Part shown: in pieces, positions 1 to 64,000 of the stretch
Position numbering within the stretch: the stretch's first letter is position 1
Layout of the letters: each line of letters opens with the position of its first letter
NCBI RefSeq assembly: GCF_024266585.1
Contig: NZ_CP100647.1
Location: forward strand, 1,965,001 to 2,029,000
DNA: 64,000 nt
Source of the DNA: Xanthomonas sacchari
GTDB taxonomy: Bacteria > Pseudomonadota > Gammaproteobacteria > Xanthomonadales > Xanthomonadaceae
Reading direction: 5' to 3'
Translations under genes and position numbers: made by a program
The notes under the pieces: generated by a model
What the model saw: the letters and a program-made list of their open reading frames with translations, nothing else
What the model was told of the DNA's origin: nothing
The model's database searches: none

Positions 1-236
1 GTGCGCAGCGGCAGCGCCGCGGCGAAGTACAGCGGGCTGCGCGCCAGCGCGCTCAGCACCGCCTGGCCGAGTTCCTGCTTCAGCGCGGACGCGTCGGCCA
101 GTTGCAGGTTGCGCTTGACCTGCGCGCCTTGCGCGCCGACGGTCTCGCGGCCGTCCACCCAGTCGGCCGAGGCCAGCGCCTGGCGGAACTGCGCGACCTC
201 ATCGGCCGTGAGGATGTCGGGAATGTGCAGCAGCAT
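1..236 (-). CDS. piuC: PKHD-type Fe(II)/2-oxoglutarate hydroxylase, N-terminal part (PiuC/YbiX family)
   Basis: The first 78 codons of a minus-strand gene that runs off the left edge. The product begins MLLHIPDILTADEVAQFR and continues through GAQGAQVKRNLQL, which matches the start of PiuC/YbiX, an iron- and 2-oxoglutarate-dependent prolyl-hydroxylase-type dioxygenase of about 226 residues. The catalytic HxD...H region lies outside the window. The gene follows the TonB receptor on the same strand with a gap of 63 bases. The same pairing is known for fiu-ybiX and piuA-piuC, so co-transcription and iron-limited expression are likely. Its exact substrate is not known for the family. Confidence 0.85.
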   Translation of the reverse strand, partial: MLLHIPDILTADEVAQFRQALASADWVDGRETVGAQGAQVKRNLQLADASALKQELGQAVLSALARSPLYFAAALPLR

Positions 237-299
237 GGTGCGCTCCGGCGGTGGACGCCCAGGATAGAGCGTCCACCGCGCATTGGCAGAGGCGACCGG

Positions 300-2594
300 T
301 CAGAACCGGACTTCGGCGGTCAGCAGCACCGAGCGCGGCGCGCCGGGCGTGTAGCGGAAGCCGCTCTTGTTGATGGCGGAGACGTAATCCTTGTCGAACA
401 GGTTGTAGGCGTTCAGACGCAGCGCCACATGGTCGTTGACCGGGTAGCTCAGCACCGCGTCCCACACCGTGTACGACTTCACGAACGCCGGGGTGCCGAC
501 CGCGCCGTCGCGGCCGCGCTTCATCTCGCCCGAATAGCGCACGCCACCGCCGATGGTCAGCCCGAACGGCAGGGTGTAGGTGCTCCAGGCGGTGAACGCG
601 CTGTCCGGGGTGTAGGCCAGGTCCTGGCTGCCGTCCTGCGAGACCGTGGTGCCTTGCCGCACCCGCGCATCCAGCTTGGTGTAGCCGCTGGACAGCGACC
701 AGCGCTCGGTCAGCTTGCCGACCGCCGACAGTTCGATGCCCTGCACGCGCTTCTCGCCGCTCTGGTAGTACAGCCCGTCGCTGCCCTGCACGATCTCGTT
801 GTTCACGTCGGTGCGGAACAGCGCCAGGGTCGCGAACAGCGCATCGTCGAGGAAGTTCCACTTCGTGCCGACCTCGGCGGTCCTGGCCTTCTGCGGATCG
901 AAACGCGGGTTGTTGGCGTTGTTGGCCGACGCGCTCAGTTCCAGCGTGCTGCCGCCGGGCGGCTGCTGCGAGGTGGCGAAGTTGGCGTAGACGCTGACGT
1001 CCTCGTTGGCCTTGTAGACCGCGCCGAGTTTCCAGCTGAACAGCGTGTCGGCGATGTCGGTGTCCAGGCCGACCACGGTGGTGCAGGGCGCGGCGGTGGA
1101 GGTGGCCGAACTGCATACCAGGCTGTCGAAGTCGGTCTTGTAGTGGTCCGCGCGCACCCCGGCGGTGACCAGGAAACTGTCGCCGAACTTCAGCGTGTCG
1201 AAGGCATAGGCCGAGTAGGTGGTGGTGGTGCCGTGGCTGCGCGCGCCGTTGCGTGCGCTGCGTAGCGGCGTGGTGTTCCAGTCCGGCGCGTACAGGTTGG
1301 CCGGATTGGCCGCCAGCCACGCGGCACGGTCGACGAGATTGTGCCCCCAGCTGCGCAGCTCCTCGCGCGAGACTTCCACGCCGGTGCTGAGGTTGTGCCG
1401 CACCGCGCCGGTGGCGAAGTCCACGCGCAGGTTCAACTGGTCGGCGAGCAGGGTGTACTGCTGGTCCTTGAAGGTCGGCAGGCTGCGCGCCACCGTCCAG
1501 GTCGTCGGATCGGCCGGATTCGGCGTGCGCAGGTTGGCGGCGTTGGGCATGAACGCGAACAGCAGGTAATCCTGTTCGTTGCGGCCCCAGCGCGCGGTGT
1601 TGGTCAGCTTGACCGCGTCGGACACGTCGTGTTCGATGCGGAAGGTGGCCATCTTCGCGGTCACGTCGTCGTGGTCGGCGCGGGTGCCGTAGAAGTTGGC
1701 GCTGTCCACGCGTGCGGCGGCGCCGAGCCACGGCCGCGTGGGATCCGGCGAGCTGTAGCCGGGCAGGCCGATGGTCGGCACGCCGCCGTCGGGCACGTTG
1801 TCCTGCTTCACGTACAGCAGGTCGAGCAGGTAGCGCGTGTCGGTGCCCAGGCCGAAGGCCAGCGACGAGGCCAGGCCCCAGCGCTTGTTGGCGACATGGT
1901 CGCGGCCGATGGCGTCGCTGTCCTGGCCCATCGCGTTGATGCGCAGCGCGCTGCTGGCGCCCAGGCTCTGGTTCCAGTCCGCGGTCGCGCGACGCTGGCC
2001 GTGGTCGCCGCCGGACAGCGTGGCGCTGGTGGCGTCGTCCAGGTGCGCCTGCTTGGTCACCAGGTTGATCGCGCCGGTCGGCGCGCTGCGGCCGTTGTCG
2101 GTGCCGGCCGGGCCTTTCTCGACCTCGATCTGTTCGATATTGAACACGTCGCGGGAGATCGAGCCGAGGTCGCGCAGCCCATCGACGAAGATGCTGCTGG
2201 AGCTGTCGAAGCCGCGCATGTAGATCGCGTCGCCGGTGCTGGTGTTGCCGTTCTCGCCGACATAGAACGTGCCGACCCCCGGGCTGTTGCGCAGCGCCTC
2301 GGTCAGGGTGGTCGCGCCCTGCTCGTTGAACAGGTCCTTGCCGATGATGTTGAGGGTCTGCGGGGTGTCGATCAGCGGCTGGGTGAACTTCGGCGAATCC
2401 GGCACTTCCACCAGGTAGCGCTTGGCGCGCTGGGCCTGTACGTCGACCTGGTCGAGGGTGGTGGGCTGGTCGGCCGTCGCGGCGTGCGCGGAGGAGAGCA
2501 GGCTCAGGCCGCCGAGCAGCATGGCGGTGGTGAGGGTCGGTGCCGCGGCCTGGCGGGTCACGGGATGTTTGCGGCGCTTGATCGAGGAGGTCAT
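300..2594 (-). CDS. TonB-dependent siderophore receptor (Fiu/PiuA-like)
   Basis: Outer-membrane gated receptor of 764 residues that imports ferric siderophore, probably catecholate type. I chose the ATG at 2594 because the encoded protein then starts MTSSIKRRK and has a normal signal peptide (hydrophobic run LLGGLSLLSSAHA, cleavage near residue 40). The longer reading from 2639 adds 15 unlikely residues. A plug domain follows with the siderophore-receptor signatures DTPQTLNIIGKDL and EVEKGPAG, then a 22-strand-sized barrel ending in the expected C-terminal phenylalanine (LLTAEVRF). It is followed by the piuC-type gene, and a candidate Fur box lies 147 bases upstream. The ligand cannot be read from the sequence. 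Confidence 0.9.
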   Translation of the reverse strand: MTSSIKRRKHPVTRQAAAPTLTTAMLLGGLSLLSSAHAATADQPTTLDQVDVQAQRAKRYLVEVPDSPKFTQPLIDTPQTLNIIGKDLFNEQGATTLTEALRNSPGVGTFYVGENGNTSTGDAIYMRGFDSSSSIFVDGLRDLGSISRDVFNIEQIEVEKGPAGTDNGRSAPTGAINLVTKQAHLDDATSATLSGGDHGQRRATADWNQSLGASSALRINAMGQDSDAIGRDHVANKRWGLASSLAFGLGTDTRYLLDLLYVKQDNVPDGGVPTIGLPGYSSPDPTRPWLGAAARVDSANFYGTRADHDDVTAKMATFRIEHDVSDAVKLTNTARWGRNEQDYLLFAFMPNAANLRTPNPADPTTWTVARSLPTFKDQQYTLLADQLNLRVDFATGAVRHNLSTGVEVSREELRSWGHNLVDRAAWLAANPANLYAPDWNTTPLRSARNGARSHGTTTTYSAYAFDTLKFGDSFLVTAGVRADHYKTDFDSLVCSSATSTAAPCTTVVGLDTDIADTLFSWKLGAVYKANEDVSVYANFATSQQPPGGSTLELSASANNANNPRFDPQKARTAEVGTKWNFLDDALFATLALFRTDVNNEIVQGSDGLYYQSGEKRVQGIELSAVGKLTERWSLSSGYTKLDARVRQGTTVSQDGSQDLAYTPDSAFTAWSTYTLPFGLTIGGGVRYSGEMKRGRDGAVGTPAFVKSYTVWDAVLSYPVNDHVALRLNAYNLFDKDYVSAINKSGFRYTPGAPRSVLLTAEVRF

Positions 2595-3135
2595 GGGCGG
2601 TTCGGTTTGCAGGATGGATGACGCCCCGGCCGCAGACACCGACCGTCCCTCAGTGGGAGCGGGCGCGGCGCCGGGATCGGGCGGCAGTGCGAAAGGGTGT
2701 CTGCCGCGAGAGCGATGCGGGCAGTCCGTTCATTTTCCATGCAAATGCGAATTGTTTGCAATATCTTTGTCGTTTTGTACCGGCGATCTCATTGCCGCAT
2801 GGCCGTTGATGCCCGAAAAGGTGTCCGCTGCCGGTCGGTTGAGCGGGGGCCGGGTTCGGGTTCGGACGGCGTCTGGAGCGCTACCGGAGGGGCGAGCCGG
2901 ACAGGATGTCCGTGGCGATGTTGGTCCTACGCTCGACAGCGGGGGCGGGGCCAAGATGCGAACCCCGCAGGATGGTGCGTGGCCGCGAGGATGGCCGCCG
3001 ACACCACCGGCGTCGGAGTACGCAGGGGTGTCGGGGCGAAACGCGCGCAGGCGACGCGGTGTGGCCGGAAGAGGCCGGCATGACGCGCCATCGGGTCGAT
3101 CACCGCGACCCAGGCGCGGTCAAGGCGAGAAAGCG
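2595..3135. other. Intergenic region without a supported gene
   Basis: About 540 bases between the receptor start and the 3' end of the secreted protein gene. Apart from the candidate Fur box and the surrounding AT-rich patch (2730-2800), which probably holds the receptor promoter, I see no convincing gene. The short open frames here overlap on both strands and lack ribosome binding sites or recognisable domains. Confidence 0.6.
2741..2759 (-). promoter_or_regulatory. Candidate Fur box upstream of the siderophore receptor
   Basis: An AT-rich 19-base imperfect palindrome (GCAAATGCGAATTGTTTGC) in an otherwise GC-rich spacer. Its outer arms GCAAA and TTTGC are perfect inverted repeats, and its size and spacing resemble a Fur site. 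It lies upstream of an iron-uptake gene, where Fur control is expected. The match to the GATAATGATAATCATTATC consensus is only partial. Confidence 0.45.
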
Positions 3136-4179
3136 CTAATCGAGTTTTCCCTCGGACCAGCAGATCTCCCAGGTGTTCGGATCGCCGGATCCGCTGCACC
3201 CATAGCGAATGGAAATCGTGGGCAGGATTCCGTCCAGGCTGCCGTAAATGTTGGTCAGAAAGCCGGGTTCGACTTCCACCGGTTTGATGTGCGCGCTGTC
3301 CAACACCTTGGTCCAGGTGCCGGTAAACGCGTCCTCTCCTTCCGCGCGATAAACGCACACGCCCTTTGCCGTACCCCACTCTGGATAGGCGGGGCCATAG
3401 CTGGAGTCCAGATGGGCCTCGCAGACGCTGGCCATGTAATAAAAATAGTGCCCGTTGTAGGATCCTGGCGCAAAGCCGAGCGCGGGCTTGGCATGCGAGA
3501 TGCCGCTTTGCCCGTTCAAGGTGAGGCCGTTCTGGCTGAGCTTCCGCTTCTCGCCGAAGTTGATTGCGTCCGGCGACTCCCGGTAGAAATAACTGATGTC
3601 GCCGTTGCCATCCACATAGGTGTAGACGGTTCTGATGCCGGCTGCGCCGTCCGCGCTCCAGGCAACGGATTGTCCTGTGCCATAGGTGCCGGGATCGCCG
3701 TCATGGATCACGGGCGCGTCGTGCTTCTTCCAGTTGATTCCATCGTTCGAAAACGCCACGGCGATGCGATTGTCGATGCCGTTGCTGCCAGGCCGCTCCG
3801 TGGTGTAGTACATCACGTAGCTGTAGTCCTGGCCTTGGTAATTCCAATGTCCACGGGTCACCGTGGGGTCGCAGGTGTGGACGCCCTCCCAGGTGAGCGG
3901 GCGTGCACCGCGCAAGAACTGATTGGCTTGAAGGACAATCACGGGAGCGCTCCAACTGCCCGTTCCCGTGCGCTCGCGGTACTTGACGACGTCATGGCCA
4001 TTCAGATGGCCGCACCACCACACTTTCTCTTTTCCATCCAGATCGATGAGCGAGCTGGGGGAGTAGTCCCACCCGGGCTGGTCGAATAGCAGTTCGCCTT
4101 CGGAAAAAGCAGCGGCGTACGCCATGGGATGAGCGGCCGCGAAGAGCACGCCAATGGAAAGGAGAAGAGGAGTGCGCAT
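3136..4179 (-). CDS. Secreted protein of unknown function, beta-propeller/glycosidase-like
   Basis: A 347-residue protein with a clear signal peptide (MRTPLLLSIGVLFAAAHPMAYA, cleavage near 22). The mature part is rich in Trp, Tyr, Gly and Asp and carries repeated short segments such as SNDGINWKKHD, SYVMYYTTERPG and HYFYYMAS. These resemble the blades of five-bladed propellers of GH32/43/68-type glycosidases. No catalytic triad could be assigned. Four cysteines (near residues 56, 99, 254 and 272) plus two near the C-terminus suggest disulfides in an exported protein. The gene is visibly lower in GC than its neighbours and stands alone, which suggests horizontal acquisition. Function is not recognised. 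Confidence 0.75.
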   Translation of the reverse strand: MRTPLLLSIGVLFAAAHPMAYAAAFSEGELLFDQPGWDYSPSSLIDLDGKEKVWWCGHLNGHDVVKYRERTGTGSWSAPVIVLQANQFLRGARPLTWEGVHTCDPTVTRGHWNYQGQDYSYVMYYTTERPGSNGIDNRIAVAFSNDGINWKKHDAPVIHDGDPGTYGTGQSVAWSADGAAGIRTVYTYVDGNGDISYFYRESPDAINFGEKRKLSQNGLTLNGQSGISHAKPALGFAPGSYNGHYFYYMASVCEAHLDSSYGPAYPEWGTAKGVCVYRAEGEDAFTGTWTKVLDSAHIKPVEVEPGFLTNIYGSLDGILPTISIRYGCSGSGDPNTWEICWSEGKLD

Positions 4180-4402
4180 TCGCTGGACCGTCGCTGAGTC
4201 GAATCAGTATAGGTGAATCGGCGCAAGCGAAGGCTGGCGAACCAGCCAATTCGATACGCGGATGGCTTGCGATTGTCATGGTTCGCGAACGCCGCGAAAC
4301 AAGCGCATGGCGGTCGCGCATGCGCTTGCATTGGGGGCGAGCGAATCGCCTTCCCCATGCTGCCGCGCCGTGGTGCCGCGATGCTTGCAGCGTCGAGCGA
4401 AC

Positions 4403-5899
4403 TCAGGCCGCCGCGGCCTGCGCCAAGCGTGGGCCTTCGCGCAGGGCGCGGCCGATCAGCCCGACCAGCAGGTCCAGCTCTTCGCTGTCCATCGCGAAGT
4501 GCGGGGTGAAGCGCAGCGAGTTCTCGCCGCCGTGGATCACGTTGACGCCGTGCTGGCGCAGCCACTCCTCGGTCGAACCGGCGCCGTAGCACTTGTACTG
4601 CGGGGCCAGCGCGCAGGAGAACAGCAGGCCGGTGCCCTGCACCTGGGTGATGGCGCCGCCGAGCTCGGCCTTGAGCTTTTCCAGCTTCTGCACCGCCTCG
4701 GCGCCGCGCTCGCGGATGTTGGCGCGCACCTGCGGGGTCAGCTGCGCCAGGGTGGCGGTGGCCACGTCCAGCGCGCGCGGGTTGCTGGTCATGGTGTTGC
4801 CGTAGGTGCCCTTGCGGTACACCTGCGCCGCGTGCTCGGTCACCGCCAGCACCGACAGCGGGTACTGTGCGGCGTTGAGCGCCTTGGAGTAGGTTTCCAG
4901 GTCCGGCGGGTCCAGTTGCTCGAAGCCGGGATAGTCCACCACCGAGAGCACGCCGTGCGCGCGCAGGCCGGCCTGGATCGAGTCGACCAGCAGCAGGCTG
5001 CCGTGGTTGCGGGTCAGTTCGCGCGCGGCGGCGTAGAACGCCGGCGGCAGCGCGCGGCCGGGGTCGCCTTCGCCCATCACCGGCTCCAGGAATACCGCTT
5101 CGATGAACCAGCCGTGCTGCTCGGCCTCGGCGAAGGCGCGGCGCAGCGCCTCCACGTCGTAGGGCGCGATGGCGATCAGCGAATCCTCGCCGCGGTAGCT
5201 GGCCAGGTGCTGCAGATAGGTCTTGCGGCTGGAGTCGGAGTACATGCCCGGCCGGTCGGTGCGGCCGTGGAAGCTGCCCTTGACCACCAGCCGCTTGATC
5301 TTGGCGCCGGCGTGGCGCGCGCCCGGGTCGGTCTGCAGCTTGGCGTTGATGTCGACGATGCGCGCGGCCAGGCCCACCGCTTCGGAACCGGAGTTGAGGC
5401 ACATGAAGCGTGCATACGGACAGCCGCCGCGGCGGTGGCCGATCTCCGCGCGCAGCGCGCGCTCGAAGCGCAACTGCGACAGGTTGGGGGTCATCACGTT
5501 GGCCATCACCTGCGGCCGCGCCATCGCCTCCAGCACCGCCTCCGGGGTGTGGCCGAAGCCGAGCATGCCGTAGCCGCCGGCGTCGTACAGCACGGCGCCC
5601 TTCAGCGTGACCACCCACGGGCCGCGCGCGCTCAGCGCCACGTAGGGGGTGACCGCGTCGTCGGCGTAGAAATTGACGAAGCCGGCCTGCAGGTGGCGGA
5701 TCTGTTCGGCTTCGTCCAGTTCCAGCAACTCGCCGAATTCGGCAGCGATGCGTGCATAGTCTTCGCCCGCCGCGTCGATCGCGGCGCGCAGCGCCGGATG
5801 CGAGGCCGCCAGGCGCTCGATGCTGGCGTCGTCCAGGCCATGGGTCAGGCGGTCGCCGGCGTGGGCACGGAGCGGGGCGAGCGGGCCGAGTACGGTCAT
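4403..5899 (-). CDS. Class III (PLP-dependent) aminotransferase
   Basis: A 498-residue fold-type I aminotransferase. The ATG at 5899 is preceded by a good Shine-Dalgarno sequence (CAGGAG, about 8 bases upstream), so the longer open frame to 5998 is rejected. Visible family features are the small-domain start, GGYGMLGFGHTP (substrate/PLP entrance), NSGSEAVGLAARI (phosphate-binding segment), FLEPVMGEG, the Asp in LLLVDSIQAGL, and the probable Schiff-base lysine in ETYSKALNA. The length is slightly above the 400-460 usual for ornithine- or lysine-type members because of an N-terminal extension of about 90 residues. Substrate unknown. It is divergent from an Lrp/AsnC regulator, its probable controller. 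Confidence 0.85.
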   Translation of the reverse strand: MTVLGPLAPLRAHAGDRLTHGLDDASIERLAASHPALRAAIDAAGEDYARIAAEFGELLELDEAEQIRHLQAGFVNFYADDAVTPYVALSARGPWVVTLKGAVLYDAGGYGMLGFGHTPEAVLEAMARPQVMANVMTPNLSQLRFERALRAEIGHRRGGCPYARFMCLNSGSEAVGLAARIVDINAKLQTDPGARHAGAKIKRLVVKGSFHGRTDRPGMYSDSSRKTYLQHLASYRGEDSLIAIAPYDVEALRRAFAEAEQHGWFIEAVFLEPVMGEGDPGRALPPAFYAAARELTRNHGSLLLVDSIQAGLRAHGVLSVVDYPGFEQLDPPDLETYSKALNAAQYPLSVLAVTEHAAQVYRKGTYGNTMTSNPRALDVATATLAQLTPQVRANIRERGAEAVQKLEKLKAELGGAITQVQGTGLLFSCALAPQYKCYGAGSTEEWLRQHGVNVIHGGENSLRFTPHFAMDSEELDLLVGLIGRALREGPRLAQAAAA

Positions 5900-5928
5900 G
5901 CAAGATCTCCTGAAGGCGGGCTGTCTGG

Positions 5929-5963
5929 CGACGATCCTCCCTATTATCGGGACAGGATCGTCG
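5929..5963. promoter_or_regulatory. Inverted repeat, candidate operator between aminotransferase and AsnC gene
   Basis: Perfect 10-base arms CGACGATCCT and AGGATCGTCG separated by 15 bases, 29 bases upstream of the aminotransferase start. The position suits an operator or promoter-overlapping site for the divergent Lrp/AsnC-family regulator. Confidence 0.5.
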
Positions 5964-5998
5964 AATGGCAGCGTGAATCCGTGCAGGAATTGACGCAA

Positions 5999-6017
5999 TT
6001 TCGTCGATTCGACGAAA
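5999..6017. promoter_or_regulatory. Perfect palindrome, candidate Lrp/AsnC autoregulatory operator
   Basis: TTTCGTCGA-T-TCGACGAAA: 9-base arms around a single central base, ending 10 bases before the regulator's ATG. Lrp/AsnC proteins bind short dyads of this kind and are commonly autoregulated. The core CGTCGA resembles, but does not equal, the arms of the upstream repeat at 5929-5963. Confidence 0.6.
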
Positions 6018-6027
6018 ATCCCTGGCC

Positions 6028-6459
6028 ATGAAGATCACCGCCTCCGACGACGCCCTGCTGTCGCTGCTGCGCGAGGACGCGCGCGCCTCCACCGCGCAGA
6101 TCGCCCGCCGCCTCGGCCTGTCGCGCACCACCGTGCAGAGCCGGATCGAGCGCCTGGAGCGCGAGGGCGTGATCTGCGGCTACACCGTGCGCACCCGCGA
6201 CGACTACGAGCAGGGCCATATCCGCGCGCATATCCTGATCACCGTGCTGCCGAAGAAGATGACCTCGGTGGTCAAGGCGCTGCGCGAGATCGACGCGGTG
6301 CGCGTGCTGCATTCGGTCAGCGGCTCCTTCGACCTGATCGCGCTGGGCGTGGTGCCGGGGGTCAACGACATGGACGAACTGACCGATCGCATCGGCGCGC
6401 TGGACGGGGTGGAGCGCACGACCTCGTCGATCATTCTGTCCACCAAGTTCGAGCGTTGA
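6028..6459 (+). CDS. Lrp/AsnC-family transcriptional regulator
   Basis: A 143-residue protein of standard family length. The N-terminal winged helix-turn-helix includes ARASTAQIARRLGLSRTTVQ (about 17-36), and the C-terminal RAM effector domain contains HILITVLPKK and VRVLHSVSGSFDLIALG. It probably senses an amino acid. Divergence from the aminotransferase gene and the palindromes in the 128-base spacer suggest local and autogenous control. The stop codon lies only 8 bases before a GGGATTGG-type repeat and 104 bases before the TTG of queA. Confidence 0.9.
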   Translation: MKITASDDALLSLLREDARASTAQIARRLGLSRTTVQSRIERLEREGVICGYTVRTRDDYEQGHIRAHILITVLPKKMTSVVKALREIDAVRVLHSVSGSFDLIALGVVPGVNDMDELTDRIGALDGVERTTSSIILSTKFER

Positions 6460-6467
6460 AGGCTGGG

Positions 6468-6556
6468 AGTCGGGATTGGGGATTGGGGATTGGCAAGAGC
6501 TGGATCCCGCTTCATGCCTTGGACAATCCCCAATCCCGAATCTCCAATCCCGGCGC
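6468..6556. repeat. GGGATTGG/CCAATCCC inverted repeat, copy a
   Basis: Left arm made of iterated GGGATTGGGGATTGG units and right arm CCCCAATCCCGAATCTCC, about 35 bases apart, between the AsnC gene and queA. One copy of a family also present near 8.2, 20.8, 22.0, 25.9, 26.6, 27.8 and 37.8 kb. Confidence 0.8.
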
Positions 6557-6596
6557 CGCTACAATGTTCGGCCCATTCCCGATTTTTGCCGGCGCC

Positions 6597-7646
6597 TTGA
6601 AGAAGTCCGATTTCCACTACGACCTGCCCGAGGAACTGATCGCGCAGGCGCCGTTGGCCGAGCGCTCGGCCAGCCGGCTGCTGCTGGTGCCGCCGGCGCC
6701 GGCACCCTTCGATGACCGCCACGTCCGCGATCTGCCGGAGTTGCTGCGTGCCGGCGATCTGCTGATCTTCAACGACACGCGGGTGATTCCGGCGCGGCTG
6801 TTCGGGCAGAAGCGCACCGGCGGTCGGGTCGAGATCCTGATCGAGCGGCTGCTCGGCGGCCAGCGCGCGCGGGCGCAGTTGGGCGTGAGCAAGTCGCCCA
6901 AGGCCGGGGCGCGCATCGCCCTGGACGCCGGCGGCGAGGCCGAGGTGCTGGGCCGCGATGGCGAGTTCTACCGGTTGCAGTTCCATGTGGACGGCGCGCT
7001 GGAGCACTGGCTGCAGCAGGCCGGGCGGTTGCCGTTGCCGCCGTACATCCGCCGCGAGCCTGGGCTGGACGACCGCGAGCGCTACCAGACCGTGTTCGCG
7101 CGCGAGGCCGGCGCGGTCGCCGCGCCGACCGCCGGACTGCATTTCGATGCGCCGTTGCTGCAGGCGCTGCAGCAGCGCGGCGTCGAGGTCGGGCATGTGA
7201 CCCTGCACGTCGGCGCCGGCACCTTCCAGCCGGTGCGGGTGGAGGCGCTGGAACAGCACCAGATGCACCGCGAGTGGCTCAACGTCGGCGCCAGCCTGGT
7301 CGAGCAGGTGCGGCGCACGCGCGCGGCCGGCGGCCGCGTGATCGCGGTCGGGACCACGGTAGTGCGCGCGCTGGAAAGCGCGTCCAAGGACGGCGAACTG
7401 CATCCGTTCGCCGGCGAGACGCAGATCTTCATCCTGCCCGGCTACCGCATCCGCAGCGTTGACGCGATGGTGACCAATTTCCATCTGCCGGAAAGCACGC
7501 TGCTGATGATGGTCTCGGCCTTCGCCGGCCGCGAACGCATCTTCGCCGCCTATCGCCACGCCATCGCCCAGCGCTACCGCTTCTTCAGCTATGGCGATGC
7601 GATGCTGCTGTGGAGCAGCGAGACCCCGGCAGGCCACGCGGGGTGA
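6597..7646 (+). CDS. queA: S-adenosylmethionine:tRNA ribosyltransferase-isomerase
   Basis: Transfers and isomerises the ribose of SAM onto 7-aminomethyl-deazaguanine in tRNA, giving epoxyqueuosine. Conserved segments read clearly: DFHYDLPEELIAQ at the N-terminus, LLIFNDTRVIPARLFG, GAVAAPTAGLHFD, VTLHVGAGTFQPVR, VTNFHLPESTLLMMVSAFAG and YRFFSYGDAMLL. The family begins at KKSDFHYDLPEE, so I prefer the TTG at 6597 (349 residues). An in-frame ATG at 6564 lies inside TACAATG, which itself looks like a -10 element, so it may be promoter rather than start. No Shine-Dalgarno sequence is evident for either. The other genes usual beside queA (tgt, yajC) are not in the window. Confidence 0.9.
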   Translation: MKKSDFHYDLPEELIAQAPLAERSASRLLLVPPAPAPFDDRHVRDLPELLRAGDLLIFNDTRVIPARLFGQKRTGGRVEILIERLLGGQRARAQLGVSKSPKAGARIALDAGGEAEVLGRDGEFYRLQFHVDGALEHWLQQAGRLPLPPYIRREPGLDDRERYQTVFAREAGAVAAPTAGLHFDAPLLQALQQRGVEVGHVTLHVGAGTFQPVRVEALEQHQMHREWLNVGASLVEQVRRTRAAGGRVIAVGTTVVRALESASKDGELHPFAGETQIFILPGYRIRSVDAMVTNFHLPESTLLMMVSAFAGRERIFAAYRHAIAQRYRFFSYGDAMLLWSSETPAGHAG

Positions 7647-7828
7647 GTGTGTTGCGCGCACCGCCGCGCGTTCTTGTGGACGACGCGCTGCCTGCGATGC
7701 AGCGGGCCGTCGCCCGCTCGCTGGCGCGTGCGTCGACACCAACGCCGACGCGCTGACCGCCGCCGTCGCGGCGATGCGACGAAGGCGCGGACGCTGATGC
7801 GCCGCGTGCGGCGTCCGTCTGGGGCGCG

Positions 7829-8020
7829 GTGTTCGGCGGCAGCTCCAGCCCCGGGCCGGTGTCCTTCGACAATCCACAATCCTGCACCGAACTCGATCAC
7901 TCGGACGTGGCGCCGGCGTACATCGCCCTGGACGGCAGCACCGCCGAGCATTTGAGGGTCGAGGCCCACACCCCGTCCTCGTGGTTGGCCTGTTCGGAAA
8001 TCGAGGTCTACGGCGAGCGA
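7829..8020 (+). pseudogene. Degraded fragment of a carbohydrate-binding (discoidin-like) domain
   Basis: The frame reads SCTELDHSDVAPAYIALDGS and HTPSSWLACSEIEVYG, which resembles the end of an F5/8-type C (discoidin-like) domain of a secreted enzyme. It has no start codon context and the reading is broken just upstream, where similar-looking coding shifts frame near 7790. The downstream part runs into unrelated sequence and a repeat. It is best read as a remnant. The rest of the 636-base stretch between queA and the DUF885 gene holds only a half copy of the CCAATCCC repeat (8248-8281). Confidence 0.35.
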
Positions 8021-8282
8021 GCAGTGCAGGCGCCGCCGCCGACCGCGGCGGCGCCTGGCGAAAACGCCTTCGCGTTGCCGGCCCCGCGCCGGGGTGGCGC
8101 GGTCGCGGCGCGATCGCAGCGAGATGGCCGATCTGCGCTGCGTCCCGTCAATTGCAGCAACACAGTTCCGGCGTCATCCGTTTTCGCCGTCTCCGGCAGC
8201 CCCCTCAACCGAGGGAGCTTTTCTCCCGGCGCCTCGGCGCCGCCGCCGTTGCCAATCCCCGATCCCGACTCCCCAATCCCGA

Positions 8283-10097
8283 CTACTTGATCGGCTCGTC
8301 CAGCATCAGCTCGCGCACGAACCGCACCGGCGGCGCGCCGTAGGACAGCACCTGGTCGTGGTAGGCCTTGAGGTTGAACTTGTCGCCGAGCTTGTCCTGC
8401 ATCGCCTTGCGCAGGTCCAGGTGCTCCTGCACGCCGACGAAGTAGGTCGGCAACTGCGCCGAGGTCAGCTGCGCGCGCACCCACTTGCCCTCGGCCTCGC
8501 TCTGCTGCTGGAAGGCGTCGTGGATCATCAGGTGCAGCGCCTGTTGCTTGCTCCAGCCGTCCACGTGCACGCCCTGGTCGAGCAGCGCATTGGCGATGCT
8601 GCGCAGGTAGAACTTCAGTTGCACCAGGTGGAACAGCGGATCGTTGTCCAGGTAGCCCTGCTCCTGCATCATCCGTTCGGTGTACACCGCCCAGCCCTCG
8701 GCGAACACGCCCGAGCGCAGCACGCCGCGCAGCGTGGAGGGGAACTTGGCCGAGTGCCAGCCTTCCACGTAATGCCCGGGCACGCCCTCGTGGATGCTCA
8801 GCAGATGGATCATGCGGCTGTTGTATTCGCGCAGGAACGAGTCGGCCTGCTGCGCGGTCCAGTCGTCGGGGATCGGCGACACCGCGTAGAAGGTCTTCAG
8901 GTTCTTGTCGAGCGGGCCGGGCGAGTCGCAGTACGCCACCGCCACGCCGCGCTGGAATTCGGGCATCAGGATGATGTCCACCGGCGCGTCGGGCAGGGTC
9001 ACCAGGTCCTTCTTGCGCACGAAGGCGGTGGCGTCGGCCAGCGAGGCCTTGGCGGCCTCGACCACCTTGTCGCGCGCCGGATGCTGCGCGTAGGCCAGCT
9101 CCAGCGCCGCTTCGATCGCCTTCTGCTGCTGTTCGTCGCTGGGCGCATCGACCAGGGCCGGCGCGCCGGGCTTGTCCTTGAGCACGGTGCGGGCGATGCC
9201 GTACATGTCCTGGCGCACGCGCTTGAGTTCGGCTTCGGCGCGCTGCTTGATGTCGGCGCGCGACAGCGAGGAGTTGAGCGCGAACTTCAGCTTCTGGTCG
9301 TACTTTTCCGCGCCCAGGCGGAAGTCGCCCTTGGCGTTGGGCACCAGGGTCTGGTCCAGCCAGGTCTGCTGCTCGGCCACGGCCTTCTTCAGGCCCTCGA
9401 TCGCCGCCTGCAGACGCTGCGCGTCGGCCTGCGGCAGTTCCTGGACATGCGGGACGATGAAGCTGTCGACGATGCTGAGGATGCCGCGGTTCTGCTTGGC
9501 CACGGTCTTGGCGCTGATCTCCGACACGCGCGCCGGGTCCAGGTTGGCGCGCGCCTGCGCGAACAGCGCCGGGATCTTCTCCATGCGCGCGGTGGCCGAT
9601 TTCAGCCGCTCCGGCAGCGGCGCGAACTCGCGCGCCATCAGCCCGTAGATCGCGCCGCCGGCCAGTCCGTTGTAGACCTGCGGATCGGTCGCCCAGCCCT
9701 GCGCCACCTCGCTGTTCCAGATGTCCGACTGCAACTGGTTGCGCAGGATCGCCGCGTCCACCTGGTTCTCGCGCGAGAGCTTGCTCACGTCGAGCTTGTC
9801 CAGCTCCGCCAGCAACTGCTTGCTCGCGTCCAGGCTCTTCTGCCGTCCGGCCGCGCTGAGGTCGTCCAGTTCGCTGTCGTAGCGGTGGTCGCCGGTCTGG
9901 GTGGCGCTGACCGGAGACAGCTGCATCCAGGTGTCCACCGCGCGCTTGGACAGCGCGGCGAAGCTGGCGTCGGCCGCCGCATCGGATGCCGTCGCGGCCT
10001 TGGCGGGCGCGTTGCTGGCGGCGGGCGCGTCGGCAGGTTGCTGCTGGCAGCCGGCGAGGGCGGCGAGCAGGGCGGCGGCGAGCAGGTGCTGGCGCAT
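8283..10097 (-). CDS. DUF885-family lipoprotein, putative metal-dependent peptidase
   Basis: A 604-residue exported lipoprotein. The signal ends in the lipobox LAALAGC (Cys near 16), followed by an Ala-rich linker and a long helical domain typical of DUF885. The hallmark is HEGVPGHY at about 436-443, resembling an HExxxH-type zinc site, with a downstream Glu in VFAEGWAVYTERMM that could be the third ligand. Family members are thought to be periplasmic peptidases, but the substrate is not established. Monocistronic by context. The start ATG follows directly from the lipobox position. Confidence 0.85.
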   Translation of the reverse strand: MRQHLLAAALLAALAGCQQQPADAPAASNAPAKAATASDAAADASFAALSKRAVDTWMQLSPVSATQTGDHRYDSELDDLSAAGRQKSLDASKQLLAELDKLDVSKLSRENQVDAAILRNQLQSDIWNSEVAQGWATDPQVYNGLAGGAIYGLMAREFAPLPERLKSATARMEKIPALFAQARANLDPARVSEISAKTVAKQNRGILSIVDSFIVPHVQELPQADAQRLQAAIEGLKKAVAEQQTWLDQTLVPNAKGDFRLGAEKYDQKLKFALNSSLSRADIKQRAEAELKRVRQDMYGIARTVLKDKPGAPALVDAPSDEQQQKAIEAALELAYAQHPARDKVVEAAKASLADATAFVRKKDLVTLPDAPVDIILMPEFQRGVAVAYCDSPGPLDKNLKTFYAVSPIPDDWTAQQADSFLREYNSRMIHLLSIHEGVPGHYVEGWHSAKFPSTLRGVLRSGVFAEGWAVYTERMMQEQGYLDNDPLFHLVQLKFYLRSIANALLDQGVHVDGWSKQQALHLMIHDAFQQQSEAEGKWVRAQLTSAQLPTYFVGVQEHLDLRKAMQDKLGDKFNLKAYHDQVLSYGAPPVRFVRELMLDEPIK

Positions 10098-10202
10098 CGG
10101 GATTCCTGGAGTGGGTCGATCCGCCAGGGTAGCGCCGCCGCGGCTGCCGGCGCCCCTGCCATTGGATTACCCTTGCGGTTTTTGCCACCCGGGAGCTGCA
10201 CA

Positions 10203-11231
10203 ATGCAGGACAACGGACGTCGCCACCGCGACCCTGTCGCGTTCGATTTCGCGTTCGATCCGAAGGCCGCCACCGCGGCGGTCGCGATTAACGCTGCACT
10301 GCCTGCCGCCGCCGCAGGGCGCGCCGTGCCCGCTGGCGCGGCACGCAGTCTGTTGCCTGCGCGCCGGCGCTGGCGTCGTTGGGGCGCTTCGCTGGCGCTG
10401 CTGGCGTCGCTCGCGGCCTGCAGCCGCGGCGGCGAGAGCGCTGCGTTGCCGGCCGCCGATCGCTATTCCGCCGATGCTGCCAGTAGCGCCGCCAGTGCGG
10501 CGGAGGCCGCGGTGCAGGCGGCGGACGCGGTCGTCGCGGCGCCCCCGCCGAGTGGCGACGGACGCGTCATGCCGTCCCTGGCCTACGAGCACGAGGTCAG
10601 CGTGGCGCTGCCGGCGGCGCAGATTCCCGCACGGCTCAAGCAACTGCAGGACGGCTGCCTGAAAGCCAGTTTCGGCGCCTGCACGGTGTTGCAGGTCGAA
10701 CAGCGCGGCGGCGAGCGGCCGCGCGGCGAACTCAGCGTGCGGATCGCGCCGGCCGGGGTCGAGCCGTTGATCGCGCAGGCGGGCCAGGACGGCCAGATCG
10801 AAAGCCGCACCACCCATGCCGAGGATCTGGCGCAGGCGGTGCAGGACAACGACGCGCAACGCCAGCGGCTGCAGGCCGAGCAGCGGCGCCTGCAGGAGTT
10901 CCAGCAACGTCGCGATCTCAGCGTGGCCGACATGATCGCGCTGTCGGAGAAGCTGGCCGCCGTGGAGACGCAGTTGCTCGCCACCAGCCAGGAAGCCGCG
11001 CAGCAGCGCCGGCGCCTGGATACGCAGCGGGTGACGCTGACCTTCGCCGCGCCGACCGCCGAGCGTAGCCGCAGCGACATCGGCGATGCGCTGCGCGACA
11101 GTGGCGAAATCTTCGCCGGCTCGATCGCCTGGGCGATTCGCGCGGTGGTCGGCCTGGCGCCGTTCGCGTTGCTCGGCTACGTGCTGTGGCGGCTGATCGC
11201 CTGGCGCCGACGGCGGCGGCGCTCGGCCTAG
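10203..11231 (+). CDS. DUF4349-domain lipoprotein with C-terminal membrane anchor
   Basis: Reads as a 342-residue protein, but the first 60 or so residues are low-complexity and precede a signal sequence (SLALLASLAACS) with lipobox LAAC. The true start may therefore be a downstream GTG near 10327. After an Ala-rich linker comes a DUF4349 domain with a central coiled coil (HAEDLAQAVQDNDAQRQRLQ onwards, about residues 215-280), then a hydrophobic segment VVGLAPFALLGYVLWRLIAW and a basic tail. Divergent from the DUF885 gene with 105 bases between. Function unknown. Confidence 0.75.
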   Translation: MQDNGRRHRDPVAFDFAFDPKAATAAVAINAALPAAAAGRAVPAGAARSLLPARRRWRRWGASLALLASLAACSRGGESAALPAADRYSADAASSAASAAEAAVQAADAVVAAPPPSGDGRVMPSLAYEHEVSVALPAAQIPARLKQLQDGCLKASFGACTVLQVEQRGGERPRGELSVRIAPAGVEPLIAQAGQDGQIESRTTHAEDLAQAVQDNDAQRQRLQAEQRRLQEFQQRRDLSVADMIALSEKLAAVETQLLATSQEAAQQRRRLDTQRVTLTFAAPTAERSRSDIGDALRDSGEIFAGSIAWAIRAVVGLAPFALLGYVLWRLIAWRRRRRRSA

Positions 11232-11354
11232 GAGCCAGCGCTGTTCCCGTCCGATGGGCGTGGGCGGGAATGGGGGCGGGCGATGCCAGGGCAAGGTGCC
11301 GCAGCATCGTGCTCGCTAATTGCGCCGCCCCTGCCGTGGGCTGTCATTGGTCCC

Positions 11355-11382
11355 GGGTCGCGGCTGAAGCCGCTCCTACGGG
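11355..11382. repeat. REP-like palindrome, copy 1
   Basis: GGGTCGCGGCTGAAGCCGCT followed by CCTACGGG. The core GCGGCTgaAGCCGC forms a short hairpin. This is the type of extragenic palindrome scattered through xanthomonad and pseudomonad chromosomes. Confidence 0.6.
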
Positions 11383-11453
11383 TATGGCTGGCGATGCCGG
11401 CACCGGTGTCGCTGCCGCTGCGTCGCGCAGTGATGGCGCGGTCGGGCGCTGAG

Positions 11454-11478
11454 GCGCGGCTGACGCCGCTCCCATGCG
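11454..11478. repeat. REP-like palindrome, copy 2
   Basis: GCGCGGCTGACGCCGCTCCC followed by ATGCG: a diverged second copy, same orientation as the element 75 bases upstream. The two copies fill most of the 310-base gap between the DUF4349 gene and the next minus-strand gene, in which I see nothing else. Confidence 0.5.
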
Positions 11479-11542
11479 AGGAGGCAGGCCGTGCGTCCCG
11501 CGGGACGCTGCGCCCCACGGCGCAACGCCCCACAGGTCGGCC

Positions 11543-11836
11543 TCAGCCTTCGTCCTGTTCGAACTCCACGACCACGTCCAGCTCGAACGCCAACGCTTCC
11601 ACTGCCTCGCGCACCTTCAGCGCGGTGGCGGCATTGCCGGCCTCCACTTCCACTTCGTGGGTCCCGGGTCCCTGGTCGTCGGGCAGGCCGGCGGAGCTGG
11701 AATCCTCGTCGTCCATGTGCGGCATCAGGTCGTCGATCTCCTCGACGTGTTCGATGCCCTCCAGGCTCGACAGCAGGTTGATGATGGCGCGGGCGTCGTC
11801 ATCGCTGCCGGTGATGCGGATGCGGAGCTGGGGCAT
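11543..11836 (-). CDS. Small acidic protein of unknown function
   Basis: A 97-residue, strongly acidic protein starting MPQLRIRITGSDDDARAIIN. It has a central Asp/Ser-rich linker (MPHMDDEDSSSAGLPDD) and two alpha/beta halves, LRIRITGSDDDARAIINLLS and ALKVREAVEALAFELDVVVE, which could form a small ferredoxin-like fold. No family recognised. The ATG is preceded by AGAGGAAGG within 12 bases, a plausible ribosome binding site. The composition looks like a genuine protein rather than a shadow frame. Confidence 0.65.
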   Translation of the reverse strand: MPQLRIRITGSDDDARAIINLLSSLEGIEHVEEIDDLMPHMDDEDSSSAGLPDDQGPGTHEVEVEAGNAATALKVREAVEALAFELDVVVEFEQDEG

Positions 11837-11902
11837 GTGCCTTCCTCTTAGGGGGAAGGCGCAGGCTAGGCAGGCATCGGCTAAGGCGGGGTGATGACGC
11901 GC

Positions 11903-12166
11903 TCAGCGCAGCGGCACGACCGCGTCCGGGCCGGCATGCTCGGCCACCGGCAGCAGCAGCGCCTCGGCGGCCGCACGCAGCAGCGTCGGCGCGATGTAGC
12001 GGCGGTGCGCGGCGGCGATCAGCGCCATGTACAGGTGCCCGAAGCGATTGCGGCAGGCCACCCGCGTTTCCAGGCTCAGCTCGGCGCTGCCGTCGTCGCG
12101 CAGCGTCATGCCGACGCAACTGCGGAACGCCAGGTGGCGATCGTCGGCGCCGAGCAGCACCTGCAC
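11903..12166 (-). CDS. Short DUF2867-like protein
   Basis: An 87-residue frame that begins at a GTG. The start of the product, VLLGADDRHLAFRSCVGMTL, and the segment VACRNRFGHLYMALIAAAHRRY resemble the core of DUF2867 proteins, which are usually longer. The frame is also open upstream into the end of the LysR gene, so the real start is uncertain and it may be an N-terminally shortened member. It lies 73 bases downstream of the LysR stop, same strand. Function unknown. Confidence 0.5.
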   Translation of the reverse strand: MQVLLGADDRHLAFRSCVGMTLRDDGSAELSLETRVACRNRFGHLYMALIAAAHRRYIAPTLLRAAAEALLLPVAEHAGPDAVVPLR

Positions 12167-12239
12167 GCGTCGCGCCTGCGCCGCGTGGGCCTGCGCCAGC
12201 GTCGTTCCTGCAGTGCGCGCTGCGCAATCCTTCGGAACC

Positions 12240-13181
12240 CTAGCGCGCGGTCGGCGGCAACCCCAGCAATTCGGCCGGCAAGGCCGGCATCGGCGTGCGT
12301 TCGTCCGGCGCCTCGCGCTTGAGCCAGTCGATGAAGTGGCTGGCGGCCGGGCTGAGCAGGCGGTGGGTGGGATGCACGATGTAGTAGGAATAGCGCGCGG
12401 TCAGCGCCGGGCCGGGCAGGCGCACCAGTTCGTAGCGCTGCAGGTAGGGCTGGGCGATGTGCTTGCGCGCCAGCACCGCGCCCACGCCGTACACCGCCGC
12501 ACGCAGCGCATCGGTGCTGTCGTTGAAAGTGTGCATCGGCGGCAGCGCCACGCCGCGCACGCCGGCGGCGCGGAACCAGTCGCGCCAGCCCTGCGGCGAC
12601 ATGTCGGTGAGCAGTTGCAACTGCGCGATCTGCTCCGGGCGGCGCAGCGTCGCCAGTTGCGGCAGGGCCGGCGAGGCGACCGGGAACAGTTCGTCGTCCA
12701 TCAGGTGGTGCGAGGTCAGTCCCGGCCAGTCGCCCTGGCCGTAGCGGATGCCCAGCTCCGGGCCGCCTTCTTCGAAGCGCGAGAACGCCGAGTCGGTCTG
12801 GATCTCCAGGCGCACGTGCGGATAAGCCTGGCAGAAGCGTGGCAGGCGCGGCAGCAGCCAGCAGTACGAGAGCGAGCGCAGCGTGGTGATGCGCAGCGGC
12901 GCGGTGTCGGCTTGCGGGTGCAGGTTGCCGGCCACCGCGGCGATATCGGCGAGCGCGGCGCTGGCCGCGTCGGCCAGTTGCCGGCCCTCGGCGGTCAGCT
13001 TGACCCCGCGCGCGTGGCGCTGGAACAGCGTGGCGCCGAGCAGCGCTTCCAGACGCCGCACGTGGTGGCTGACCGCGCTGGCGGTGAGATGCAGTTCCTC
13101 CGCGGCATGGGCGAAGTTCTGGTGGCGGGCCGCGGCGGCGAAGACGCCGAGCGCGGGCAGCAGGGACGGGCGCAGTTGCAC
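12240..13181 (-). CDS. LysR-family transcriptional regulator (GcvA-like)
   Basis: A regulator with an N-terminal winged helix-turn-helix (FAHAAEELHLTASAVSHHVR) and a periplasmic-binding-protein-like effector domain containing ELGIRYGQGDWPG. I chose the GTG at 13181, which gives 313 residues and begins VQLRPSLLPALGVF, the usual LysR beginning. An in-frame ATG at 13274 would add 31 residues without homology. The long upstream extension to 13475 overlaps the divergent transporter gene and is rejected. LysR proteins commonly control the divergent neighbour, here an EamA exporter. Confidence 0.85.
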   Translation of the reverse strand: MQLRPSLLPALGVFAAAARHQNFAHAAEELHLTASAVSHHVRRLEALLGATLFQRHARGVKLTAEGRQLADAASAALADIAAVAGNLHPQADTAPLRITTLRSLSYCWLLPRLPRFCQAYPHVRLEIQTDSAFSRFEEGGPELGIRYGQGDWPGLTSHHLMDDELFPVASPALPQLATLRRPEQIAQLQLLTDMSPQGWRDWFRAAGVRGVALPPMHTFNDSTDALRAAVYGVGAVLARKHIAQPYLQRYELVRLPGPALTARYSYYIVHPTHRLLSPAASHFIDWLKREAPDERTPMPALPAELLGLPPTAR

Positions 13182-13399
13182 GGTCAGACACGCGGCAGAT
13201 TTGTGGCTCGCGACGATACTACGCGCTTGTCGGCCCCTGTGATGCGGGGCGATGCTGGCAGCCGAACACGACATGCGCGGCGGGCAGGCGCGATGCGGGG
13301 TGTGGCGCGACCGCGCCGCCACGCATCCGCAGCCGGCAGCGGATGCGTGGCGTCGCATGAGCGTTGCGGCGCGTTTCCGGTCGACCGCGAGCCTCCTCC

Positions 13400-14323
13400 A
13401 TGCCCACTTCCGAACCCTCCCTGCAGCCGGCCATCTCCGCCCCTCCTGCGTCCACACCCGACCGCGCTGCGACACGCGACTGGCGCACGCCGCTGGAACT
13501 GGGCTTCCTCGGCGTCGTCTGGGGCTGCTCGTTCCTGTTCATGCGCGTGGCCGCGCCGCAGTTCGGCGCCTATGCGCTGGTGGAACTGCGCCTGGCGCTG
13601 GGCGCGACGGTGCTGCTGCCGTTCCTGTGGCTGGCGCGGGCGCGCTTCCCGCTGCGGCGCTGGCCGACCCTGGCGGCGATCGGCGTGCTCAACTCCGCCT
13701 TGCCGTTCCTGCTGTTCGCGTGGGGCGCGCAGCATGCGCCGGCGGCGATCGGCGCGATCTGCAATGCGATGACGGTGCTGTTCACCGCGCTGATCGCGTT
13801 CCTGTTCTTCGGCGAGCGGATCGGTTCCCGTCGCGCGCTGGCCTTGCTGGTGGGCTTCGTCGGCGTGCTGGTGCTGGCCACCGGCAAGTCGGCTGGGCTC
13901 AGCGTCGGTCCGTCGGCCTTCGCCGGCGCCACCGCGTCGCTGCTGTACGGCATCGGCTACAACCTGGTGAAGCGGCACATGGGCGACCTGCCGCCGGCCG
14001 CGTCGGCGGCGGCCACGCTGGGCTGCAGCGCGCTGCTGCTGGCGCCGCTGGCGTGGACGCATTGGCCGACCGCACCGGTGCCGGCGCTGGCCTGGGCCTG
14101 CGCGGGCGGCCTGGGCGTGGTCTGCACCGGCCTGGCCTACCTGATGTACTACCGGCTGATCCAGCGCATCGGCCCGGCCCGCGCCTCGACCGTGACCTAC
14201 CTGATCCCGGTGTTCGGCGCGCTGCTGGCCTGGTGGTTCCTGGGCGAGCCGCTGACCTGGACCATGTTGCTGGCCGGTGCGCTGATCCTGGGCAGCGTGG
14301 CCTTCAGCCAGCGCGCGCGGTAG
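13400..14323 (+). CDS. EamA/DMT-family inner-membrane transporter
   Basis: A 307-residue drug/metabolite-type transporter with ten predicted transmembrane segments in two EamA repeats. The first repeat covers about residues 28-155 (VVWGCSFLFMRVAAPQFGAY, PAAIGAICNAMTVLFTALIA) and the second about 165-300 (GATASLLYGIGYNLVKR, ARASTVTYLIPVFGALLAWW). Start ATG at 13400 is preferred; a further 12 in-frame codons are possible up to 13364. Divergent from the LysR regulator. Such proteins export amino acids or other small metabolites, but the substrate cannot be inferred. Confidence 0.85.
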   Translation: MPTSEPSLQPAISAPPASTPDRAATRDWRTPLELGFLGVVWGCSFLFMRVAAPQFGAYALVELRLALGATVLLPFLWLARARFPLRRWPTLAAIGVLNSALPFLLFAWGAQHAPAAIGAICNAMTVLFTALIAFLFFGERIGSRRALALLVGFVGVLVLATGKSAGLSVGPSAFAGATASLLYGIGYNLVKRHMGDLPPAASAAATLGCSALLLAPLAWTHWPTAPVPALAWACAGGLGVVCTGLAYLMYYRLIQRIGPARASTVTYLIPVFGALLAWWFLGEPLTWTMLLAGALILGSVAFSQRAR

Positions 14324-14539
14324 GCGGTAGAGCGTGTCATCCATGCGCTAGCAACATCGCGTGTTGGATTCGGCCTGCCAGCCGCCGCGTGGCGGCATCG
14401 GAACACCACCACCCGTACCAGGACGCGGCGGCCGAGCCGCAGGTGGCAGGCGTGGGTGAGGATGCCGGATACTGGCGCGCTCGCGTGGTGCCGCCGCAAC
14501 CGCGGCATGGCACGATCACTTGGCCTGGAGGACGACGCA

Positions 14540-15052
14540 ATGACTGATTCCCTGCTCGCATCGCAGTTCGCTTTCAAGGCGTGGGCCAACGCCGAGATGC
14601 TGCAGGCGCTGGCGCAGATCGATGCGGCCGCGTATCCGGCGCAGCGACAGCGTGCGATCCGGCTGTTGAACCACACCTACGTGGTGGACCGGATCTTCGC
14701 CGCGCACCTGGAGGGCGGCACGCATGCATTCACCGCGAGCAACACGCCGCAGACGCCGGAACTGGAGGCGCTGGGCGCGGACGTGACCGAATCGGACCGA
14801 TGGTATGCCGATTACGTCGTCCGGCTCGACGCGCCCGCCTTGCAGCAGACGCTGGCGTTCCGTTTCACCGATGGCGACGCCGGCCGCATGAGCCGGCAGG
14901 AAATGCTGTTCCACGTGCTCGCGCATGGCGCCTTCCACCGCGGCAACATCGCCATGCTGCTGACCGAGTGCGCCGTGGAGCAGCCGCGCGAACTGTTCAC
15001 CCGTTTCCTGCACGTGCAGCAGCCGCAGCGGCGCAGCGTCGGCGGCGCCTGA
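14540..15052 (+). CDS. DinB-family metal-binding protein
   Basis: A 170-residue four-helix bundle protein of the DinB/YfiT type. The metal-site histidines appear in NHTYVVDRIFAAHL and HVLAHGAFHRGNIAMLL, the standard DinB pattern. The ATG at 14540 is supported by GGAGG 10 bases upstream, so the longer frame from 14456 is rejected. Many such proteins are thiol S-transferases, but the cofactor and substrate here are unknown. It converges on the cyclophilin gene with a 30-base gap. Confidence 0.8.
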   Translation: MTDSLLASQFAFKAWANAEMLQALAQIDAAAYPAQRQRAIRLLNHTYVVDRIFAAHLEGGTHAFTASNTPQTPELEALGADVTESDRWYADYVVRLDAPALQQTLAFRFTDGDAGRMSRQEMLFHVLAHGAFHRGNIAMLLTECAVEQPRELFTRFLHVQQPQRRSVGGA

Positions 15053-15082
15053 GCGCGCGCCGTCCGGCGCGCGCATGACGCG

Positions 15083-16003
15083 TCACTTCGGCGGTGTACG
15101 CACCGGCAGCGGCACGTTGCACAGGTCGATGTGGCCGGCCGGGCGCTTGTAGAACGCATCGCGGCGGTTGCGCCGCGCCTCGACCACCTCGCGGAAGGTC
15201 AGCGTATCCGTGCGCAGCAATTGCAGCGGCGTGCGTTCGGCGTCCGGCACGTCGCTGGCCAGGCGGATCGCGCGGATCGGCGTGCGTTGCTCGGGTTTCT
15301 CGTAGAAGCCCATCGGGTCCGGCCCGCGCGGGATCACGCTGAGCAGTTCCATGCCCTTGACCACGCGGCCGACCACGGTGATGTTGCGGTCCAGTTGCCG
15401 CGGCGATTGCCCGGTGACCACGTACAGTTCGGCGCCGATGCTGCTGTCCTCGTCGTTGTTGCGGCCGGCGCCGAGCGTGCCGTAGCAGTGCGCCAGCCAG
15501 GCGGTGCCGGCCTTGGGATCGCGCGCCACCGGAAAGCCGTCGACGAAGCCCACCTGCGGCGCCCAGCCGTCGCGGTCGGGCAGCGGCTGGAACGCCAGGC
15601 CCGCGGCCGGGCGCTGGAATTCGGCGGGCAGGTGGGTCTTGGCGCTGCCCAGCGACTTGGCCTTGCCCGGCTCCTCGCCGTCGGGGTCGCCGAACTGCAC
15701 CACGAAATTGTCCTGCGAGCGGTAGATGCTCAGGCCATCCCAGAAATGTTCGTGGGCCAGGGTGCGGATGTTGCCGACGTGCTGCGGCGCGAACGCCGGC
15801 GCCAGTTCGATGACGACGCGGCCGGCGTCCAGGTCCAGGTAGAGCGTGTTGGCCGGATCCAGCGTGCGCCAGTCGCTGGGCTTGGAGGCGTCCAGGATCT
15901 GTTGCGGGCTGCGGTACGGCGTCGCCGGCGGCGGCGGTGCCGCAGACGCGGCGGAGGCGGACAGGGACAGCGCGAGGGCGAGCAGGGAAGTGCGCAGCGG
16001 CAT
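15083..16003 (-). CDS. Periplasmic cyclophilin-type peptidyl-prolyl isomerase
   Basis: A 306-residue exported protein with signal peptide [21 protein letters not shown]. The cyclophilin fold is visible in [20 protein letters not shown], the catalytic-region match [20 protein letters not shown] (Phe/Gln of the active site) and [20 protein letters not shown]. It is longer than minimal cyclophilins because of an N-terminal segment with [10 protein letters not shown] and a C-terminal tail after RAIRLASD. It probably assists folding of envelope proteins. It lies 101 bases downstream of the candidate T4SS effector gene on the same strand, but nothing suggests an immunity role. Confidence 0.85.
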
Positions 16004-16104
16004 GAGGACGGCCCGGTCGGTGAGCGTCCGATTCTCACCGAAGCGGTGGTCGCTGCCAATGCGCCGGCGGCACGGCGCGACCGCCGTGCCGCCGACCGTG
16101 CTGC

Positions 16105-17883
16105 TTACGACAGCGCGCGCCGCTGCGGTTCCTGCGCCTCCTGCAGCGGCGCCTGGCTCGGCGTCGGCGGCAGCGCGGCCAGTTGCCTGGCGCTTTCTGC
16201 GGCCGGGATGGTCGCCGCCTGCGCGGCGTCCACGTAGGCCACGCGCTTGTCGGCGGACAGCGGGTCGCCCTGTACCGCGAACACCCGCCCGTTGTCGTTG
16301 CGCAGCACGTGATCGACCTGGGTCAGCCCATCGCGCCGGGCCGCCAGCAGCAGGCTGCCGGCGACGTTGGCGTCGTAGGGGGTGAGCTTGCGCGCGATCG
16401 CCTCCTGCATCGCCTGTTGCTGCGGATCGGCGGTGGCGTGCGCATCGGGCGCAGTGCCCGTGCTCGGGGCGGAGCGCGCGGGCGCTGACGGGGATGGCTG
16501 GTCGGCGCGGTCGACCTGCGCGTCGATGCGCACCAACTCGCCGCCTGGGGTGCCGCCGGCGCTGCTGGCGACGCGGAACAGGCGCTCGCTCAGGCCGTAC
16601 TGGGAATTGCCCAGGTTTCGCGCCAGGCCGATCGCGAAGTCCTGCGGACTCTGCTTCTCATACTGTGCGGCCTCGTGCGCGGTCATCGGACTGGCTTGCG
16701 CGGCGCGCTGGTACTGCTGGCGCAGCGCGTCCATCTGCTGCTCGGAGAAACGCAGGGTGGCGTTCTGGCCGGCCGCGATCGGCGTATCGGCCGAGGCGGT
16801 GTCCTTGCCGGTGAGCGCGGCGTTGAGCAGTTGCGCCTGGTTGTGGTCGACCTTGTCGAAGGTGAACTGATAGCTGCGTTCGTCCACGCGCTCCTTGCCC
16901 GCGGGGTCGAACTGGCGGGTCAGGGTCATCGGCACGTTGCCGGCGTACTGCACCTTGCCGACCACGCTGTAGCTGCCGTCGGCATAGGTGGTGCGCACGT
17001 TCTCGCCAGTGTTGCGCTGGCCGCCCAGGTCGGCCTTGAACGGGCCCAGGCCGAGCTGGGCGCGGGTCTCCGAATTCATGGTCAGGCTTTCGACTTTCTG
17101 CACGCCGCCGACGCCGGGCGCATTGGCGGCGAGCCGGCCGCTGGCCAGGAAGTCGCGGTACGCGGCCTGGGCCTGCGGTTCACGCAGGTCGAAGGTGGCG
17201 GTGCGCATGGTCGCCTGGCCGAGCGCATCCTGCCGGCCCAGCATGGCCTGGGCAATGTCGGTCTTCAGCCCGACGGACTCCAGCCGTTCCACCGCCTGGG
17301 TCGGACCGACCGCGACGCGGACGCGATCGGCGTCCAGGCGCTGCACCGCATAGCTCATGCCGGCCGCGTCGGTGCGCTCGCTGGACGTGGCGAAGCCGCG
17401 GAATGCGGCCTCCATCGAGGTCTTGGCGAACACCTGGCCATCGAGCTTGACGCTGCCGCCAACCGGAATGGTGCCGGGATCGAAGGGATTCACCCGCGCA
17501 GCGGCGTCGGCCGTGGCCTCGCCGCGCAGCCGGACCTCGTAGCGGCCGCGCTCGCCGGTGGCCTGGGTCAGGCTGCCGTCGGCGGCCAGGCGCCCGGCCT
17601 TGAAGTCGCCCTGGATGCGATGGCCCTGGGTGAACTCCATCTCGACGTTGAACACGGTCTTGCCGTCTTCCTGCTTGCGGCCGGCGCCGACCTTGCCGGT
17701 GTGCACCGCCGCGTACTCCAGCGGGCCGTACTTGGCCTGTGCGGCCGTGCGGCTGTACTCGACCGAGCCCGAACCGGCCTCTGGATCGCGCTTGACCGGG
17801 CCGGTCGAGAACTGGTGGCCGGAACTGGCGAAGCTGGCGTCGGTGGCCTGGCCGGGTTCCGCGGGGGCGGGCGTCGGGCTCAT
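16105..17883 (-). CDS. Candidate X-T4SS effector with C-terminal XVIPCD-like domain
   Basis: A 592-residue cytosolic protein with no signal peptide. Its last ~110 residues (about 482-592) look like the Xanthomonas VirB7-interacting protein conserved domain: a Gln-rich run [15 protein letters not shown], then [20 protein letters not shown] (about 519-538), [20 protein letters not shown], and a Gln/Pro-rich end. That domain directs antibacterial effectors to the killing T4SS. The first 480 residues are a hydrophilic, beta-rich region (for example [20 protein letters not shown]) that I do not recognise, so no toxin activity is claimed. The ATG at 17883 has an excellent AGGAGG at 6-base spacing. 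No lipoprotein immunity gene of the usual X-Tfi type lies beside it. Confidence 0.75.
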
Positions 17884-18193
17884 GCGTAACCTCCTGGATG
17901 GCATGCAAAAAGGAAGGTCCCGCAGTGTAGCCAGCGCGACGTTGCCGAAATGTTTGTCGCTGGGCGCGGGCAGGGGCGGCGCGCCGGATGACGTGGCCGA
18001 GATCTAGCGCGATACAGAAGTGACGGTGCGCCGCGCGCTGCAGCCGCCAGTGCCGCCGAAGCGGCGCTCGCGGGCCGGGCGCTTCCTCGGCGTGGTCGCC
18101 GACCCGCGCGCCTACGGCAGCCTGTGCTGCTGCGCAGCGAAGCGCCTTGAGTGGACTGCCCGCGGCGTGTCGCGCCGCGGGCGTCGAGCCGGC
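17884..18193. other. Intergenic region upstream of the candidate effector
   Basis: 310 bases between two minus-strand genes. A possible -10 (TACACT, read on the minus strand near 17925) precedes the effector. No gene, terminator with a U-run or recognised regulator box was found. Confidence 0.5.
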
Positions 18194-19501
<1,308 letters not shown>

Positions 19502-19564
19502 GCCGGCGTTTCCATCCTGAGCGTATGCTGCCGTGCAGCATACCCCATCCGGGGCGCTTGCACC

Positions 19565-20170
19565 TTAATGGGGCGCCAGACCAATCGTCTCCAGGGCGGC
19601 CGCATCCCCCGCCAGCGCTGGCGCCAGCCAGCAATGACTGCCGACCGGGCGCAGCCCGAGCGCACCGAACTGGCGCCGGTACCACCGCGCCGCGCGCGGC
19701 TGGAAGCCGGCGTGGTCGCCATCGAAGTCGTCCTCGGCGGCGAAGGTCTCCAGGAAGGCCACGCCGCCGCACAGTTCCACCAGGCCGGGCAGGCCCTGGC
19801 GCAGTTCGCGGCTGGGCACGTAGTGCAGCACGTCCGAACACACCAGCAGGTCCACCGGCGCGCACGGCCGCAGCCAGGCGAAATCGCCGAAGCGCGCCGG
19901 ATGCAGGTTGCGGTGGCGGCCATAGCGTGCCACCGCGTAGTCGCTGCTGTCGAAGCCGAGATAGCGCAGCTTCGGCCGCAGTTTCAGCAGCGGCGCACGC
20001 CAGGCGCCTTCGCCGCAGCCGATGTCGAGCACGCTGCGGATCGGCCGTTCCAGGTAGTACTCGGCCTGGGCCACGGCGAGCGCGACCTTGCGCGCCAGGC
20101 GCGCGGCGTCGCCGATGCCGTCGTGGCGATACCAGCGTTGGAAGTAGGCGGCGTCGTACTGTTTGTCCAT
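19565..20170 (-). CDS. Class I SAM-dependent methyltransferase
   Basis: A 201-residue methyltransferase starting MDKQYDAAYFQRWYRHDG. Motif I is VLDIGCGEGAWRAPLL (about 46-61), the acidic residue of motif II is in YLGFDSSDYAV, and VDLLVCSDVLHYVP is the motif IV/V region. The start at 20170 removes 120 N-terminal residues of out-of-context reading that overlap the divergent membrane-protein gene. Substrate unknown; the compact single-domain form suggests a small molecule. Divergent from the HemJ-like gene with 81 bases between. Confidence 0.85.
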   Translation of the reverse strand: MDKQYDAAYFQRWYRHDGIGDAARLARKVALAVAQAEYYLERPIRSVLDIGCGEGAWRAPLLKLRPKLRYLGFDSSDYAVARYGRHRNLHPARFGDFAWLRPCAPVDLLVCSDVLHYVPSRELRQGLPGLVELCGGVAFLETFAAEDDFDGDHAGFQPRAARWYRRQFGALGLRPVGSHCWLAPALAGDAAALETIGLAPH

Positions 20171-20251
20171 GTGGGCGTGGGGTCCGTGCGGGCGCCGGAC
20201 GAATCGGCGAAAATGGCCGCACATCCTACGCCAGCGACCTGGAGCCAGCGC

Positions 20252-20707
20252 ATGCAACTCTACCTGTGGATCAAGTCCTTGCATCTGCTGTTCGTGATCG
20301 CATGGATGGCGGCGGTGTTCTACCTGCCGCGGATCCTGGTCAACATCGCCGAGAGCGCGGGCCAGCCGCAGGTGCAGGCGCGCCTGGCGCTGATGGGGCG
20401 GCGCCTGTACCGCTTCGGCCACAGCATGTTCGGCCTGGCGCTGCTGCTGGGGCTGACCCTGTGGCTGGGCTACAAGGTGCTGCCGGACTTCCCGACCATG
20501 GTCGCGCCCGGCCACAGCGGTTGGCTGCACGCCAAGCTCGGCCTGGTGGCGCTGATGCTGGCCTACTACATCTTCACCGGCCGCTGGCTCAAGCGCGTGG
20601 ACCAGGCGCAGCCCCTGCCGTCCTCGCGCGCGCTGCGCCTGTTCAACGAACTGCCGGTGCTGGGGTTGCTGGTGGTGATCTGGTTGGTGCTGGCGAAGCC
20701 GTTTTGA
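20252..20707 (+). CDS. HemJ/CopD-like four-helix membrane protein
   Basis: A 151-residue inner-membrane protein with about four transmembrane helices. It opens MQLYLWIKSLHLLFVIAWMA and continues VFYLPRILVNIAES, the signature of the UPF0093/HemJ family, including the conserved His near residue 11 and the YLPR motif. A later conserved segment is HAKLGLVALMLAYY. HemJ oxidises protoporphyrinogen IX in heme synthesis, while related CopD proteins act in copper handling. The resemblance favours HemJ, but activity is inferred. GGAG lies 9 bases upstream of the ATG. Confidence 0.7.
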   Translation: MQLYLWIKSLHLLFVIAWMAAVFYLPRILVNIAESAGQPQVQARLALMGRRLYRFGHSMFGLALLLGLTLWLGYKVLPDFPTMVAPGHSGWLHAKLGLVALMLAYYIFTGRWLKRVDQAQPLPSSRALRLFNELPVLGLLVVIWLVLAKPF

Positions 20708-20708
20708 G

Positions 20709-20858
20709 TGGGGCTGGGAATGGGGAATGGAGAGACGGGAATGGGTAAAGCGGCGCGACGCTAGCTGTTAGAGCGCGAGCCGGATTCGTCTCGCATGCCA
20801 CAGCGTCGAGGCGACCAGCTTTTCCCATTCCCCATTCCCGTTTCCCAATTCCCCGCAG
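20709..20858. repeat. GGGAATGG/CCATTCCC inverted repeat, copy c
   Basis: Left arm GGGGCTGGGAATGGGGAATG and right arm CCCATTCCCCATTCCCG, about 85 bases apart. It fills the space between the HemJ-like gene and accA, which converge here, and could act as a bidirectional hairpin at their 3' ends. Confidence 0.8.
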
Positions 20859-20875
20859 CGGCTCCGCCGCTGCGA

Positions 20876-21835
20876 TCACGCCGTCTCGTACGCGCCGTAG
20901 CCGCGCAGGCGCGCGTATCGCTTCTCCAGCAACTGCTCGATCGGCTGCTGTTCCAGGGCGTGCAGTTCGTTGAGCAGCACCGCCTTCAGGCGCTTGGCCA
21001 TCTGCGTCGGGTTGCGGTGGGCGCCGCCGATCGGTTCGCGGATCACCTTGTCGACCAGGCCCAGCGCGGACAGGCGCTTGGCGGTCAGGCCGAGTTGCTC
21101 GGCGGCGTCCTTGGCCTTGGACGCGTCCTTCCACAGGATCGAGGCGCAGCCTTCCGGCGAGATCACCGAATAGGTGCTGTACTCGAGCATCAGGGTGCGG
21201 TCGCCCACGCCGATGGCCAGTGCGCCGCCGGAGCCGCCTTCGCCGATCACGGTGCAGATCACCGGCACCTTCAGTTCGGCCATCTCCAGCAGGTTGCGCG
21301 CGATCGCCTCGCTCTGGCCGCGCTCCTCGGCGCCGATGCCGGGGTAGGCGCCGGGGGTGTCGATGAAGGTCAGCAGCGGCAGCTTGAAGCGCTCGGCCAG
21401 CTTCATCAGGCGCAGCGCCTTGCGATAGCCTTCCGGGCGCGGCATGCCGAAATTGCGCGCGATCTTGCTCTTGGTGTCGCGGCCCTTCTGGTGGCCGATG
21501 ATCACCACCGCGCGGCCGTCGATGCGGCCGAGGCCGCCGACGATGGCCTTGTCGTCGGCGAACGCACGGTCGCCGGCCAGCTCCTGGAACTCGTCGCAGA
21601 ACACGTTGATGTAGTCCAGCGTGTACGGGCGCTGCGGATGCCGCGCCAGCTGCGAGATCTGCCACGAGGACAGGTCGCGGAAGATCTGCGCGGTACGCAC
21701 CCGCAGCTTGTCCTCCAGTGCCCCGACCTCGGTCTCGACGTTGACCGCCGGGCCGGTGCTGGCATTGCGCAGTTCCTGGATCTTGGCTTCCAGATCGGCG
21801 ATGGGTTGCTCGAAGTCGAGGTAGTTCGGGTTCAT
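20876..21835 (-). CDS. accA: Acetyl-CoA carboxylase carboxyltransferase, alpha subunit
   Basis: A 319-residue subunit that, with AccD, moves the carboxyl group from biotin to acetyl-CoA to make malonyl-CoA for fatty acid synthesis. It starts [20 protein letters not shown]. Family segments are [50 protein letters not shown] and [20 protein letters not shown], the oxyanion-forming glycines. Length is normal. It is the last gene of the minus-strand essential cluster. About 300 bases separate it from dnaE, and a tandem repeat fills most of that space. Confidence 0.97.
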
Positions 21836-21917
21836 TGGAAGCCGTGGAGAACTAAAGGGGGAAGTGTAGCCGAAGCGATGCGGATGGCCCGTACGGGGGG
21901 GAACGGGGGGACGAGGC

Positions 21918-22138
21918 CGGGAATGGGGAATCGGGAATGGGGAATGGCAAGAGCGGGGCGGCTCCGCGCGATGTTCACGCCATCGGGAGGCCGGCTTCTA
22001 CGATTCGCGACTCCCGATTCCCCATTCCCGGCTCAAGCACATGGTGAATCGGAAGAGCGGGGCGGTTGCGCGCGATGTTCACGCAACCGGGAGGCCGGCT
22101 TTTGCGATTCCCCATTCCCGATTCCCCAATCCCGGCTC
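21918..22138. repeat. Tandem double copy of the GGGAATGG/CCATTCCC repeat, copy d
   Basis: Two units follow one another between accA and dnaE. Unit 1 has left arm GGGAATGGGGAATCGGGAAT and right arm CCCGATTCCCCATTCCCGG. Unit 2 reuses the same interior: AAGAGCGGGGCGG then CGCGCGATGTTCACGC, and GGGAGGCCGGCTT occurs in both. The shared interior shows recent duplication of the whole element, not just convergent arms. Confidence 0.8.
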
Positions 22139-25100
22139 ACGCCCATGGCGGGCTGTACTTGACCTTCACCGCGCGCACCGCGGGGTCGCCGCGCAGGGCG
22201 TCCAGCAGTTGCGGATCCACGCGCACCGAATGGCTGCCGTTGAGGTCGAGCATGCCGGCGATGCCGCCCTGCGCCGACTGCAGCAGCAGGTCCAGGCGCA
22301 GCGGGGTCTTGCCCGGGCGGTGGCGGGCGAGCAGGCTGTCGATGCGCGGCCAGGCGCTGCGCTGGCGCAGGTCCAGGCGCAGCGACAGGCGCTGCGCGTG
22401 GTGCGTGCAGATCTGCTCGTAGTCCCAGCACTGGCGGATGCGCATCGCGTAGCCGCCATTGAATTCGTCCTCGCGCACGCCGCCCTTGACGATCAGGATG
22501 CGGTCGCGGGTCAGCAGGTGGCCGAACTCGGCGATGGCGTCGGAGAACGCGCTGCACTCGATGCGGCCGCGGCCGTCCTCCAGTTGCACGAACACCTGGC
22601 TGTCGCCCTTGCGGCGCACGCCGACCACCTGGCCGGCGAGGATCGCGCTGACCTCCGGGCGCCAGGCGCGCTTCTCGCCGTCGCCGCCACCACCGCGGCC
22701 GCCGCCGGATTGCGCGCAGATCTTCTCCAGCGCGCTCAGGTCGCAGCCGACCAGTTCGCGCACTTCGTCGCGGTACGGATCGAACGGATGGCCGCTGAGG
22801 TAGAAGCCCAGCGTCTCGCGTTCGCCGGCCAGCAACTGGCCCAGCGGCCACTCCTTGCTCTCCGGCAGGTCCAGGCGCAGCGCCGGCGCGCTGGTGTCGG
22901 CGCCGCCGAACAGCGAGTTCTGCCCGGAGGCACGCTCGCGCGCCATCTGCTCGGTGGCCTTCATCACCTCCGGCAACTGCAGCATCAGCGTGGCGCGGTT
23001 GCTGCCCAGCCCGTCCATCGCACCGGCGTTGATCATCGCCTCGAGGGTGCGCTTGTTGAGCTTGGCCGATTCCACGCGGGTGCAGAAATCCAGCAGCGAG
23101 GTGTATTCGCCGCCGCGCTCGCGTTCGGCCACGATCGCCTCGCAGGCGCCGCGGCCCACGCCCTTGATCGCGCCCAGGCCGTACTGGATGGTGTCCGGGG
23201 TGGCCGCCTCGAACATGTACGCCGAGGCGTTGATGCGCGGCGGCAGCACGGTCAGGCCGAGGTTGCGCACCTCGTCGAGGAAGCCGACCACCTTGTCGGT
23301 GTTGTCCATGTCCGAGGACAGCGTGGCCGCCATGAACTCGGCCGGATAGTGGCGCTTCAGCCATGCGGTCTGGTAGCTGACCAGCGCGTAGGCGGCGGCG
23401 TGCGACTTGTTGAAGCCGTAGCCGGCGAACTTCTCCATCAGGTCGAAGATTTCGTCGGCCTTGGCCTCGCCGACGCCGCCCTTGGCCGCGCCCTCGCGGA
23501 AGATCTCGCGGTGCTTGGCCATTTCCGCCGGCACCTTCTTGCCCATCGCGCGGCGCAGCAGGTCGGCGCCGCCCAGCGAGTAGCCGCCGACGATCTGCGC
23601 CATCTGCATCACCTGCTCCTGGTACACCATGATGCCGTAGGTGTCCTTCAGGATCGCTTCGGTGCGCGGATCGGGATAGACGATCTCCTCCTGGCCGTGC
23701 TTGCGCGCGTTGAACGAGGGGATCAGGTCCATCGGGCCGGGGCGGTACAGCGACACCAGCGCGATGAGATCCTCGAAGCGGTCGGGGCGGGCGTCCTTCA
23801 GCAGCCGGCGCATGCCCGAGGATTCGAACTGGAACACCGCGCCGGTGTTGCCCGAGGCGAAGATGCCCTTGTAGGTGGGCGCGTCGTCGAGCGGGATCGC
23901 GGCGATCTCCACCGGCGGGATGCCGGCGCGCGCGTGGCGCACGTTGATCGCCTTCACCGCCCAGTCGATGATGGTCAGGGTGCGCAGGCCGAGGAAGTCG
24001 AACTTGACCAGGCCGACCTGTTCGACGTCGTCCTTGTCGAACTGGGTGACCGGGTTCTTGCCCAGGTTGTCGACATCGTGTTCGGCGAACAGCGGGCAGA
24101 AATCCGACAGCGGCGTCGGCGCGATCACCACGCCGCCGGCGTGCTTGCCGGCATTGCGGGTCAGGTCCTCGAGCTGCCGCGCCAGGTCCATCAGGTCGCG
24201 GACGTCGTCCTCGGCCTGGTAGCGCTGGATCAGCTCCGGCGAGGCCATCTCGCTGTCCTTGCCTTCGCCCATCGCATCTTTCAGCGTGATGCCGAGGATG
24301 TTGGGGATCAGCTTGGCGACGCCATCGACCAGGCCGTACGGGAAGCCGAGCACGCGGCCGCAGTCGCGCACCACCGCCTTGGCCGCCATGGTGCCGTAGG
24401 TGATGATCTGGCTGACCCGGTCGCGGCCGTACTTGCGCGCCACGTAGTCGATCACCTCGTCGCGGCGGTCCATGCAGAAGTCGATGTCGAAGTCGGGCAT
24501 CGACACGCGTTCCGGATTGAGGAAGCGCTCGAACAGCAGGTTGTACGGCAGCGGGTCCAGGTCGGTGATCTGCAGCGCCCACGCCACCAGCGAACCGGCG
24601 CCGGAGCCGCGGCCCGGGCCGATCGGAATGCCCTGGTTCTTGCCCCACTGGATGAAGTCGGCCACGATCAGGAAGTAGCCGGGGAAGCCCATCTTGATGA
24701 TGGTGTCCAGCTCGAACTCGAGCCGGTCCACGTAGTCCTGGCGGGTCTTGCCGGGCGCCAGCGGGTTCTTCTCCAGGCGCGCGGCCAGGCCTTCGCGCGA
24801 CTGGCTGCGGATCCAGCTGTCCAGCGTCTCGTCGTCGGGCACCGGGTAGGCGGGCAGGAAGTAGGTGCCCAGCTGCATCTCGATGTTGCAGCGTTGCGCC
24901 AGCGCCAGGGTGTTGTCGATCGCGTCGGGGATGTCGGCGAACAGCGCGGCCATCTCCTCGGCCGACTTCAGGTACTGCTGGTCGCTGTAGTCGCGCGGGC
25001 GCTTGGGATCGTCGAGCACGCGGCCGGAGGAGATGCACACGCGCGCCTCGTGCGCGGCGAAATCGCTGGCGTACAGGAAGCGCACGTCGTTGCTGGCGAC

Positions 25101-25724
25101 CACCGGCAGGCCGCGGGTGCCGGCGGCGTGCAGGGCGAACTGGTTGAACGCCTCCTCGCCGTCGCGGCCGGTTCGGGTCAGTTCCAGGTGCAGGCCATCG
25201 CCGAAGATGCGCTGCCAGTCGGCCAGTTGCTGCTCGGCCAGGTCGTGGCGGCCTTCGCTGGCCAGGCGCCCGGCCAGGCTCTCGCGGCCGGCCAAGGCGA
25301 ACAGGTTGTCGCTGCCGTGCTGCAGCCACTCCGGGCGCAGCGCCACGCCGCCTTCGCTGCGGTGGCCTTCCAGCCAGGCGCGGGTCAGCAGCCGCGACAG
25401 GCTGAGGTAGCCGTCGCGGTTGCGGCACAGCACGGTCAGCCGCCACGGCGCCTGGGCGCCGTCGGCGATCAGCAGGTCGGCGCCGGCGATCGGCTTGATG
25501 CCCACGCCTTCGGCGGCCTTGTAGAACTTGACCAGCGCGAACAGGTTGTTGAGGTCGGTGACTGCCAGCGCGGGCAGGTCCAGCTCGACCGCGCGGCTGA
25601 GCAGGTTGGCCTGCTTGGCCTTTTTCGGGTCAGCCTGATCCGGTTTCTCGGGCACACGGATGGTCGAATCCGCCAGCGAGAACTCGGTGTGGATGTGCAG
25701 ATGGGCGAAGCGGGAAGTGGACAT
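22137..25724 (-). CDS. dnaE: DNA polymerase III alpha subunit
   Basis: The replicative polymerase catalytic subunit, 1195 residues. The PHP domain starts with FAHLHIHTEFSLADSTIRVP. The palm carries PDFDIDFCMDRRDE with catalytic Asp411 and Asp413, and the upstream GPGRGSGAGSLVAWALQITD is the family signature. The fingers region includes HAGGVVIAPTPLSDF. An OB-fold follows near residue 1000 (VSAILAGQVVGVRRKGDSQV), then a C-terminal tau-binding region. A glycine run GGGRGGGGDGE near residue 1010 is a local low-complexity linker. It lies between rnhB and accA, the conserved order. The start MSTSRFAHLHIHTEF is the family start. Confidence 0.97.
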   Translation of the reverse strand: MSTSRFAHLHIHTEFSLADSTIRVPEKPDQADPKKAKQANLLSRAVELDLPALAVTDLNNLFALVKFYKAAEGVGIKPIAGADLLIADGAQAPWRLTVLCRNRDGYLSLSRLLTRAWLEGHRSEGGVALRPEWLQHGSDNLFALAGRESLAGRLASEGRHDLAEQQLADWQRIFGDGLHLELTRTGRDGEEAFNQFALHAAGTRGLPVVASNDVRFLYASDFAAHEARVCISSGRVLDDPKRPRDYSDQQYLKSAEEMAALFADIPDAIDNTLALAQRCNIEMQLGTYFLPAYPVPDDETLDSWIRSQSREGLAARLEKNPLAPGKTRQDYVDRLEFELDTIIKMGFPGYFLIVADFIQWGKNQGIPIGPGRGSGAGSLVAWALQITDLDPLPYNLLFERFLNPERVSMPDFDIDFCMDRRDEVIDYVARKYGRDRVSQIITYGTMAAKAVVRDCGRVLGFPYGLVDGVAKLIPNILGITLKDAMGEGKDSEMASPELIQRYQAEDDVRDLMDLARQLEDLTRNAGKHAGGVVIAPTPLSDFCPLFAEHDVDNLGKNPVTQFDKDDVEQVGLVKFDFLGLRTLTIIDWAVKAINVRHARAGIPPVEIAAIPLDDAPTYKGIFASGNTGAVFQFESSGMRRLLKDARPDRFEDLIALVSLYRPGPMDLIPSFNARKHGQEEIVYPDPRTEAILKDTYGIMVYQEQVMQMAQIVGGYSLGGADLLRRAMGKKVPAEMAKHREIFREGAAKGGVGEAKADEIFDLMEKFAGYGFNKSHAAAYALVSYQTAWLKRHYPAEFMAATLSSDMDNTDKVVGFLDEVRNLGLTVLPPRINASAYMFEAATPDTIQYGLGAIKGVGRGACEAIVAERERGGEYTSLLDFCTRVESAKLNKRTLEAMINAGAMDGLGSNRATLMLQLPEVMKATEQMARERASGQNSLFGGADTSAPALRLDLPESKEWPLGQLLAGERETLGFYLSGHPFDPYRDEVRELVGCDLSALEKICAQSGGGRGGGGDGEKRAWRPEVSAILAGQVVGVRRKGDSQVFVQLEDGRGRIECSAFSDAIAEFGHLLTRDRILIVKGGVREDEFNGGYAMRIRQCWDYEQICTHHAQRLSLRLDLRQRSAWPRIDSLLARHRPGKTPLRLDLLLQSAQGGIAGMLDLNGSHSVRVDPQLLDALRGDPAVRAVKVKYSPPWA

Positions 25725-25796
25725 GCGGAACCAGAGCGATGCCCGGGCAGGGTAGCGGCGGGGGGCGAGCCGGGCAAGGCTTGACAGCGAGGGGCG

Positions 25797-25939
25797 GGGA
25801 TTCGGGAGTGGGGATTGGGGATTGGTTGCGGTCTCAGTGGGCGGTGAGTGCGCGTGATTGCCCGCCTATCCCCGGTGAAGGTCTTACGCGAGCTGCAGCG
25901 ACTCCAGCGAATCCCCAATCTCCGCTGCCGAATCCCGGC
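25797..25939. repeat. GGGATTGG/CCAATCCC inverted repeat, copy e
   Basis: Left arm GGATTCGGGAGTGGGGATTG and right arm CGAATCCCCAATCTCC, between dnaE and rnhB. The right arm overlaps the end of rnhB and encodes its last ~18 residues. Confidence 0.8.
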
Positions 25940-26579
25940 CCGCAAGGGCCATCCTGACCGGCGCGAAGCTACGCCGGTGGTGGACGCAGGGGCCGTGCGC
26001 GGCCAGCGCCGCCAGGTGCGCCGGGGTGGCGTAGCCCTTGTGCAGGTCGAAGCCGTAGTGCGGGTGTTCGTCGTGCAGGCGCTGCATGATGCGGTCGCGG
26101 GTGACCTTGGCGACGATCGAGGCGGCCATGATCGCGCGGTCGCGGCCGTCGCCGCCGACCAGCGCCTCGGCGGCGCAGGGTAGGCCCTTGGGCACGCGGT
26201 TGCCGTCGATGCGGGCGAAACCGGCCACATGGGCCACGCCTTCGACCGCGCGGCGCATGCCAAGCATGGTCGCCTGGTAGATGTTCAGGCGGTCGATCTC
26301 CTCGGCCTCGATCAGCACCACCTGCCAGGCCAGCGCGCGCTCGACGATGCGCGCATACAGCGTCTCGCGCCGCGCCGCGGTCAGTTGCTTGGAATCGTCC
26401 AGCCCGTTGATGCGGGTGCGGCCCGGATCGAACACCACCGCCGCCACCGCCACCGGCCCGGCCAGGGGGCCGCGGCCGGCTTCGTCGACGCCGGCGTAGA
26501 GCCGGGAATCGGGAGTGGGGAATGGGGAATGGGGTAAAAGCGGCTGCTGTGGCGACGATGGAGAAAGGGAGCGCTTCAT
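25884..26579 (-). CDS. rnhB: Ribonuclease HII
   Basis: Removes single ribonucleotides and RNA from RNA-DNA hybrids. The 231-residue product has the catalytic acidic motif [20 protein letters not shown] (Asp and Glu near 30-31), [11 protein letters not shown], and [15 protein letters not shown] with the third Asp. Both ends are unusual. Residues about 14-25 ([12 protein letters not shown]) and the last ~18 ([18 protein letters not shown]) are encoded by arms of the GGGAATGG repeat family, not by conserved RNase H sequence. The ATG overlaps the lpxB stop as ATGA, so translation is coupled. The conserved core begins at residue 28. Confidence 0.93.
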
Positions 26580-26631
26580 GCCGTTGCTCCTGACGATTCC
26601 CGATTCCCCATTCCCGAATCCCGGCCCTCAA
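26503..26631. repeat. GGGAATGG/CCATTCCC inverted repeat, copy f, spanning the lpxB-rnhB overlap
   Basis: Left arm GGGAATCGGGAGTGGGGAAT and right arm GATTCCCGATTCCCCATTCC, about 55 bases apart. The overlapping lpxB stop and rnhB start (26576-26579) sit in the middle, so each arm is translated as the end of one of the two proteins. Confidence 0.85.
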
Positions 26632-27886
26632 GCAATTCGAGCACCGCATCGGCCGCGCGCGCCGAGGCGTCCTGGCGCAGCAGCCGATGCAGGCGTTCGT
26701 ACTCGGGCTGCAGCGCCGCCACCGCCTGCGGGTTGCGCAGCCAGTGCAGCAGCGCGGCGGCCAGCGCGTCGGGGGTGCAGGCGTCCTGCATCAGTTCCGG
26801 CGCCAGGTCGTGGCCGGCGAGGATGTTGGGCAGGGCGTAGCGGTCCACCTTCAGTAACCCCAGCGCCTTGACGATGCGGTAGGTGAGCGGGGCGACCTTG
26901 TAGCCGACCACCATCGGCCGCTTCACCAGCATCGCTTCCAGGGTCGCGGTGCCGGACGCCAGCAGCACCGCATCGGCAGCGAGCAGGGCGGTGCGCGCGT
27001 GGCCGTCCAGCACCTGGGTGGCGGCCGGCGGCAAGGCCGAGCGCGCGAGTTGTTCGGCGATCAGCGCCTTGCAGGCGGCATTGGCGGCCGGCACCAGCAC
27101 GCGCGCGTGCGGAAGCTGCTGCAGCACCTGCGCGGCGGCAGCGAAGAAGGTGTCGCCGAGCTTGCCGATCTCGCCCAGGCGGCTGCCCGGCAGGACCGCC
27201 AGCACCGGCACGTCGGCGCCCAGGCCAAGGGCGCTGCGCGCCGCGCTGCGGTCCTCGTGCAACGCGATCGCGTCGGCCATCGGGTGGCCGACGAAGCGCG
27301 CGTCCACGCCGTGCCTGGCGTAGATCGGCGGCTCCATCGGGAACAGGCACAGCACCCGGTCGGCGCTGGCGCCGATCTTGGCCGCGCGCTGCTCGCGCCA
27401 GGCCCACACCGACGGGCTGACGTAATGCACCGTGCGCTGCCCGCGCCGCTTCAGCCAGCGCTCCACGCCCAGGTTGAAGTCGGGGGCGTCGATGCCGACG
27501 AACACGTCCGGGCGCCAGGCCAGCAGCCGCTCGCGCAGCGCGCGGCGCAGCTTCAGCAGGCGCGGCAGATGCCGCAGCACTTCCAGCAGGCCCATCACCG
27601 CCAGCTCGCTGGCGTCGAACCAGGTCTGGCACCCGGCCTGGCGCATCGCCTCGCCGCCGACCCCGGCGAACTCGGCATCCGGATAGCGCGCGCGTAGCGC
27701 CTCGATCAGCCCCGCGCCGAGCAGGTCGCCGGAGGCTTCGCCGGCGACCAGGGCGATGCGCAGCGGTGCTGCGCCGGGAATGGGGAATGGGGAATGGGGA
27801 ATGGTTGAAGCAACAGCGGAGCTGGGGCCGGGCGGGCGGCCGCTCTTCCCATTCCCCATTCCCGATTCCCCATTCCCGGCCGTCAT
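26576..27886 (-). CDS. lpxB: Lipid-A-disaccharide synthase
   Basis: GT19 glycosyltransferase that joins lipid X and UDP-diacylglucosamine into the lipid A disaccharide at the inner membrane. The core begins [20 protein letters not shown] and includes [52 protein letters not shown] and [20 protein letters not shown]. The start is fixed by the ATGA overlap with lpxA, giving 436 residues, which is about 50 more than the E. coli protein. The excess is mostly repeat-encoded: residues 2-38 include [10 protein letters not shown] and [11 protein letters not shown], and the tail [16 protein letters not shown] comes from a second copy. The enzyme core looks intact. Confidence 0.95.
27774..27880. repeat. 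GGGAATGG/CCATTCCC inverted repeat, copy g, inside the 5' end of lpxB
   Basis: Left arm GGGAATGGGGAATGGGGAAT and right arm CCCATTCCCCATTCCCGATT, about 45 bases apart. It lies directly after the lpxA/lpxB overlap and is translated in frame as the first ~38 residues of LpxB. Confidence 0.85.
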
Positions 27887-28674
27887 CGCAACAACGGCCG
27901 CTCGCTGGATTCGATGAACTCCAGCATCGCGCGCACGTCCTCGCTGCCTTCGGCCAGCAGCGCCAGCTGGTGCTTGGCCTCGGCCAGCGGCAGGCCGGCC
28001 ACGTACAGCGCGCGGTAGGCGCGCTTGATCGCGGCCACGCGCTCGGGATCGAAGCCGCGGCGCTTCAGCCCTTCGCTGTTGATGCCGCGCGGGCGCCCCA
28101 GCGAATTGCCGCCGACCATGGTGAACGGCGGCACGTCGCCGTTGATCAGCGCGCCCATGCCGAGGAAGGCGTGATCGCCGATGCGGCAGAACTGGTGGGC
28201 GCCGGCGAAGCCGCTGATGATGACGTGGTCGCCCACCTCCACGTGCCCGGCCAGGGTGGTGTTGTTGGAGAACACGCAGTGGTTGCCGACGATGCAGTCG
28301 TGGGCGACGTGGGTGTAGGCGAGGAACCAGTTGTCGCTGCCGACCCGGGTGATGCCGCCGCCGCTGCCGGTGCCGCGGCTGATGGTGACGAACTCGCGGA
28401 TCACGTTGCGGTCGCCGATCACCAGTTCGGTGCGTTCGCCGGCGAACTTCTTGTCCTGCGGGTCGCCGCCGAGCGCGACGTGGCCGACCAGGCGGTTGTC
28501 GCGACCCAGGCGGGTCGGACCGACGATGCTGCAATGCGAACCGATCTCGCAGCCTTCGCCGATTTCCACGTCCGCGCCGATCACGGTGAAGGCGCCGACG
28601 CGCACGTCGGCGGCCAGCGTCGCCGCCGGGTCGATGACGGCGGACGGGTGGATCAGGGGGGCATTGGCGCTCAT
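27883..28674 (-). CDS. lpxA: UDP-N-acetylglucosamine O-acyltransferase
   Basis: First enzyme of lipid A synthesis, adding 3-hydroxyacyl from acyl-ACP to UDP-GlcNAc. The 263 residues form a left-handed beta helix of hexapeptide repeats (for example [20 protein letters not shown]) with a helical C-terminal domain containing [17 protein letters not shown]. The catalytic His region is [16 protein letters not shown], and [19 protein letters not shown] is well conserved. Standard length. Between fabZ (19-base gap) and lpxB (ATGA overlap), the conserved order. Confidence 0.97.
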
Positions 28675-28693
28675 CGCAGGTCTCCTGCCAGGG

Positions 28694-29149
28694 TCATTCG
28701 CGGGTGCCGGCGCACAGCACTTCGGCGCAGGCCACGACCTTGCCTTCGACCTTGGCTTCGCCGTAGTACACCGCCATGTTGCGGATCACCCGCTTGATCT
28801 CCACGTGCAGTTCCAGCACGTCGCCGGGCACGACCTGGCTGCTGAAGCGGGCATTGTCGACCTTGACCATGTAGAACAGCTTGGACTGCGCGTCGCGGCC
28901 CATCGCCAGTTGGGTCAGGATGCCGCCGGCCTGCGCCAGCGCCTCGATGATCAGCACGCCCGGCATGATCGGCTGCCCCGGGAAATGCCCCTGGAAGAAC
29001 GGCTCGTTTACGCTCACGTTCTTGTGCGCGACGATCTTGCGGTTCTCGAAGTCCAGCGAAACCACCTTGTCCACCAGCAGGAACGGGTAGCGGTGCGGGA
29101 GCAGTGCGCGGATCTGGGCGATGTCCGGCAGGGGCTGATCGTGGCTCAT
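28694..29149 (-). CDS. fabZ: 3-hydroxyacyl-ACP dehydratase
   Basis: Dehydrates 3-hydroxyacyl-ACP in fatty acid elongation and so competes with LpxA/LpxD for substrate. The 151-residue hot-dog-fold protein has [14 protein letters not shown] and the active-site segment [20 protein letters not shown], with catalytic His and Glu. The start ATG at 29149 overlaps the lpxD stop (ATGA), so the long reading to 29764 through lpxD is a shadow extension. Confidence 0.97.
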
Positions 29150-30168
29150 TCCTTCTCCTTGCTGACAGACAGGATGCGACGGGCCAGGGCATCGAGCTGT
29201 TTGAAGCGCGCGGCGTTCTTGCGCCACGTGCGGTTGTCGGTCAATGGGGTGCCGGACGAATACTCGCCCGGCTCGTGGATGGAGTTGCGCACGACCGACT
29301 TGCCGGTGACCACGACCTTGTCGCAGATCTCCAGGTGGCCGACCACGCCGACCGCGCCGCCGAGCATCACGTAGCGGCCGAGCTTGGCGCTGCCGGCGAT
29401 GCCGGTGCAGCCGGCGATGGCGCTGTGCGCGCCGATGTGCACGTTGTGCGCGACCTGCACCAGGTTGTCCAGGCGCACGTCTTCCTCGAGGGTGGTGTCT
29501 TCCAGCGCGCCGCGGTCCACGCAGGTGTTGGCGCCGATCTCGCAATCGTCGCCGATGCTCACGCCGCCCAGCTGCGGCACCTTGATCCAGCGGCCGGCGT
29601 CCATCGCCAGGCCGAAACCGTCGGCGCCGAGCACCGCGCCGGGATGCACGCGCACGCGCTGGCCCAGGCGCACCCGGGTGACCAGGGTGACGCGGGCGAT
29701 CAGTTCGCTGCCGGCGCCGACCTGGCAGTCCTCGCCGATCACGCAGCCGGGGCCGATCACGCAACCCTCGCCGACCACGCTGCGCGCGCCGATGCTGACG
29801 AACGCGCCGATATGCGCGCTGGCCGCGACCTGCGCGCTGGGGTCGATGCTGGCGCTGGGATGGATGCCGGGCGGGCGCACCGGCGCCACGTCGAACAACG
29901 CGGCGATCTTGGCGAAGGCGACGTACGGGTCGCGCGCGATCAGTGCGGTACCCGGCGCCGCCTCGGCGTCGTCGGCACGCAGCACCACGATCGCCGCGGT
30001 GCTGTCGGCCAGTTGTGCGCGATAGCGGGGATTGGCCAGGAAGCTGAGCTGTCCCGGGCCTGCCTGCGCCAGCGTGGCCACGCCATGCACCGCGACGCTG
30101 CCGTCGCCATGCACCTGCAGGCCGAAACGCTCGGCGATCTCGTCAGCGGTATAGGTCGAAGTATTCAC
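29146..30168 (-). CDS. lpxD: UDP-3-O-acylglucosamine N-acyltransferase
   Basis: Adds the second 3-hydroxyacyl chain in lipid A synthesis. 340 residues: an N-terminal uridine-binding domain (starting MNTSTYTADEIAERFGLQVH, with GPGQLSFLANPRY), a hexapeptide-repeat helix from about residue 100 (HPSASIDPSAQVAASAHIGA), the catalytic-His region VQVAHNVHIGAHSAIAGCTG, and a C-terminal helix. It begins the lpxD-fabZ-lpxA-lpxB-rnhB run of overlapping genes. Upstream, a hairpin block rather than skp separates it from bamA. Confidence 0.96.
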   Translation of the reverse strand: MNTSTYTADEIAERFGLQVHGDGSVAVHGVATLAQAGPGQLSFLANPRYRAQLADSTAAIVVLRADDAEAAPGTALIARDPYVAFAKIAALFDVAPVRPPGIHPSASIDPSAQVAASAHIGAFVSIGARSVVGEGCVIGPGCVIGEDCQVGAGSELIARVTLVTRVRLGQRVRVHPGAVLGADGFGLAMDAGRWIKVPQLGGVSIGDDCEIGANTCVDRGALEDTTLEEDVRLDNLVQVAHNVHIGAHSAIAGCTGIAGSAKLGRYVMLGGAVGVVGHLEICDKVVVTGKSVVRNSIHEPGEYSSGTPLTDNRTWRKNAARFKQLDALARRILSVSKEKE

Positions 30169-30281
30169 CGGGGGATTCTACCGTGTGCCACTAGCACGGT
30201 CATACGTACGGCCGCGTAGGGCGCGACGGACCCTACCCAAGCTTAGCTGCGAGCAGATAGCGATCAACGGGCTGGAGTAAA

Positions 30282-30390
30282 GCCCCCTTTTGTTAAAGGG
30301 GGCGCGCCGAAGGCGCGGGGATTAGGCAGGCCAAGCCCCAGCAGGTTTTCGCGCCGCGAAAACCTGGCTGCCAGGGCGCAGCCCTGGCAG
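30282..30390. terminator. Cluster of strong hairpins between bamA and lpxD
   Basis: At least three perfect stems: GCCCCCTTT-TGTT-AAAGGGGGC (30282-30303), CAGGTTTTCGCG/CGCGAAAACCTG (30342-30366) and CTGCCAGGGC/GCCCTGGCAG (30368-30390), plus a small CGCGCC/GGCGCG stem at 30303-30317. Read on the minus strand, the last stem met after bamA is followed by CTTTA, so partial termination is plausible. The block may also protect the bamA mRNA end. It occupies most of the 237-base gap. Confidence 0.6.
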
Positions 30391-30405
30391 CGGGTGGCAG
30401 TTCTT

Positions 30406-32826
30406 TTAGAACTGGCCACCAAAAGTGAACTGCAGCCGCTCGATCTCGTCGTTGTCTTCCTTCTTCAGCGGAATCGCATAGCTGATCGAGATCGGGCCGA
30501 CCGGTGCGCGCCACAGCAACGCGATACCGGTCGAAGCGCGGAGTTCGTTGGACTTGAAGTTGTCCACGCCGTTGAACACGTTGCCGACGTCCACGAATGC
30601 CGAAATGCGCGCCGACGGGCTGTCGAACAGCTTCGGGAAGTACATTTCCGCCGAACCCACGGTCTTGAACGAACCGCCCAGCGGCTGGCCGCGGCGGTAC
30701 GAGGTGGTGGCCTCCGAGCGCGGGCCGAGGGTGTTGTCCTCGAAGCCGCGGACCGAGTTGGTGCCGCCGGCGTAGAAGTTCTCGTAGAACGGCAGGCCAG
30801 AGGCGGTGACGCGGCGGATCAGGTTGGAACCGTCGCAGGCCTGCGGGTTATAGACCGTGGTGCCTTGCGCATCGCTGGTGTAGGTGCCGCAGATATCGCG
30901 CGACACGTCGCTGCCGTAGCTGTCGCCGTAGCCGAACTCGGCGCGCGTATTGAGCACCAGCGCTGGCGAGATCGGCCAGTACTTGGAGATCTGGTAGTTG
31001 AGCTTCCAGTACTCCACGGTCGAGCCGGGCAGGGTGGCTTCCAGGCCCACGCGCTGATACATGCCGGCGGTCGGCATGAAGTAGTCGTTACGGGTGTCGC
31101 GCGCCCAGCCCAGTTCGCTGCGCCAGGCGTGGAAGGTCTTGGTCCCCATCGCGTCGATGTAGTTGATGATCGCCTGCGGGGTGAAGCCGGGGTAGGTGGT
31201 GATCTGGTTGCTGTCGACGCCGAACATCAGCGAGACGCTGTCGGTCTCGGTGATCGGCACGCCGAAGATCACCTGCGCCGCGCCGTTGGTGCTGTTGTAT
31301 TGCGCGGTGCCGAAGTCGGAGTAGTCCAGCTTGCGCCACGACAGGTTGTAGCCCAGCGACACGCCGTCGTCGGTGAAGAACGGATTGGTGTAGGAGAACG
31401 CGTAGCGCTCCTGGTAGCTGCTGCGCGAGGCGTCGACCGCGACCCGGTTGCCGCCGCCGAGGAAGTTGTTCTGTGACAGCTGCACCGAGGTGGTGACGCC
31501 GTAGGTCTGCGAGTAGCCCAGGCCGAAGGTGAAGCTGCCCGAGGTGGTCTCCTTGACGTTGTAGACCACGTCGACCTGGTCGTTGCTGCCCGGCACCGGC
31601 GGCGTTTCCACGTCGACCGACTCGAAGTAGCCCAGGCGCTGCAGACGGACCTTGGAACGGTCGATCGCCGCCTGCGAGTACCAGGTGTCCTCGAACTGGC
31701 GCATTTCGCGGCGCAGCACTTCGTCGGAGGTGCGGGTGTTGCCGCGGAACACGATGCGCCGCACCGACACGCGCGGGCCCGGCGTCACCTGCAGGTTCAC
31801 CGCCACCGTGCGCTTCTCGCGGTCGGTGGTGGGGATCGGGGTGACCTTGGCGAAGGCGTAGCCGATGTTGCTCAGGGTGTTGGTGATCGCGTCGGAGCTG
31901 TACTCCAGCAGCGCGCGCGAGAAGGTGTCGCCCGGCTTGGGAATCACCAGCTTCTCGATCTCTTCCTGCGGCAGGATGGTGTCGCCGGTGACCTTGATGT
32001 CGGAGATCTTGTACTGCTCGCCTTCGGTGATGCCGGCGGTCAGGTACATGTCGCGCTTGTCGGGGCTGATCGCGACCTGGGTGGAGTCGACGCTGAAGTC
32101 GACGTAGCCGCGGTCCAGATACCAGGAGTTGAGCTTTTCCAGGTCGCCGGACAGCTTTTCCTTGGAGTACTGGTCGTCGCGGCGGTACCAGGAGAGCCAG
32201 TTGTGCTCGCGCGACTCCCAGTTCTCCATGATGTCCTTGTTGAGGAACTTCTCGGTGCCGATCAGGTTGACGTGGCGGATCTTGGCCGCCTTGCCTTCCT
32301 TGATCGCGATGGCCACGTCGACGCGGTTGCGGTCCAGCGGGCTCACCGTCGTGGTGATCTCGACGTTGTACTTGCCGCGGTTGTTGTACTGGCGGGTCAG
32401 CTCCTGGGTCACCCGGTCCAGGCTCAGCCGGTCGAAGGTGCCGCCTTCGCTGAGGCCGATGTCCGACAGGCCCTTGAGCAGTTCCTCGCTCTTGATGTCC
32501 TTGTTGCCGGTGACGGTCAGCTTGTTGATCGCCGGACGTTCCTTGACCGTGACCACCAGGATGTTGCCCTGGCGATCGACGCGCACGTCCTCGAAGAAGC
32601 CGGTGCGGTACAGCGCACGGATCGCCTCGGCGACCTTGGCCTCGTCGACGGTGTCGCCGCGTTCCACCGGCAGGTAGGTGAAGACGGTGCCGGACGAAAT
32701 GCGTTGCAGCCCGTCGACGCGGATGTCGCTGGCGGTGAAGGGCTCCGCTACCTGGGCCAGGGCCGGCAGGCTGAGGCTGGCGGCGAGGGCGAGGGCTAGC
32801 AGGCGGCGAGTGGGAAATCTCGTCAT
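30406..32826 (-). CDS. bamA: Outer-membrane assembly factor BamA
   Basis: Central Omp85 component of the BAM machine that inserts beta-barrel proteins. 806 residues: signal peptide LLALALAASLSLPALAQ, five POTRA domains (about 25-450, starting EPFTASDIRVDGLQRISSG), then a 16-strand barrel with the conserved FYAGGTNSVRGFEDNTLGPR segment (the VRGF/Y loop 6 motif) and a C-terminal Phe (QFTFGGQF). I chose the ATG at 32826 because the signal peptide begins there. The 28 residues upstream (to 32910) overlap the rseP end and lack sense. It lies 80 bases after rseP. Confidence 0.97.
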   Translation of the reverse strand: MTRFPTRRLLALALAASLSLPALAQVAEPFTASDIRVDGLQRISSGTVFTYLPVERGDTVDEAKVAEAIRALYRTGFFEDVRVDRQGNILVVTVKERPAINKLTVTGNKDIKSEELLKGLSDIGLSEGGTFDRLSLDRVTQELTRQYNNRGKYNVEITTTVSPLDRNRVDVAIAIKEGKAAKIRHVNLIGTEKFLNKDIMENWESREHNWLSWYRRDDQYSKEKLSGDLEKLNSWYLDRGYVDFSVDSTQVAISPDKRDMYLTAGITEGEQYKISDIKVTGDTILPQEEIEKLVIPKPGDTFSRALLEYSSDAITNTLSNIGYAFAKVTPIPTTDREKRTVAVNLQVTPGPRVSVRRIVFRGNTRTSDEVLRREMRQFEDTWYSQAAIDRSKVRLQRLGYFESVDVETPPVPGSNDQVDVVYNVKETTSGSFTFGLGYSQTYGVTTSVQLSQNNFLGGGNRVAVDASRSSYQERYAFSYTNPFFTDDGVSLGYNLSWRKLDYSDFGTAQYNSTNGAAQVIFGVPITETDSVSLMFGVDSNQITTYPGFTPQAIINYIDAMGTKTFHAWRSELGWARDTRNDYFMPTAGMYQRVGLEATLPGSTVEYWKLNYQISKYWPISPALVLNTRAEFGYGDSYGSDVSRDICGTYTSDAQGTTVYNPQACDGSNLIRRVTASGLPFYENFYAGGTNSVRGFEDNTLGPRSEATTSYRRGQPLGGSFKTVGSAEMYFPKLFDSPSARISAFVDVGNVFNGVDNFKSNELRASTGIALLWRAPVGPISISYAIPLKKEDNDEIERLQFTFGGQF

Positions 32827-32906
32827 GTCACGTCCGGTAGAGGTCGATATCGTTGTTGCATGGGCGCCGGCGCAAGACGACAGCGGGTCGAGTGAATCGG
32901 CGCAGG

Positions 32907-34265
32907 TCATCGCACTGCCTGGCTGAAAAGGTCGTTGTAGAACGCCAACCCCATCAGTCCTGCCAGCAACGTCAGGCCCACGAACTGCCCTGCCGCCATG
33001 GCGCGCTCGCTCAGCGGGCTGCCCTTGACCAACTCGATAAGGTAATACAGCAAGTGCCCGCCGTCCAAGATCGGGATCGGCAGCAGGTTCATGATCGCCA
33101 GGCTCAGCGACAGCAGCGCCAGGAAATTCAGGAACCCGTCCAGGCCCTGCTTGGCCGAGCCGTTGGCGACCTTGGCGATGGTGATGGGGCCGGACACGTT
33201 CTTCAGCGAGGCCTCGCCGGTCAGCATGCGGCGCAGGATGCCGAGGGTGTCGCCGGCCAGTTGGCCGGTTTCACGGAAGGCGACCGGGATCGCCGCCAGC
33301 GGGCCGTAGCGCAGGGTGGCGTCGTAGGCGGGGCGGCGCTGCTCGCCGATGGCCACGCCCAGCTTCCAGGTCGGCGCGCCGGGGCCGGCGGCCTGCTTGA
33401 GATGGACCTCCAGGGCCAGCCGCTCGCCGTTGCGCTCGACCTCGATCAGGCCGTTGCCGCCGTCGCGGCCCAGGGCCTGCACCTGGGGCGCGACCTGGTC
33501 GGCGCTGGTGATCGGGGTGCCGTCCACCGCCAGCACGCGGTCGCCCGGGCGCAACACGCCGTCGGCTGCCGAGCCGGGGGTGACGTTGGCGATGACCGCC
33601 GGCTGCAGGGTGAAGCGCCAGGTCAGGCCGGCCAGGGCCGGCACCTGCTGCTCGTCGAAGCCGACCGGCAGCTGCGACAGGCGCAGGGTATGCGTGCGGC
33701 TGACGCCGTCCTGCGCGTCCTCGGTCTCCACCCGCACGTCCTCGCGGTCCATGGCGGCGACGGTCAACTGCATGGCCGCCTCGCTCCAGGTGGCGACGTC
33801 GCGGTCGCCGACGCGGACGATGCGCTCGCCGGGCTGGAACCCGGCCTGCTGCGCCAGGCCCTCGGCGCGGCCGACGATGGGCGCGTAGTCCTGCTTGCCG
33901 ATCACGAACATCGCCCACAGCAGGGCCACGCACAGGATCAGGTTGGCGATGGGGCCGGCGGCGACGATGGCGATGCGCTGCCACACGCTCTTGTTGTTGA
34001 AGGCCTGCGCGCGCTCGGCCGGGTCCACCTCGCCCTCGCGCTCGTCGAGCATCTTCACGTAGCCGCCGAGCGGGATCGCGGCGATCGCGAATTCGGTGCC
34101 ATGGCGGTCGTAGCGCGACCACAGCGGCTTGCCGAAGCCCACCGAGAAGCGCAACACCTTGACCCCGCAGCGGCGGGCGACCCAGAAATGGCCGAACTCG
34201 TGGAAGGTCACCAGGATGCCCAGGCTGACCAGCATCCACCAGACGGAGCCAATGACATTACCCAT
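32907..34265 (-). CDS. rseP: Site-2 metalloprotease RseP
   Basis: Inner-membrane zinc protease that releases sigma-E by cutting anti-sigma factors and also clears signal-peptide remnants. 452 residues with the zinc motif HEFGH at 22-26 in the first membrane helix, a PDZ region in the periplasmic part (VTPGSAADGVLRPGDRVLAV), and the C-terminal catalytic segment LLPIPILDGGHLLYYLIE with the third ligand Asp. Normal length. It lies between dxr (26-base gap) and bamA. Confidence 0.96.
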   Translation of the reverse strand: MGNVIGSVWWMLVSLGILVTFHEFGHFWVARRCGVKVLRFSVGFGKPLWSRYDRHGTEFAIAAIPLGGYVKMLDEREGEVDPAERAQAFNNKSVWQRIAIVAAGPIANLILCVALLWAMFVIGKQDYAPIVGRAEGLAQQAGFQPGERIVRVGDRDVATWSEAAMQLTVAAMDREDVRVETEDAQDGVSRTHTLRLSQLPVGFDEQQVPALAGLTWRFTLQPAVIANVTPGSAADGVLRPGDRVLAVDGTPITSADQVAPQVQALGRDGGNGLIEVERNGERLALEVHLKQAAGPGAPTWKLGVAIGEQRRPAYDATLRYGPLAAIPVAFRETGQLAGDTLGILRRMLTGEASLKNVSGPITIAKVANGSAKQGLDGFLNFLALLSLSLAIMNLLPIPILDGGHLLYYLIELVKGSPLSERAMAAGQFVGLTLLAGLMGLAFYNDLFSQAVR

Positions 34266-34291
34266 GCGCGTGGCTCATGGCGGCGTGGGCG

Positions 34292-35497
34292 TCAAGCATG
34301 GGCGAAGTGGCGGGCAATGGCGAGTTCGGTGATCTTGCGCGAGTGCGCATCCGCCGCCAGCAATGCGTCCAGGGAATCGGCCGCGACCACGGGCAGCTCG
34401 GTCAGGGCGTTCTCGACCAGCGCAGGAATCGCTAGGAAACCGATCCGGCCCTGAAGAAAGGCTGAAACGGCCACTTCGTTGGCTGCATTCAGGATCGCCG
34501 GGGCGCTGCCGCCGGCCTGCATTGCGCGCCAGGCCAGGGCCAGGCAGGGGAAGGCGTCCAGGTCCGGCGCCTCGAAGTCCAGCCGCCCCTGCGCCAGCAG
34601 GTCCAGCCCGGCGACCCCGGAGGCGATGCGGTCCGGCCAGCCCAGGCCCACCGCCAGGGTGGTGCGCATGTCCGGCAGGCCCATCTGCGCCAGGGTCGAA
34701 CCGTCGATGAATTCGACCAGCGAATGCACCAGGCTCTGCGGGTGCACCAGCACCTCGATGCGCTCGGGCGCCAGCGCGAACAGGTGGTGGGCCTCGATCA
34801 CTTCCAGGCCCTTGTTCATCAACGTCGCCGAATCGACCGAGATCTTCGGCCCCATCGACCACTTCGGGTGCGCCACCGCCTGCGCCGGGGTCACCGTCTG
34901 CAGACGGGCGCGGTCCCAGCCGCGGAAAGGGCCGCCGGAGGCGGTCAGCAGCACCCGCCGCACCTCGGCGCCGGGCTGGCGCGAGCGCAGGCACTGGAAG
35001 ATGGCGTTGTGCTCGCTGTCGATCGGGATGATCTCGGCGCCGGCCGCGGCCGCCGCGGCGGTGACCAGTTCGCCGGCCAGCACCAGCGCTTCCTTGTTGG
35101 CCAGCAGCAGGCGCTTGCCGGCGCGGGCGGCGGCAAGCGTCGAGGCCAGGCCGGCGGCGCCGACGATGGCGGCGACCACGCTGTCGCAGGCGTCGCTGGC
35201 CACCAGCTGGTCCAGCGCGGCGTCGCCGGCATGCGCCTGGGTCGACAGTCCGGCCGCGCGCAGGCCGTCGCGCAGCGCCGGGTACAGGGCCGGGTCGGCG
35301 ATCACCGCATGGGCGGGGCGGTGCGTGGCGCACAGCGCCAGCAGCGCCTCGACGTTGCGTCCGGCCGCCAGCACGCCGGCGCGCAGGCGCTGCGGATGGC
35401 GCGCGATCACGTCCAGCGCCGAGGCGCCGATCGAGCCGGTGGCGCCGAGCACGGCGATGGTGCGGACCGTGGCGGCCTTGCTGCGTTGCGTGTTCAC
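34292..35497 (-). CDS. dxr: 1-deoxy-D-xylulose 5-phosphate reductoisomerase
   Basis: Second step of the MEP isoprenoid pathway, converting DXP to MEP with NADPH and a divalent metal. 401 residues starting from a GTG ([20 protein letters not shown]). The NADPH site is [18 protein letters not shown]. Metal and substrate motifs are [44 protein letters not shown] and [20 protein letters not shown]. The GTG lies 5 bases after the cdsA stop, so the reading that continues upstream through cdsA is rejected. In E. coli dxr precedes uppS; here it follows cdsA. Confidence 0.96.
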
Positions 35498-35502
35498 TGG
35501 CT

Positions 35503-36327
35503 TCAGAACCCGAAGATGTCCTTGCCCAGCGCGAAGATCGGCAGCGCCGCCAGCACGCCGTCGATCCGGTCCAGCACGCCGCCATGGCCGGGAATCACGT
35601 TGCCCGAGTCCTTGGCGCCGACGTGGCGCTTGAGCAGGCTCTCGAACAGGTCGCCGACCACCGAGGCCAGCACGCTGACCGCGGCCACGATCAGCAGCCC
35701 GGGCAGGTGCGGCAGGGTCACCCCGGCCAGCCAGCCGAAGCCGGCGGCCACGGCCAGGCCGGCCAGCAGCCCGCCGACCAGGCCTTCCACGGTCTTGTTG
35801 GGGCTGATCCGCGGCGCTAGCTTGTGCTTGCCGAACTGGCGGCCGGCGAAATAGGCGCCGGAATCGGCGGCCCACACCGTGGCCAGGGCGGTCAGCAGCC
35901 AGCGGTGGCCGTTCGGCTCGCTGGCGTGGATCAGGCCCAGCGCGGCCCAGGCCGGGACGATCGCCAGGGTGCCGGCGGCGAGCTTGAACACCCGCGCGTA
36001 GGTGGCATGGTCGGAGCCGAAACGGTAGAAGCCCAGCCACAGCAGGGCCACGCACCACCAGCCGACGCCGATCAGGGTGGTGAGCTGGAACAGCACCAGC
36101 GAGCCGGCCGAGGCCCACACCAGCAGCACCATCAGCAGCAGGTTGAGCATCAGCAGGATGGTGCGCGGCAGGGTGTCGTCGACCTCGGCCAGCTTCAGCC
36201 ATTCCCACAGGCCGATCAGGAAGATCAACGCGGCCAGCGCGACCAGCCACTGGGTCGGCAGCAGCAGGATGGCGCAGATGGCCAGCGGGGCCATGATCAG
36301 CGCGGCGATGACGCGGGTACGGGTCAT
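35503..36327 (-). CDS. cdsA: Phosphatidate cytidylyltransferase
   Basis: Makes CDP-diacylglycerol, the precursor of membrane phospholipids. 274 residues with about eight transmembrane helices. The C-terminal signature is [18 protein letters not shown] and [20 protein letters not shown] followed by [11 protein letters not shown]. The ATG at 36327 overlaps the uppS stop (ATGA), showing translational coupling. Confidence 0.96.
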
Positions 36328-37085
36328 GCGGAAACGTTCTCCGTCGCCGCTTCGGCGACCTGCGCGCTGGTGAGGCCGAAACGCCGCTCGCGGCGGGCGT
36401 AGTCGTCCAGGGCTTGTTGCAGCACCTCGGGGCCGAACTCGGGCCAGAGGGTCTCGGTGAACCACAGTTCGGTGTAGGCCAGCTGCCACAGCAGGAAGTT
36501 GCTGATGCGCAGGTCGCCGCCGGTGCGGATGAACAGGTCCGGCGGCGGCAGGTCGGCCAGCGCCATGCGCGCCGACAGCGCGTCCTCGTCGATCTGCTCC
36601 GGGCGCAGGCGCCCGGCGGCGACGTCCTCGGCCAGCGCGCGCGCGGCCAGGGCGATGTCCTGGCGCCCGCCGTAGCTGGCGGCGATCGACAGGTGCAGGG
36701 CCTGGTTGTCGCGGGTGCGGGCCTCGGCCTGGGCCATGCGCTCGCACAGCGATGGCGCGAAGCGCGAGCGGTCGCCGATGAAGCGCACGCGCACGCCACG
36801 CCGCTGTAGCTCGTCGACCTCGCGGTCGAGCGCGTGCAGGAACAGCTTCATCAGCGCGTCCACTTCCTCCTGCGGGCGCCCCCAGTTCTCGCTGGAAAAG
36901 GCGAACAGGGTCAGCGCGGCGATGCCGCGCTCCAGGCAGAAGTCGATGGTGCGGTTGACCGCGCGGGCGCCGGCGCGGTGGCCGATCACGCGCGGCCGGC
37001 GGCGGCGCTGCGCCCAGCGGCCGTTGCCATCCATGATGATGGCCAGGTGGCGGGGCAGGGACATGGGGACGGGGTCGGAAGGCAT
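36324..37085 (-). CDS. uppS: Undecaprenyl diphosphate synthase (cis-prenyltransferase)
   Basis: Makes the C55 lipid carrier for peptidoglycan and LPS from FPP and IPP. 253 residues: the active-site Asp is in [16 protein letters not shown], with [14 protein letters not shown] and the dimer and IPP-binding region [20 protein letters not shown]. Start ATG at 37085 is chosen; an internal ATG at 37064 ([13 protein letters not shown]) is also possible. It lies 17 bases downstream of frr. Confidence 0.96.
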
Positions 37086-37102
37086 GGCCGCGAGGCGCAG
37101 GC

Positions 37103-37660
37103 TCAGACCGCCATCAGTTCCTGTTCCTTGCCCTTGACCACTTCGTCCACGTCCTTGATCGCCTTGTCGGTCAGCTTCTGGATGTCGTCCTCGCTGGCGC
37201 GGGCCTCGTCCTCGGTGACCTTCTTGTCCTTCAGCAGATCCTTGACCTGCTGGTTGGCGTCGCGGCGGATGTTGCGGATCGCGACCTTGGTGTCCTCGCC
37301 TTCGCCGTGCACGACCTTGGACAGCTCGCGGCGGCGCTCCTCGGTGAGCGCGGGCAGGTTGAGGCGGATGGTGGTGCCGGCGGTGTTCGGGGTCAGGCCC
37401 AGGTCCGAGGCCAGGATCGCCTTCTCCACCGCGCCGACCATCTGCTTTTCCCACGGGGTGATGGTCAGCGAGCGGGCGTCGGCGACGGCGACGCTGGCGA
37501 CCTGGCTCAGCGGCATGTCCGACCCGTAGTAGTTGACCCTCAGGTGCTCGACCAGCGCGGTCGACGCGCGCCCGGTGCGCACCTTGATGAGCGTATGACG
37601 CAGCGCGTCGATGCTCTTGGCCATGCGGGTCTGTGCGTCTTGCTTGATTTCGTTGAGCAT
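37103..37660 (-). CDS. frr: Ribosome recycling factor
   Basis: Splits post-termination ribosomes together with EF-G. 185 residues, the standard length, with LRHTLIKVRTGRASTALVEH near the N-terminus, ITPWEKQMVGAVEKAILASD and NLPALTEERRRELSKVVH. The start MLNEIKQDAQTRMAKSI is the family start. A perfect TATAAT box lies 33 bases upstream, so it can be transcribed apart from pyrH. Confidence 0.97.
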   Translation of the reverse strand: MLNEIKQDAQTRMAKSIDALRHTLIKVRTGRASTALVEHLRVNYYGSDMPLSQVASVAVADARSLTITPWEKQMVGAVEKAILASDLGLTPNTAGTTIRLNLPALTEERRRELSKVVHGEGEDTKVAIRNIRRDANQQVKDLLKDKKVTEDEARASEDDIQKLTDKAIKDVDEVVKGKEQELMAV

Positions 37661-37692
37661 CGCCGGTGTCCGTGCTGAATCTGAATCGGACG

Positions 37693-37698
37693 ATTATA
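37693..37698 (-). promoter_or_regulatory. Likely -10 element for frr
   Basis: TATAAT on the minus strand in the context GCTATAAT, 33 bases before the frr ATG. At 17-18 base spacing the -35 region would fall in the arm of the adjacent repeat (CCGATT, a poor match), so the promoter would depend on sequence brought by that repeat. Confidence 0.5.
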
Positions 37699-37707
37699 GC
37701 CTGCTGG

Positions 37708-37852
37708 GAGTGGGGAATCGGGAATGGGGAACGGCAAAGGCGGATCCCGGCGCGCCTAACTGAACGCGAATGTCGCGAGAATCGGGGCTGGCGCCAATGC
37801 TGCAGCGCGCAACGCTGTTGCGATTTCCCACTCCCGATTCCCCACTCCCGGC
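37708..37852. repeat. GGGAATGG/CCATTCCC inverted repeat, copy h
   Basis: Left arm GGAGTGGGGAATCGGGAATG and right arm CCCACTCCCGATTCCCCACT, about 75 bases apart, filling the gap between frr and pyrH. Confidence 0.8.
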
Positions 37853-37855
37853 GTT

Positions 37856-38578
37856 TCAGCCCCGGCCTTTCACCAGGGTGCCGATCTCGGCGCCGCGCAG
37901 GATCTTCAGCAGTTCGCCGGGCTGGCCCATGTTGAAGATGCGCAGCGGCAGGTCGCTGTCGCGGGCCAGGGCGAAGGCGGCGGTGTCCATCACTTCCAGG
38001 TTGCGGGCGATGACCTCGTCGTAGGTCAGGCTGTCGAAGCGCACCGCGTCGGCGTGCTTCTTCGGGTCCTTGTCGTAGACGCCGTCGACCTTGGTCGCCT
38101 TCAGCAGCAGGTCGGCGCCGATCTCGATCGCGCGCAGCGCGGCGCCGGAGTCGGTGGTGAAGAAGGGGTTGCCGGTGCCGGCGGCGAAGATCGCGATGCG
38201 GCCCTTTTCCAGGTGGCGGATCGCGCGGCGACGGATGAAGTCCTCGCACACGTCGTTGATCTTGATCGCGCTCATCACCCGCACCTTGGCGCCGAGCTTT
38301 TCCAGCGCGTCCTGCATCGCCAGCGCGTTGATCACGGTGGCGAGCATGCCCATGTGGTCGCCGGTGACCCGGTCCATGCCGCCGGCGGCCAGGCCGGCGC
38401 CGCGGAAGATGTTGCCGCCGCCGATCACCAGGGCCACTTCCGCGCCGGCCTGCTGCGCTTCGATCACCTCATGGGCGAGGCGGTTGATGATCTTGGGGTC
38501 GATGCCGTAGTCCCCGTCCCCCATCAGCGCTTCGCCGGAAAGTTTCAACAGGATGCGGCGATAGGCGAGCTGGGACAT
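37856..38578 (-). CDS. pyrH: UMP kinase
   Basis: Phosphorylates UMP to UDP. 240 residues of the amino-acid-kinase fold: [20 protein letters not shown] at the N-terminus, [40 protein letters not shown] and the nucleotide region [19 protein letters not shown]. The ATG at 38578 gives the standard start [17 protein letters not shown] copy of the repeat separates it from frr. Confidence 0.97.
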
Positions 38579-38614
38579 GGCGACCTCGTTGGGGGGTGAC
38601 GGGCAAACCACGCG

Positions 38615-38620
38615 ATTTTA
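38615..38620 (-). promoter_or_regulatory. Candidate -10 element for pyrH
   Basis: TAAAAT on the minus strand (context GGCTAAAATCGCG), 37 bases before the pyrH ATG. The -35 region is not obvious. A local promoter is expected because an unrelated gene and a terminator separate pyrH from rpsB-tsf. Confidence 0.35.
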
Positions 38621-38659
38621 GCCGATGCGCGCCAGCGCGTCTGCGCCGCCGCTGGCGCC

Positions 38660-40156
38660 TCAGCGTTGCGGATCGCCGCACGACCGCGCGGTGACGCGGT
38701 TGCGGCCGCCGTGCTTGGCGCTGTACAGCATGTCGTCGGCCGCCTGCAGCAGTTCCTGCGCGCTGTTGAAGCGCTCGCGGCCGCCCTGGGTGGCCACGCC
38801 GGCGGAGAAGCTGATGTGCAGCGGCCCCTGCTTGGTCTCGGCCATCGGTCGCTGCGCGATCTCGGTGAGGATGCGCCGCATCACCCCGAGCGCGGCGTCC
38901 TCGCCGGTATTGGGCAGCAGCACCAGGAATTCCTCGCCGCCGAAGCGCGCCACGGTGTCGCTGTTGCGCAGCAGCGGCAGCAGAGTCTGCGCGAACGCGC
39001 GCAGCACCTGGTCGCCGACCAGGTGGCCGTGGGCGTCGTTGATCTTCTTGAAGTCGTCCAGGTCGATGAAGGCCACCGACAGCGGCCAGTCGTGGCGGTT
39101 GGCCAGTTCGAACTGCTGCGTGAGCAGGGTGTCCAGCTGGTGCCGGTTGAACACGCCGGTGAGGGCGTCGCGGCTGGCCTGTTCGGCCAGGCGCCGCGCG
39201 CGCTGCTCGTATTCGTCGGCGCGCTGGCGCACGCGGTTGGCCTCCTGCACCTCGCGCAGGTTGCGCAGCACCATCAACTCGCGGGCGTGGCTGATGATCG
39301 CGTCGACCCGCTCCGGCTGCGCGATGCGCACGTCGAAGATCGGGCTGACCGCCGGCAGCGCCTCGGCGATGTGGCTCACCACCTCGTCGAAGCGGCGGCT
39401 GTCCAGCTGCAGCTCGCGAAAGGCGCGCTGCATGGCGTAGGTGCGCGCGGCTTCGGGGTCGTCGCCGAGCCAGATGTCGGCGATGGGGCCGGACAGCTGC
39501 ACGCAGATGTCGAAGGGCTCGGTCGCGGGGCCGCTGTTGCCACTGCTGCCGATGCTGCGTTGCAGGTAGGCGGGCAGCTTCCATTTCTGCGCCAGCCAGG
39601 CGCCGACCTCGGCGCGGTCGGCGCCCAGGTGCTCGCGCTCCAGCGCGCTCAGCCGCTGCGGATCGCCGGCGGCCTCGTGCAGCAGGGCGGCGTAGCGGTC
39701 GTGGCAGACGTGCAGCAGGGCCAGCGCGCCCATGTCCTGCAGCAGGCCGGCCAGCATCAGTTCCTCGTGCTTGCGCAGCCCGGCGGCCTGGCCGAGCAGG
39801 CGGCTGGCCAGCGCCGCCAGCACGCTGCGCCGCCACAGCCGTTCCTGCGGCTCGCCGTTGCCGCCGCGCAGGCTCTGCACCATCGAGAAGCCCAGCGCCA
39901 GGCTCAGCGCGGCGTTCAGGCCGAGCATGGTCAGGGCCTGGCCGAGGTTGTCGACGCGGCGTCGGCTGGCGTACAGCGGGGAGTTGGCGATGCGCAGCAT
40001 GCGCGCGCTCAGCGCCATGTCCATGGCGATGGCGTCGGCGGTAGCGGCCAGGTCCACGTCCGCATCCTGCGCCAGTTCGATGATGCGCAAGGCGACGCCG
40101 GGCGGCGAGGGCAGGTCGCGGGAATGACTCAGGATCGCTTCGAGTTCAGGATGCAT
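38660..40156 (-). CDS. HDOD-GGDEF signalling protein, probable diguanylate cyclase
   Basis: A 498-residue cytosolic protein. The N-terminal HDOD domain covers about 10-230 (ILSHSRDLPSPPGVALRIIE, AMDMALSARMLRIANSPLYA, LMLAGLLQDMGALALLHVCH). A helical linker follows (ELMVLRNLREVQEANRVRQR), then a GGDEF domain from about 325 (ASRDALTGVFNRHQLDTLL). The active loop is GGEEF at 406-410, a catalytically competent variant, with an inhibitory-site RNSD five residues upstream, so product feedback is expected. It makes c-di-GMP. It is inserted between tsf and pyrH, after a terminator, and is not usual in that cluster. Confidence 0.9.
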   Translation of the reverse strand: MHPELEAILSHSRDLPSPPGVALRIIELAQDADVDLAATADAIAMDMALSARMLRIANSPLYASRRRVDNLGQALTMLGLNAALSLALGFSMVQSLRGGNGEPQERLWRRSVLAALASRLLGQAAGLRKHEELMLAGLLQDMGALALLHVCHDRYAALLHEAAGDPQRLSALEREHLGADRAEVGAWLAQKWKLPAYLQRSIGSSGNSGPATEPFDICVQLSGPIADIWLGDDPEAARTYAMQRAFRELQLDSRRFDEVVSHIAEALPAVSPIFDVRIAQPERVDAIISHARELMVLRNLREVQEANRVRQRADEYEQRARRLAEQASRDALTGVFNRHQLDTLLTQQFELANRHDWPLSVAFIDLDDFKKINDAHGHLVGDQVLRAFAQTLLPLLRNSDTVARFGGEEFLVLLPNTGEDAALGVMRRILTEIAQRPMAETKQGPLHISFSAGVATQGGRERFNSAQELLQAADDMLYSAKHGGRNRVTARSCGDPQR

Positions 40157-40222
40157 GCACGTCCGATGCAGTGTGGTGAGGGCGGGCAGCGGCCTGTCCC
40201 AGCCCGCGCAGCGTACACCCGC

Positions 40223-40250
40223 AAAAAAAAAGCCGCGACAATGCGCGGCT
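40223..40250 (-). terminator. Intrinsic terminator of rpsB-tsf
   Basis: On the minus strand GCCGCG-CATTGT-CGCGGC followed by nine T residues: a textbook terminator 22 bases after the tsf stop. It isolates rpsB-tsf from the GGDEF gene. Confidence 0.9.
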
Positions 40251-40271
40251 CTTTTCTTCCCGGGTGCGGGA

Positions 40272-41150
40272 TCAGGCCAGGCCGGCCTGCTTCATCACTT
40301 CGGCGGCGTAGTCTTCCACCACCTTCTCGATGCCTTCGCCCACCGCCAGGCGCTGGAAGCCGACCACGTCGGCGCCGGCGGCCTTCACCGCCTGCTCCAC
40401 ACTCTGGTCGGTGTTCAGCACGTACGGCTGGCCGTACAGGGTGACTTCGTTGACGATCTTGGCGATCTTGCCGCTGATGATCTTCTCGAGGATGTCGGCC
40501 GGCTTGGCCTTGTCCTTCTCCGACATCTTGGCCAGCTCGATTTCCTTTTCCTTGGCCACGAACTCGGCCGGCACGTCGGACGCCTTGACGTGCGGCGGGT
40601 TCATCGCCGCGACGTGCATGGCGATGCCGCGGGCCAGGTCGGCGTCGCCGCCCTTGACCTCGACCAGCACGCCGATGCGGCCGCCGTGCACGTAGGCGGC
40701 GACGTTGTTGGCGCTGTCGATGCGCACCAGGCGGCGCACCTGCACGTTCTCGCCGACCTTGGCGATGACCGCGGCGCGGGCTGCCTCGACGGTCTCGCCG
40801 CTGGGCAGCTTGGCGCTCTTCAGCGCTTCGACGTCGGCGGCGCCGGAGGCCAGGGCGGCCTGGACGACGGCGTCGGTGAAGGCCAGGAAGTTGTTGTCCT
40901 TGGCGACGAAGTCGGTCTCGGAGTTGATTTCGACCAGGACCGCCTTGCCGCCGTCCTGGGCCATCGCGATGCGGCCTTCGGCGGCGACGCGGTCGGCCTT
41001 CTTGTCGGCCTTGGCCAGGCCCGACTTGCGCAGCCACTCGGCGGCGTTGTCGATGTTGCCAGCGTTCTCGGTGAGTGCCTTCTTGCACTCCATCATGCCG
41101 GCGCCGGTGCGCTCGCGCAGTTCCTTGACCAGGGAAGCAGTGATTTCCAC
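40272..41150 (-). CDS. tsf: Elongation factor Ts
   Basis: Nucleotide exchange factor for EF-Tu, 292 residues. The N-terminal UBA-like part reads [20 protein letters not shown]. The EF-Tu-contacting core has [15 protein letters not shown], and [12 protein letters not shown] and [12 protein letters not shown] follow. It lies 151 bases after rpsB, with a hairpin between. Confidence 0.97.
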
Positions 41151-41173
41151 GGGATGTCCTCACGAAAGGTGGG

Positions 41174-41196
41174 AAAAGGCCGGCTTGCGGCCGGCC
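41174..41196 (-). terminator. Terminator-like hairpin between rpsB and tsf
   Basis: On the minus strand GGCCGGC-CGCAA-GCCGGCC followed by TTTT. It is a weak intrinsic terminator that would let only part of the transcripts into tsf, as described for the rpsB-tsf gap in other proteobacteria. No other structure explains the 151-base gap. Confidence 0.6.
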
Positions 41197-41301
41197 GGTA
41201 AATCTGGAAAGCGGGCGCCGCAGGCGGCGCTCGCGAAGCCGGGCGCGTCGAACGCGCCGGGTGGCGGCTGCGCATGATCGCGCAGCCGCATGGCGCGCCG
41301 G

Positions 41302-42099
<798 letters not shown>

Positions 42100-42335
42100 T
42101 GCAGTGACTCCTGATGGGGAACCGGCCGTGCGCGGGCAGGAATGGGTGAAGCGCGCGCATGACGGTGCGGCCTTGCGGGTCCGCACGACGATTCCGGGGT
42201 TGGGCCTCCCTGCCGCCTCCGTGGCCGAACTCCTTGCGGAGCACCCCGGCACGGGCGATGGCGGCAGGTGTGAATTCGCCGGTGCGTCCGGCGTGGACGG
42301 TCCATCGGCCGATGACAGGCACGACGAAGCCGCGC

Positions 42336-42364
42336 ACTATACCTGGCGGAGGTCGGTGGCGCAA
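42336..42364 (-). promoter_or_regulatory. Candidate promoter for rpsB-tsf
   Basis: On the minus strand TTGCGC, 17 bases, TATAGT. The -35 lies 14 bases beyond the stop of the upstream pilus chaperone gene. The spacing is ideal and the -10 matches five of six consensus bases. Confidence 0.6.
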
Positions 42365-42377
42365 TGCGCCGGGCGGT

Positions 42378-43091
42378 TCACTCGGTCGGTAGCGGCTGCA
42401 GCGGGGCCTGGTCGTCGAGCCTGGCCGCGAAGCGGCCGCCCGGCGCGGCCGCGCCGGGCGGCAGCGGCCAGCGCTTGTAGGCGCCGGCCAGGACGTAGCC
42501 GGCGAGGCTGGGGAACAGGGGCAGGGTGCGGCCGTCGGCGCCGATGAAGCTCAGGTCGCTGAGCCGGGCGTGGACGCTGCCGCGGTTGTGCACCACCAGT
42601 TCCGGCCCATGCGCGCCGGCGAGCAGGTGGGCGCTGAGGCGCGGCGCGGCCGCGGGGTCGTTGGGGGGCAGGAACACCGGCGTGGAATAGCGCAGCAGCA
42701 GGGGCGCGGCTTGCGCGGCGGGCATGGGCGCGGCCGGGTCGGGCGGGGTGGCGCGTTCCTCCAGCACCAGGCGGTAGGCGCGCTCGGTGGCGGCGGCGGG
42801 AGCCAGGCGCACCAGCCGCAGCAGTTGCCGCCCCTGTGCGGGGATGGCGATCGATTGCGGGCTGGGCCGGACCTCGTCGGTGCTCTCCAGTACTTCCATT
42901 CCGTCGGTCTGCTGCCAGCGGTACACCTGGACCTGCGCCTGCCAGGGGCGATCCTGGGTGTTGCTCAGCCAGATCTCGGTGCTGGTTTCGCCGGGCGCCA
43001 GTTGCACCAGGGTCGGGCTGATCCGCACCCCGGCCGCGGCGGCGCTGCCGGCCAGCGCCAGCAGCAGCGTCGGCAGCAGGCGCCTGCGCAT
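42378..43091 (-). CDS. Periplasmic pilus chaperone, second copy
   Basis: A 237-residue exported chaperone with signal peptide RRRLLPTLLLALAGSAAAA, followed by RISPTLVQLAPGETSTEIWL, the conserved G1-strand lead. The FGS/archaic-type immunoglobulin-like domain includes AIPAQGRQLLRLVRLAP, and the C-terminal domain LAGYVLAGAYKRWPLPPG. It is clearly related to, but only about half identical by eye with, the first chaperone of the operon at 46850-47590. It ends the six-gene pilus operon. Two chaperones suggest one for the major pilin and one for the tip or minor subunits. Confidence 0.85.
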   Translation of the reverse strand: MRRRLLPTLLLALAGSAAAAGVRISPTLVQLAPGETSTEIWLSNTQDRPWQAQVQVYRWQQTDGMEVLESTDEVRPSPQSIAIPAQGRQLLRLVRLAPAAATERAYRLVLEERATPPDPAAPMPAAQAAPLLLRYSTPVFLPPNDPAAAPRLSAHLLAGAHGPELVVHNRGSVHARLSDLSFIGADGRTLPLFPSLAGYVLAGAYKRWPLPPGAAAPGGRFAARLDDQAPLQPLPTE

Positions 43092-43108
43092 GCCGCGGGC
43101 GCGGCCCA

Positions 43109-43429
43109 CTAGAACGCGACCGTGGCGTAGCGCGCCGGCGCGCGGGGCGTGGCGGCGGCCGCGGGCAGGCTCAACGCCAATGCGGTGCCGGCGTCGGGCG
43201 CGGGCGTGCCGTCGACGCTGACCTGGTAGGTGAGCGGGCGGTTGCAGGCGACCGTCGGCAGCCCCCCGGGCTGCGCGCGGGCCGGGACGCCGACCTCGCA
43301 ACTGCGTTCGATGCGGATGCCGATCCGCAGCATGGCGCCGCCGTTGCCGACGCCCGGCTGCGCCGCCGCGTCGACGCCGGCCACGCACAGGCTCGCCAGC
43401 AGCAGCGGTCGCAGGAACGGCACGGTCAT
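43109..43429 (-). CDS. Small secreted protein, minor pilin candidate
   Basis: A 106-residue protein with signal peptide FLRPLLLASLCVAGVDAAA. The mature part (LRIGIRIERSCEVGV, TVACNRPLTYQVSVDG) resembles the start of a spore-coat-U (SCPU) pilin domain: the paired Cys and the beta pattern are present. It ends in ARYATVAF instead of the VKVTVTY/W donor strand. The ATG at 43429 is chosen because the signal peptide starts there. It is probably a shortened minor subunit in the pilus operon, 17 bases before the second chaperone. Confidence 0.65.
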   Translation of the reverse strand: MTVPFLRPLLLASLCVAGVDAAAQPGVGNGGAMLRIGIRIERSCEVGVPARAQPGGLPTVACNRPLTYQVSVDGTPAPDAGTALALSLPAAAATPRAPARYATVAF

Positions 43430-43510
43430 CAAGCGGGACTCCGAGGCGGACACCGCAGATAGCGGCCCGCGCCGCGGCAACTTGATCGGCGCGACGGCGC
43501 CGTTCAGACC

Positions 43511-44533
43511 TCAGTAGGTGACGGTGACCTTGACCACGTCGCTGTAGCTGCCCGGTGCAGGCGTCTGCCGGGCCGGGACCTGACCGTACAGGGTCAGCGA
43601 CTGTGCGCTGCCGGTCCCGGTGCCGGTCTGGGTATCGCTGTTCAGGGTGCTGCCCCAGCGCTGGGTACGCGCGGCGTCGCGGTACAGCTCGTAGGTCAGG
43701 TACTGGCCGCTGGCGCTGCGCATGCGGCGCACGTTGCCGCTGGCGTTCTGGCCGTTGTCCAGGCTCACCTGCCAGGCGGTGCGGTAGCGGCAGTTCATGC
43801 TGAGCACGGTGGTGTAGTTCAGCGCCTTGTCGATCAGGCCCGACTGGGTGCCGAAATCCAGGTCGGCGATGCTGGCGATGGTGCAGGTCGGCGCGGCGCT
43901 GGCGCTGACCACGAACGGGAACTGCACCGAGGTCCCGCCGCCCTTGCCGCCGGTGGTGCAGGAGGCGGGTACCGCCGCGGGGTTGCCCACCAGCGGCTCG
44001 TCGTAGCGGTACTGCAGGTTGGTGGACACGCCGCTGAAGCTGTTCTGGTACAGCCCGGTGGCGATGCCGCTCTGCAACGGCACCCGCGCATAGACGGTGT
44101 AGGTGGCGGTGCCGCTGCCGCCGGTCAGCAGCGACGAGTAGGTCAGATCTACCTGCAGCGGCGTGGAGCCGCTCAGGGCGCTGCCCCAGATCAGGCTGCG
44201 CGCGCTGTCGCGGTAGAGCTGGAAGCCGAGGCTGTCGTTGAGCGGGTTGAGCATGCGCCGCGGGGTGATGCCGAAGCCGCCGCCCTGCAGGCCCTCGCCG
44301 ATGTTCAGGCACATGCGCACGTAGATCGTGCCCAGTACGCTGATCGCGCCGGTCTGGCAGGTCACCACGATCTGCGCGGTGGCGTCGGTGGCGGCGGTGT
44401 CGGAAAGGGTGCCGAAGCTCACCGCCGTAGCCTGCGCGGCGCAGGTGGTGGTGGCCGCGGCGCGCTGCGGCAGCAGCGCCGCGGCCGCCAGGAGCAGCGC
44501 CGTCAGCGCCATCGGCCAGGCGCGCGCGCTCAT
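43511..44533 (-). CDS. Two-domain spore-coat-U protein, probable pilus tip adhesin
   Basis: A 340-residue secreted protein with signal peptide WPMALTALLLAAAALLPQRAAA and two tandem SCPU domains. Domain 1 (about 28-185) begins TTCAAQATAVSFGTLSDTAA and includes LGFQLYRDSARSLIWGSALS. Domain 2 (about 205-340) includes CTIASIADLDFGTQSGLIDK, TYELYRDAARTQRWGSTLNS and ends SYSDVVKVTVTY. Two-domain SCPU proteins form the tip of archaic Csu-type pili, with domain 1 as receptor-binding part and domain 2 as pilin. Its ATG overlaps the usher stop (ATGA). Confidence 0.85.
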   Translation of the reverse strand: MSARAWPMALTALLLAAAALLPQRAAATTTCAAQATAVSFGTLSDTAATDATAQIVVTCQTGAISVLGTIYVRMCLNIGEGLQGGGFGITPRRMLNPLNDSLGFQLYRDSARSLIWGSALSGSTPLQVDLTYSSLLTGGSGTATYTVYARVPLQSGIATGLYQNSFSGVSTNLQYRYDEPLVGNPAAVPASCTTGGKGGGTSVQFPFVVSASAAPTCTIASIADLDFGTQSGLIDKALNYTTVLSMNCRYRTAWQVSLDNGQNASGNVRRMRSASGQYLTYELYRDAARTQRWGSTLNSDTQTGTGTGSAQSLTLYGQVPARQTPAPGSYSDVVKVTVTY

Positions 44534-46899
44534 GGCGCCGTCTCCGGCGCGCAGCGCAGCGGGCCTAGCCGGGTCGGCGGCGCCTGTGCCGGGCGCTCGA
44601 TCCGGAACCGGCAACGGCGCCCTTGCATCTCCACCTCCAGGTCGTTGCGGCCGGGCTGAAGCCCTTCCACATAGGCCTGGCCATCGTAGCCGACCACCGT
44701 GTCGACGCCCGCTCCATGCACCCGGCTGCCGACCGGCAGCGGCGCGTCGGCGGCATCGTGCAGTCGCACCAGCACGCCGTCGCTGCGGCGGATCGGGAAC
44801 GCCACCACCACGCCGGCGCGGTCGCGCGGCACCACGATCTGGTCGACCTGCTCCGGCCGCAGCTCCGGCGGCAGGTGCATCGGATCGATCGACAGGCGGT
44901 TGTGCTGCCAGGCCAGCAGCGGCGTGACCAGCAGGAAGCCGCGCGCATCGGTGCGGCCGATCGGCCGGTTCTCCAGCAGCACCGGCACGTCGGCGATGCC
45001 GCCGGTGGAGACCAGGGCGAAGGCCTGGTCGAGGTCGCGGCCACGGAACCAGCCGCCGCCGATCCAGGCCAGGCCGCCCGAGGCTTCGGCATAGCCGTAG
45101 CGTTGGCCGCCGGCGCTGGCGATGCCGCCGGCGTAGCGGGCGCTGGCGCCGCGCCAGCTGGCTTCGGCCAGGCCGCCGCCGCCGTCCTGGCCGCCGCGCG
45201 CCTGCAGCCGCCAGCCGCTGCCGCCGTCGGCGGCGGCCGCTTGGCTGAGGTCGGCCGTCGCGCCGGTGCGCGTGCCGATGCGCTGCACGGCGACGCCGGC
45301 CTGGCGGCGGCCGTCCAGCGCGATCGACCAGCCCAGGTACACGCTGCGGTCGCGGGCCTGGTCCAGGTTCTGGTTGATGCTCAGGTTCAACGACGACTGC
45401 CGCGGCAGGGTGCGGGTCCAGAACAGGCCGGCGTAGCGCTGCTCGCCGCTGTCGGGGTAGGCCAGGCGCACATAGCTCAAGGCGATGTTGCCGACGCCGT
45501 CCCAGGTGCTGCCGAACAGGGCGCGCTCGCTGATCCGCGGCGGCGCGGCGCCGTAGCGCGCGGCCACGTCGCGGTAGCCGGATTGCGCGCGCTGGGTATC
45601 CATCGCCAGGTTGAAGCGGCCGTTGTTCCAGCGGTAGCTGAGCGCGTACTGCAGGCCTTGCCGGCCGGCCGCGCTGCCGTGCGCCAGCGAAGCGCCGAAC
45701 ACGCCGGCGCGCGGCAGCAGCCACTGCCCGCCGGCACCGGCGTTGCGGACGCCGGCGCCGGCCTCGGCATGCGCCTCGGCGGTGAAGCGCGGGCTGACGC
45801 CGCGCCGCCAGCTGGCGCTGCCGACGGTATCCCCGGCATAGGCGAAGTCGGCGACGCCATAGTCCTCGCGGACCCGGCCCAGCGCCAGCGACCAGTCGGT
45901 CAGGCCGCTGGCCAGCAGATCCTGGGTCGCATAGAACGGAAAGGCCAGCGAACGCGTCCGGCCGTACGCGTCGGTGATCACCACCTGGGCGTTGCCGGCG
46001 CCGTCCACGCCCGGTGCGGCGGACAGCTGGAACGGCCCGGCCGGCAGCTGCGCGCCGTACTGGCGGATGCCGTTGACGTACAGGTCCACGCTGGACGGCA
46101 CCGCCACCTCGCCGAGGAATTCCGGCAGCGGGGCGAGCGCGCGGTACGGCTGCAGCCCGAAGTCGCTGCCCACCCGGACTCCGCCCAGGCGCAGGGTGCG
46201 GCTCCAACTGGTGCCGCTGCTGAAGGTATCGCCCAGCACCACGCTGGTCATGCGCTCGGGCAGCGACCATTGCCATTGCGTGTCCAGGCGGATCGCCTGG
46301 GCGCGCCAGTCGCGCTGCGGTTCGCGGTACAGCCGGCCGACGAAGGACTGCCGCAGCAGGCCGTCGCCCAGGCCGAACACGCGCAGTTCGCCGCTGGCGG
46401 TGAGATTGCTGGCGCCGCCCTGGCGGCTGGCGTACAGGTCGTAGTCGAGCAGGGCGCCGGGGGAACTGGTCGCCGGCAGCGACGGTTCATCGCCGCGGGC
46501 GTCGATGCGGGTGGTGGCGACGTCGAGCAGCGCCACCGGTGCGTCGATGGTCAACTGCTGCAGGCTGGCGTCGTAGCGCAAGCGCACGCCGTCCAGGTCG
46601 CTCAGGGCGATCGCCGCAGTGGCGTCGCCGCCGTCCACGCGCAGACCGAGCTGGCGCAGGGTCGCGGCGCTGGCGCGCAGTTGCTCGCCAGCGCGCTCGA
46701 ATTGGAACAGGCCGGGCTGCCGGGTCTGGTTCACGGTGACCTCCAGGTACAGGGTCTCCTGCGCCGGTGCAGCCGCCTGCGGCTGGGTCGGGGCCTGCGG
46801 CTGGGCGATGGCGAGCGCGGCGGGGCCGGCCCACAGTGCCAGCAGCAGTTCAAGGCGCCGCGGTGTCCACGACCAGCGACTGCGCACGCGGCTCGCCAT
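44530..46899 (-). CDS. Outer-membrane usher for archaic chaperone-usher pilus
   Basis: A 789-residue FimD/PapC-family pore. After the signal sequence the N-terminal domain has TLYLEVTVNQTRQPGLFQFE and VDGGDATAAIALSDLDGVRL. The barrel region includes SSVDLYVNGIRQYGAQLPAG (plug area) and TDAYGRTRSLAFPFYATQDL. The C-terminal domain ends CRFRIERPAQAPP with paired Cys. It is shorter than classical FimD (about 840-860), fitting the archaic Csu class. Its start lies inside the end of the chaperone gene (50-base overlap). Confidence 0.9.
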   Translation of the reverse strand: MASRVRSRWSWTPRRLELLLALWAGPAALAIAQPQAPTQPQAAAPAQETLYLEVTVNQTRQPGLFQFERAGEQLRASAATLRQLGLRVDGGDATAAIALSDLDGVRLRYDASLQQLTIDAPVALLDVATTRIDARGDEPSLPATSSPGALLDYDLYASRQGGASNLTASGELRVFGLGDGLLRQSFVGRLYREPQRDWRAQAIRLDTQWQWSLPERMTSVVLGDTFSSGTSWSRTLRLGGVRVGSDFGLQPYRALAPLPEFLGEVAVPSSVDLYVNGIRQYGAQLPAGPFQLSAAPGVDGAGNAQVVITDAYGRTRSLAFPFYATQDLLASGLTDWSLALGRVREDYGVADFAYAGDTVGSASWRRGVSPRFTAEAHAEAGAGVRNAGAGGQWLLPRAGVFGASLAHGSAAGRQGLQYALSYRWNNGRFNLAMDTQRAQSGYRDVAARYGAAPPRISERALFGSTWDGVGNIALSYVRLAYPDSGEQRYAGLFWTRTLPRQSSLNLSINQNLDQARDRSVYLGWSIALDGRRQAGVAVQRIGTRTGATADLSQAAAADGGSGWRLQARGGQDGGGGLAEASWRGASARYAGGIASAGGQRYGYAEASGGLAWIGGGWFRGRDLDQAFALVSTGGIADVPVLLENRPIGRTDARGFLLVTPLLAWQHNRLSIDPMHLPPELRPEQVDQIVVPRDRAGVVVAFPIRRSDGVLVRLHDAADAPLPVGSRVHGAGVDTVVGYDGQAYVEGLQPGRNDLEVEMQGRRCRFRIERPAQAPPTRLGPLRCAPETAP

Positions 46900-47590
46900 T
46901 GATCCTTGCCTCGAACGTGCCAGGGGTTTGCGCCAGTTCCGCCGGCAGCGGCCAGCGCTTGCGCTGGCCCGGCAGCACGTAGCCGGCCAGGCCCTCGGCG
47001 ATGGCGCGGCGGCGGCCGTCGCCGGCGACGAAGTGCAGGTCCACCAGTTGCGCGTGGCCGTTGCCCTGGTTGCGCACTTCCAGCGCCGCGCCGGATCCGT
47101 CGTGGACGCGCCGCGCGCGCAGCGCCGGTGCGGTGGCCACGGCCGGCTGCAGGAACACCGGCACCGAGTAGCGCAGCACGAACTGCAGCCCGGCGCTGGC
47201 GTTGCCGCCGGCGTCCTGGCTGGGCAGTTCGTCGACCAGGATGCGATAGGCGTCCTCGCCTGCGCCGGGCGCGGCGTTCAGGCGGATCACTCGCACCAGT
47301 TGCCGCGCGTGCGGCGCCAGCTCCAGCATCGGCGGGCTGAGCGCGATGCGGTCGCTGGGGTCGAGCACATCCTCGCCATCGCGCTGCTGCCAGCGGAACG
47401 CGCGCACCTGCGCACGCAGCGGCACGTCGCCGCTGTTGCTGAGCCAGAGGCCTTGGGCGGTCTCCTCGGCGCGCAGCGACACCGAGGTCGGCGCCACCTG
47501 CAGGCTAGCGCCCAGGGCGGCGCCGGCTGCCGCCAGCCACAGTGCGGCAATCGCCGGCAGGCGCAGGAAGGAATGCGGGCGCGGACACAT
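46850..47590 (-). CDS. Periplasmic pilus chaperone, first copy
   Basis: A 246-residue exported chaperone. Signal peptide FLRLPAIAALWLAAAGAALG, then SLQVAPTSVSLRAEETAQGL, ALSPPMLELAPHARQLVRVI (strand that donates to subunits) and QFVLRYSVPVFLQP. The C-terminal lobe carries LAGYVLPGQRKRWPLP, closely similar to the second chaperone. The ATG at 47590 is chosen because the long upstream reading overlaps the pilin gene. It lies 14 bases after the major pilin and overlaps the usher. Confidence 0.9.
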   Translation of the reverse strand: MCPRPHSFLRLPAIAALWLAAAGAALGASLQVAPTSVSLRAEETAQGLWLSNSGDVPLRAQVRAFRWQQRDGEDVLDPSDRIALSPPMLELAPHARQLVRVIRLNAAPGAGEDAYRILVDELPSQDAGGNASAGLQFVLRYSVPVFLQPAVATAPALRARRVHDGSGAALEVRNQGNGHAQLVDLHFVAGDGRRRAIAEGLAGYVLPGQRKRWPLPAELAQTPGTFEARINGEPRAQSLVVDTAAP

Positions 47591-47604
47591 GCAAGCGGCT
47601 CCGG

Positions 47605-48108
47605 TTACCAGGTGACGGTGGCGGTGACCACGTCGCTGTACGAACCCGCAGGGTAGTTGGTGCTGGCGACCTGGCCGTAGACGGTGATCGGCTGCACTGC
47701 ACCATTGCCGGTGCCGGCCTGGGTGTCGGTGCCGATGGTCGAGCCCCAGTTCTGGGTGCGCGCGGCATTGCGGTACAGCGCGTAGGGCACGCGCGCGGTA
47801 TTGCCGGCGTCGGCGCTGCCCATGGTGCGCGTGGTCACCGTGGCGCCGGAACCGGAGCCGGCGTTGAGCGCGATGTTGTACGGGGTGCCGGAGGTGCAGC
47901 GCACGTTCAAGGTGCCGGTGCTGTTGATCGCGCTCTGGTTGGAATTGACGCTGCCGAAATCGACGTCGGTGGGCGCGGTCTGGATGTCGCAGACGCTGGT
48001 GATCTGGATCTTGACGTTGAAGGTGCGCGAGTCGGACTGGGCCCAGGCCAGGCCGGTCCCGGCGGCGAACAGCACGAGGAAGGCGAGAACGCGGTGGAAG
48101 AGGTACAT
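47605..48108 (-). CDS. Spore-coat-U-type major pilin
   Basis: A 167-residue secreted pilin subunit. Signal peptide RVLAFLVLFAAGTGLAWAQ, then VKIQITSVCDIQTAPTDVDF, the SCPU domain opening, VPYALYRNAARTQNWGSTIG and the terminal donor strand SYSDVVTATVTW. The single-domain form at the start of the operon fits the major rod subunit. Start ATG at 48108, as the upstream 16 residues have no signal-peptide logic. An AT-rich stretch about 40-90 bases upstream likely holds the operon promoter. Confidence 0.88.
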   Translation of the reverse strand: MYLFHRVLAFLVLFAAGTGLAWAQSDSRTFNVKIQITSVCDIQTAPTDVDFGSVNSNQSAINSTGTLNVRCTSGTPYNIALNAGSGSGATVTTRTMGSADAGNTARVPYALYRNAARTQNWGSTIGTDTQAGTGNGAVQPITVYGQVASTNYPAGSYSDVVTATVTW

Positions 48109-48335
48109 GGCAGGGTTTCTTCGGAAATGGCGGACGACCGCCGGTGCCACTGCCAATGCAAAATGCTAGCCAATTCACACTTTTATGGATCGTCATCCAG
48201 TTTTCACATGAGACGGCGACCGCAGGACGCCACGTTCAGTGCGATGAAGGTGGCGACGGCCTGGCCGACGCGCCAAAAAGCCGCCAACGCGCCCGGCGCG
48301 TTCAGCCAGCGCCGGGATGAGCGATAATGACGGCT

Positions 48336-49112
48336 ATGACCGTCAATCTGAAAACTCCGCAGGACATCGAGAAGATGCGCGTGGCCGGCCGCCTGGCCGC
48401 CGAGGTACTGGACCTGATCGGCCCGTACGTGAAGCCCGGCGTCACCACCGCCGAGCTGGACCGCATCTGCCACGACCACATCGTCAAGGTGCAGCAGGCG
48501 GTGCCGGCCAACGTCGGCTACCGCGGCTATCCGAAGACCGTGTGCACGTCGGTGAACAACGTCATCTGCCACGGCATTCCCAGCGACAGCAAGGTCCTGA
48601 AGGACGGCGACATCGTCAACATCGACGTGACCGTGATCAAGGACGGCTGGCATGGCGACACCAGCCGCATGTACTGCGTGGGCACCCCCTCGGTGATGGC
48701 GCGGCGCCTGATCGAGGCCACCTACGAGGCGATGTGGCGCGGCATCCGTGCGGTGAAGCCCGGCGCCACGCTCGGCGACGTCGGCCATGCGATCCAGCAG
48801 TACGCCGAGAGCGAGCGCTTCAGCGTGGTGCGCGAGTACTGCGGCCATGGCATCGGCAAGGTCTACCACGACGAACCGCAGGTGCTGCACTACGGCCGGC
48901 CGGGCGATGGCCTGGTGCTGCAGCCGGGCATGACATTCACCATCGAGCCCATGATCAACGAGGGCACGCGCTACACCCGGGTCCTGCCGGACGGCTGGAC
49001 CGTGGTGACCAAGGACCGCAAGCTCTCGGCGCAATGGGAGCACATGGTCGCCGTCACCGACGATGGGGTGGAGGTGCTGACCCTGTCGCCCGGCGGCCTC
49101 GGCGAACCGTGA
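48336..49112 (+). CDS. map: Methionine aminopeptidase, type I
   Basis: Removes the initiator Met. 258 residues: VNLKTPQDIEKMRVAGRLAA, the metal ligands in DIVNIDVTVIKDGWHGDTSR, EYCGHGIGKVYHDEPQVLHY and TFTIEPMINEG, and the final Glu in QWEHMVAVTDDG. The ATG at 48336 is preferred. A second in-frame ATG at 48327 lies within GATAATG, which resembles a -10 element. It is divergent from the pilus operon, and the TGA overlaps the GTG of glnD. Confidence 0.96.
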   Translation: MTVNLKTPQDIEKMRVAGRLAAEVLDLIGPYVKPGVTTAELDRICHDHIVKVQQAVPANVGYRGYPKTVCTSVNNVICHGIPSDSKVLKDGDIVNIDVTVIKDGWHGDTSRMYCVGTPSVMARRLIEATYEAMWRGIRAVKPGATLGDVGHAIQQYAESERFSVVREYCGHGIGKVYHDEPQVLHYGRPGDGLVLQPGMTFTIEPMINEGTRYTRVLPDGWTVVTKDRKLSAQWEHMVAVTDDGVEVLTLSPGGLGEP

Positions 49113-51742
49113 GCCTGCTGCCGGCCGGTGCCGATGCCGGCATGCCCGACGCCGGCGTCGACGACGCCGGCTGGGCGGCGGCGGTCCGGCAACTGCTGGC
49201 GCAGACCGATGCGCGGCTGAGCAAGCGCTTCGACCAGGGCGACGACATCGACCGCCTGCTGGCGCTGCGCGCGCGCGCGCTGGACCAACTGATCCGCCAC
49301 GCCTGGAGCCGTTGCGTGCCGCGCGAGGCCGGGTTGGCCCTGTTCGCGGTCGGCGGCTATGGCCGCGGCGAATTGTTCCCGCGTTCGGACATCGACCTGC
49401 TGGTGTTCGGCGAACTCGATCCCGCGCACGAACCGGCGCTGGCGCGGCTGTTCCCGCTGCTGTGGGATGCCGGCGTGCCGGTCAGCCACGCGGTGCGCTC
49501 GGCCGCGCAGTGCACCGCCGCCTGCGCCGACCAGACCGTGCTGACCGCGCTGATCGAGGCGCGCCCGCTGCAGGCCGACGCCGCCGCCAAGGCGGCGCTG
49601 GCGGCGGCCATCGCGCCGCAGCGGGTGTGGCCGCCGCGCGCATTCTTCATGGCCAAGCGCGAGGAACTGCAGGCCCGCCACCAGCGCTTCGGCGACACCG
49701 CCGACAACCTGGAGCCGGACATCAAGGACGGCCCCGGCGGTTTGCGCGACCTGCACACGCTGGGCTGGATGGCGCTGCGCGCATTCGGCGTGCGCGATCT
49801 GGAGCCGCTGATCGGGCTGGGCCACGTCGGCGGCGACGAGGCCGCCGCGCTGCGCCGCGAGCGCCGCGAACTGGCGCGCTTGCGCTACGGGCTGCACCTG
49901 GTCGCCAATCGCCCGGAAGAGCGGCTGCGCTTCGACTACCAGAAGACCCTGGCGCAGCGCCTGGGCTTCTCCGACGACCCCGAGAGCCTCGGGGTCGAGA
50001 AGATGATGCAGCGCTTCTACCGCAGCGCGGCGATCGTGCGCCGACTCAGCGACCGCCTGCTGCAGCGCTTCGAGGAACAGTTCGACGGCGAGGCGCAGCC
50101 ACAGCCGCTGGATGGCGGCTTCTCGCTGCGCCGCGGCTACCTGGCCGCCGACGCCGAGCGCTGGCCGCAGGCCGACCCGGTGCAGGTGTTCGCGCTGTTC
50201 GCCACCTGGGCCGCGCACGGCGAGATCCGCGGCCTGCACTCGCTGACTGCGCGCGCGCTGGCCGAGGCGCTGCCGCAGCTGCCGGACTACGCCAGCGCCA
50301 GCGCCACCGCGCGCGAGCGCTTCCTGGGCCTGCTGCGCGGCCCGCGCGCGGTGCAGACGTTGACCCGGATGGCGCGGCTGGGCGTGCTCGGGCAGTGGAT
50401 CCCGGCGTTCGCGCAGGTGTCCGGGCGCATGCAGTTCGACCTGTTCCATGTGTACACGGTCGACCAGCACACGCTGATGGTGCTGAAGAACATGGCGGTG
50501 TTCGCCAAGGCGCGCGCCGACGAGCGCTTCTCCATCGCCCATGAAGTCTGGCCGCGGCTGCGCAAGCCGGAACTGCTGCTGCTGGCCGGCCTGTTCCACG
50601 ACATCGCCAAGGGCCGCGGCGGCGACCATTCAGAGCTGGGGGCGGTGGATGCGCGCGCGTTCTGCGCCGCGCATGCGCTCAGCGCCGCCGATACCGACCT
50701 GGTCGCCTGGCTGGTCGAGCAGCACCTGCGCATGTCGGTGACCGCGCAGAAGCAGGACATCGCCGATCCGGAGGTGATCCACCGCTTCGCCAGCCTGGCC
50801 GGCGACCGCGAGCGCCTGGATTACCTGTATCTGCTGACCTGCGCCGACATCGCCGGCACCAGCCCCAAGCTGTGGAACGCGTGGAAGGACCGGCTGCTGG
50901 CCGACCTGTATTTCGCCGCGCGGCGCGCCCTGCGCGAAGGCCTGGAGCATCCGCTGCCGGTGGCCGAGCGCCTGCAGGAGGCGCGCGAGGCCACCCGCGC
51001 GCTGATGCGCATCCAGGGCCACGACGACGTCACCATCGACCGCCAGTTCGCCGGCATGCCGGACGAGAGCTTCCTGCGCTTCCGCCCCGAGCAACTGGCC
51101 TGGCAGGCGACGTCGCTGATGGAGGTGGAACTGGGCGGCACCCTGGTCAAGGTGCGCCCGGTCACCCCCGACGATGCGGCGCTGGAAGTGTTCGTGTACT
51201 CGCCGGACCGCGACGGCCTGTTCGCCGCGATCGTGATGACCCTGGACCGGCTCGGCTACGGCATCCACCGCGCACGCGTGCTCGATGCGCCGCACGAGGC
51301 GATCTTCGACACCTTCGAGGTCATGCCCGCCGATGCCTTCGCCAGCGGCGACCTGGCGCAACTGCAGGCGGCGCTGCGCGAGGCGCTGGCCGGCGACCTG
51401 GCGCGGCTGCGTCCGGCGCGGCGGGTGGTGCCGCGGCAGTTGCGGCATTTCCGCTTCGCCCCGCGCATCGAGTTCCGCGAAAGCCTCGATGGCCGCCGGA
51501 CCCGGCTCAGCCTGGTCGCGCCGGACCGCCCCGGGCTGCTGTCGGACGTGGCCCAGGTGCTGCGCCGGCAGCATTTGCGCGTGCACGATGCGCGCATCGC
51601 CACCTTCGGCGAGCGCGCCGAGGACCAGTTCCACATCACCGACGAGCACAACCTGCCGTTGCCCGACGCCGCCCGCCAGGCGCTGCAGGCCGCGCTGCAG
51701 GCCTGCCTGGACCCCGATTCCCCGCCTGGAGACCCCCGCTGA
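49109..51742 (+). CDS. glnD: Bifunctional PII uridylyltransferase/uridylyl-removing enzyme
   Basis: The nitrogen-status sensor that uridylylates and deuridylylates PII (GlnB/GlnK) in response to glutamine. 877 residues: nucleotidyltransferase motif [20 protein letters not shown] near 75-95, [20 protein letters not shown], the HD domain [20 protein letters not shown], and two C-terminal ACT domains ([20 protein letters not shown] and [20 protein letters not shown]). It starts at a GTG overlapping the map stop (GTGA) and its TGA overlaps the dapD ATG, so the three genes are coupled. Confidence 0.96.
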
Positions 51743-52725
51743 TGGCCACCAAGAAGCCCGCCGCCAAGAAGACCGCCACCAAGACGCCGGCCAAGCCCGC
51801 CGCCGCCAAGCGCGCGGCGCCGACCGCGGCGGCCAAGCCGGCCGCCAAGCCCGCGCCGAAGCCGCCGCGCGCCAAGCCGGTTGCCGTGCCCAGCGCCGAC
51901 GAACTGAAGTTCACCATCGACAGCGCCTTCGAGCGCCGCGCCACCCTGACCCTGGACGAGATCGAGGGATCGACCCGGCCGGTGGTCAACCGCGTCATCG
52001 ATGGCCTGGAGCGCGGCGAGTTCCGCGTCGCCGAGCCGGACGGGCACGGCGGCTGGAAGGTCAACGAGTGGCTGAAGAAGGCGGTGCTGCTGTACTTCCG
52101 GGTCAACGAGATGGCCGTGGTGGAAGCGCAGCCGGCGCCGTTCTGGGACAAGGTGGAAGCGCGCTTCGCCGGCTACCACGAGGCCGAGTTCCGCAAGGCC
52201 GGGGTGCGCGTGGTGCCGGGGGCGGTCGCGCGTCGCGGCAGCTATTTCGGCAAGGACGTGGTGCTGATGCCGAGCTTCACCAACATCGGCGCGTACGTCG
52301 GCGAGGGCACCATGGTCGATACCTGGGCCACGGTCGGTTCCTGCGCGCAGATCGGCAAGCACTGTCACCTGTCCGGCGGCGCCGGCATCGGCGGCGTGCT
52401 CGAGCCGCTGCAGGCCAGCCCCACCATCATCGAAGACCACTGCTTCATCGGCGCGCGCTCGGAGGTGGTGGAGGGCGTGGTGGTTGGCCACCACAGCGTG
52501 ATCGGCATGGGCGTGTTTCTGGGTCAGAGCACGCGCATCTACAACCGCGCCACCGGCGAGATCTCCTACGGCTACGTGCCGCCGTACAGCGTGGTGGTGT
52601 CCGGGCAGTTGCCGTCCAAGGACGGCTCGCACTCGCTGTACTGCGCGGTGATCGTCAAGCAGGTCGACGCCAAGACCCGCAGCAAGACCAGCGTCAACGA
52701 TCTGCTGCGCGGGCTGGCCGACTGA
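51742..52725 (+). CDS. dapD: Tetrahydrodipicolinate N-succinyltransferase with basic N-terminal tail
   Basis: Lysine/diaminopimelate pathway enzyme that succinylates tetrahydrodipicolinate. 327 residues, about 50 more than usual. The extra N-terminus is a lysine/alanine/proline-rich tail ([20 protein letters not shown] and [13 protein letters not shown]), resembling histone-H1-like bacterial tails. The core starts at about 51 ([20 protein letters not shown]) and contains [15 protein letters not shown], then the hexapeptide helix [20 protein letters not shown] and [13 protein letters not shown]. Its start overlaps the glnD stop. The tail may be disordered or nucleic-acid binding; its role is unknown. 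Confidence 0.95.
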
Positions 52726-52730
52726 GCATG

Positions 52731-52757
52731 GCGAGACCGGGCCAGGCCCGGTCTCGC
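52731..52757 (+). terminator. Strong hairpin just after dapD
   Basis: GCGAGACCGGGC-CAG-GCCCGGTCTCGC: a perfect 12-base stem with a 3-base loop, starting 5 bases after the dapD stop. It lacks a U-run, so it may be a rho-aided terminator or an mRNA-end stabiliser. Confidence 0.65.
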
Positions 52758-53103
52758 GCTGGCACGCCGCTCCCCGTCGACGTCGTGGTCGGCCGGAGCG
52801 GCAAGCACGCGGCAGCTTCCGTCTGTCGCCGGCATGCAGCCTTTTGCGAATCCCGTACCGCCGTCTTGTCTGCGGGCGGGCAGGACAGCCCATGGTGGTG
52901 GTCGCGCGGGCGCGAGGCGGTCGCCTGGTCCGCGCAGATTCGCAATCTCGCGCCGGTGGCAGGGCGCATACCCGACGTACATCGGTGGCCGGATACGCTG
53001 CCACACACGGGTTCAGGCGCTGCCTCGGCGGTGCGTATCGGACCCGACGATGCCCGGCGCAGACCGTCGTCGGGGGTTGCCGCTGCGCCGACAGGAGACA
53101 CCG
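52758..53103. other. Intergenic region upstream of the lipoprotein gene
   Basis: About 346 bases. Short open frames run through it on both strands but none has a domain or start context. It should contain the promoter of the lipoprotein gene, which I cannot define, and a CCCGACGATG...CGTCGTCGG near-palindrome (53042-53078). Confidence 0.5.
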
Positions 53104-53883
53104 ATGCGAAAGATCACATGGGCTTTCTGGATGACGGCAGCGTTGGCGCTGTCCGGATGCGGCCGTGAGGGCGCGCCGGCGCCGGCGGCGCTCAAGGATG
53201 CCGACACGCACGCGGCGGCGGCCGCTGCGCCGGCCTCCGCGTCGACGGTGCCAGCGGCGTCCGCACCACCGCAGGCAGCGACCGCGACGGCGGATGCGAG
53301 CGCGGCAAGCGAGCCGCTGTCCTGCGCCGCCGAGATCGGCGCCGACGCCGCGGCGGCGCGCGTGGCCACCTGCCGCGCGGTGTCGCCGGCCACCCATCCG
53401 CCCTGCAATGCCGCCAACAGCTGCGCCATGATCGACAACGAGATCGCCCGCAGCTGCGCGCTGCTCGGCCGCGACGCGGCGGCCGCCGCCGGTTGCGGCC
53501 CGGCCGCCGACAGCCCGCAGGCGGCGGCCGCGGTGGTGCGGCGCTACTACGCGGCGATCAATGCGCGCGACTACGCCACGGCCTGGCAGCAGTGGGGCGA
53601 GGACGGGCGCCCGGGGCAGTCCTACGCTGCGTTCAAGGCCGGCTTCGCCCGGACCCGCGCGGTGCAGGTGACGATCGGCGCGCTGGGCGCCGGCGAAGGT
53701 GCCGCCGGCTCGGTGTACCAGCCCGTGCCGGTCACCGTGGAGGCGACGCTGGCCGACGGCACGCGGCAACGCTTCCGCGGCGACGACGTCCTGCGCCGCG
53801 TCAACGGCGTGGACGGCGCCGCGGCCGCGCAGTTGCGCTGGCGGATCGACTCGGCGCAGCTCAAGGAAATGCCGGCGCAATGA
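53104..53883 (+). CDS. Lipoprotein with NTF2-like C-terminal region
   Basis: A 259-residue lipoprotein: signal MTAALALSGC with lipobox LSGC, a long Ala/Ser/Thr linker (about 25-80), then a cysteine-containing segment (CAAEIGADAAAARVATCRAV, CNAANSCAMIDNEIARSCAL) and a C-terminal domain from about residue 130 with VVRRYYAAINARDYATAWQQ, which reads like a SnoaL/NTF2-like fold. AGGAG lies 8 bases before the ATG. Function unknown. It interrupts the dap-asn cluster between dapD and the ArsC-like gene. Confidence 0.75.
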   Translation: MRKITWAFWMTAALALSGCGREGAPAPAALKDADTHAAAAAAPASASTVPAASAPPQAATATADASAASEPLSCAAEIGADAAAARVATCRAVSPATHPPCNAANSCAMIDNEIARSCALLGRDAAAAAGCGPAADSPQAAAAVVRRYYAAINARDYATAWQQWGEDGRPGQSYAAFKAGFARTRAVQVTIGALGAGEGAAGSVYQPVPVTVEATLADGTRQRFRGDDVLRRVNGVDGAAAAQLRWRIDSAQLKEMPAQ

Positions 53884-53982
53884 GGAGCGGTCCGGCCGAT
53901 CGCGGTGTCCTGCTGCGCAGGGGACCCGACGGCGCGCGCGCCGGGTAAGATCACGCGCGCCACGCTGCCACGCGGCGTGCCG

Positions 53983-54046
53983 ACCCTCACCCCAACCCCT
54001 CTCCCCCACGGGGACTCCCTACGGTCGCCGGTGGAAGAGGGGCTTC
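53983..54046. repeat. CCCCTCTCCC/GGGAGAGGGG-type extragenic repeat
   Basis: CTCACCCCAACCCCTCTCCC followed by CACGGGG and, after 20 bases, GGTGGAAGAGGGGCTT. The outer arms form an imperfect stem. This is the common extragenic element of xanthomonad and related genomes. It lies just upstream of the ArsC-like gene and could terminate lipoprotein transcription. Confidence 0.55.
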
Positions 54047-54068
54047 CTCGCTTGAAGGGATGGTTTCG

Positions 54069-54425
54069 ATGACGACGTTGTACGGATTGAAGAACTGCGA
54101 CACCTGCAAGAAAGCGACAAAGTGGCTGGACCGCTTCGGCGTGGCCTATACCTTCGTCGATTACCGCGAGCACAAGCCGACGCCGGACACCCTGCTGGAC
54201 TGGGCCGGCCAGGCCGGCGGCTTCGATGCGCTGGTCAACAAGTCCTCGACCACCTGGCGGCAACTGCCCGACAACAAGAAGACCCCCGGCTCCGATGCCG
54301 AGTGGAAGCTGCTGCTGCGCGAGTATCCGCAGCTGATCCGGCGGCCGGTGGTGGTGACCGACGACGGCCGGCTCAGCCAGGGCTTTTCCGACAACGGCTT
54401 CAAGCAGCGCTTCGGGGTGGCGTGA
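54069..54425 (+). CDS. ArsC/Spx-family protein (YffB-like)
   Basis: A 118-residue thioredoxin-fold protein. It opens TLYGLKNCDTCKKATKWLDR with a CDTC motif and contains GQAGGFDALVNKSSTTWRQL and PQLIRRPVVVTDDGRLSQGF, the ArsC-like layout. The YffB family is linked to dapE and is often annotated as arsenate reductase-related, but arsenate activity is not established. I prefer the ATG at 54069, with GAAGGGA at good spacing; the ATG at 54060 is too close to it. The stop overlaps the GNAT start (GTGA). Confidence 0.85.
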   Translation: MTTLYGLKNCDTCKKATKWLDRFGVAYTFVDYREHKPTPDTLLDWAGQAGGFDALVNKSSTTWRQLPDNKKTPGSDAEWKLLLREYPQLIRRPVVVTDDGRLSQGFSDNGFKQRFGVA

Positions 54426-54880
54426 CCATCCGCCCGTACCGGGCCGAGGACTGGGCGCGCCTGTGCGCCATCCACGACGCCGCGCGCCTGGAGGAACTGC
54501 AGGCGGCGGGGCTGGCCGATGCGTTCCTGCCGCTGCCGATCGCGGCCGCGCGCGAAGGCCTGTTCGATTACCGCGTGCAGGTCGCCGAATGGCAGGGACA
54601 GGTGCTCGGCTTCGTCGCCTACGATGGCGAGGAACTGGCCTGGCTGTACGTGGATCCGTCCGCACGCCGGCGCGGCGTCGGCCAGGCGCTGGTGGCCGCG
54701 GTGCAGGAGGCCAGCCCGGCGGGCCTGACGCTGGAATTGCTGGAGGGCAATGCCGCGGCGCTGGCGTTCTACCGCGCCTGTGGCTTCGTCGAAACCGGCA
54801 TGCAGCATGGGCGCATGCCAGGCAACGAGGCGTTCGCGGTGCGCGTGCAGTGCATGCGCTGGCCGGCGCGCGCGGGCTGA
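54422..54880 (+). CDS. GNAT-family N-acetyltransferase
   Basis: A 152-residue acyltransferase starting at a GTG (VTIRPYRAEDWARLCAIHDA) that overlaps the ArsC-like stop. The acetyl-CoA motif is LYVDPSARRRGVGQALVAAV, followed by LELLEGNAAALAFYRACGFV, the typical motif B. The substrate is unknown. Coupled translation with the ArsC-like gene suggests a shared role. Confidence 0.85.
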   Translation: MTIRPYRAEDWARLCAIHDAARLEELQAAGLADAFLPLPIAAAREGLFDYRVQVAEWQGQVLGFVAYDGEELAWLYVDPSARRRGVGQALVAAVQEASPAGLTLELLEGNAAALAFYRACGFVETGMQHGRMPGNEAFAVRVQCMRWPARAG

Positions 54881-55069
54881 GCGCGGTCCGCGGCCCGCCT
54901 GCGCTCGGCCAGGCGGGCAGGCAGGGTGCTCGGCATCGCTATCCCGCCCTCGTACACTGCGGTTCCCGCTGCGCCGTCAGCGTGCACGTGGCGACCGCTC
55001 GCGCGGTCTGCAGGCCACGGCGCAGCGTCCGCAGCATTGCGTCTTCCGCCTTCCAAACGGTGTCCCTGC

Positions 55070-56200
55070 ATGTCCGATGTCCTTGAACTCGCCTGCGACC
55101 TGATCGCCCGCCCGTCGGTCACCCCCGACGATGCCGGTTGCCAGGAGCTGATCGCGCAGCGGCTGGCGCGCGCCGGTTTCGCCATCGAGCGGCTACGCTG
55201 CGGCCAGGTCGACAATCTCTGGGCCACCCACCGCGGCGGCGACGGCCCGGTGCTGGCCCTGCTCGGCCATACCGACGTGGTGCCGCCGGGGCCGCGCGAA
55301 GCCTGGGCCAGCGATCCGTTCGCGCCGCAGGTTCGCGACGGCGTGCTGTACGGGCGCGGCGCGGCCGACATGAAGGGCAGCGTGGCCGCCTTCGTGGTCG
55401 CCGCCGAGCGGTTCGTGGCGGCGCATCCGCAGCACCCTGGCACGCTGGCGGTGTTGCTGACCAGCGACGAGGAGGGCGATGCGATCGATGGCGTGCGCCA
55501 CGTGGCGCGCATGTTCGCCGAGCGCGGCGAGCGCATCGACTGGTGCCTCACCGGCGAACCGTCGTCCACCGAACGGCTCGGCGACCTGCTGCGGGTCGGC
55601 CGTCGCGGCAGCCTTTCCGGCGCGCTGCGCGTGCGCGGCGTGCAGGGCCATGTGGCCTATCCGCACAAGGCGCGCAACCCGATCCACCTGGCCGCGCCGG
55701 CGCTGGCCGAGCTGGTCGCGCGGCACTGGGACGACGGTTACGAAAGCTTCCCGCCGACCAGCCTGCAGATCTCCAACGTGCACGCCGGCACCGGCGCCAA
55801 CAACGTGATCCCCGGCGAACTGCAGGTCGCCTTCAACCTGCGCTACACCCCGCACTGGGATGCGCCGCGGCTGGAGGCGGAGATCGCCGCGCTGTTCGAT
55901 CGTCATGGCCTGGACTACGAGCTGCGCTGGCACCGCAGCGGCGAGCCGTTCTACACCCCGGAAGGCACGCTGCGGCGGGTGGCGCGCGAGGTGCTGGGCG
56001 AGGTCGCCGGTGCGCCGCCGGAGGAGAGCACCGGCGGCGGCACCTCCGATGCGCGTTTCATCGCCCCGCTGGGCGCGCAATGCATCGAGGTCGGCCCGGT
56101 CAACGCCAGCATCCACCAGGTCGACGAACATGTGCGCGTGGCCGACCTGGAGGCGCTGCCGGACCTGTACCTGCGCCTGATCGAACGGTTGCTGCGGTAA
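55070..56200 (+). CDS. dapE: Succinyl-diaminopimelate desuccinylase
   Basis: M20 zinc peptidase-fold enzyme of the lysine/meso-DAP pathway, 376 residues. Metal ligands lie in [19 protein letters not shown] (His), [15 protein letters not shown] (bridging Asp) and [13 protein letters not shown] (Glu-Glu pair). The dimerisation-domain His lies in [20 protein letters not shown], and [14 protein letters not shown] is the C-terminal family signature. It pairs functionally with dapD. 189 bases separate it from the GNAT gene. Confidence 0.96.
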
Positions 56201-56238
56201 CAGTTGCGCCGGCCCGCGCGCCGGGTTACGTTCGCTCC

Positions 56239-56334
56239 ATGCACTCGCTGTCCGCCCTCCGCTCGACCACCGCCAACGGCCGCAATCATGCGCTGGCGAA
56301 TAATCGTGCGCGGCCGATGCGGGTCTGCGACTAG
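56239..56334 (+). CDS. Candidate asnB leader peptide with four Asn codons
   Basis: A 31-codon frame beginning MHSLSALRSTTANGRN and ending in TAG. Asn stands at codons 13, 16, 21 and 22 (AAC, AAT, AAT, AAT). Three are AAT, which should be the less-used codon in this GC-rich genome, and two are adjacent. It ends 33 bases before the terminator stem and its last codons overlap the duplicated arm. No Shine-Dalgarno is visible. A weak TTGCGC-17-TACGTT upstream would start transcription close to the ATG, so it could be leaderless. Too short for routine gene finding; supported mainly by its position and Asn content. Confidence 0.7.
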   Translation: MHSLSALRSTTANGRNHALANNRARPMRVCD

Positions 56335-56397
56335 GCGCTACCAGAACCACCACGCCCAGCCACCAGAAAACCCGCATCGGCCGATGCGGGTTTTTTT
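56312..56397 (+). promoter_or_regulatory. asnB transcription attenuator
   Basis: A terminator lies at 56367-56397: AACCCGCATCGG directly followed by CCGATGCGGG and a run of seven T. The sequence GGCCGATGCGGGT, the 3' arm of this hairpin (56379-56391), occurs again at 56312-56324, so the upstream copy can pair with the 5' arm (56370-56380) instead and prevent termination. The duplicated arm begins 8 bases after the tandem Asn codons and ends 8 bases before the leader stop. A ribosome stalled for lack of Asn-tRNA would leave most of it free, while one at the stop codon would cover it. Confidence 0.85.
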
Positions 56398-56451
56398 GTG
56401 TCTGCGTGCGTGCCCCTTCGCCATCACCACCCCACGATCAGGAGCTTTCCC

Positions 56452-58143
56452 ATGTGTTCGATCTTCGGCATCTTCGGCCTGCAACCGGGCGACGACCTGC
56501 AGGCCCTGCGACGGCAGGCGCTGGACTGCTCGCAGCGGCAGCGCCACCGCGGCCCGGACTGGAGCGGCGTGTATGTCGACGACGGCGCGATCCTGGTGCA
56601 CGAGCGCCTGGCCATCGTCGATCCGGCCGGCGGTTCGCAGCCGCTGCTGTCGGACGATGGGCAACTGGCGCTGGCGGTCAACGGCGAGATCTACAACCAC
56701 CGCGAACTGAAGAAGCAACTCGCCCAGCCCTACGCCTTCCAGACCGGCTCGGACTGCGAGGTGATCAACGCGCTGTACCGCGAAACCACGCCGGACGCGC
56801 TGCTGAACCGGCTCAACGGCATCTTCGCCTTCGCGCTGTGGGACAAGGCCGCCGGCCGCGTGCTGATCGCGCGCGATCCGATGGGCGTGTGCCCGCTGTA
56901 CTGGGGCCATGACACGCAGGGCCGGCTGCGCGTGGCCTCGGAGATGAAATCGCTGGCCGACAGCTGCGCCGACGTCGCCCAGTTCCCGCCCGGCCATTAC
57001 TACGACAGCGCCAGCGGCGAGCTCGTGCAGTACTACCGCAAGCCATGGCGCGACTACGCGGCGGTGCAGGGCGTGGAGGTGAGCAAGCAGGAACTGCGCG
57101 AGGCCTTCGAGCGCGCCGTGCATCGCCAACTGATGACCGACGTGCCGTACGGCGTGCTGCTCTCCGGCGGGCTGGATTCGTCGCTGGTGGCGGCGGTGGC
57201 GGCGCGCTTCGCGCGCAAGCGCATCGAGGAGAACGACGAGGCCGAGGCCTGGTGGCCGCGCCTGCACTCGTTCGCGATCGGCCTGAAGGGCTCGCCGGAC
57301 CTGGCCGCCGCGGCGATCGCGGCCGAGGCGCTGGGCACCGTGCACCACGGTTTCGAATACACCTTCGAGGAAGGCCTGGACGCGCTGCCGGAGGTGATTC
57401 GGCACATCGAGACCTACGACGTCACCACCATCCGCGCCTCCACGCCGATGTTCCTGCTGGCGCGGCGGATCAAGGCGATGGGGGTGAAGATGGTGCTGTC
57501 CGGCGAAGGCAGCGACGAGATCTTCGGCGGCTACCTGTACTTCCACAAGGCGCCGAACGCGCGCGAATTCCACGAGGAGCTGATCCGCAAGCTCGACGCC
57601 CTCTACAACTACGATTGCCTGCGCGCCAACAAGTCGATGATGGCCTGGGGCGTGGAGCCGCGCGTACCGTTCCTGGACGTGGAGTTCCTGGACGTGGCCA
57701 TGCGCATGGACGCCCAGTACAAGATGGCCGGCACCCGCGCCGACGGCAGCAAGCGCATCGAGAAGGCGGTGCTGCGCGAAGCCTTCGAGGGCTACCTGCC
57801 CGAGTCGATCCTGTGGCGGCAGAAGGAGCAGTTCAGCGATGGCGTCGGCTACGGCTGGATCGACGGACTGAAGGCGCATGCCGAAGCGCAGGTCAGCGAC
57901 CGCGAACTGGCCGCGGCCGACAAGCGCTTCCCGGTGAACCCGCCGCAGACCAAGGAAGCCTATTACTACCGCAGCCTGTTCGAGCGCGCGTTCCCGACCC
58001 CGGCTGCGGCCGAGACCGTGCCCGGCGGCAAGTCGATCGCCTGCTCCTCGCCGGCGGCGATCGCCTGGGACGCCAGCTTCGCGGCGATGGCCGATCCCTC
58101 CGGCCGCGCGGTGGCCGGGGTGCACGCGCAAGCGTTGGCATGA
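56452..58143 (+). CDS. asnB: Asparagine synthetase (glutamine-hydrolysing)
   Basis: Makes asparagine from aspartate, ATP and glutamine amide. 563 residues. The N-terminal class II glutaminase starts CSIFGIFG, with the catalytic Cys at position 2 after Met removal. RHRGPDWSG and VNGEIYNHRELKKQL are glutaminase signatures. The synthetase domain has the ATP motif GVLLSGGLDSSLVAAVAARF, then MVLSGEGSDEIFGGYLYFHK and EPRVPFLDVEFLDVAMRMDA. AGGAG lies 8 bases before the ATG. It is preceded by the Asn leader and attenuator, and closes the dap-asn aspartate-family cluster. Confidence 0.96.
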   Translation: MCSIFGIFGLQPGDDLQALRRQALDCSQRQRHRGPDWSGVYVDDGAILVHERLAIVDPAGGSQPLLSDDGQLALAVNGEIYNHRELKKQLAQPYAFQTGSDCEVINALYRETTPDALLNRLNGIFAFALWDKAAGRVLIARDPMGVCPLYWGHDTQGRLRVASEMKSLADSCADVAQFPPGHYYDSASGELVQYYRKPWRDYAAVQGVEVSKQELREAFERAVHRQLMTDVPYGVLLSGGLDSSLVAAVAARFARKRIEENDEAEAWWPRLHSFAIGLKGSPDLAAAAIAAEALGTVHHGFEYTFEEGLDALPEVIRHIETYDVTTIRASTPMFLLARRIKAMGVKMVLSGEGSDEIFGGYLYFHKAPNAREFHEELIRKLDALYNYDCLRANKSMMAWGVEPRVPFLDVEFLDVAMRMDAQYKMAGTRADGSKRIEKAVLREAFEGYLPESILWRQKEQFSDGVGYGWIDGLKAHAEAQVSDRELAAADKRFPVNPPQTKEAYYYRSLFERAFPTPAAAETVPGGKSIACSSPAAIAWDASFAAMADPSGRAVAGVHAQALA

Positions 58144-58389
58144 CCGGCGCCAGCCTGCTGGCGATCGCCGGGATGCTGACGCTGGGGAGATCAGTCCCGG
58201 CGCGAGCTTCTAGCCGGTGGCGCGGCTGGCCGCCGGGGGTTCGCGCGCGGCCTGATTCGCGCTGGTGGCCGGGGTGCTGTCCACCCGGCGCGCGGCGCTT
58301 GTGGATGCGCGCGCGGCGGTCGCTGGACCGGTTCAGTGCGGTGCTGATGAGCGGGCTGGGTCTGCGTCTGCTGTAGCGGCCCGCACGGC

Positions 58390-59457
58390 TCATCCCGCGC
58401 TCGTCGACGGGATCGCGGCATCGCCGGCGGCGGGTGCCGGTGCGGTGGCGGGCGCCGTGTCGAGCCGGATCGCGCTCTTGCCGCTGCCCTTGGCCGCGTA
58501 CAGCGCGCGGTCGGCGCGCGCGAGCAGGTCGGACACCTCGCCACCTGGCGGCAGCGACGCCAGGCCGGCACTGAATGCGAAGCGCACGCCGACCACCTCC
58601 AAACCGCGGACCCGCTGCAGCAGCCGCTGCAGCAGTTCGTTGGCCTTGGCCTGCGACAGGCCTTCGAACAGCAGGCCGAATTCCTCGCCGCCGAGGCGGC
58701 CGACACGGCAGCGCGGATCCAGCCGCAGCAGTTCCGTCGCCAGCGCCTGCAGCACCGCATCGCCGACATGATGGCCATGCCGGTCGTTGATCTGCTTGAA
58801 GTCATCGATGTCCAGCATGGCGAACTGCAGCAGTTGCGGCGTGCTCGCCGCGGTCTGCAGGTCGGCCATCAGCGCGCGCCGGTTGGGAATGCCGGTCAGC
58901 GCATCGGTCTCGGCAAGACGCCGGTAACCTTCCTTGAGCGCATGCGTGGTGCGCATGGCGGTGACGAAGGTACGGTTGAGGGTGAAGCCGATCATGGTCA
59001 CCGCCGCCACCAGGATGACCAGCAGTGGCAGGTCGGCGGACGAGGTCACCAGTGCGTCCTGCCAGCCGAGCAGGATCGTCCAGGTGGCGGCCATTGCCAG
59101 CAGATAGTCGCGGGAGTAGCTGAACACGATGCTCTGTCCAAGGCACAGGGTCACCGCGACCGGCAGCGTCCAGTCCAGACTGGCGGCGCCCATGTCGTGC
59201 AACTCGAGCCGGAGCGCTGCGCAGGTTGCGAGCATGAACAGGAAGCCGAACAGCCGCCACTGCCAGAAGCGCTTGGTCAGGCTCATGATCGCGCTGGTGC
59301 CGAGCAGGGCGGCGAAGACAAGCGCGTAGCGCAGGTCCAATGGCGCTTGCAGCCACGGGTTGCACAGCAACGATAATGGCCACGCCAGCATCACCAGGCC
59401 TTGCAGCGCCAGGATCGGCCGGCGAAGCACGCGGCGGATGTGGTTTTGGTAGGTCAT
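58390..59457 (-). CDS. Membrane-bound GGDEF protein, probable diguanylate cyclase
   Basis: A 355-residue protein with five or six transmembrane helices in the first ~165 residues (LALQGLVMLAWPLSLLC, LVFAALLGTSAIMS, LPVAVTLCLGQSIVF, LPLLVILVAAVTMIGF). A GGDEF domain follows from about 190 (ETDALTGIPNRRALMADL). The active loop is GGEEF at 256-260, and unlike the other GGDEF protein here there is no RxxD inhibitory site upstream (the position reads DPRC). I chose the ATG at 59457, with AAGGGA at 8 bases. It makes c-di-GMP, presumably in response to a membrane signal. It converges on asnB; nothing else was found in the 246-base gap. Confidence 0.88.
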   Translation of the reverse strand: MTYQNHIRRVLRRPILALQGLVMLAWPLSLLCNPWLQAPLDLRYALVFAALLGTSAIMSLTKRFWQWRLFGFLFMLATCAALRLELHDMGAASLDWTLPVAVTLCLGQSIVFSYSRDYLLAMAATWTILLGWQDALVTSSADLPLLVILVAAVTMIGFTLNRTFVTAMRTTHALKEGYRRLAETDALTGIPNRRALMADLQTAASTPQLLQFAMLDIDDFKQINDRHGHHVGDAVLQALATELLRLDPRCRVGRLGGEEFGLLFEGLSQAKANELLQRLLQRVRGLEVVGVRFAFSAGLASLPPGGEVSDLLARADRALYAAKGSGKSAIRLDTAPATAPAPAAGDAAIPSTSAG

Positions 59458-59744
59458 CTGCGTTCCCTTGGAGCGCTGCAGCGTCTGCGTGGCACGGCCG
59501 GTGCGGTGGCCCAGCGCGATATCCGTCGGACGCTGGGGCGTCGTCACCGATTAGCGGCCGCCGCAGGTGGAGCTTTAGCGCGTCCGACAGGGGGGCGGGT
59601 GGTCGGCGGCGCCGCGCGCAGGACCCGGATGCATCGCTACGCCCCGGGGCGGAAGCGTGCCGCGGGGCCGTGCAGGGTTGGCCTGGCGTCCATCGCCGCG
59701 CGTCCGGGATGGCGCGGCGGCCGGACGCGCGCAGTGCCGTGCGC

Positions 59745-60791
59745 TTACTCGAAGCGCACGCAGTGGCCGTAGCGTTCGGGCTGGATGTCGATGCCCGAGG
59801 CATCGGCCTGGTTGTTCTTGCGCCACAGGTTGGGGCGGAAGTCCTTGCCGGTGCAGTTGGCCGCGCTGTCCACGCCGATGGTGTAGGTGTAGGGATTGCC
59901 GCGGAAGGTGTTGTTCTCGAAGGTGTTGTCCTGGCTCATGCTGTTGTCCCAGCACAGGATCTGCGGCGTGCGCTGGCGGATCGAGCAGGTCAGGTAGATC
60001 CCGGCGCCCTTGTTGTCGATGAACTGGTTGCCGGCGAACAGGTTGCGCCGCGCGTCGGCCAGGTACACGCCCTGGCTGCCGTTGCGCTCCAGGCGGTTGT
60101 CGCGGATCTCGCTGTCTTCCAGGTGCTCGGTGGTGATGCCGGCGGCGACGTTGTCGTGGATCACGTTGTCGATCAGCTTGACCTTGGCGGTGCGGTTGAA
60201 CGACACCCCGTCCCAGATCGCGCCGGAGACGTCGTTGTGCGCGATCAGCAGGTCGCGGCTGTCGAATTCGCTGAGCAGGCAGGCGCTGCGGCACTTGCTC
60301 ACCCGCAGGTGGGTCAGCTGGATGTTCTGGCCGTTGCGCACCACCACCAGGCTGTTGCTCAGGTACGGACGCTCGGGCATGAACTCCTTGTCGATGGTGC
60401 CGCCGATGATCTGCAACTGCTCCACGCGCACGTCGCGGATCGGCCGTATCGGGCGCTCGTTCTGGTAGTCGCCGATGACGATGGTGGGTTGCTGCACGTG
60501 GTCGCGCATGCGCAGCACCGTGCTGTCGCCCTGGCCGCGCAGGCGCAGGCCGTCGCGCTGGATCGACAGCAGCTTGCCGACCTGGAATTCGCCGGCGCTC
60601 AGGCACACGGTGGCGGGCTTGCCGTCGTTGGGGACACGGTCGATCGCGGCCTGCAGATCGTCGCCGGGTTCGGCGCGTACGCTGCAGTCGGAAGCGGCAG
60701 CGGGTGCGTTGGCGGCCGGCGTGGCACAGGCGGAGAACGACACGGCCGCGGCGAGCGGCAGCAACAGGGTGAGCAGGGGAGGGCGCTTCAT
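59745..60791 (-). CDS. Right-handed beta-helix lipoprotein
   Basis: A 348-residue lipoprotein with signal LLTLLLPLAAAVSFSAC (lipobox FSAC). The mature part opens with VRAEPGDDLQAAIDRVPNDG, as in many parallel beta-helix polysaccharide-acting proteins. It continues through repeated turns rich in Asn and Ile, such as NDVSGAIWDGVSFNRTAKVK and NVAAGITTEHLEDSEIRDNR, typical PbH1 repeats. Cysteine pairs (CRSAC, CSIRQRTPQILC) suggest disulfides. It could be a lyase, an epimerase or a binding protein; no catalytic residues can be assigned. 88 bases separate it from the next upstream gene. Confidence 0.8.
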   Translation of the reverse strand: MKRPPLLTLLLPLAAAVSFSACATPAANAPAAASDCSVRAEPGDDLQAAIDRVPNDGKPATVCLSAGEFQVGKLLSIQRDGLRLRGQGDSTVLRMRDHVQQPTIVIGDYQNERPIRPIRDVRVEQLQIIGGTIDKEFMPERPYLSNSLVVVRNGQNIQLTHLRVSKCRSACLLSEFDSRDLLIAHNDVSGAIWDGVSFNRTAKVKLIDNVIHDNVAAGITTEHLEDSEIRDNRLERNGSQGVYLADARRNLFAGNQFIDNKGAGIYLTCSIRQRTPQILCWDNSMSQDNTFENNTFRGNPYTYTIGVDSAANCTGKDFRPNLWRKNNQADASGIDIQPERYGHCVRFE

Positions 60792-60879
60792 CGGTAGGCG
60801 GACTCGGCTGTGGGGGAGGGGGAGGCGGAGCCGGCCGGCGCAGCATGGAGACAGGCGCCGGCACGGGACCGGGACCAGG

Positions 60880-63255
60880 TCATTGTGGTGCGGGCGGCCT
60901 TAATGTCAGCGTGTACCGGGTCGGGCCGGGCAGGAACTTTGTGGCGCGCCCCTGCACCCAGTCGGCGTGACCGGCGCCCCAGAACGGCGACAGCGGGTGG
61001 CCGCTCTGGCCGCCGGGCATGTGCACGATGCCGTCGGCCTCGTGGCCCGGCGCCACCACCATGCGTTCGGAGGCGCCGAAGGCCGGGCGCTGCACCCGCG
61101 GCATGTCGTCGTCGCCGGGCAGCGGCGTGGCCGGCATGCACAGCCAGCCGCGCAGCGGCCCCGGCAGGCCCTGCGCCAGCGGATGGCAGATCGCCGCGCG
61201 GTTTTCCAGGCCCCAGCGGCGTGTGTCCAGCGGGCCATCGGCCTGCAGTCGTGTGCGCACCTCGGCGGCGGCGTCTTCCAGCAGCGCCTGCCAGCTGCCG
61301 TAGCGACGCGGCAACAGGTGCAGCGGCTGTTGCTGCAGCAGCGGCCAGGCCACGCCTTCCAGTTGCGGCAGCGGCGGTGGCGCGGTGTCGTCGCCGGATC
61401 CGGCGCGGGCCGGTGCGATCAGTCCGTCGCGGATCCGGGTCAGCACCGCCAGACGCCACGCCCGCACCAGGGTGTAGCTCACCGAGCCGGTGCTGGCGCG
61501 GCCTTCCCAATGCGCGGCTGCCTGCGCCACCGCGTGCAGCGCTGGCGTGGCCGCGCCGGCGTCGCGTTGCTGCAGCAGCGCCCACCAGCGCTGCAGGAAC
61601 AGCGCGCGGTCATCGAGCTGGATCGCCAGCAACTGCTGTTCGTTCAAGCGCGGGTGCAGGCGCAGGTCGTCGCGGATCTGCCGCGCGCGCGCACCCAGCG
61701 CGTAGCCGCCGTCGCCGATCGGCGCCAGCTCTGCGCCGCCGACCACGCGGGCGTTGGCGGTCCACAGTTGCCCGTCGGCAGGATCGATGCGCTGCGGCGA
61801 TCGGGTGGTGGACAGCGGCCACGGCGCGCAGCGGACATCCGCCGGCACCGTCGCGCGCACGTCGTGCATCACCGCGTCGGCCGCGCAATGCGGGCCGCGC
61901 AGCGGCAGCGGGCCGAGCACGCGCCAGCCGATGTGGCCGTCGCGGTCGGCCAACACCAGGTTCTGCGCCGGCGTGGCGATGTCTTGCGCGCGGGCGAAGG
62001 CGCTGCCCAGCGTGTCGGTGCGGGCGAAGTCGGCCAGGCCCAGGTTCAGCGCGCCCGGCAACTGCGCGGCCCAGCGCAGCGCCAGCGCGCTGCCGTCCGC
62101 CTCGTGCTGCAGGATCGGGCCGTAGGCGGTGTCCTCCACCTGCAGCACGGTGTCGGCGGCGCCAGAGACCCGGATCCGTTCGCGGTGCACGCTCACCGGC
62201 GTGCAGCCGGGCTGCGGCGTCGCCGCGCAGGGCGTGAGCCGGTACCAGTCGGCGGTATCGGCATAGCTGTTGGTGAAGCCCCAGGCGATGTGACCGTTGC
62301 TGCCGACGATCACCGCCGGCAGGCCCGGCAGCGAGAAGCCGGACACGTCCACGCGGCCGCCGGGGGCCTGCGCATTGGCATAGCGCAGGCGCACCCGGAA
62401 CCACAGGCTGGGCGCGCGCAGCGCCAGGTGCATGTCGTTGGCGACGATGGCGCGGCCGTCGGCGGTGCGGCTGCCGGCGATGGCCCAGTTGTTGCTGCCG
62501 GGCGCGGTAGTGGCCACCGCGTCCGCAGCGGCGCGCGCGGGCGCGTCCGCCAGGCGCCGCAGATCGACCTGGGCGGCAGCGGGCAGCGCCGCGTCGCCGC
62601 GCACGCTGCCGTCCAGGGCCGCGTCCCAACTGCTGCCCTCGTGGCGCAGCAGCGCGTACAGCGGCGCCGGCAAGCGCTGCTGCAGGCGGTACAGCGCCAG
62701 CTTGCGCTCGAGCTGCTGGCCCTGCAGGTCGAAGTACATCGCCTGGCCGGCCAGCGCCGAATCCACCGGCTGCCAGTCGCGCGGCGTGGCGAACAGCAGC
62801 AGATACGGCCACGGCCGCACCCGCAGCGCGTGCAGGCCCTGGTTGACGCCGGCGCTGTAGGCCTGCAGCGTCGCCGCGTGCGTGCCGGCGAAGGCGGCCA
62901 GCTGCGCGCTGCTGCGGGCGCGCAGGCGATGCGCACGCCGCGCCTTGTCCACGCCCAGCGCGTGCGGGCCGACCAGCTCGGACAGTTCGCCGGCGGCGGC
63001 GCGGCGCAGCAGGTCCATTTCGAAGAAGCGCTCCTGCGCATGCACGTAGCCGAGCGCGCGCATCGCATCTGCCTCGTCGGCTGCCTCGATGGTGACCACG
63101 CCCAGCGCGTCGCGCTGGATGCTCACTGGCGCCCGCAGGCCTTGCAGCGGGGCATTGCCGTCGAGCGTGGCCAGGCTGCCGCGCAGCAGCAGCCAGACGC
63201 CCAGCGCCAAGGCCACCGCCAGCAGCAGCGTGCCCAGCAGCACAGGCGTTTCCAT
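60880..63255 (-). CDS. Penicillin acylase-family N-terminal nucleophile hydrolase
   Basis: A 791-residue periplasmic hydrolase. An N-terminal hydrophobic segment (VLLGTLLLAVALALGVWLLL) acts as anchor or signal. The alpha-subunit region has VTIEAADEADAMRALGYVHA and QERFFEMDLLRRAAAGELSE. The autoprocessing site is PGSNNWAIAG with nucleophile Ser254 starting the beta subunit, and NDMHLALRAPSLWFRVRLRY follows. The C-terminal region has GGQSGHPLSPFWGAGHADW. Such enzymes cleave amides including penicillins, cephalosporins or acyl-homoserine lactones; which applies is not readable. The ATG at 63255 avoids 53 residues without homology. Confidence 0.9.
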   Translation of the reverse strand: METPVLLGTLLLAVALALGVWLLLRGSLATLDGNAPLQGLRAPVSIQRDALGVVTIEAADEADAMRALGYVHAQERFFEMDLLRRAAAGELSELVGPHALGVDKARRAHRLRARSSAQLAAFAGTHAATLQAYSAGVNQGLHALRVRPWPYLLLFATPRDWQPVDSALAGQAMYFDLQGQQLERKLALYRLQQRLPAPLYALLRHEGSSWDAALDGSVRGDAALPAAAQVDLRRLADAPARAAADAVATTAPGSNNWAIAGSRTADGRAIVANDMHLALRAPSLWFRVRLRYANAQAPGGRVDVSGFSLPGLPAVIVGSNGHIAWGFTNSYADTADWYRLTPCAATPQPGCTPVSVHRERIRVSGAADTVLQVEDTAYGPILQHEADGSALALRWAAQLPGALNLGLADFARTDTLGSAFARAQDIATPAQNLVLADRDGHIGWRVLGPLPLRGPHCAADAVMHDVRATVPADVRCAPWPLSTTRSPQRIDPADGQLWTANARVVGGAELAPIGDGGYALGARARQIRDDLRLHPRLNEQQLLAIQLDDRALFLQRWWALLQQRDAGAATPALHAVAQAAAHWEGRASTGSVSYTLVRAWRLAVLTRIRDGLIAPARAGSGDDTAPPPLPQLEGVAWPLLQQQPLHLLPRRYGSWQALLEDAAAEVRTRLQADGPLDTRRWGLENRAAICHPLAQGLPGPLRGWLCMPATPLPGDDDMPRVQRPAFGASERMVVAPGHEADGIVHMPGGQSGHPLSPFWGAGHADWVQGRATKFLPGPTRYTLTLRPPAPQ

Positions 63256-63457
63256 CGACCGCGCATCGTCTCTCTCCGGTGGGTACGCTCCCGATTCTAG
63301 ACGCGACTGCGTGTCGTTCCCGTGTGGGTGCGATGCGCTGTGCGCGGGGTCACGCATCGCGCGCCTGCGACTCGGGATGTGAATGATTCCGATTGGAACG
63401 CGGCGCGGCGGCATCGGGCACTATGGCGCCCTCAGTCGACCCCACGGAGCCCGCCCC

Positions 63458-63949
63458 ATGAAGGGACACCCCGACGTTGTGCAATGCCTCAAGGAACTGT
63501 TGCGCGGCGAACTGGCCGCGCGCGACCAGTATTTCATCCACTCGCGGCGTTACGAGGACCAGGGCCTGCTGGCGCTGTACGAACGCATCAACCACGAAAT
63601 GGAAGAGGAAACCGAGCACGCCGATGCGCTGCTGCGACGCATCCTGTTCCTGGAAGGCGACCCGGACATGCGCCCGCATGCGTTCGAGCCCGGGCGCACG
63701 GTCGAGGAGATGCTGGAGAAGGATCTGAAGGTCGAGTACGAAGTGCGCGCCAATCTGGCCGCGGGCATGAAGCTGTGCGAACAGCATGGCGACTACGTCA
63801 GCCGCGACGTGCTGCTGGCGCAGTTGCGCGACACCGAGGAAGACCATGCCTGGTGGCTGGAACAGCAGCTTGGCCTGATCAAGCGCATCGGCATGGCGCT
63901 GTACCAGACCTCGAAGATCGACGGGCACGTGTCCGGCAAGGACGCCTGA
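63458..63949 (+). CDS. ftnA: FtnA-type (heme-free) bacterioferritin-like iron storage protein
   Basis: A 163-residue ferritin-fold subunit starting [14 protein letters not shown]. Ferroxidase ligands are visible: Glu18 in [11 protein letters not shown], Glu51 and His54 in EEETEHAD, Glu94 and the EEDH pair near 127-130. The heme-ligating Met52 of true bacterioferritin is Thr here (EETEHAD), as in the heme-free FtnA of Pseudomonas, so this subunit should not bind heme. I chose the ATG at 63458 because it starts the family sequence; the upstream 25 codons are not conserved. It stores iron as a 24-mer. No bfd gene is in the window. Confidence 0.9.
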
Positions 63950-63955
63950 TCCGCG

Positions 63956-63979
63956 CGCCTCCCGCGCAGGCGGGAGGCG
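63956..63979 (+). terminator. Hairpin after ftnA
   Basis: CGCCTCCCGC-GCAG-GCGGGAGGCG: a perfect 10-base stem 6 bases after the ftnA stop, followed only by a short T-poor stretch, so the terminator is moderate. Confidence 0.7.
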
Positions 63980-64000
63980 TCATCGCTGGGCGGGGGTGTC

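What the first reader, a model, noticed from the sequence alone, without database searches (positions are those of the whole stretch)
56239..56397. Asparagine-codon attenuator controlling asnB
Sequence shows a 31-codon frame with Asn at codons 13, 16, 21 and 22, then a perfect terminator. A 13-base segment 8 bases after the tandem Asn codons is identical to the terminator's 3' arm, so it can pair with the 5' arm as an antiterminator. By the logic known for trp, his and leu attenuators, Asn-tRNA shortage would stall the ribosome and allow asnB transcription. I know of no described ribosome-mediated asparagine attenuator for asnB; if new, this is the strongest regulatory candidate in the window.
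Basis: partly seen in the sequence, partly recalled or inferred. Interest (0 to 1): 0.92.

Follow-up and report, generated by a model that had tools for sequence, protein, structure and literature searches.

The report
Asparagine-sensing leader switch before asnB
A short asparagine-rich reading frame in front of a bacterium's asparagine-making gene appears to let the cell switch that gene on when asparagine runs short; the parts are kept widely among related bacteria, and our paper searches found no earlier report of an asparagine version of this classic switch.

Summary
A 31-codon frame with Asn at codons 13, 16, 21 and 22 is followed by a 14-bp stem with a T-tract; a 13-base copy of the terminator's loop and 3' arm lies inside the end of the frame; asnB follows (NCBIfam equivalog). 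Asn-rich leaders precede asnB in 61 of 61 Xanthomonadales loci, with a terminator after the stop in 59, and the antiterminator co-varies with the terminator arm. In an order-wide sample 89 of 89 asnB genes at least 75% identical to the window's have Asn leader and terminator; of 49 more distant ones one has both and none has the promoter box too. AsnRS is present; GatB and AsnA were not found in the window genome, so Asn-tRNA should report free Asn. Best reading: a classical ribosome-mediated attenuator with a new amino-acid specificity. No experiment was available.

The parts
56204..56209 (+). -35 element TTGCGC of the leader promoter (inferred)
   Evidence: TTGC starts 35, 36 or 37 bases before the leader start in 59 of 61 loci (start chosen with the help of this box)
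56227..56232 (+). -10 element TACGTT, 17-base spacer, ending 6 bases before the ATG (inferred)
   Evidence: conserved block at -16..-5 over 61 loci; weak match to the E. coli consensus, not found by the generic scan
56239..56334 (+). leader peptide ORF, 31 codons plus stop; inferred transcription start at its first base (leaderless)
56275..56304 (+). regulatory Asn codons: 13 (56275), 16 (56284), 21 (56299), 22 (56302)
   Evidence: conserved in the genus
56312..56324 (+). antiterminator segment GGCCGATGCGGGT inside the leader ORF, 7 bases after the tandem Asn codons, ending 10 bases before the end of the stop codon
56365..56378 (+). terminator 5' arm (pairs either with the antiterminator or with the 3' arm)
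56383..56396 (+). terminator 3' arm, running into the T-tract
56391..56397 (+). T-tract of the intrinsic terminator
56440..56444 (+). ribosome binding site AGGAG of asnB
   Evidence: SD-like word before asnB in 54 of 61 loci
56452..58143 (+). asnB, glutamine-hydrolysing asparagine synthetase B, 563 aa
   Evidence: NCBIfam NF006949 equivalog, 880 bits against cut-off 499

Best explanation
It is a ribosome-mediated (leader-peptide) transcription attenuator that sets asnB expression by the supply of charged tRNA-Asn. Transcription starts at or within a base or two of the leader ATG, so a ribosome loads on a leaderless mRNA (inferred from promoter position). When Asn-tRNA is plentiful the ribosome runs to the stop codon, covers the antiterminator segment, and the 14-bp terminator stops transcription before asnB. 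When Asn-tRNA is short the ribosome stalls on the Asn codons; the segment just beyond it stays free, pairs with the terminator's 5' arm before the 3' arm is made, and polymerase reads on into asnB. Shown: the parts, their spacing, their conservation and their pair co-variation. Inferred: translation of the leader, the start site, stalling, and Asn-dependent readthrough.
For: Asn-rich leader in 61 of 61 Xanthomonadales asnB loci (20 genus genomes plus 41 named records); terminator after the leader stop in 59 of 61. In the order sample 89 of 89 asnB genes of at least 75% identity have the Asn frame, 86 with TTGC at -34..-37 of the best frame, and 89 of 89 have a terminator within 60 nt of the stop; of 49 below 75%, 3 reach 3 Asn in 14, 1 of these (L218) has a terminator, 0 have the TTGC box. 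The named and unnamed sets overlap. Asn makes up 18.7% of 132 distinct leader peptides. AAT is 188 of 362 Asn codons in leaders but 69 of 549 in the matching asnB genes. Antiterminator against its own 5' arm scores 23.1, against arms of other sequence classes 17.6, codon-shuffled 14.8 (47 distinct loci). Pairs co-vary, e.g. T-A 8, T-G 3, C-G 22 of 35 at offset 5 and A-T for G-C at offset 2 in L048. Spacing: the antiterminator core ends 8-10 nt before the end of the stop in 50 of 59 loci and starts 9-13 nt after the last Asn codon in 43 of 59, exactly 9 in 23, which suits a ribosome that reaches about 15 nt 3' of the first P-site base (recalled). With the ribosome masked, antiterminator pairing before the 3' arm exists exceeds 0.5 in 55 of 59 loci stalled at the first Asn and in 4 of 59 at the stop; the terminator exceeds 0.5 in 59 of 59 at the stop. 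AsnRS above cut-off in 191 of 200 order genomes; GatB in 0 of 20 genus genomes; AsnA in 0 of 20.
Against: No transcript, ribosome or starvation data. At equilibrium on the full leader the terminator still exceeds 0.5 in 30 of 59 loci stalled at the first Asn and in 48 of 59 at the last, so the switch would have to work by timing. With no ribosome at all the antiterminator is also predicted before the 3' arm is made (54 of 59), so the untranslated state is unclear. In 12 of 47 distinct loci codon shuffles reach the own antiterminator score more than 5% of the time, and 4 of 59 lack the antiterminator core. L057 and L058 keep 9 and 8 Asn but their hairpin has no T-tract. In 9 of 59 loci the last Asn codon is only 3-4 nt from the antiterminator core, so a ribosome stalled there would cover part of it. 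In the genus, variable sites are not biased to third codon positions (15, 13, 14), so selection on the peptide as such is not shown outside the Asn codons. Three closely related asnB genes in records of other phyla (L045, L052, L073) have no leader.
Confidence: 0.92

Rival explanations
1. The frame is a chance ORF over an ordinary dapE terminator or a small RNA's terminator; the duplicated arm is a by-product of the palindrome.
For: The terminator lies about 165 bases after the stop of dapE (TIGR01246 equivalog), and the generic scans found neither promoter nor terminator.
Against: The leader stays with asnB where the upstream gene differs: a dapE relative is found in the fetched stretch of 19 of 20 genus loci but of only 13 of 41 named loci (mostly 2.5 kb upstream held; three of the 28 without it hold under 900 bases), while all 61 have the leader. 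Antiterminator and arm co-vary.
Confidence: 0.03
2. A non-ribosome RNA switch (T-box or other tRNA- or ligand-binding leader) controls asnB through the same terminator.
For: A T-box controls asparagine genes in Clostridium acetobutylicum (Saad 2012, seen only as a reference title in PMC4206432).
Against: No Rfam family reaches its gathering score in window 50000-64000; in the region itself the best amino-acid leaders are Thr_leader 22.8 bits against 55 and Leu_leader 19.8 against 50, both leader-peptide families. The conserved Asn codons and frame would have no role.
Confidence: 0.02
3. Leader translation controls asnB mainly through Rho or through coupling, or the peptide acts in trans, rather than by the intrinsic terminator.
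For: L057 and L058 lack a T-tract; a trpL peptide acts in trans in S. meliloti (PMC7298713, passages).
Against: 59 of 61 loci have a terminator after the leader stop, with a co-varying antiterminator.
Confidence: 0.03

Closest known systems
Leader-peptide attenuators of amino-acid operons (trp, his, leu, ilv, thr, phe)
   Same: leader ORF rich in codons of the product amino acid, antiterminator and terminator sharing one arm, biosynthetic gene downstream
   Different: asparagine codons and asnB; probable leaderless start; no match at gathering score to Rfam families
Sinorhizobium meliloti trpL attenuator
   Same: leader RNA begins at the ATG of the leader peptide (PMC7298713, passages)
   Different: Trp leader of trpE in another class of bacteria
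Mycobacterial poly-Cys leaderless short ORFs (Canestrari 2020: title seen in the references of PMC13236596; paper not held)
   Same: leaderless short ORF whose codons sense the pathway's amino acid
   Different: Cys; PMC13236596 (passages) speaks of translation attenuation for cysteine genes, here an intrinsic terminator is present
Asparagine T-box of Clostridium (Saad 2012, reference title only)
   Same: asparagine genes controlled by Asn-tRNA charging
   Different: uncharged tRNA binds the RNA directly (recalled); no leader peptide

Membership tests
Ribosome-mediated transcription attenuator | leader ORF with clustered codons of the pathway's amino acid | tested here: met
   61 of 61 loci; 89 of 89 in the order sample at 75% identity or more
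Ribosome-mediated transcription attenuator | intrinsic terminator between leader stop and structural gene | tested here: met
   window and 59 of 61 loci, L057 and L058 without T-tract; 89 of 89 in the order sample
Ribosome-mediated transcription attenuator | antiterminator sharing the terminator's 5' arm, placed between Asn codons and stop | tested here: met
   not better than codon shuffles at 5% in 12 of 47 distinct loci
Ribosome-mediated transcription attenuator | downstream gene makes that amino acid | tested here: met
   NF006949 asparagine synthase B
Ribosome-mediated transcription attenuator | 1:2 pause or anti-antiterminator hairpin | tested here: inconclusive
   antiterminator predicted paired upstream above 0.5 in 57 of 59 loci before the 5' arm is made, but no single conserved hairpin was established
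Ribosome-mediated transcription attenuator | amino-acid-dependent readthrough with leader translation | not testable with these tools
   needs an experiment
Leaderless leader mRNA | transcription start at the start codon | tested here: inconclusive
   promoter boxes, C at -1 in 57 of 61, no SD-like word in 52 of 61; start site not measured
T-box / Rfam amino-acid leaders | match at the curated gathering score | tested here: not met

The most novel reading that the evidence does not exclude
Asparagine attenuation by Asn-codon leaders is an unrecognised regulatory class that arose at least twice, in Xanthomonadales (there leaderless) and in Rhodothermota, in lineages that charge tRNA-Asn by AsnRS and lack a full-length GatB.
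Probability: 0.5. Interest if true: 0.72.

Novelty: new member of a known kind. Interest (0 to 1): 0.62.

Why it matters
Classical attenuators have been described for several amino acids; asparagine was not among them in the papers searched. An Asn-specific attenuator kept across the Xanthomonadaceae and Rhodanobacteraceae would explain how bacteria without asnA and GatB set asparagine synthesis. It offers a compact natural Asn-tRNA sensor and makes leaderless initiation in attenuation testable in Gammaproteobacteria. A similar leader in Rhodothermota, if independent, would show repeated invention.

Tried and rejected
Consensus promoter/terminator scan: found nothing; conserved position was used instead. 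Rfam: no family at gathering score. Plasmid search with the leader DNA: no match. Own-genome search with the leader DNA: this place, and its own palindrome on the other strand. AsnB upstream regions of the 35 loci L076-L112 other than L094 and L110 (almost all Alteromonadales, Vibrionales and kin): 14 of 35 have a frame with 3 or more Asn in 14, 1 of 35 (L086) also a terminator within 60 nt, 1 of 35 the TTGC box; I see no attenuator there. Idea that leader presence follows the lack of GatB: in 41 relatives 27 asnB-positive genomes have no GatB match and the 9 with one (8 over cut-off) lack strong asnB; G191 has neither, and four (G476-G479) were not searched for asnB. But in Rhodothermota both leader-bearing and leader-less asnB genomes lack full-length GatB (0 of 12 over cut-off, 11 of 12 a C-terminal partial match), so it does not explain leader presence there. 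The AsnRS model rings weakly in all 14 control genomes, so only its over-cut-off counts are used. Literature: searches looked for an asparagine attenuator, 22 and 53 for leaderless leaders; none showed an asparagine leader-peptide attenuator, but most listed papers were not opened (55 papers, 20 listed). Opened in passages because they hold both words: PMC6685928, PMC11282234, PMC5864092, PMC12421871, all unrelated to Asn attenuation. The standard proteobacterial survey (Vitreschak 2004, recalled) is not held. Corrected on re-check: an earlier count of the 9-nt spacing (now 23 of 59) and the wording on Rhodothermota loci without a leader.

Full report
Observation. The 31-codon frame, its four Asn codons, the terminator and the repeated 13-mer are in the sequence as reported. 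Small corrections: the repeat starts 7 bases after AATAAT, and its second copy is the GGCC loop plus the first 9 bases of the 3' arm. In the 64-kb window, of 435 ATG frames of 15-60 aa (nested starts counted), 9 have 3 or more Asn in 14 residues and one is followed by a strong terminator; only this one has both. The fold of the region alone is not striking (z -2.23).

Neighbours. The frame precedes asnB (NCBIfam NF006949 asparagine synthase B, 880 bits, cut-off 499). The ORF before it is dapE (TIGR01246 equivalog) and ends at 56200; the -35 box starts at 56204.

Conservation in the genus. All 20 genus genomes searched hold the asnB, and all 20 have a 31-codon leader with no indel. Asn13 and Asn16 are Asn in 20 of 20 (codon 16 as AAT 17, AAC 3), codon 17 in 12 of 20, codons 21 and 22 in 19 of 20 each. 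Outside the Asn codons the peptide varies; variable sites by codon position are 15, 13, 14, so there is no general sign of selection on the peptide.

Conservation in the order. Of these, 41 Xanthomonadales loci plus the 20 genus loci all have an Asn-rich leader (61 of 61), on average 5.9 Asn per 34 residues. Three closely related asnB genes in records labelled Holophagales (L045, 84% identity), Rhodococcus (L052, 77%) and Myxococcota (L073, 76%) have no leader; they are not among the 61. I then searched 200 order genomes: 143 have asnB at E 1e-200 or better. Upstream regions of the 137 that lie outside the genus, plus one class genome, were fetched. At 75% identity or more, 89 of 89 have a frame with at least 3 Asn in 14 residues, 86 with TTGC at -34..-37 of the best frame (87 if any qualifying frame is allowed), and 89 of 89 a terminator within 60 nt of the stop. 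Below 75%, 3 of 49 reach 3 Asn, 1 of these (L218) has a terminator and 0 the TTGC box. In the below-75% group one region was short (L244) and one asnB start uncertain (L219). One named locus at 69% (L094) does have the leader. Named and unnamed sets share genomes (for example L120 has the contig length of the record behind L075), so the counts must not be added.

Anatomy. A terminator follows the leader stop in 59 of 61 loci; L057 and L058 have a hairpin without a T-tract. The antiterminator core ends 8-10 nt before the end of the stop codon in 50 of 59 loci; it starts 9 nt after the last Asn codon in 23 and 9-13 nt after it in 43 of 59, but only 3-4 nt after it in 9, which have further Asn codons upstream. 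In the window a ribosome stalled on the tandem Asn codons would just clear it and one at the stop would cover it (footprint size recalled). Pairing of each antiterminator with its own terminator 5' arm scores 23.1, with arms of the same sequence class 23.0, of another class 17.6, and after codon shuffling 14.8 (47 distinct loci); 12 of 47 do not beat their shuffles at 5%. Column by column, the antiterminator follows the arm: offset 5 is T-A 8, T-G 3, C-G 22 of 35; offset 2 is G-C 34 and A-T 1 (L048, where the terminator keeps a G-T pair) (4 of 59 loci had no core and were left out, identical triples counted once).

Upstream gene. A dapE relative lies in the fetched stretch of 19 of 20 genus loci but of 13 of 41 named loci, whereas all have the leader, so the leader goes with asnB and not with dapE (three of the 28 without it hold under 900 upstream bases).

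Model of the switch. I masked a ribosome footprint and computed pairing (59 loci). Before the 3' arm is transcribed, antiterminator pairing exceeds 0.5 in 55 loci when stalled at the first Asn, 46 at the last, 4 at the stop, and 54 with no ribosome. On the full leader the terminator exceeds 0.5 in 59 at the stop, 30 at the first Asn, 48 at the last, 45 with no ribosome. This supports the stop-codon half of the model strongly, and the stalled half as a matter of timing. It leaves open what happens without translation.

Leaderless start. In 59 of 61 loci TTGC starts 35, 36 or 37 bases before the leader start (the start was chosen among in-frame ATG/GTG by this box, so part of the fit is by choice). 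The -10 block ends about 6 bases before it, -1 is C in 57 and +1 is A in 60. SD-like words occur in 9 of 61 before the leader but in 54 of 61 before asnB. The most economical reading is a transcript that begins at the ATG, as known for S. meliloti trpL (PMC7298713, passages). Not measured.

Codon choice. AAT is 188 of 362 leader Asn codons against 69 of 549 in the asnB genes of the same loci; the window's asnB uses AAC 10, AAT 0.

Physiology. AsnRS (TIGR00457) is over cut-off in 191 of 200 order genomes; the window genome's match has E 6.9e-187. GatB (TIGR00133) has no match in any of the 20 genus genomes, while 9 of 41 relatives have one (8 over cut-off); all 9 lack strong asnB. AsnA (TIGR00669) has no match in the 20 genus genomes. 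So Asn-tRNA should depend on free Asn, and AsnB is the only Asn synthetase found, apart from a distant AsnB-like protein of unknown role (37% identity). That is what an Asn attenuator needs.

Second phylum. A Rubrivirga record (L110) showed an Asn-rich frame plus terminator. In 80 genomes of its order, 14 have asnB at E 1e-150. In six (L251-L255, L262; L251 is L110's genome) an NTG-started frame with 3-5 clustered Asn is followed within 60 nt by a terminator; of the other eight none has both (L258 has the Asn frame alone). The end of the frame can pair with the terminator 5' arm, with bulges or mismatches in five of six. The TTGC box of Xanthomonadales is absent in all six and their start codons and promoters are not settled. 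A quick AsnB tree (93 rows, five of these six loci) needs 5 changes of the leader label, at least 4 forced by well supported branches, and does not join the Rhodothermota to the Xanthomonadales; some of these changes come from the three odd records and the method was a quick one. AsnRS is over cut-off in 12 of 12 Rhodothermota genomes tested and full GatB in 0 of 12, leader-bearing or not; AsnA was not tested there.

Literature. Searches of the held open-access library found no asparagine leader-peptide attenuator; most listed papers were not opened. Seen in passages: PMC2965389 (0 mentions of asparagine or asnB), PMC1262725, PMC2659441, PMC1183508 (0 of asparagine), PMC13236596, PMC7298713, PMC4206432, and PMC6685928, PMC11282234, PMC5864092, PMC12421871. 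Many subscription papers, including the main proteobacterial survey, are not held, so priority cannot be claimed with certainty.

Verdict. The element works like the classical trp/his attenuators and meets the sequence-testable core features (the 1:2 hairpin is inconclusive); what is new is the amino acid, the gene, the breadth and the probable leaderless start. I file it as a new member of a known kind.

Noticed in passing
L251-L255, L262 (upstream of asnB): Rhodothermota asnB genes carry a similar Asn-codon leader (several with NANRNP in the peptide, NTG starts) with a terminator; probably a separate origin.
   Followed up: partly
(order genomes): asnB and GatB look mutually exclusive among the relatives: 9 of 9 genomes with a GatB match lack strong asnB, 27 of 27 asnB-positive genomes lack GatB; one genome (G191) has neither.
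   Followed up: partly
L057, L058: Two Lysobacter MAG leaders keep 9 and 8 Asn codons but the hairpin has no T-tract; control may be Rho-dependent or lost.
   Followed up: no
L045, L052, L073: Xanthomonadales-type asnB (76-84% identity) in records labelled Acidobacteriota, Rhodococcus and Myxococcota without the leader: transfer or mis-binned contigs.
   Followed up: no
leaders of 61 loci: AAT is used for about half of the leader Asn codons (188 of 362) but one in eight in asnB itself (69 of 549); may sharpen the response or serve RNA structure.
   Followed up: partly
G000 C1:4576209-4577390: A second, distant AsnB-like protein (37% identity over its first part) elsewhere in the window's genome.
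   Followed up: no
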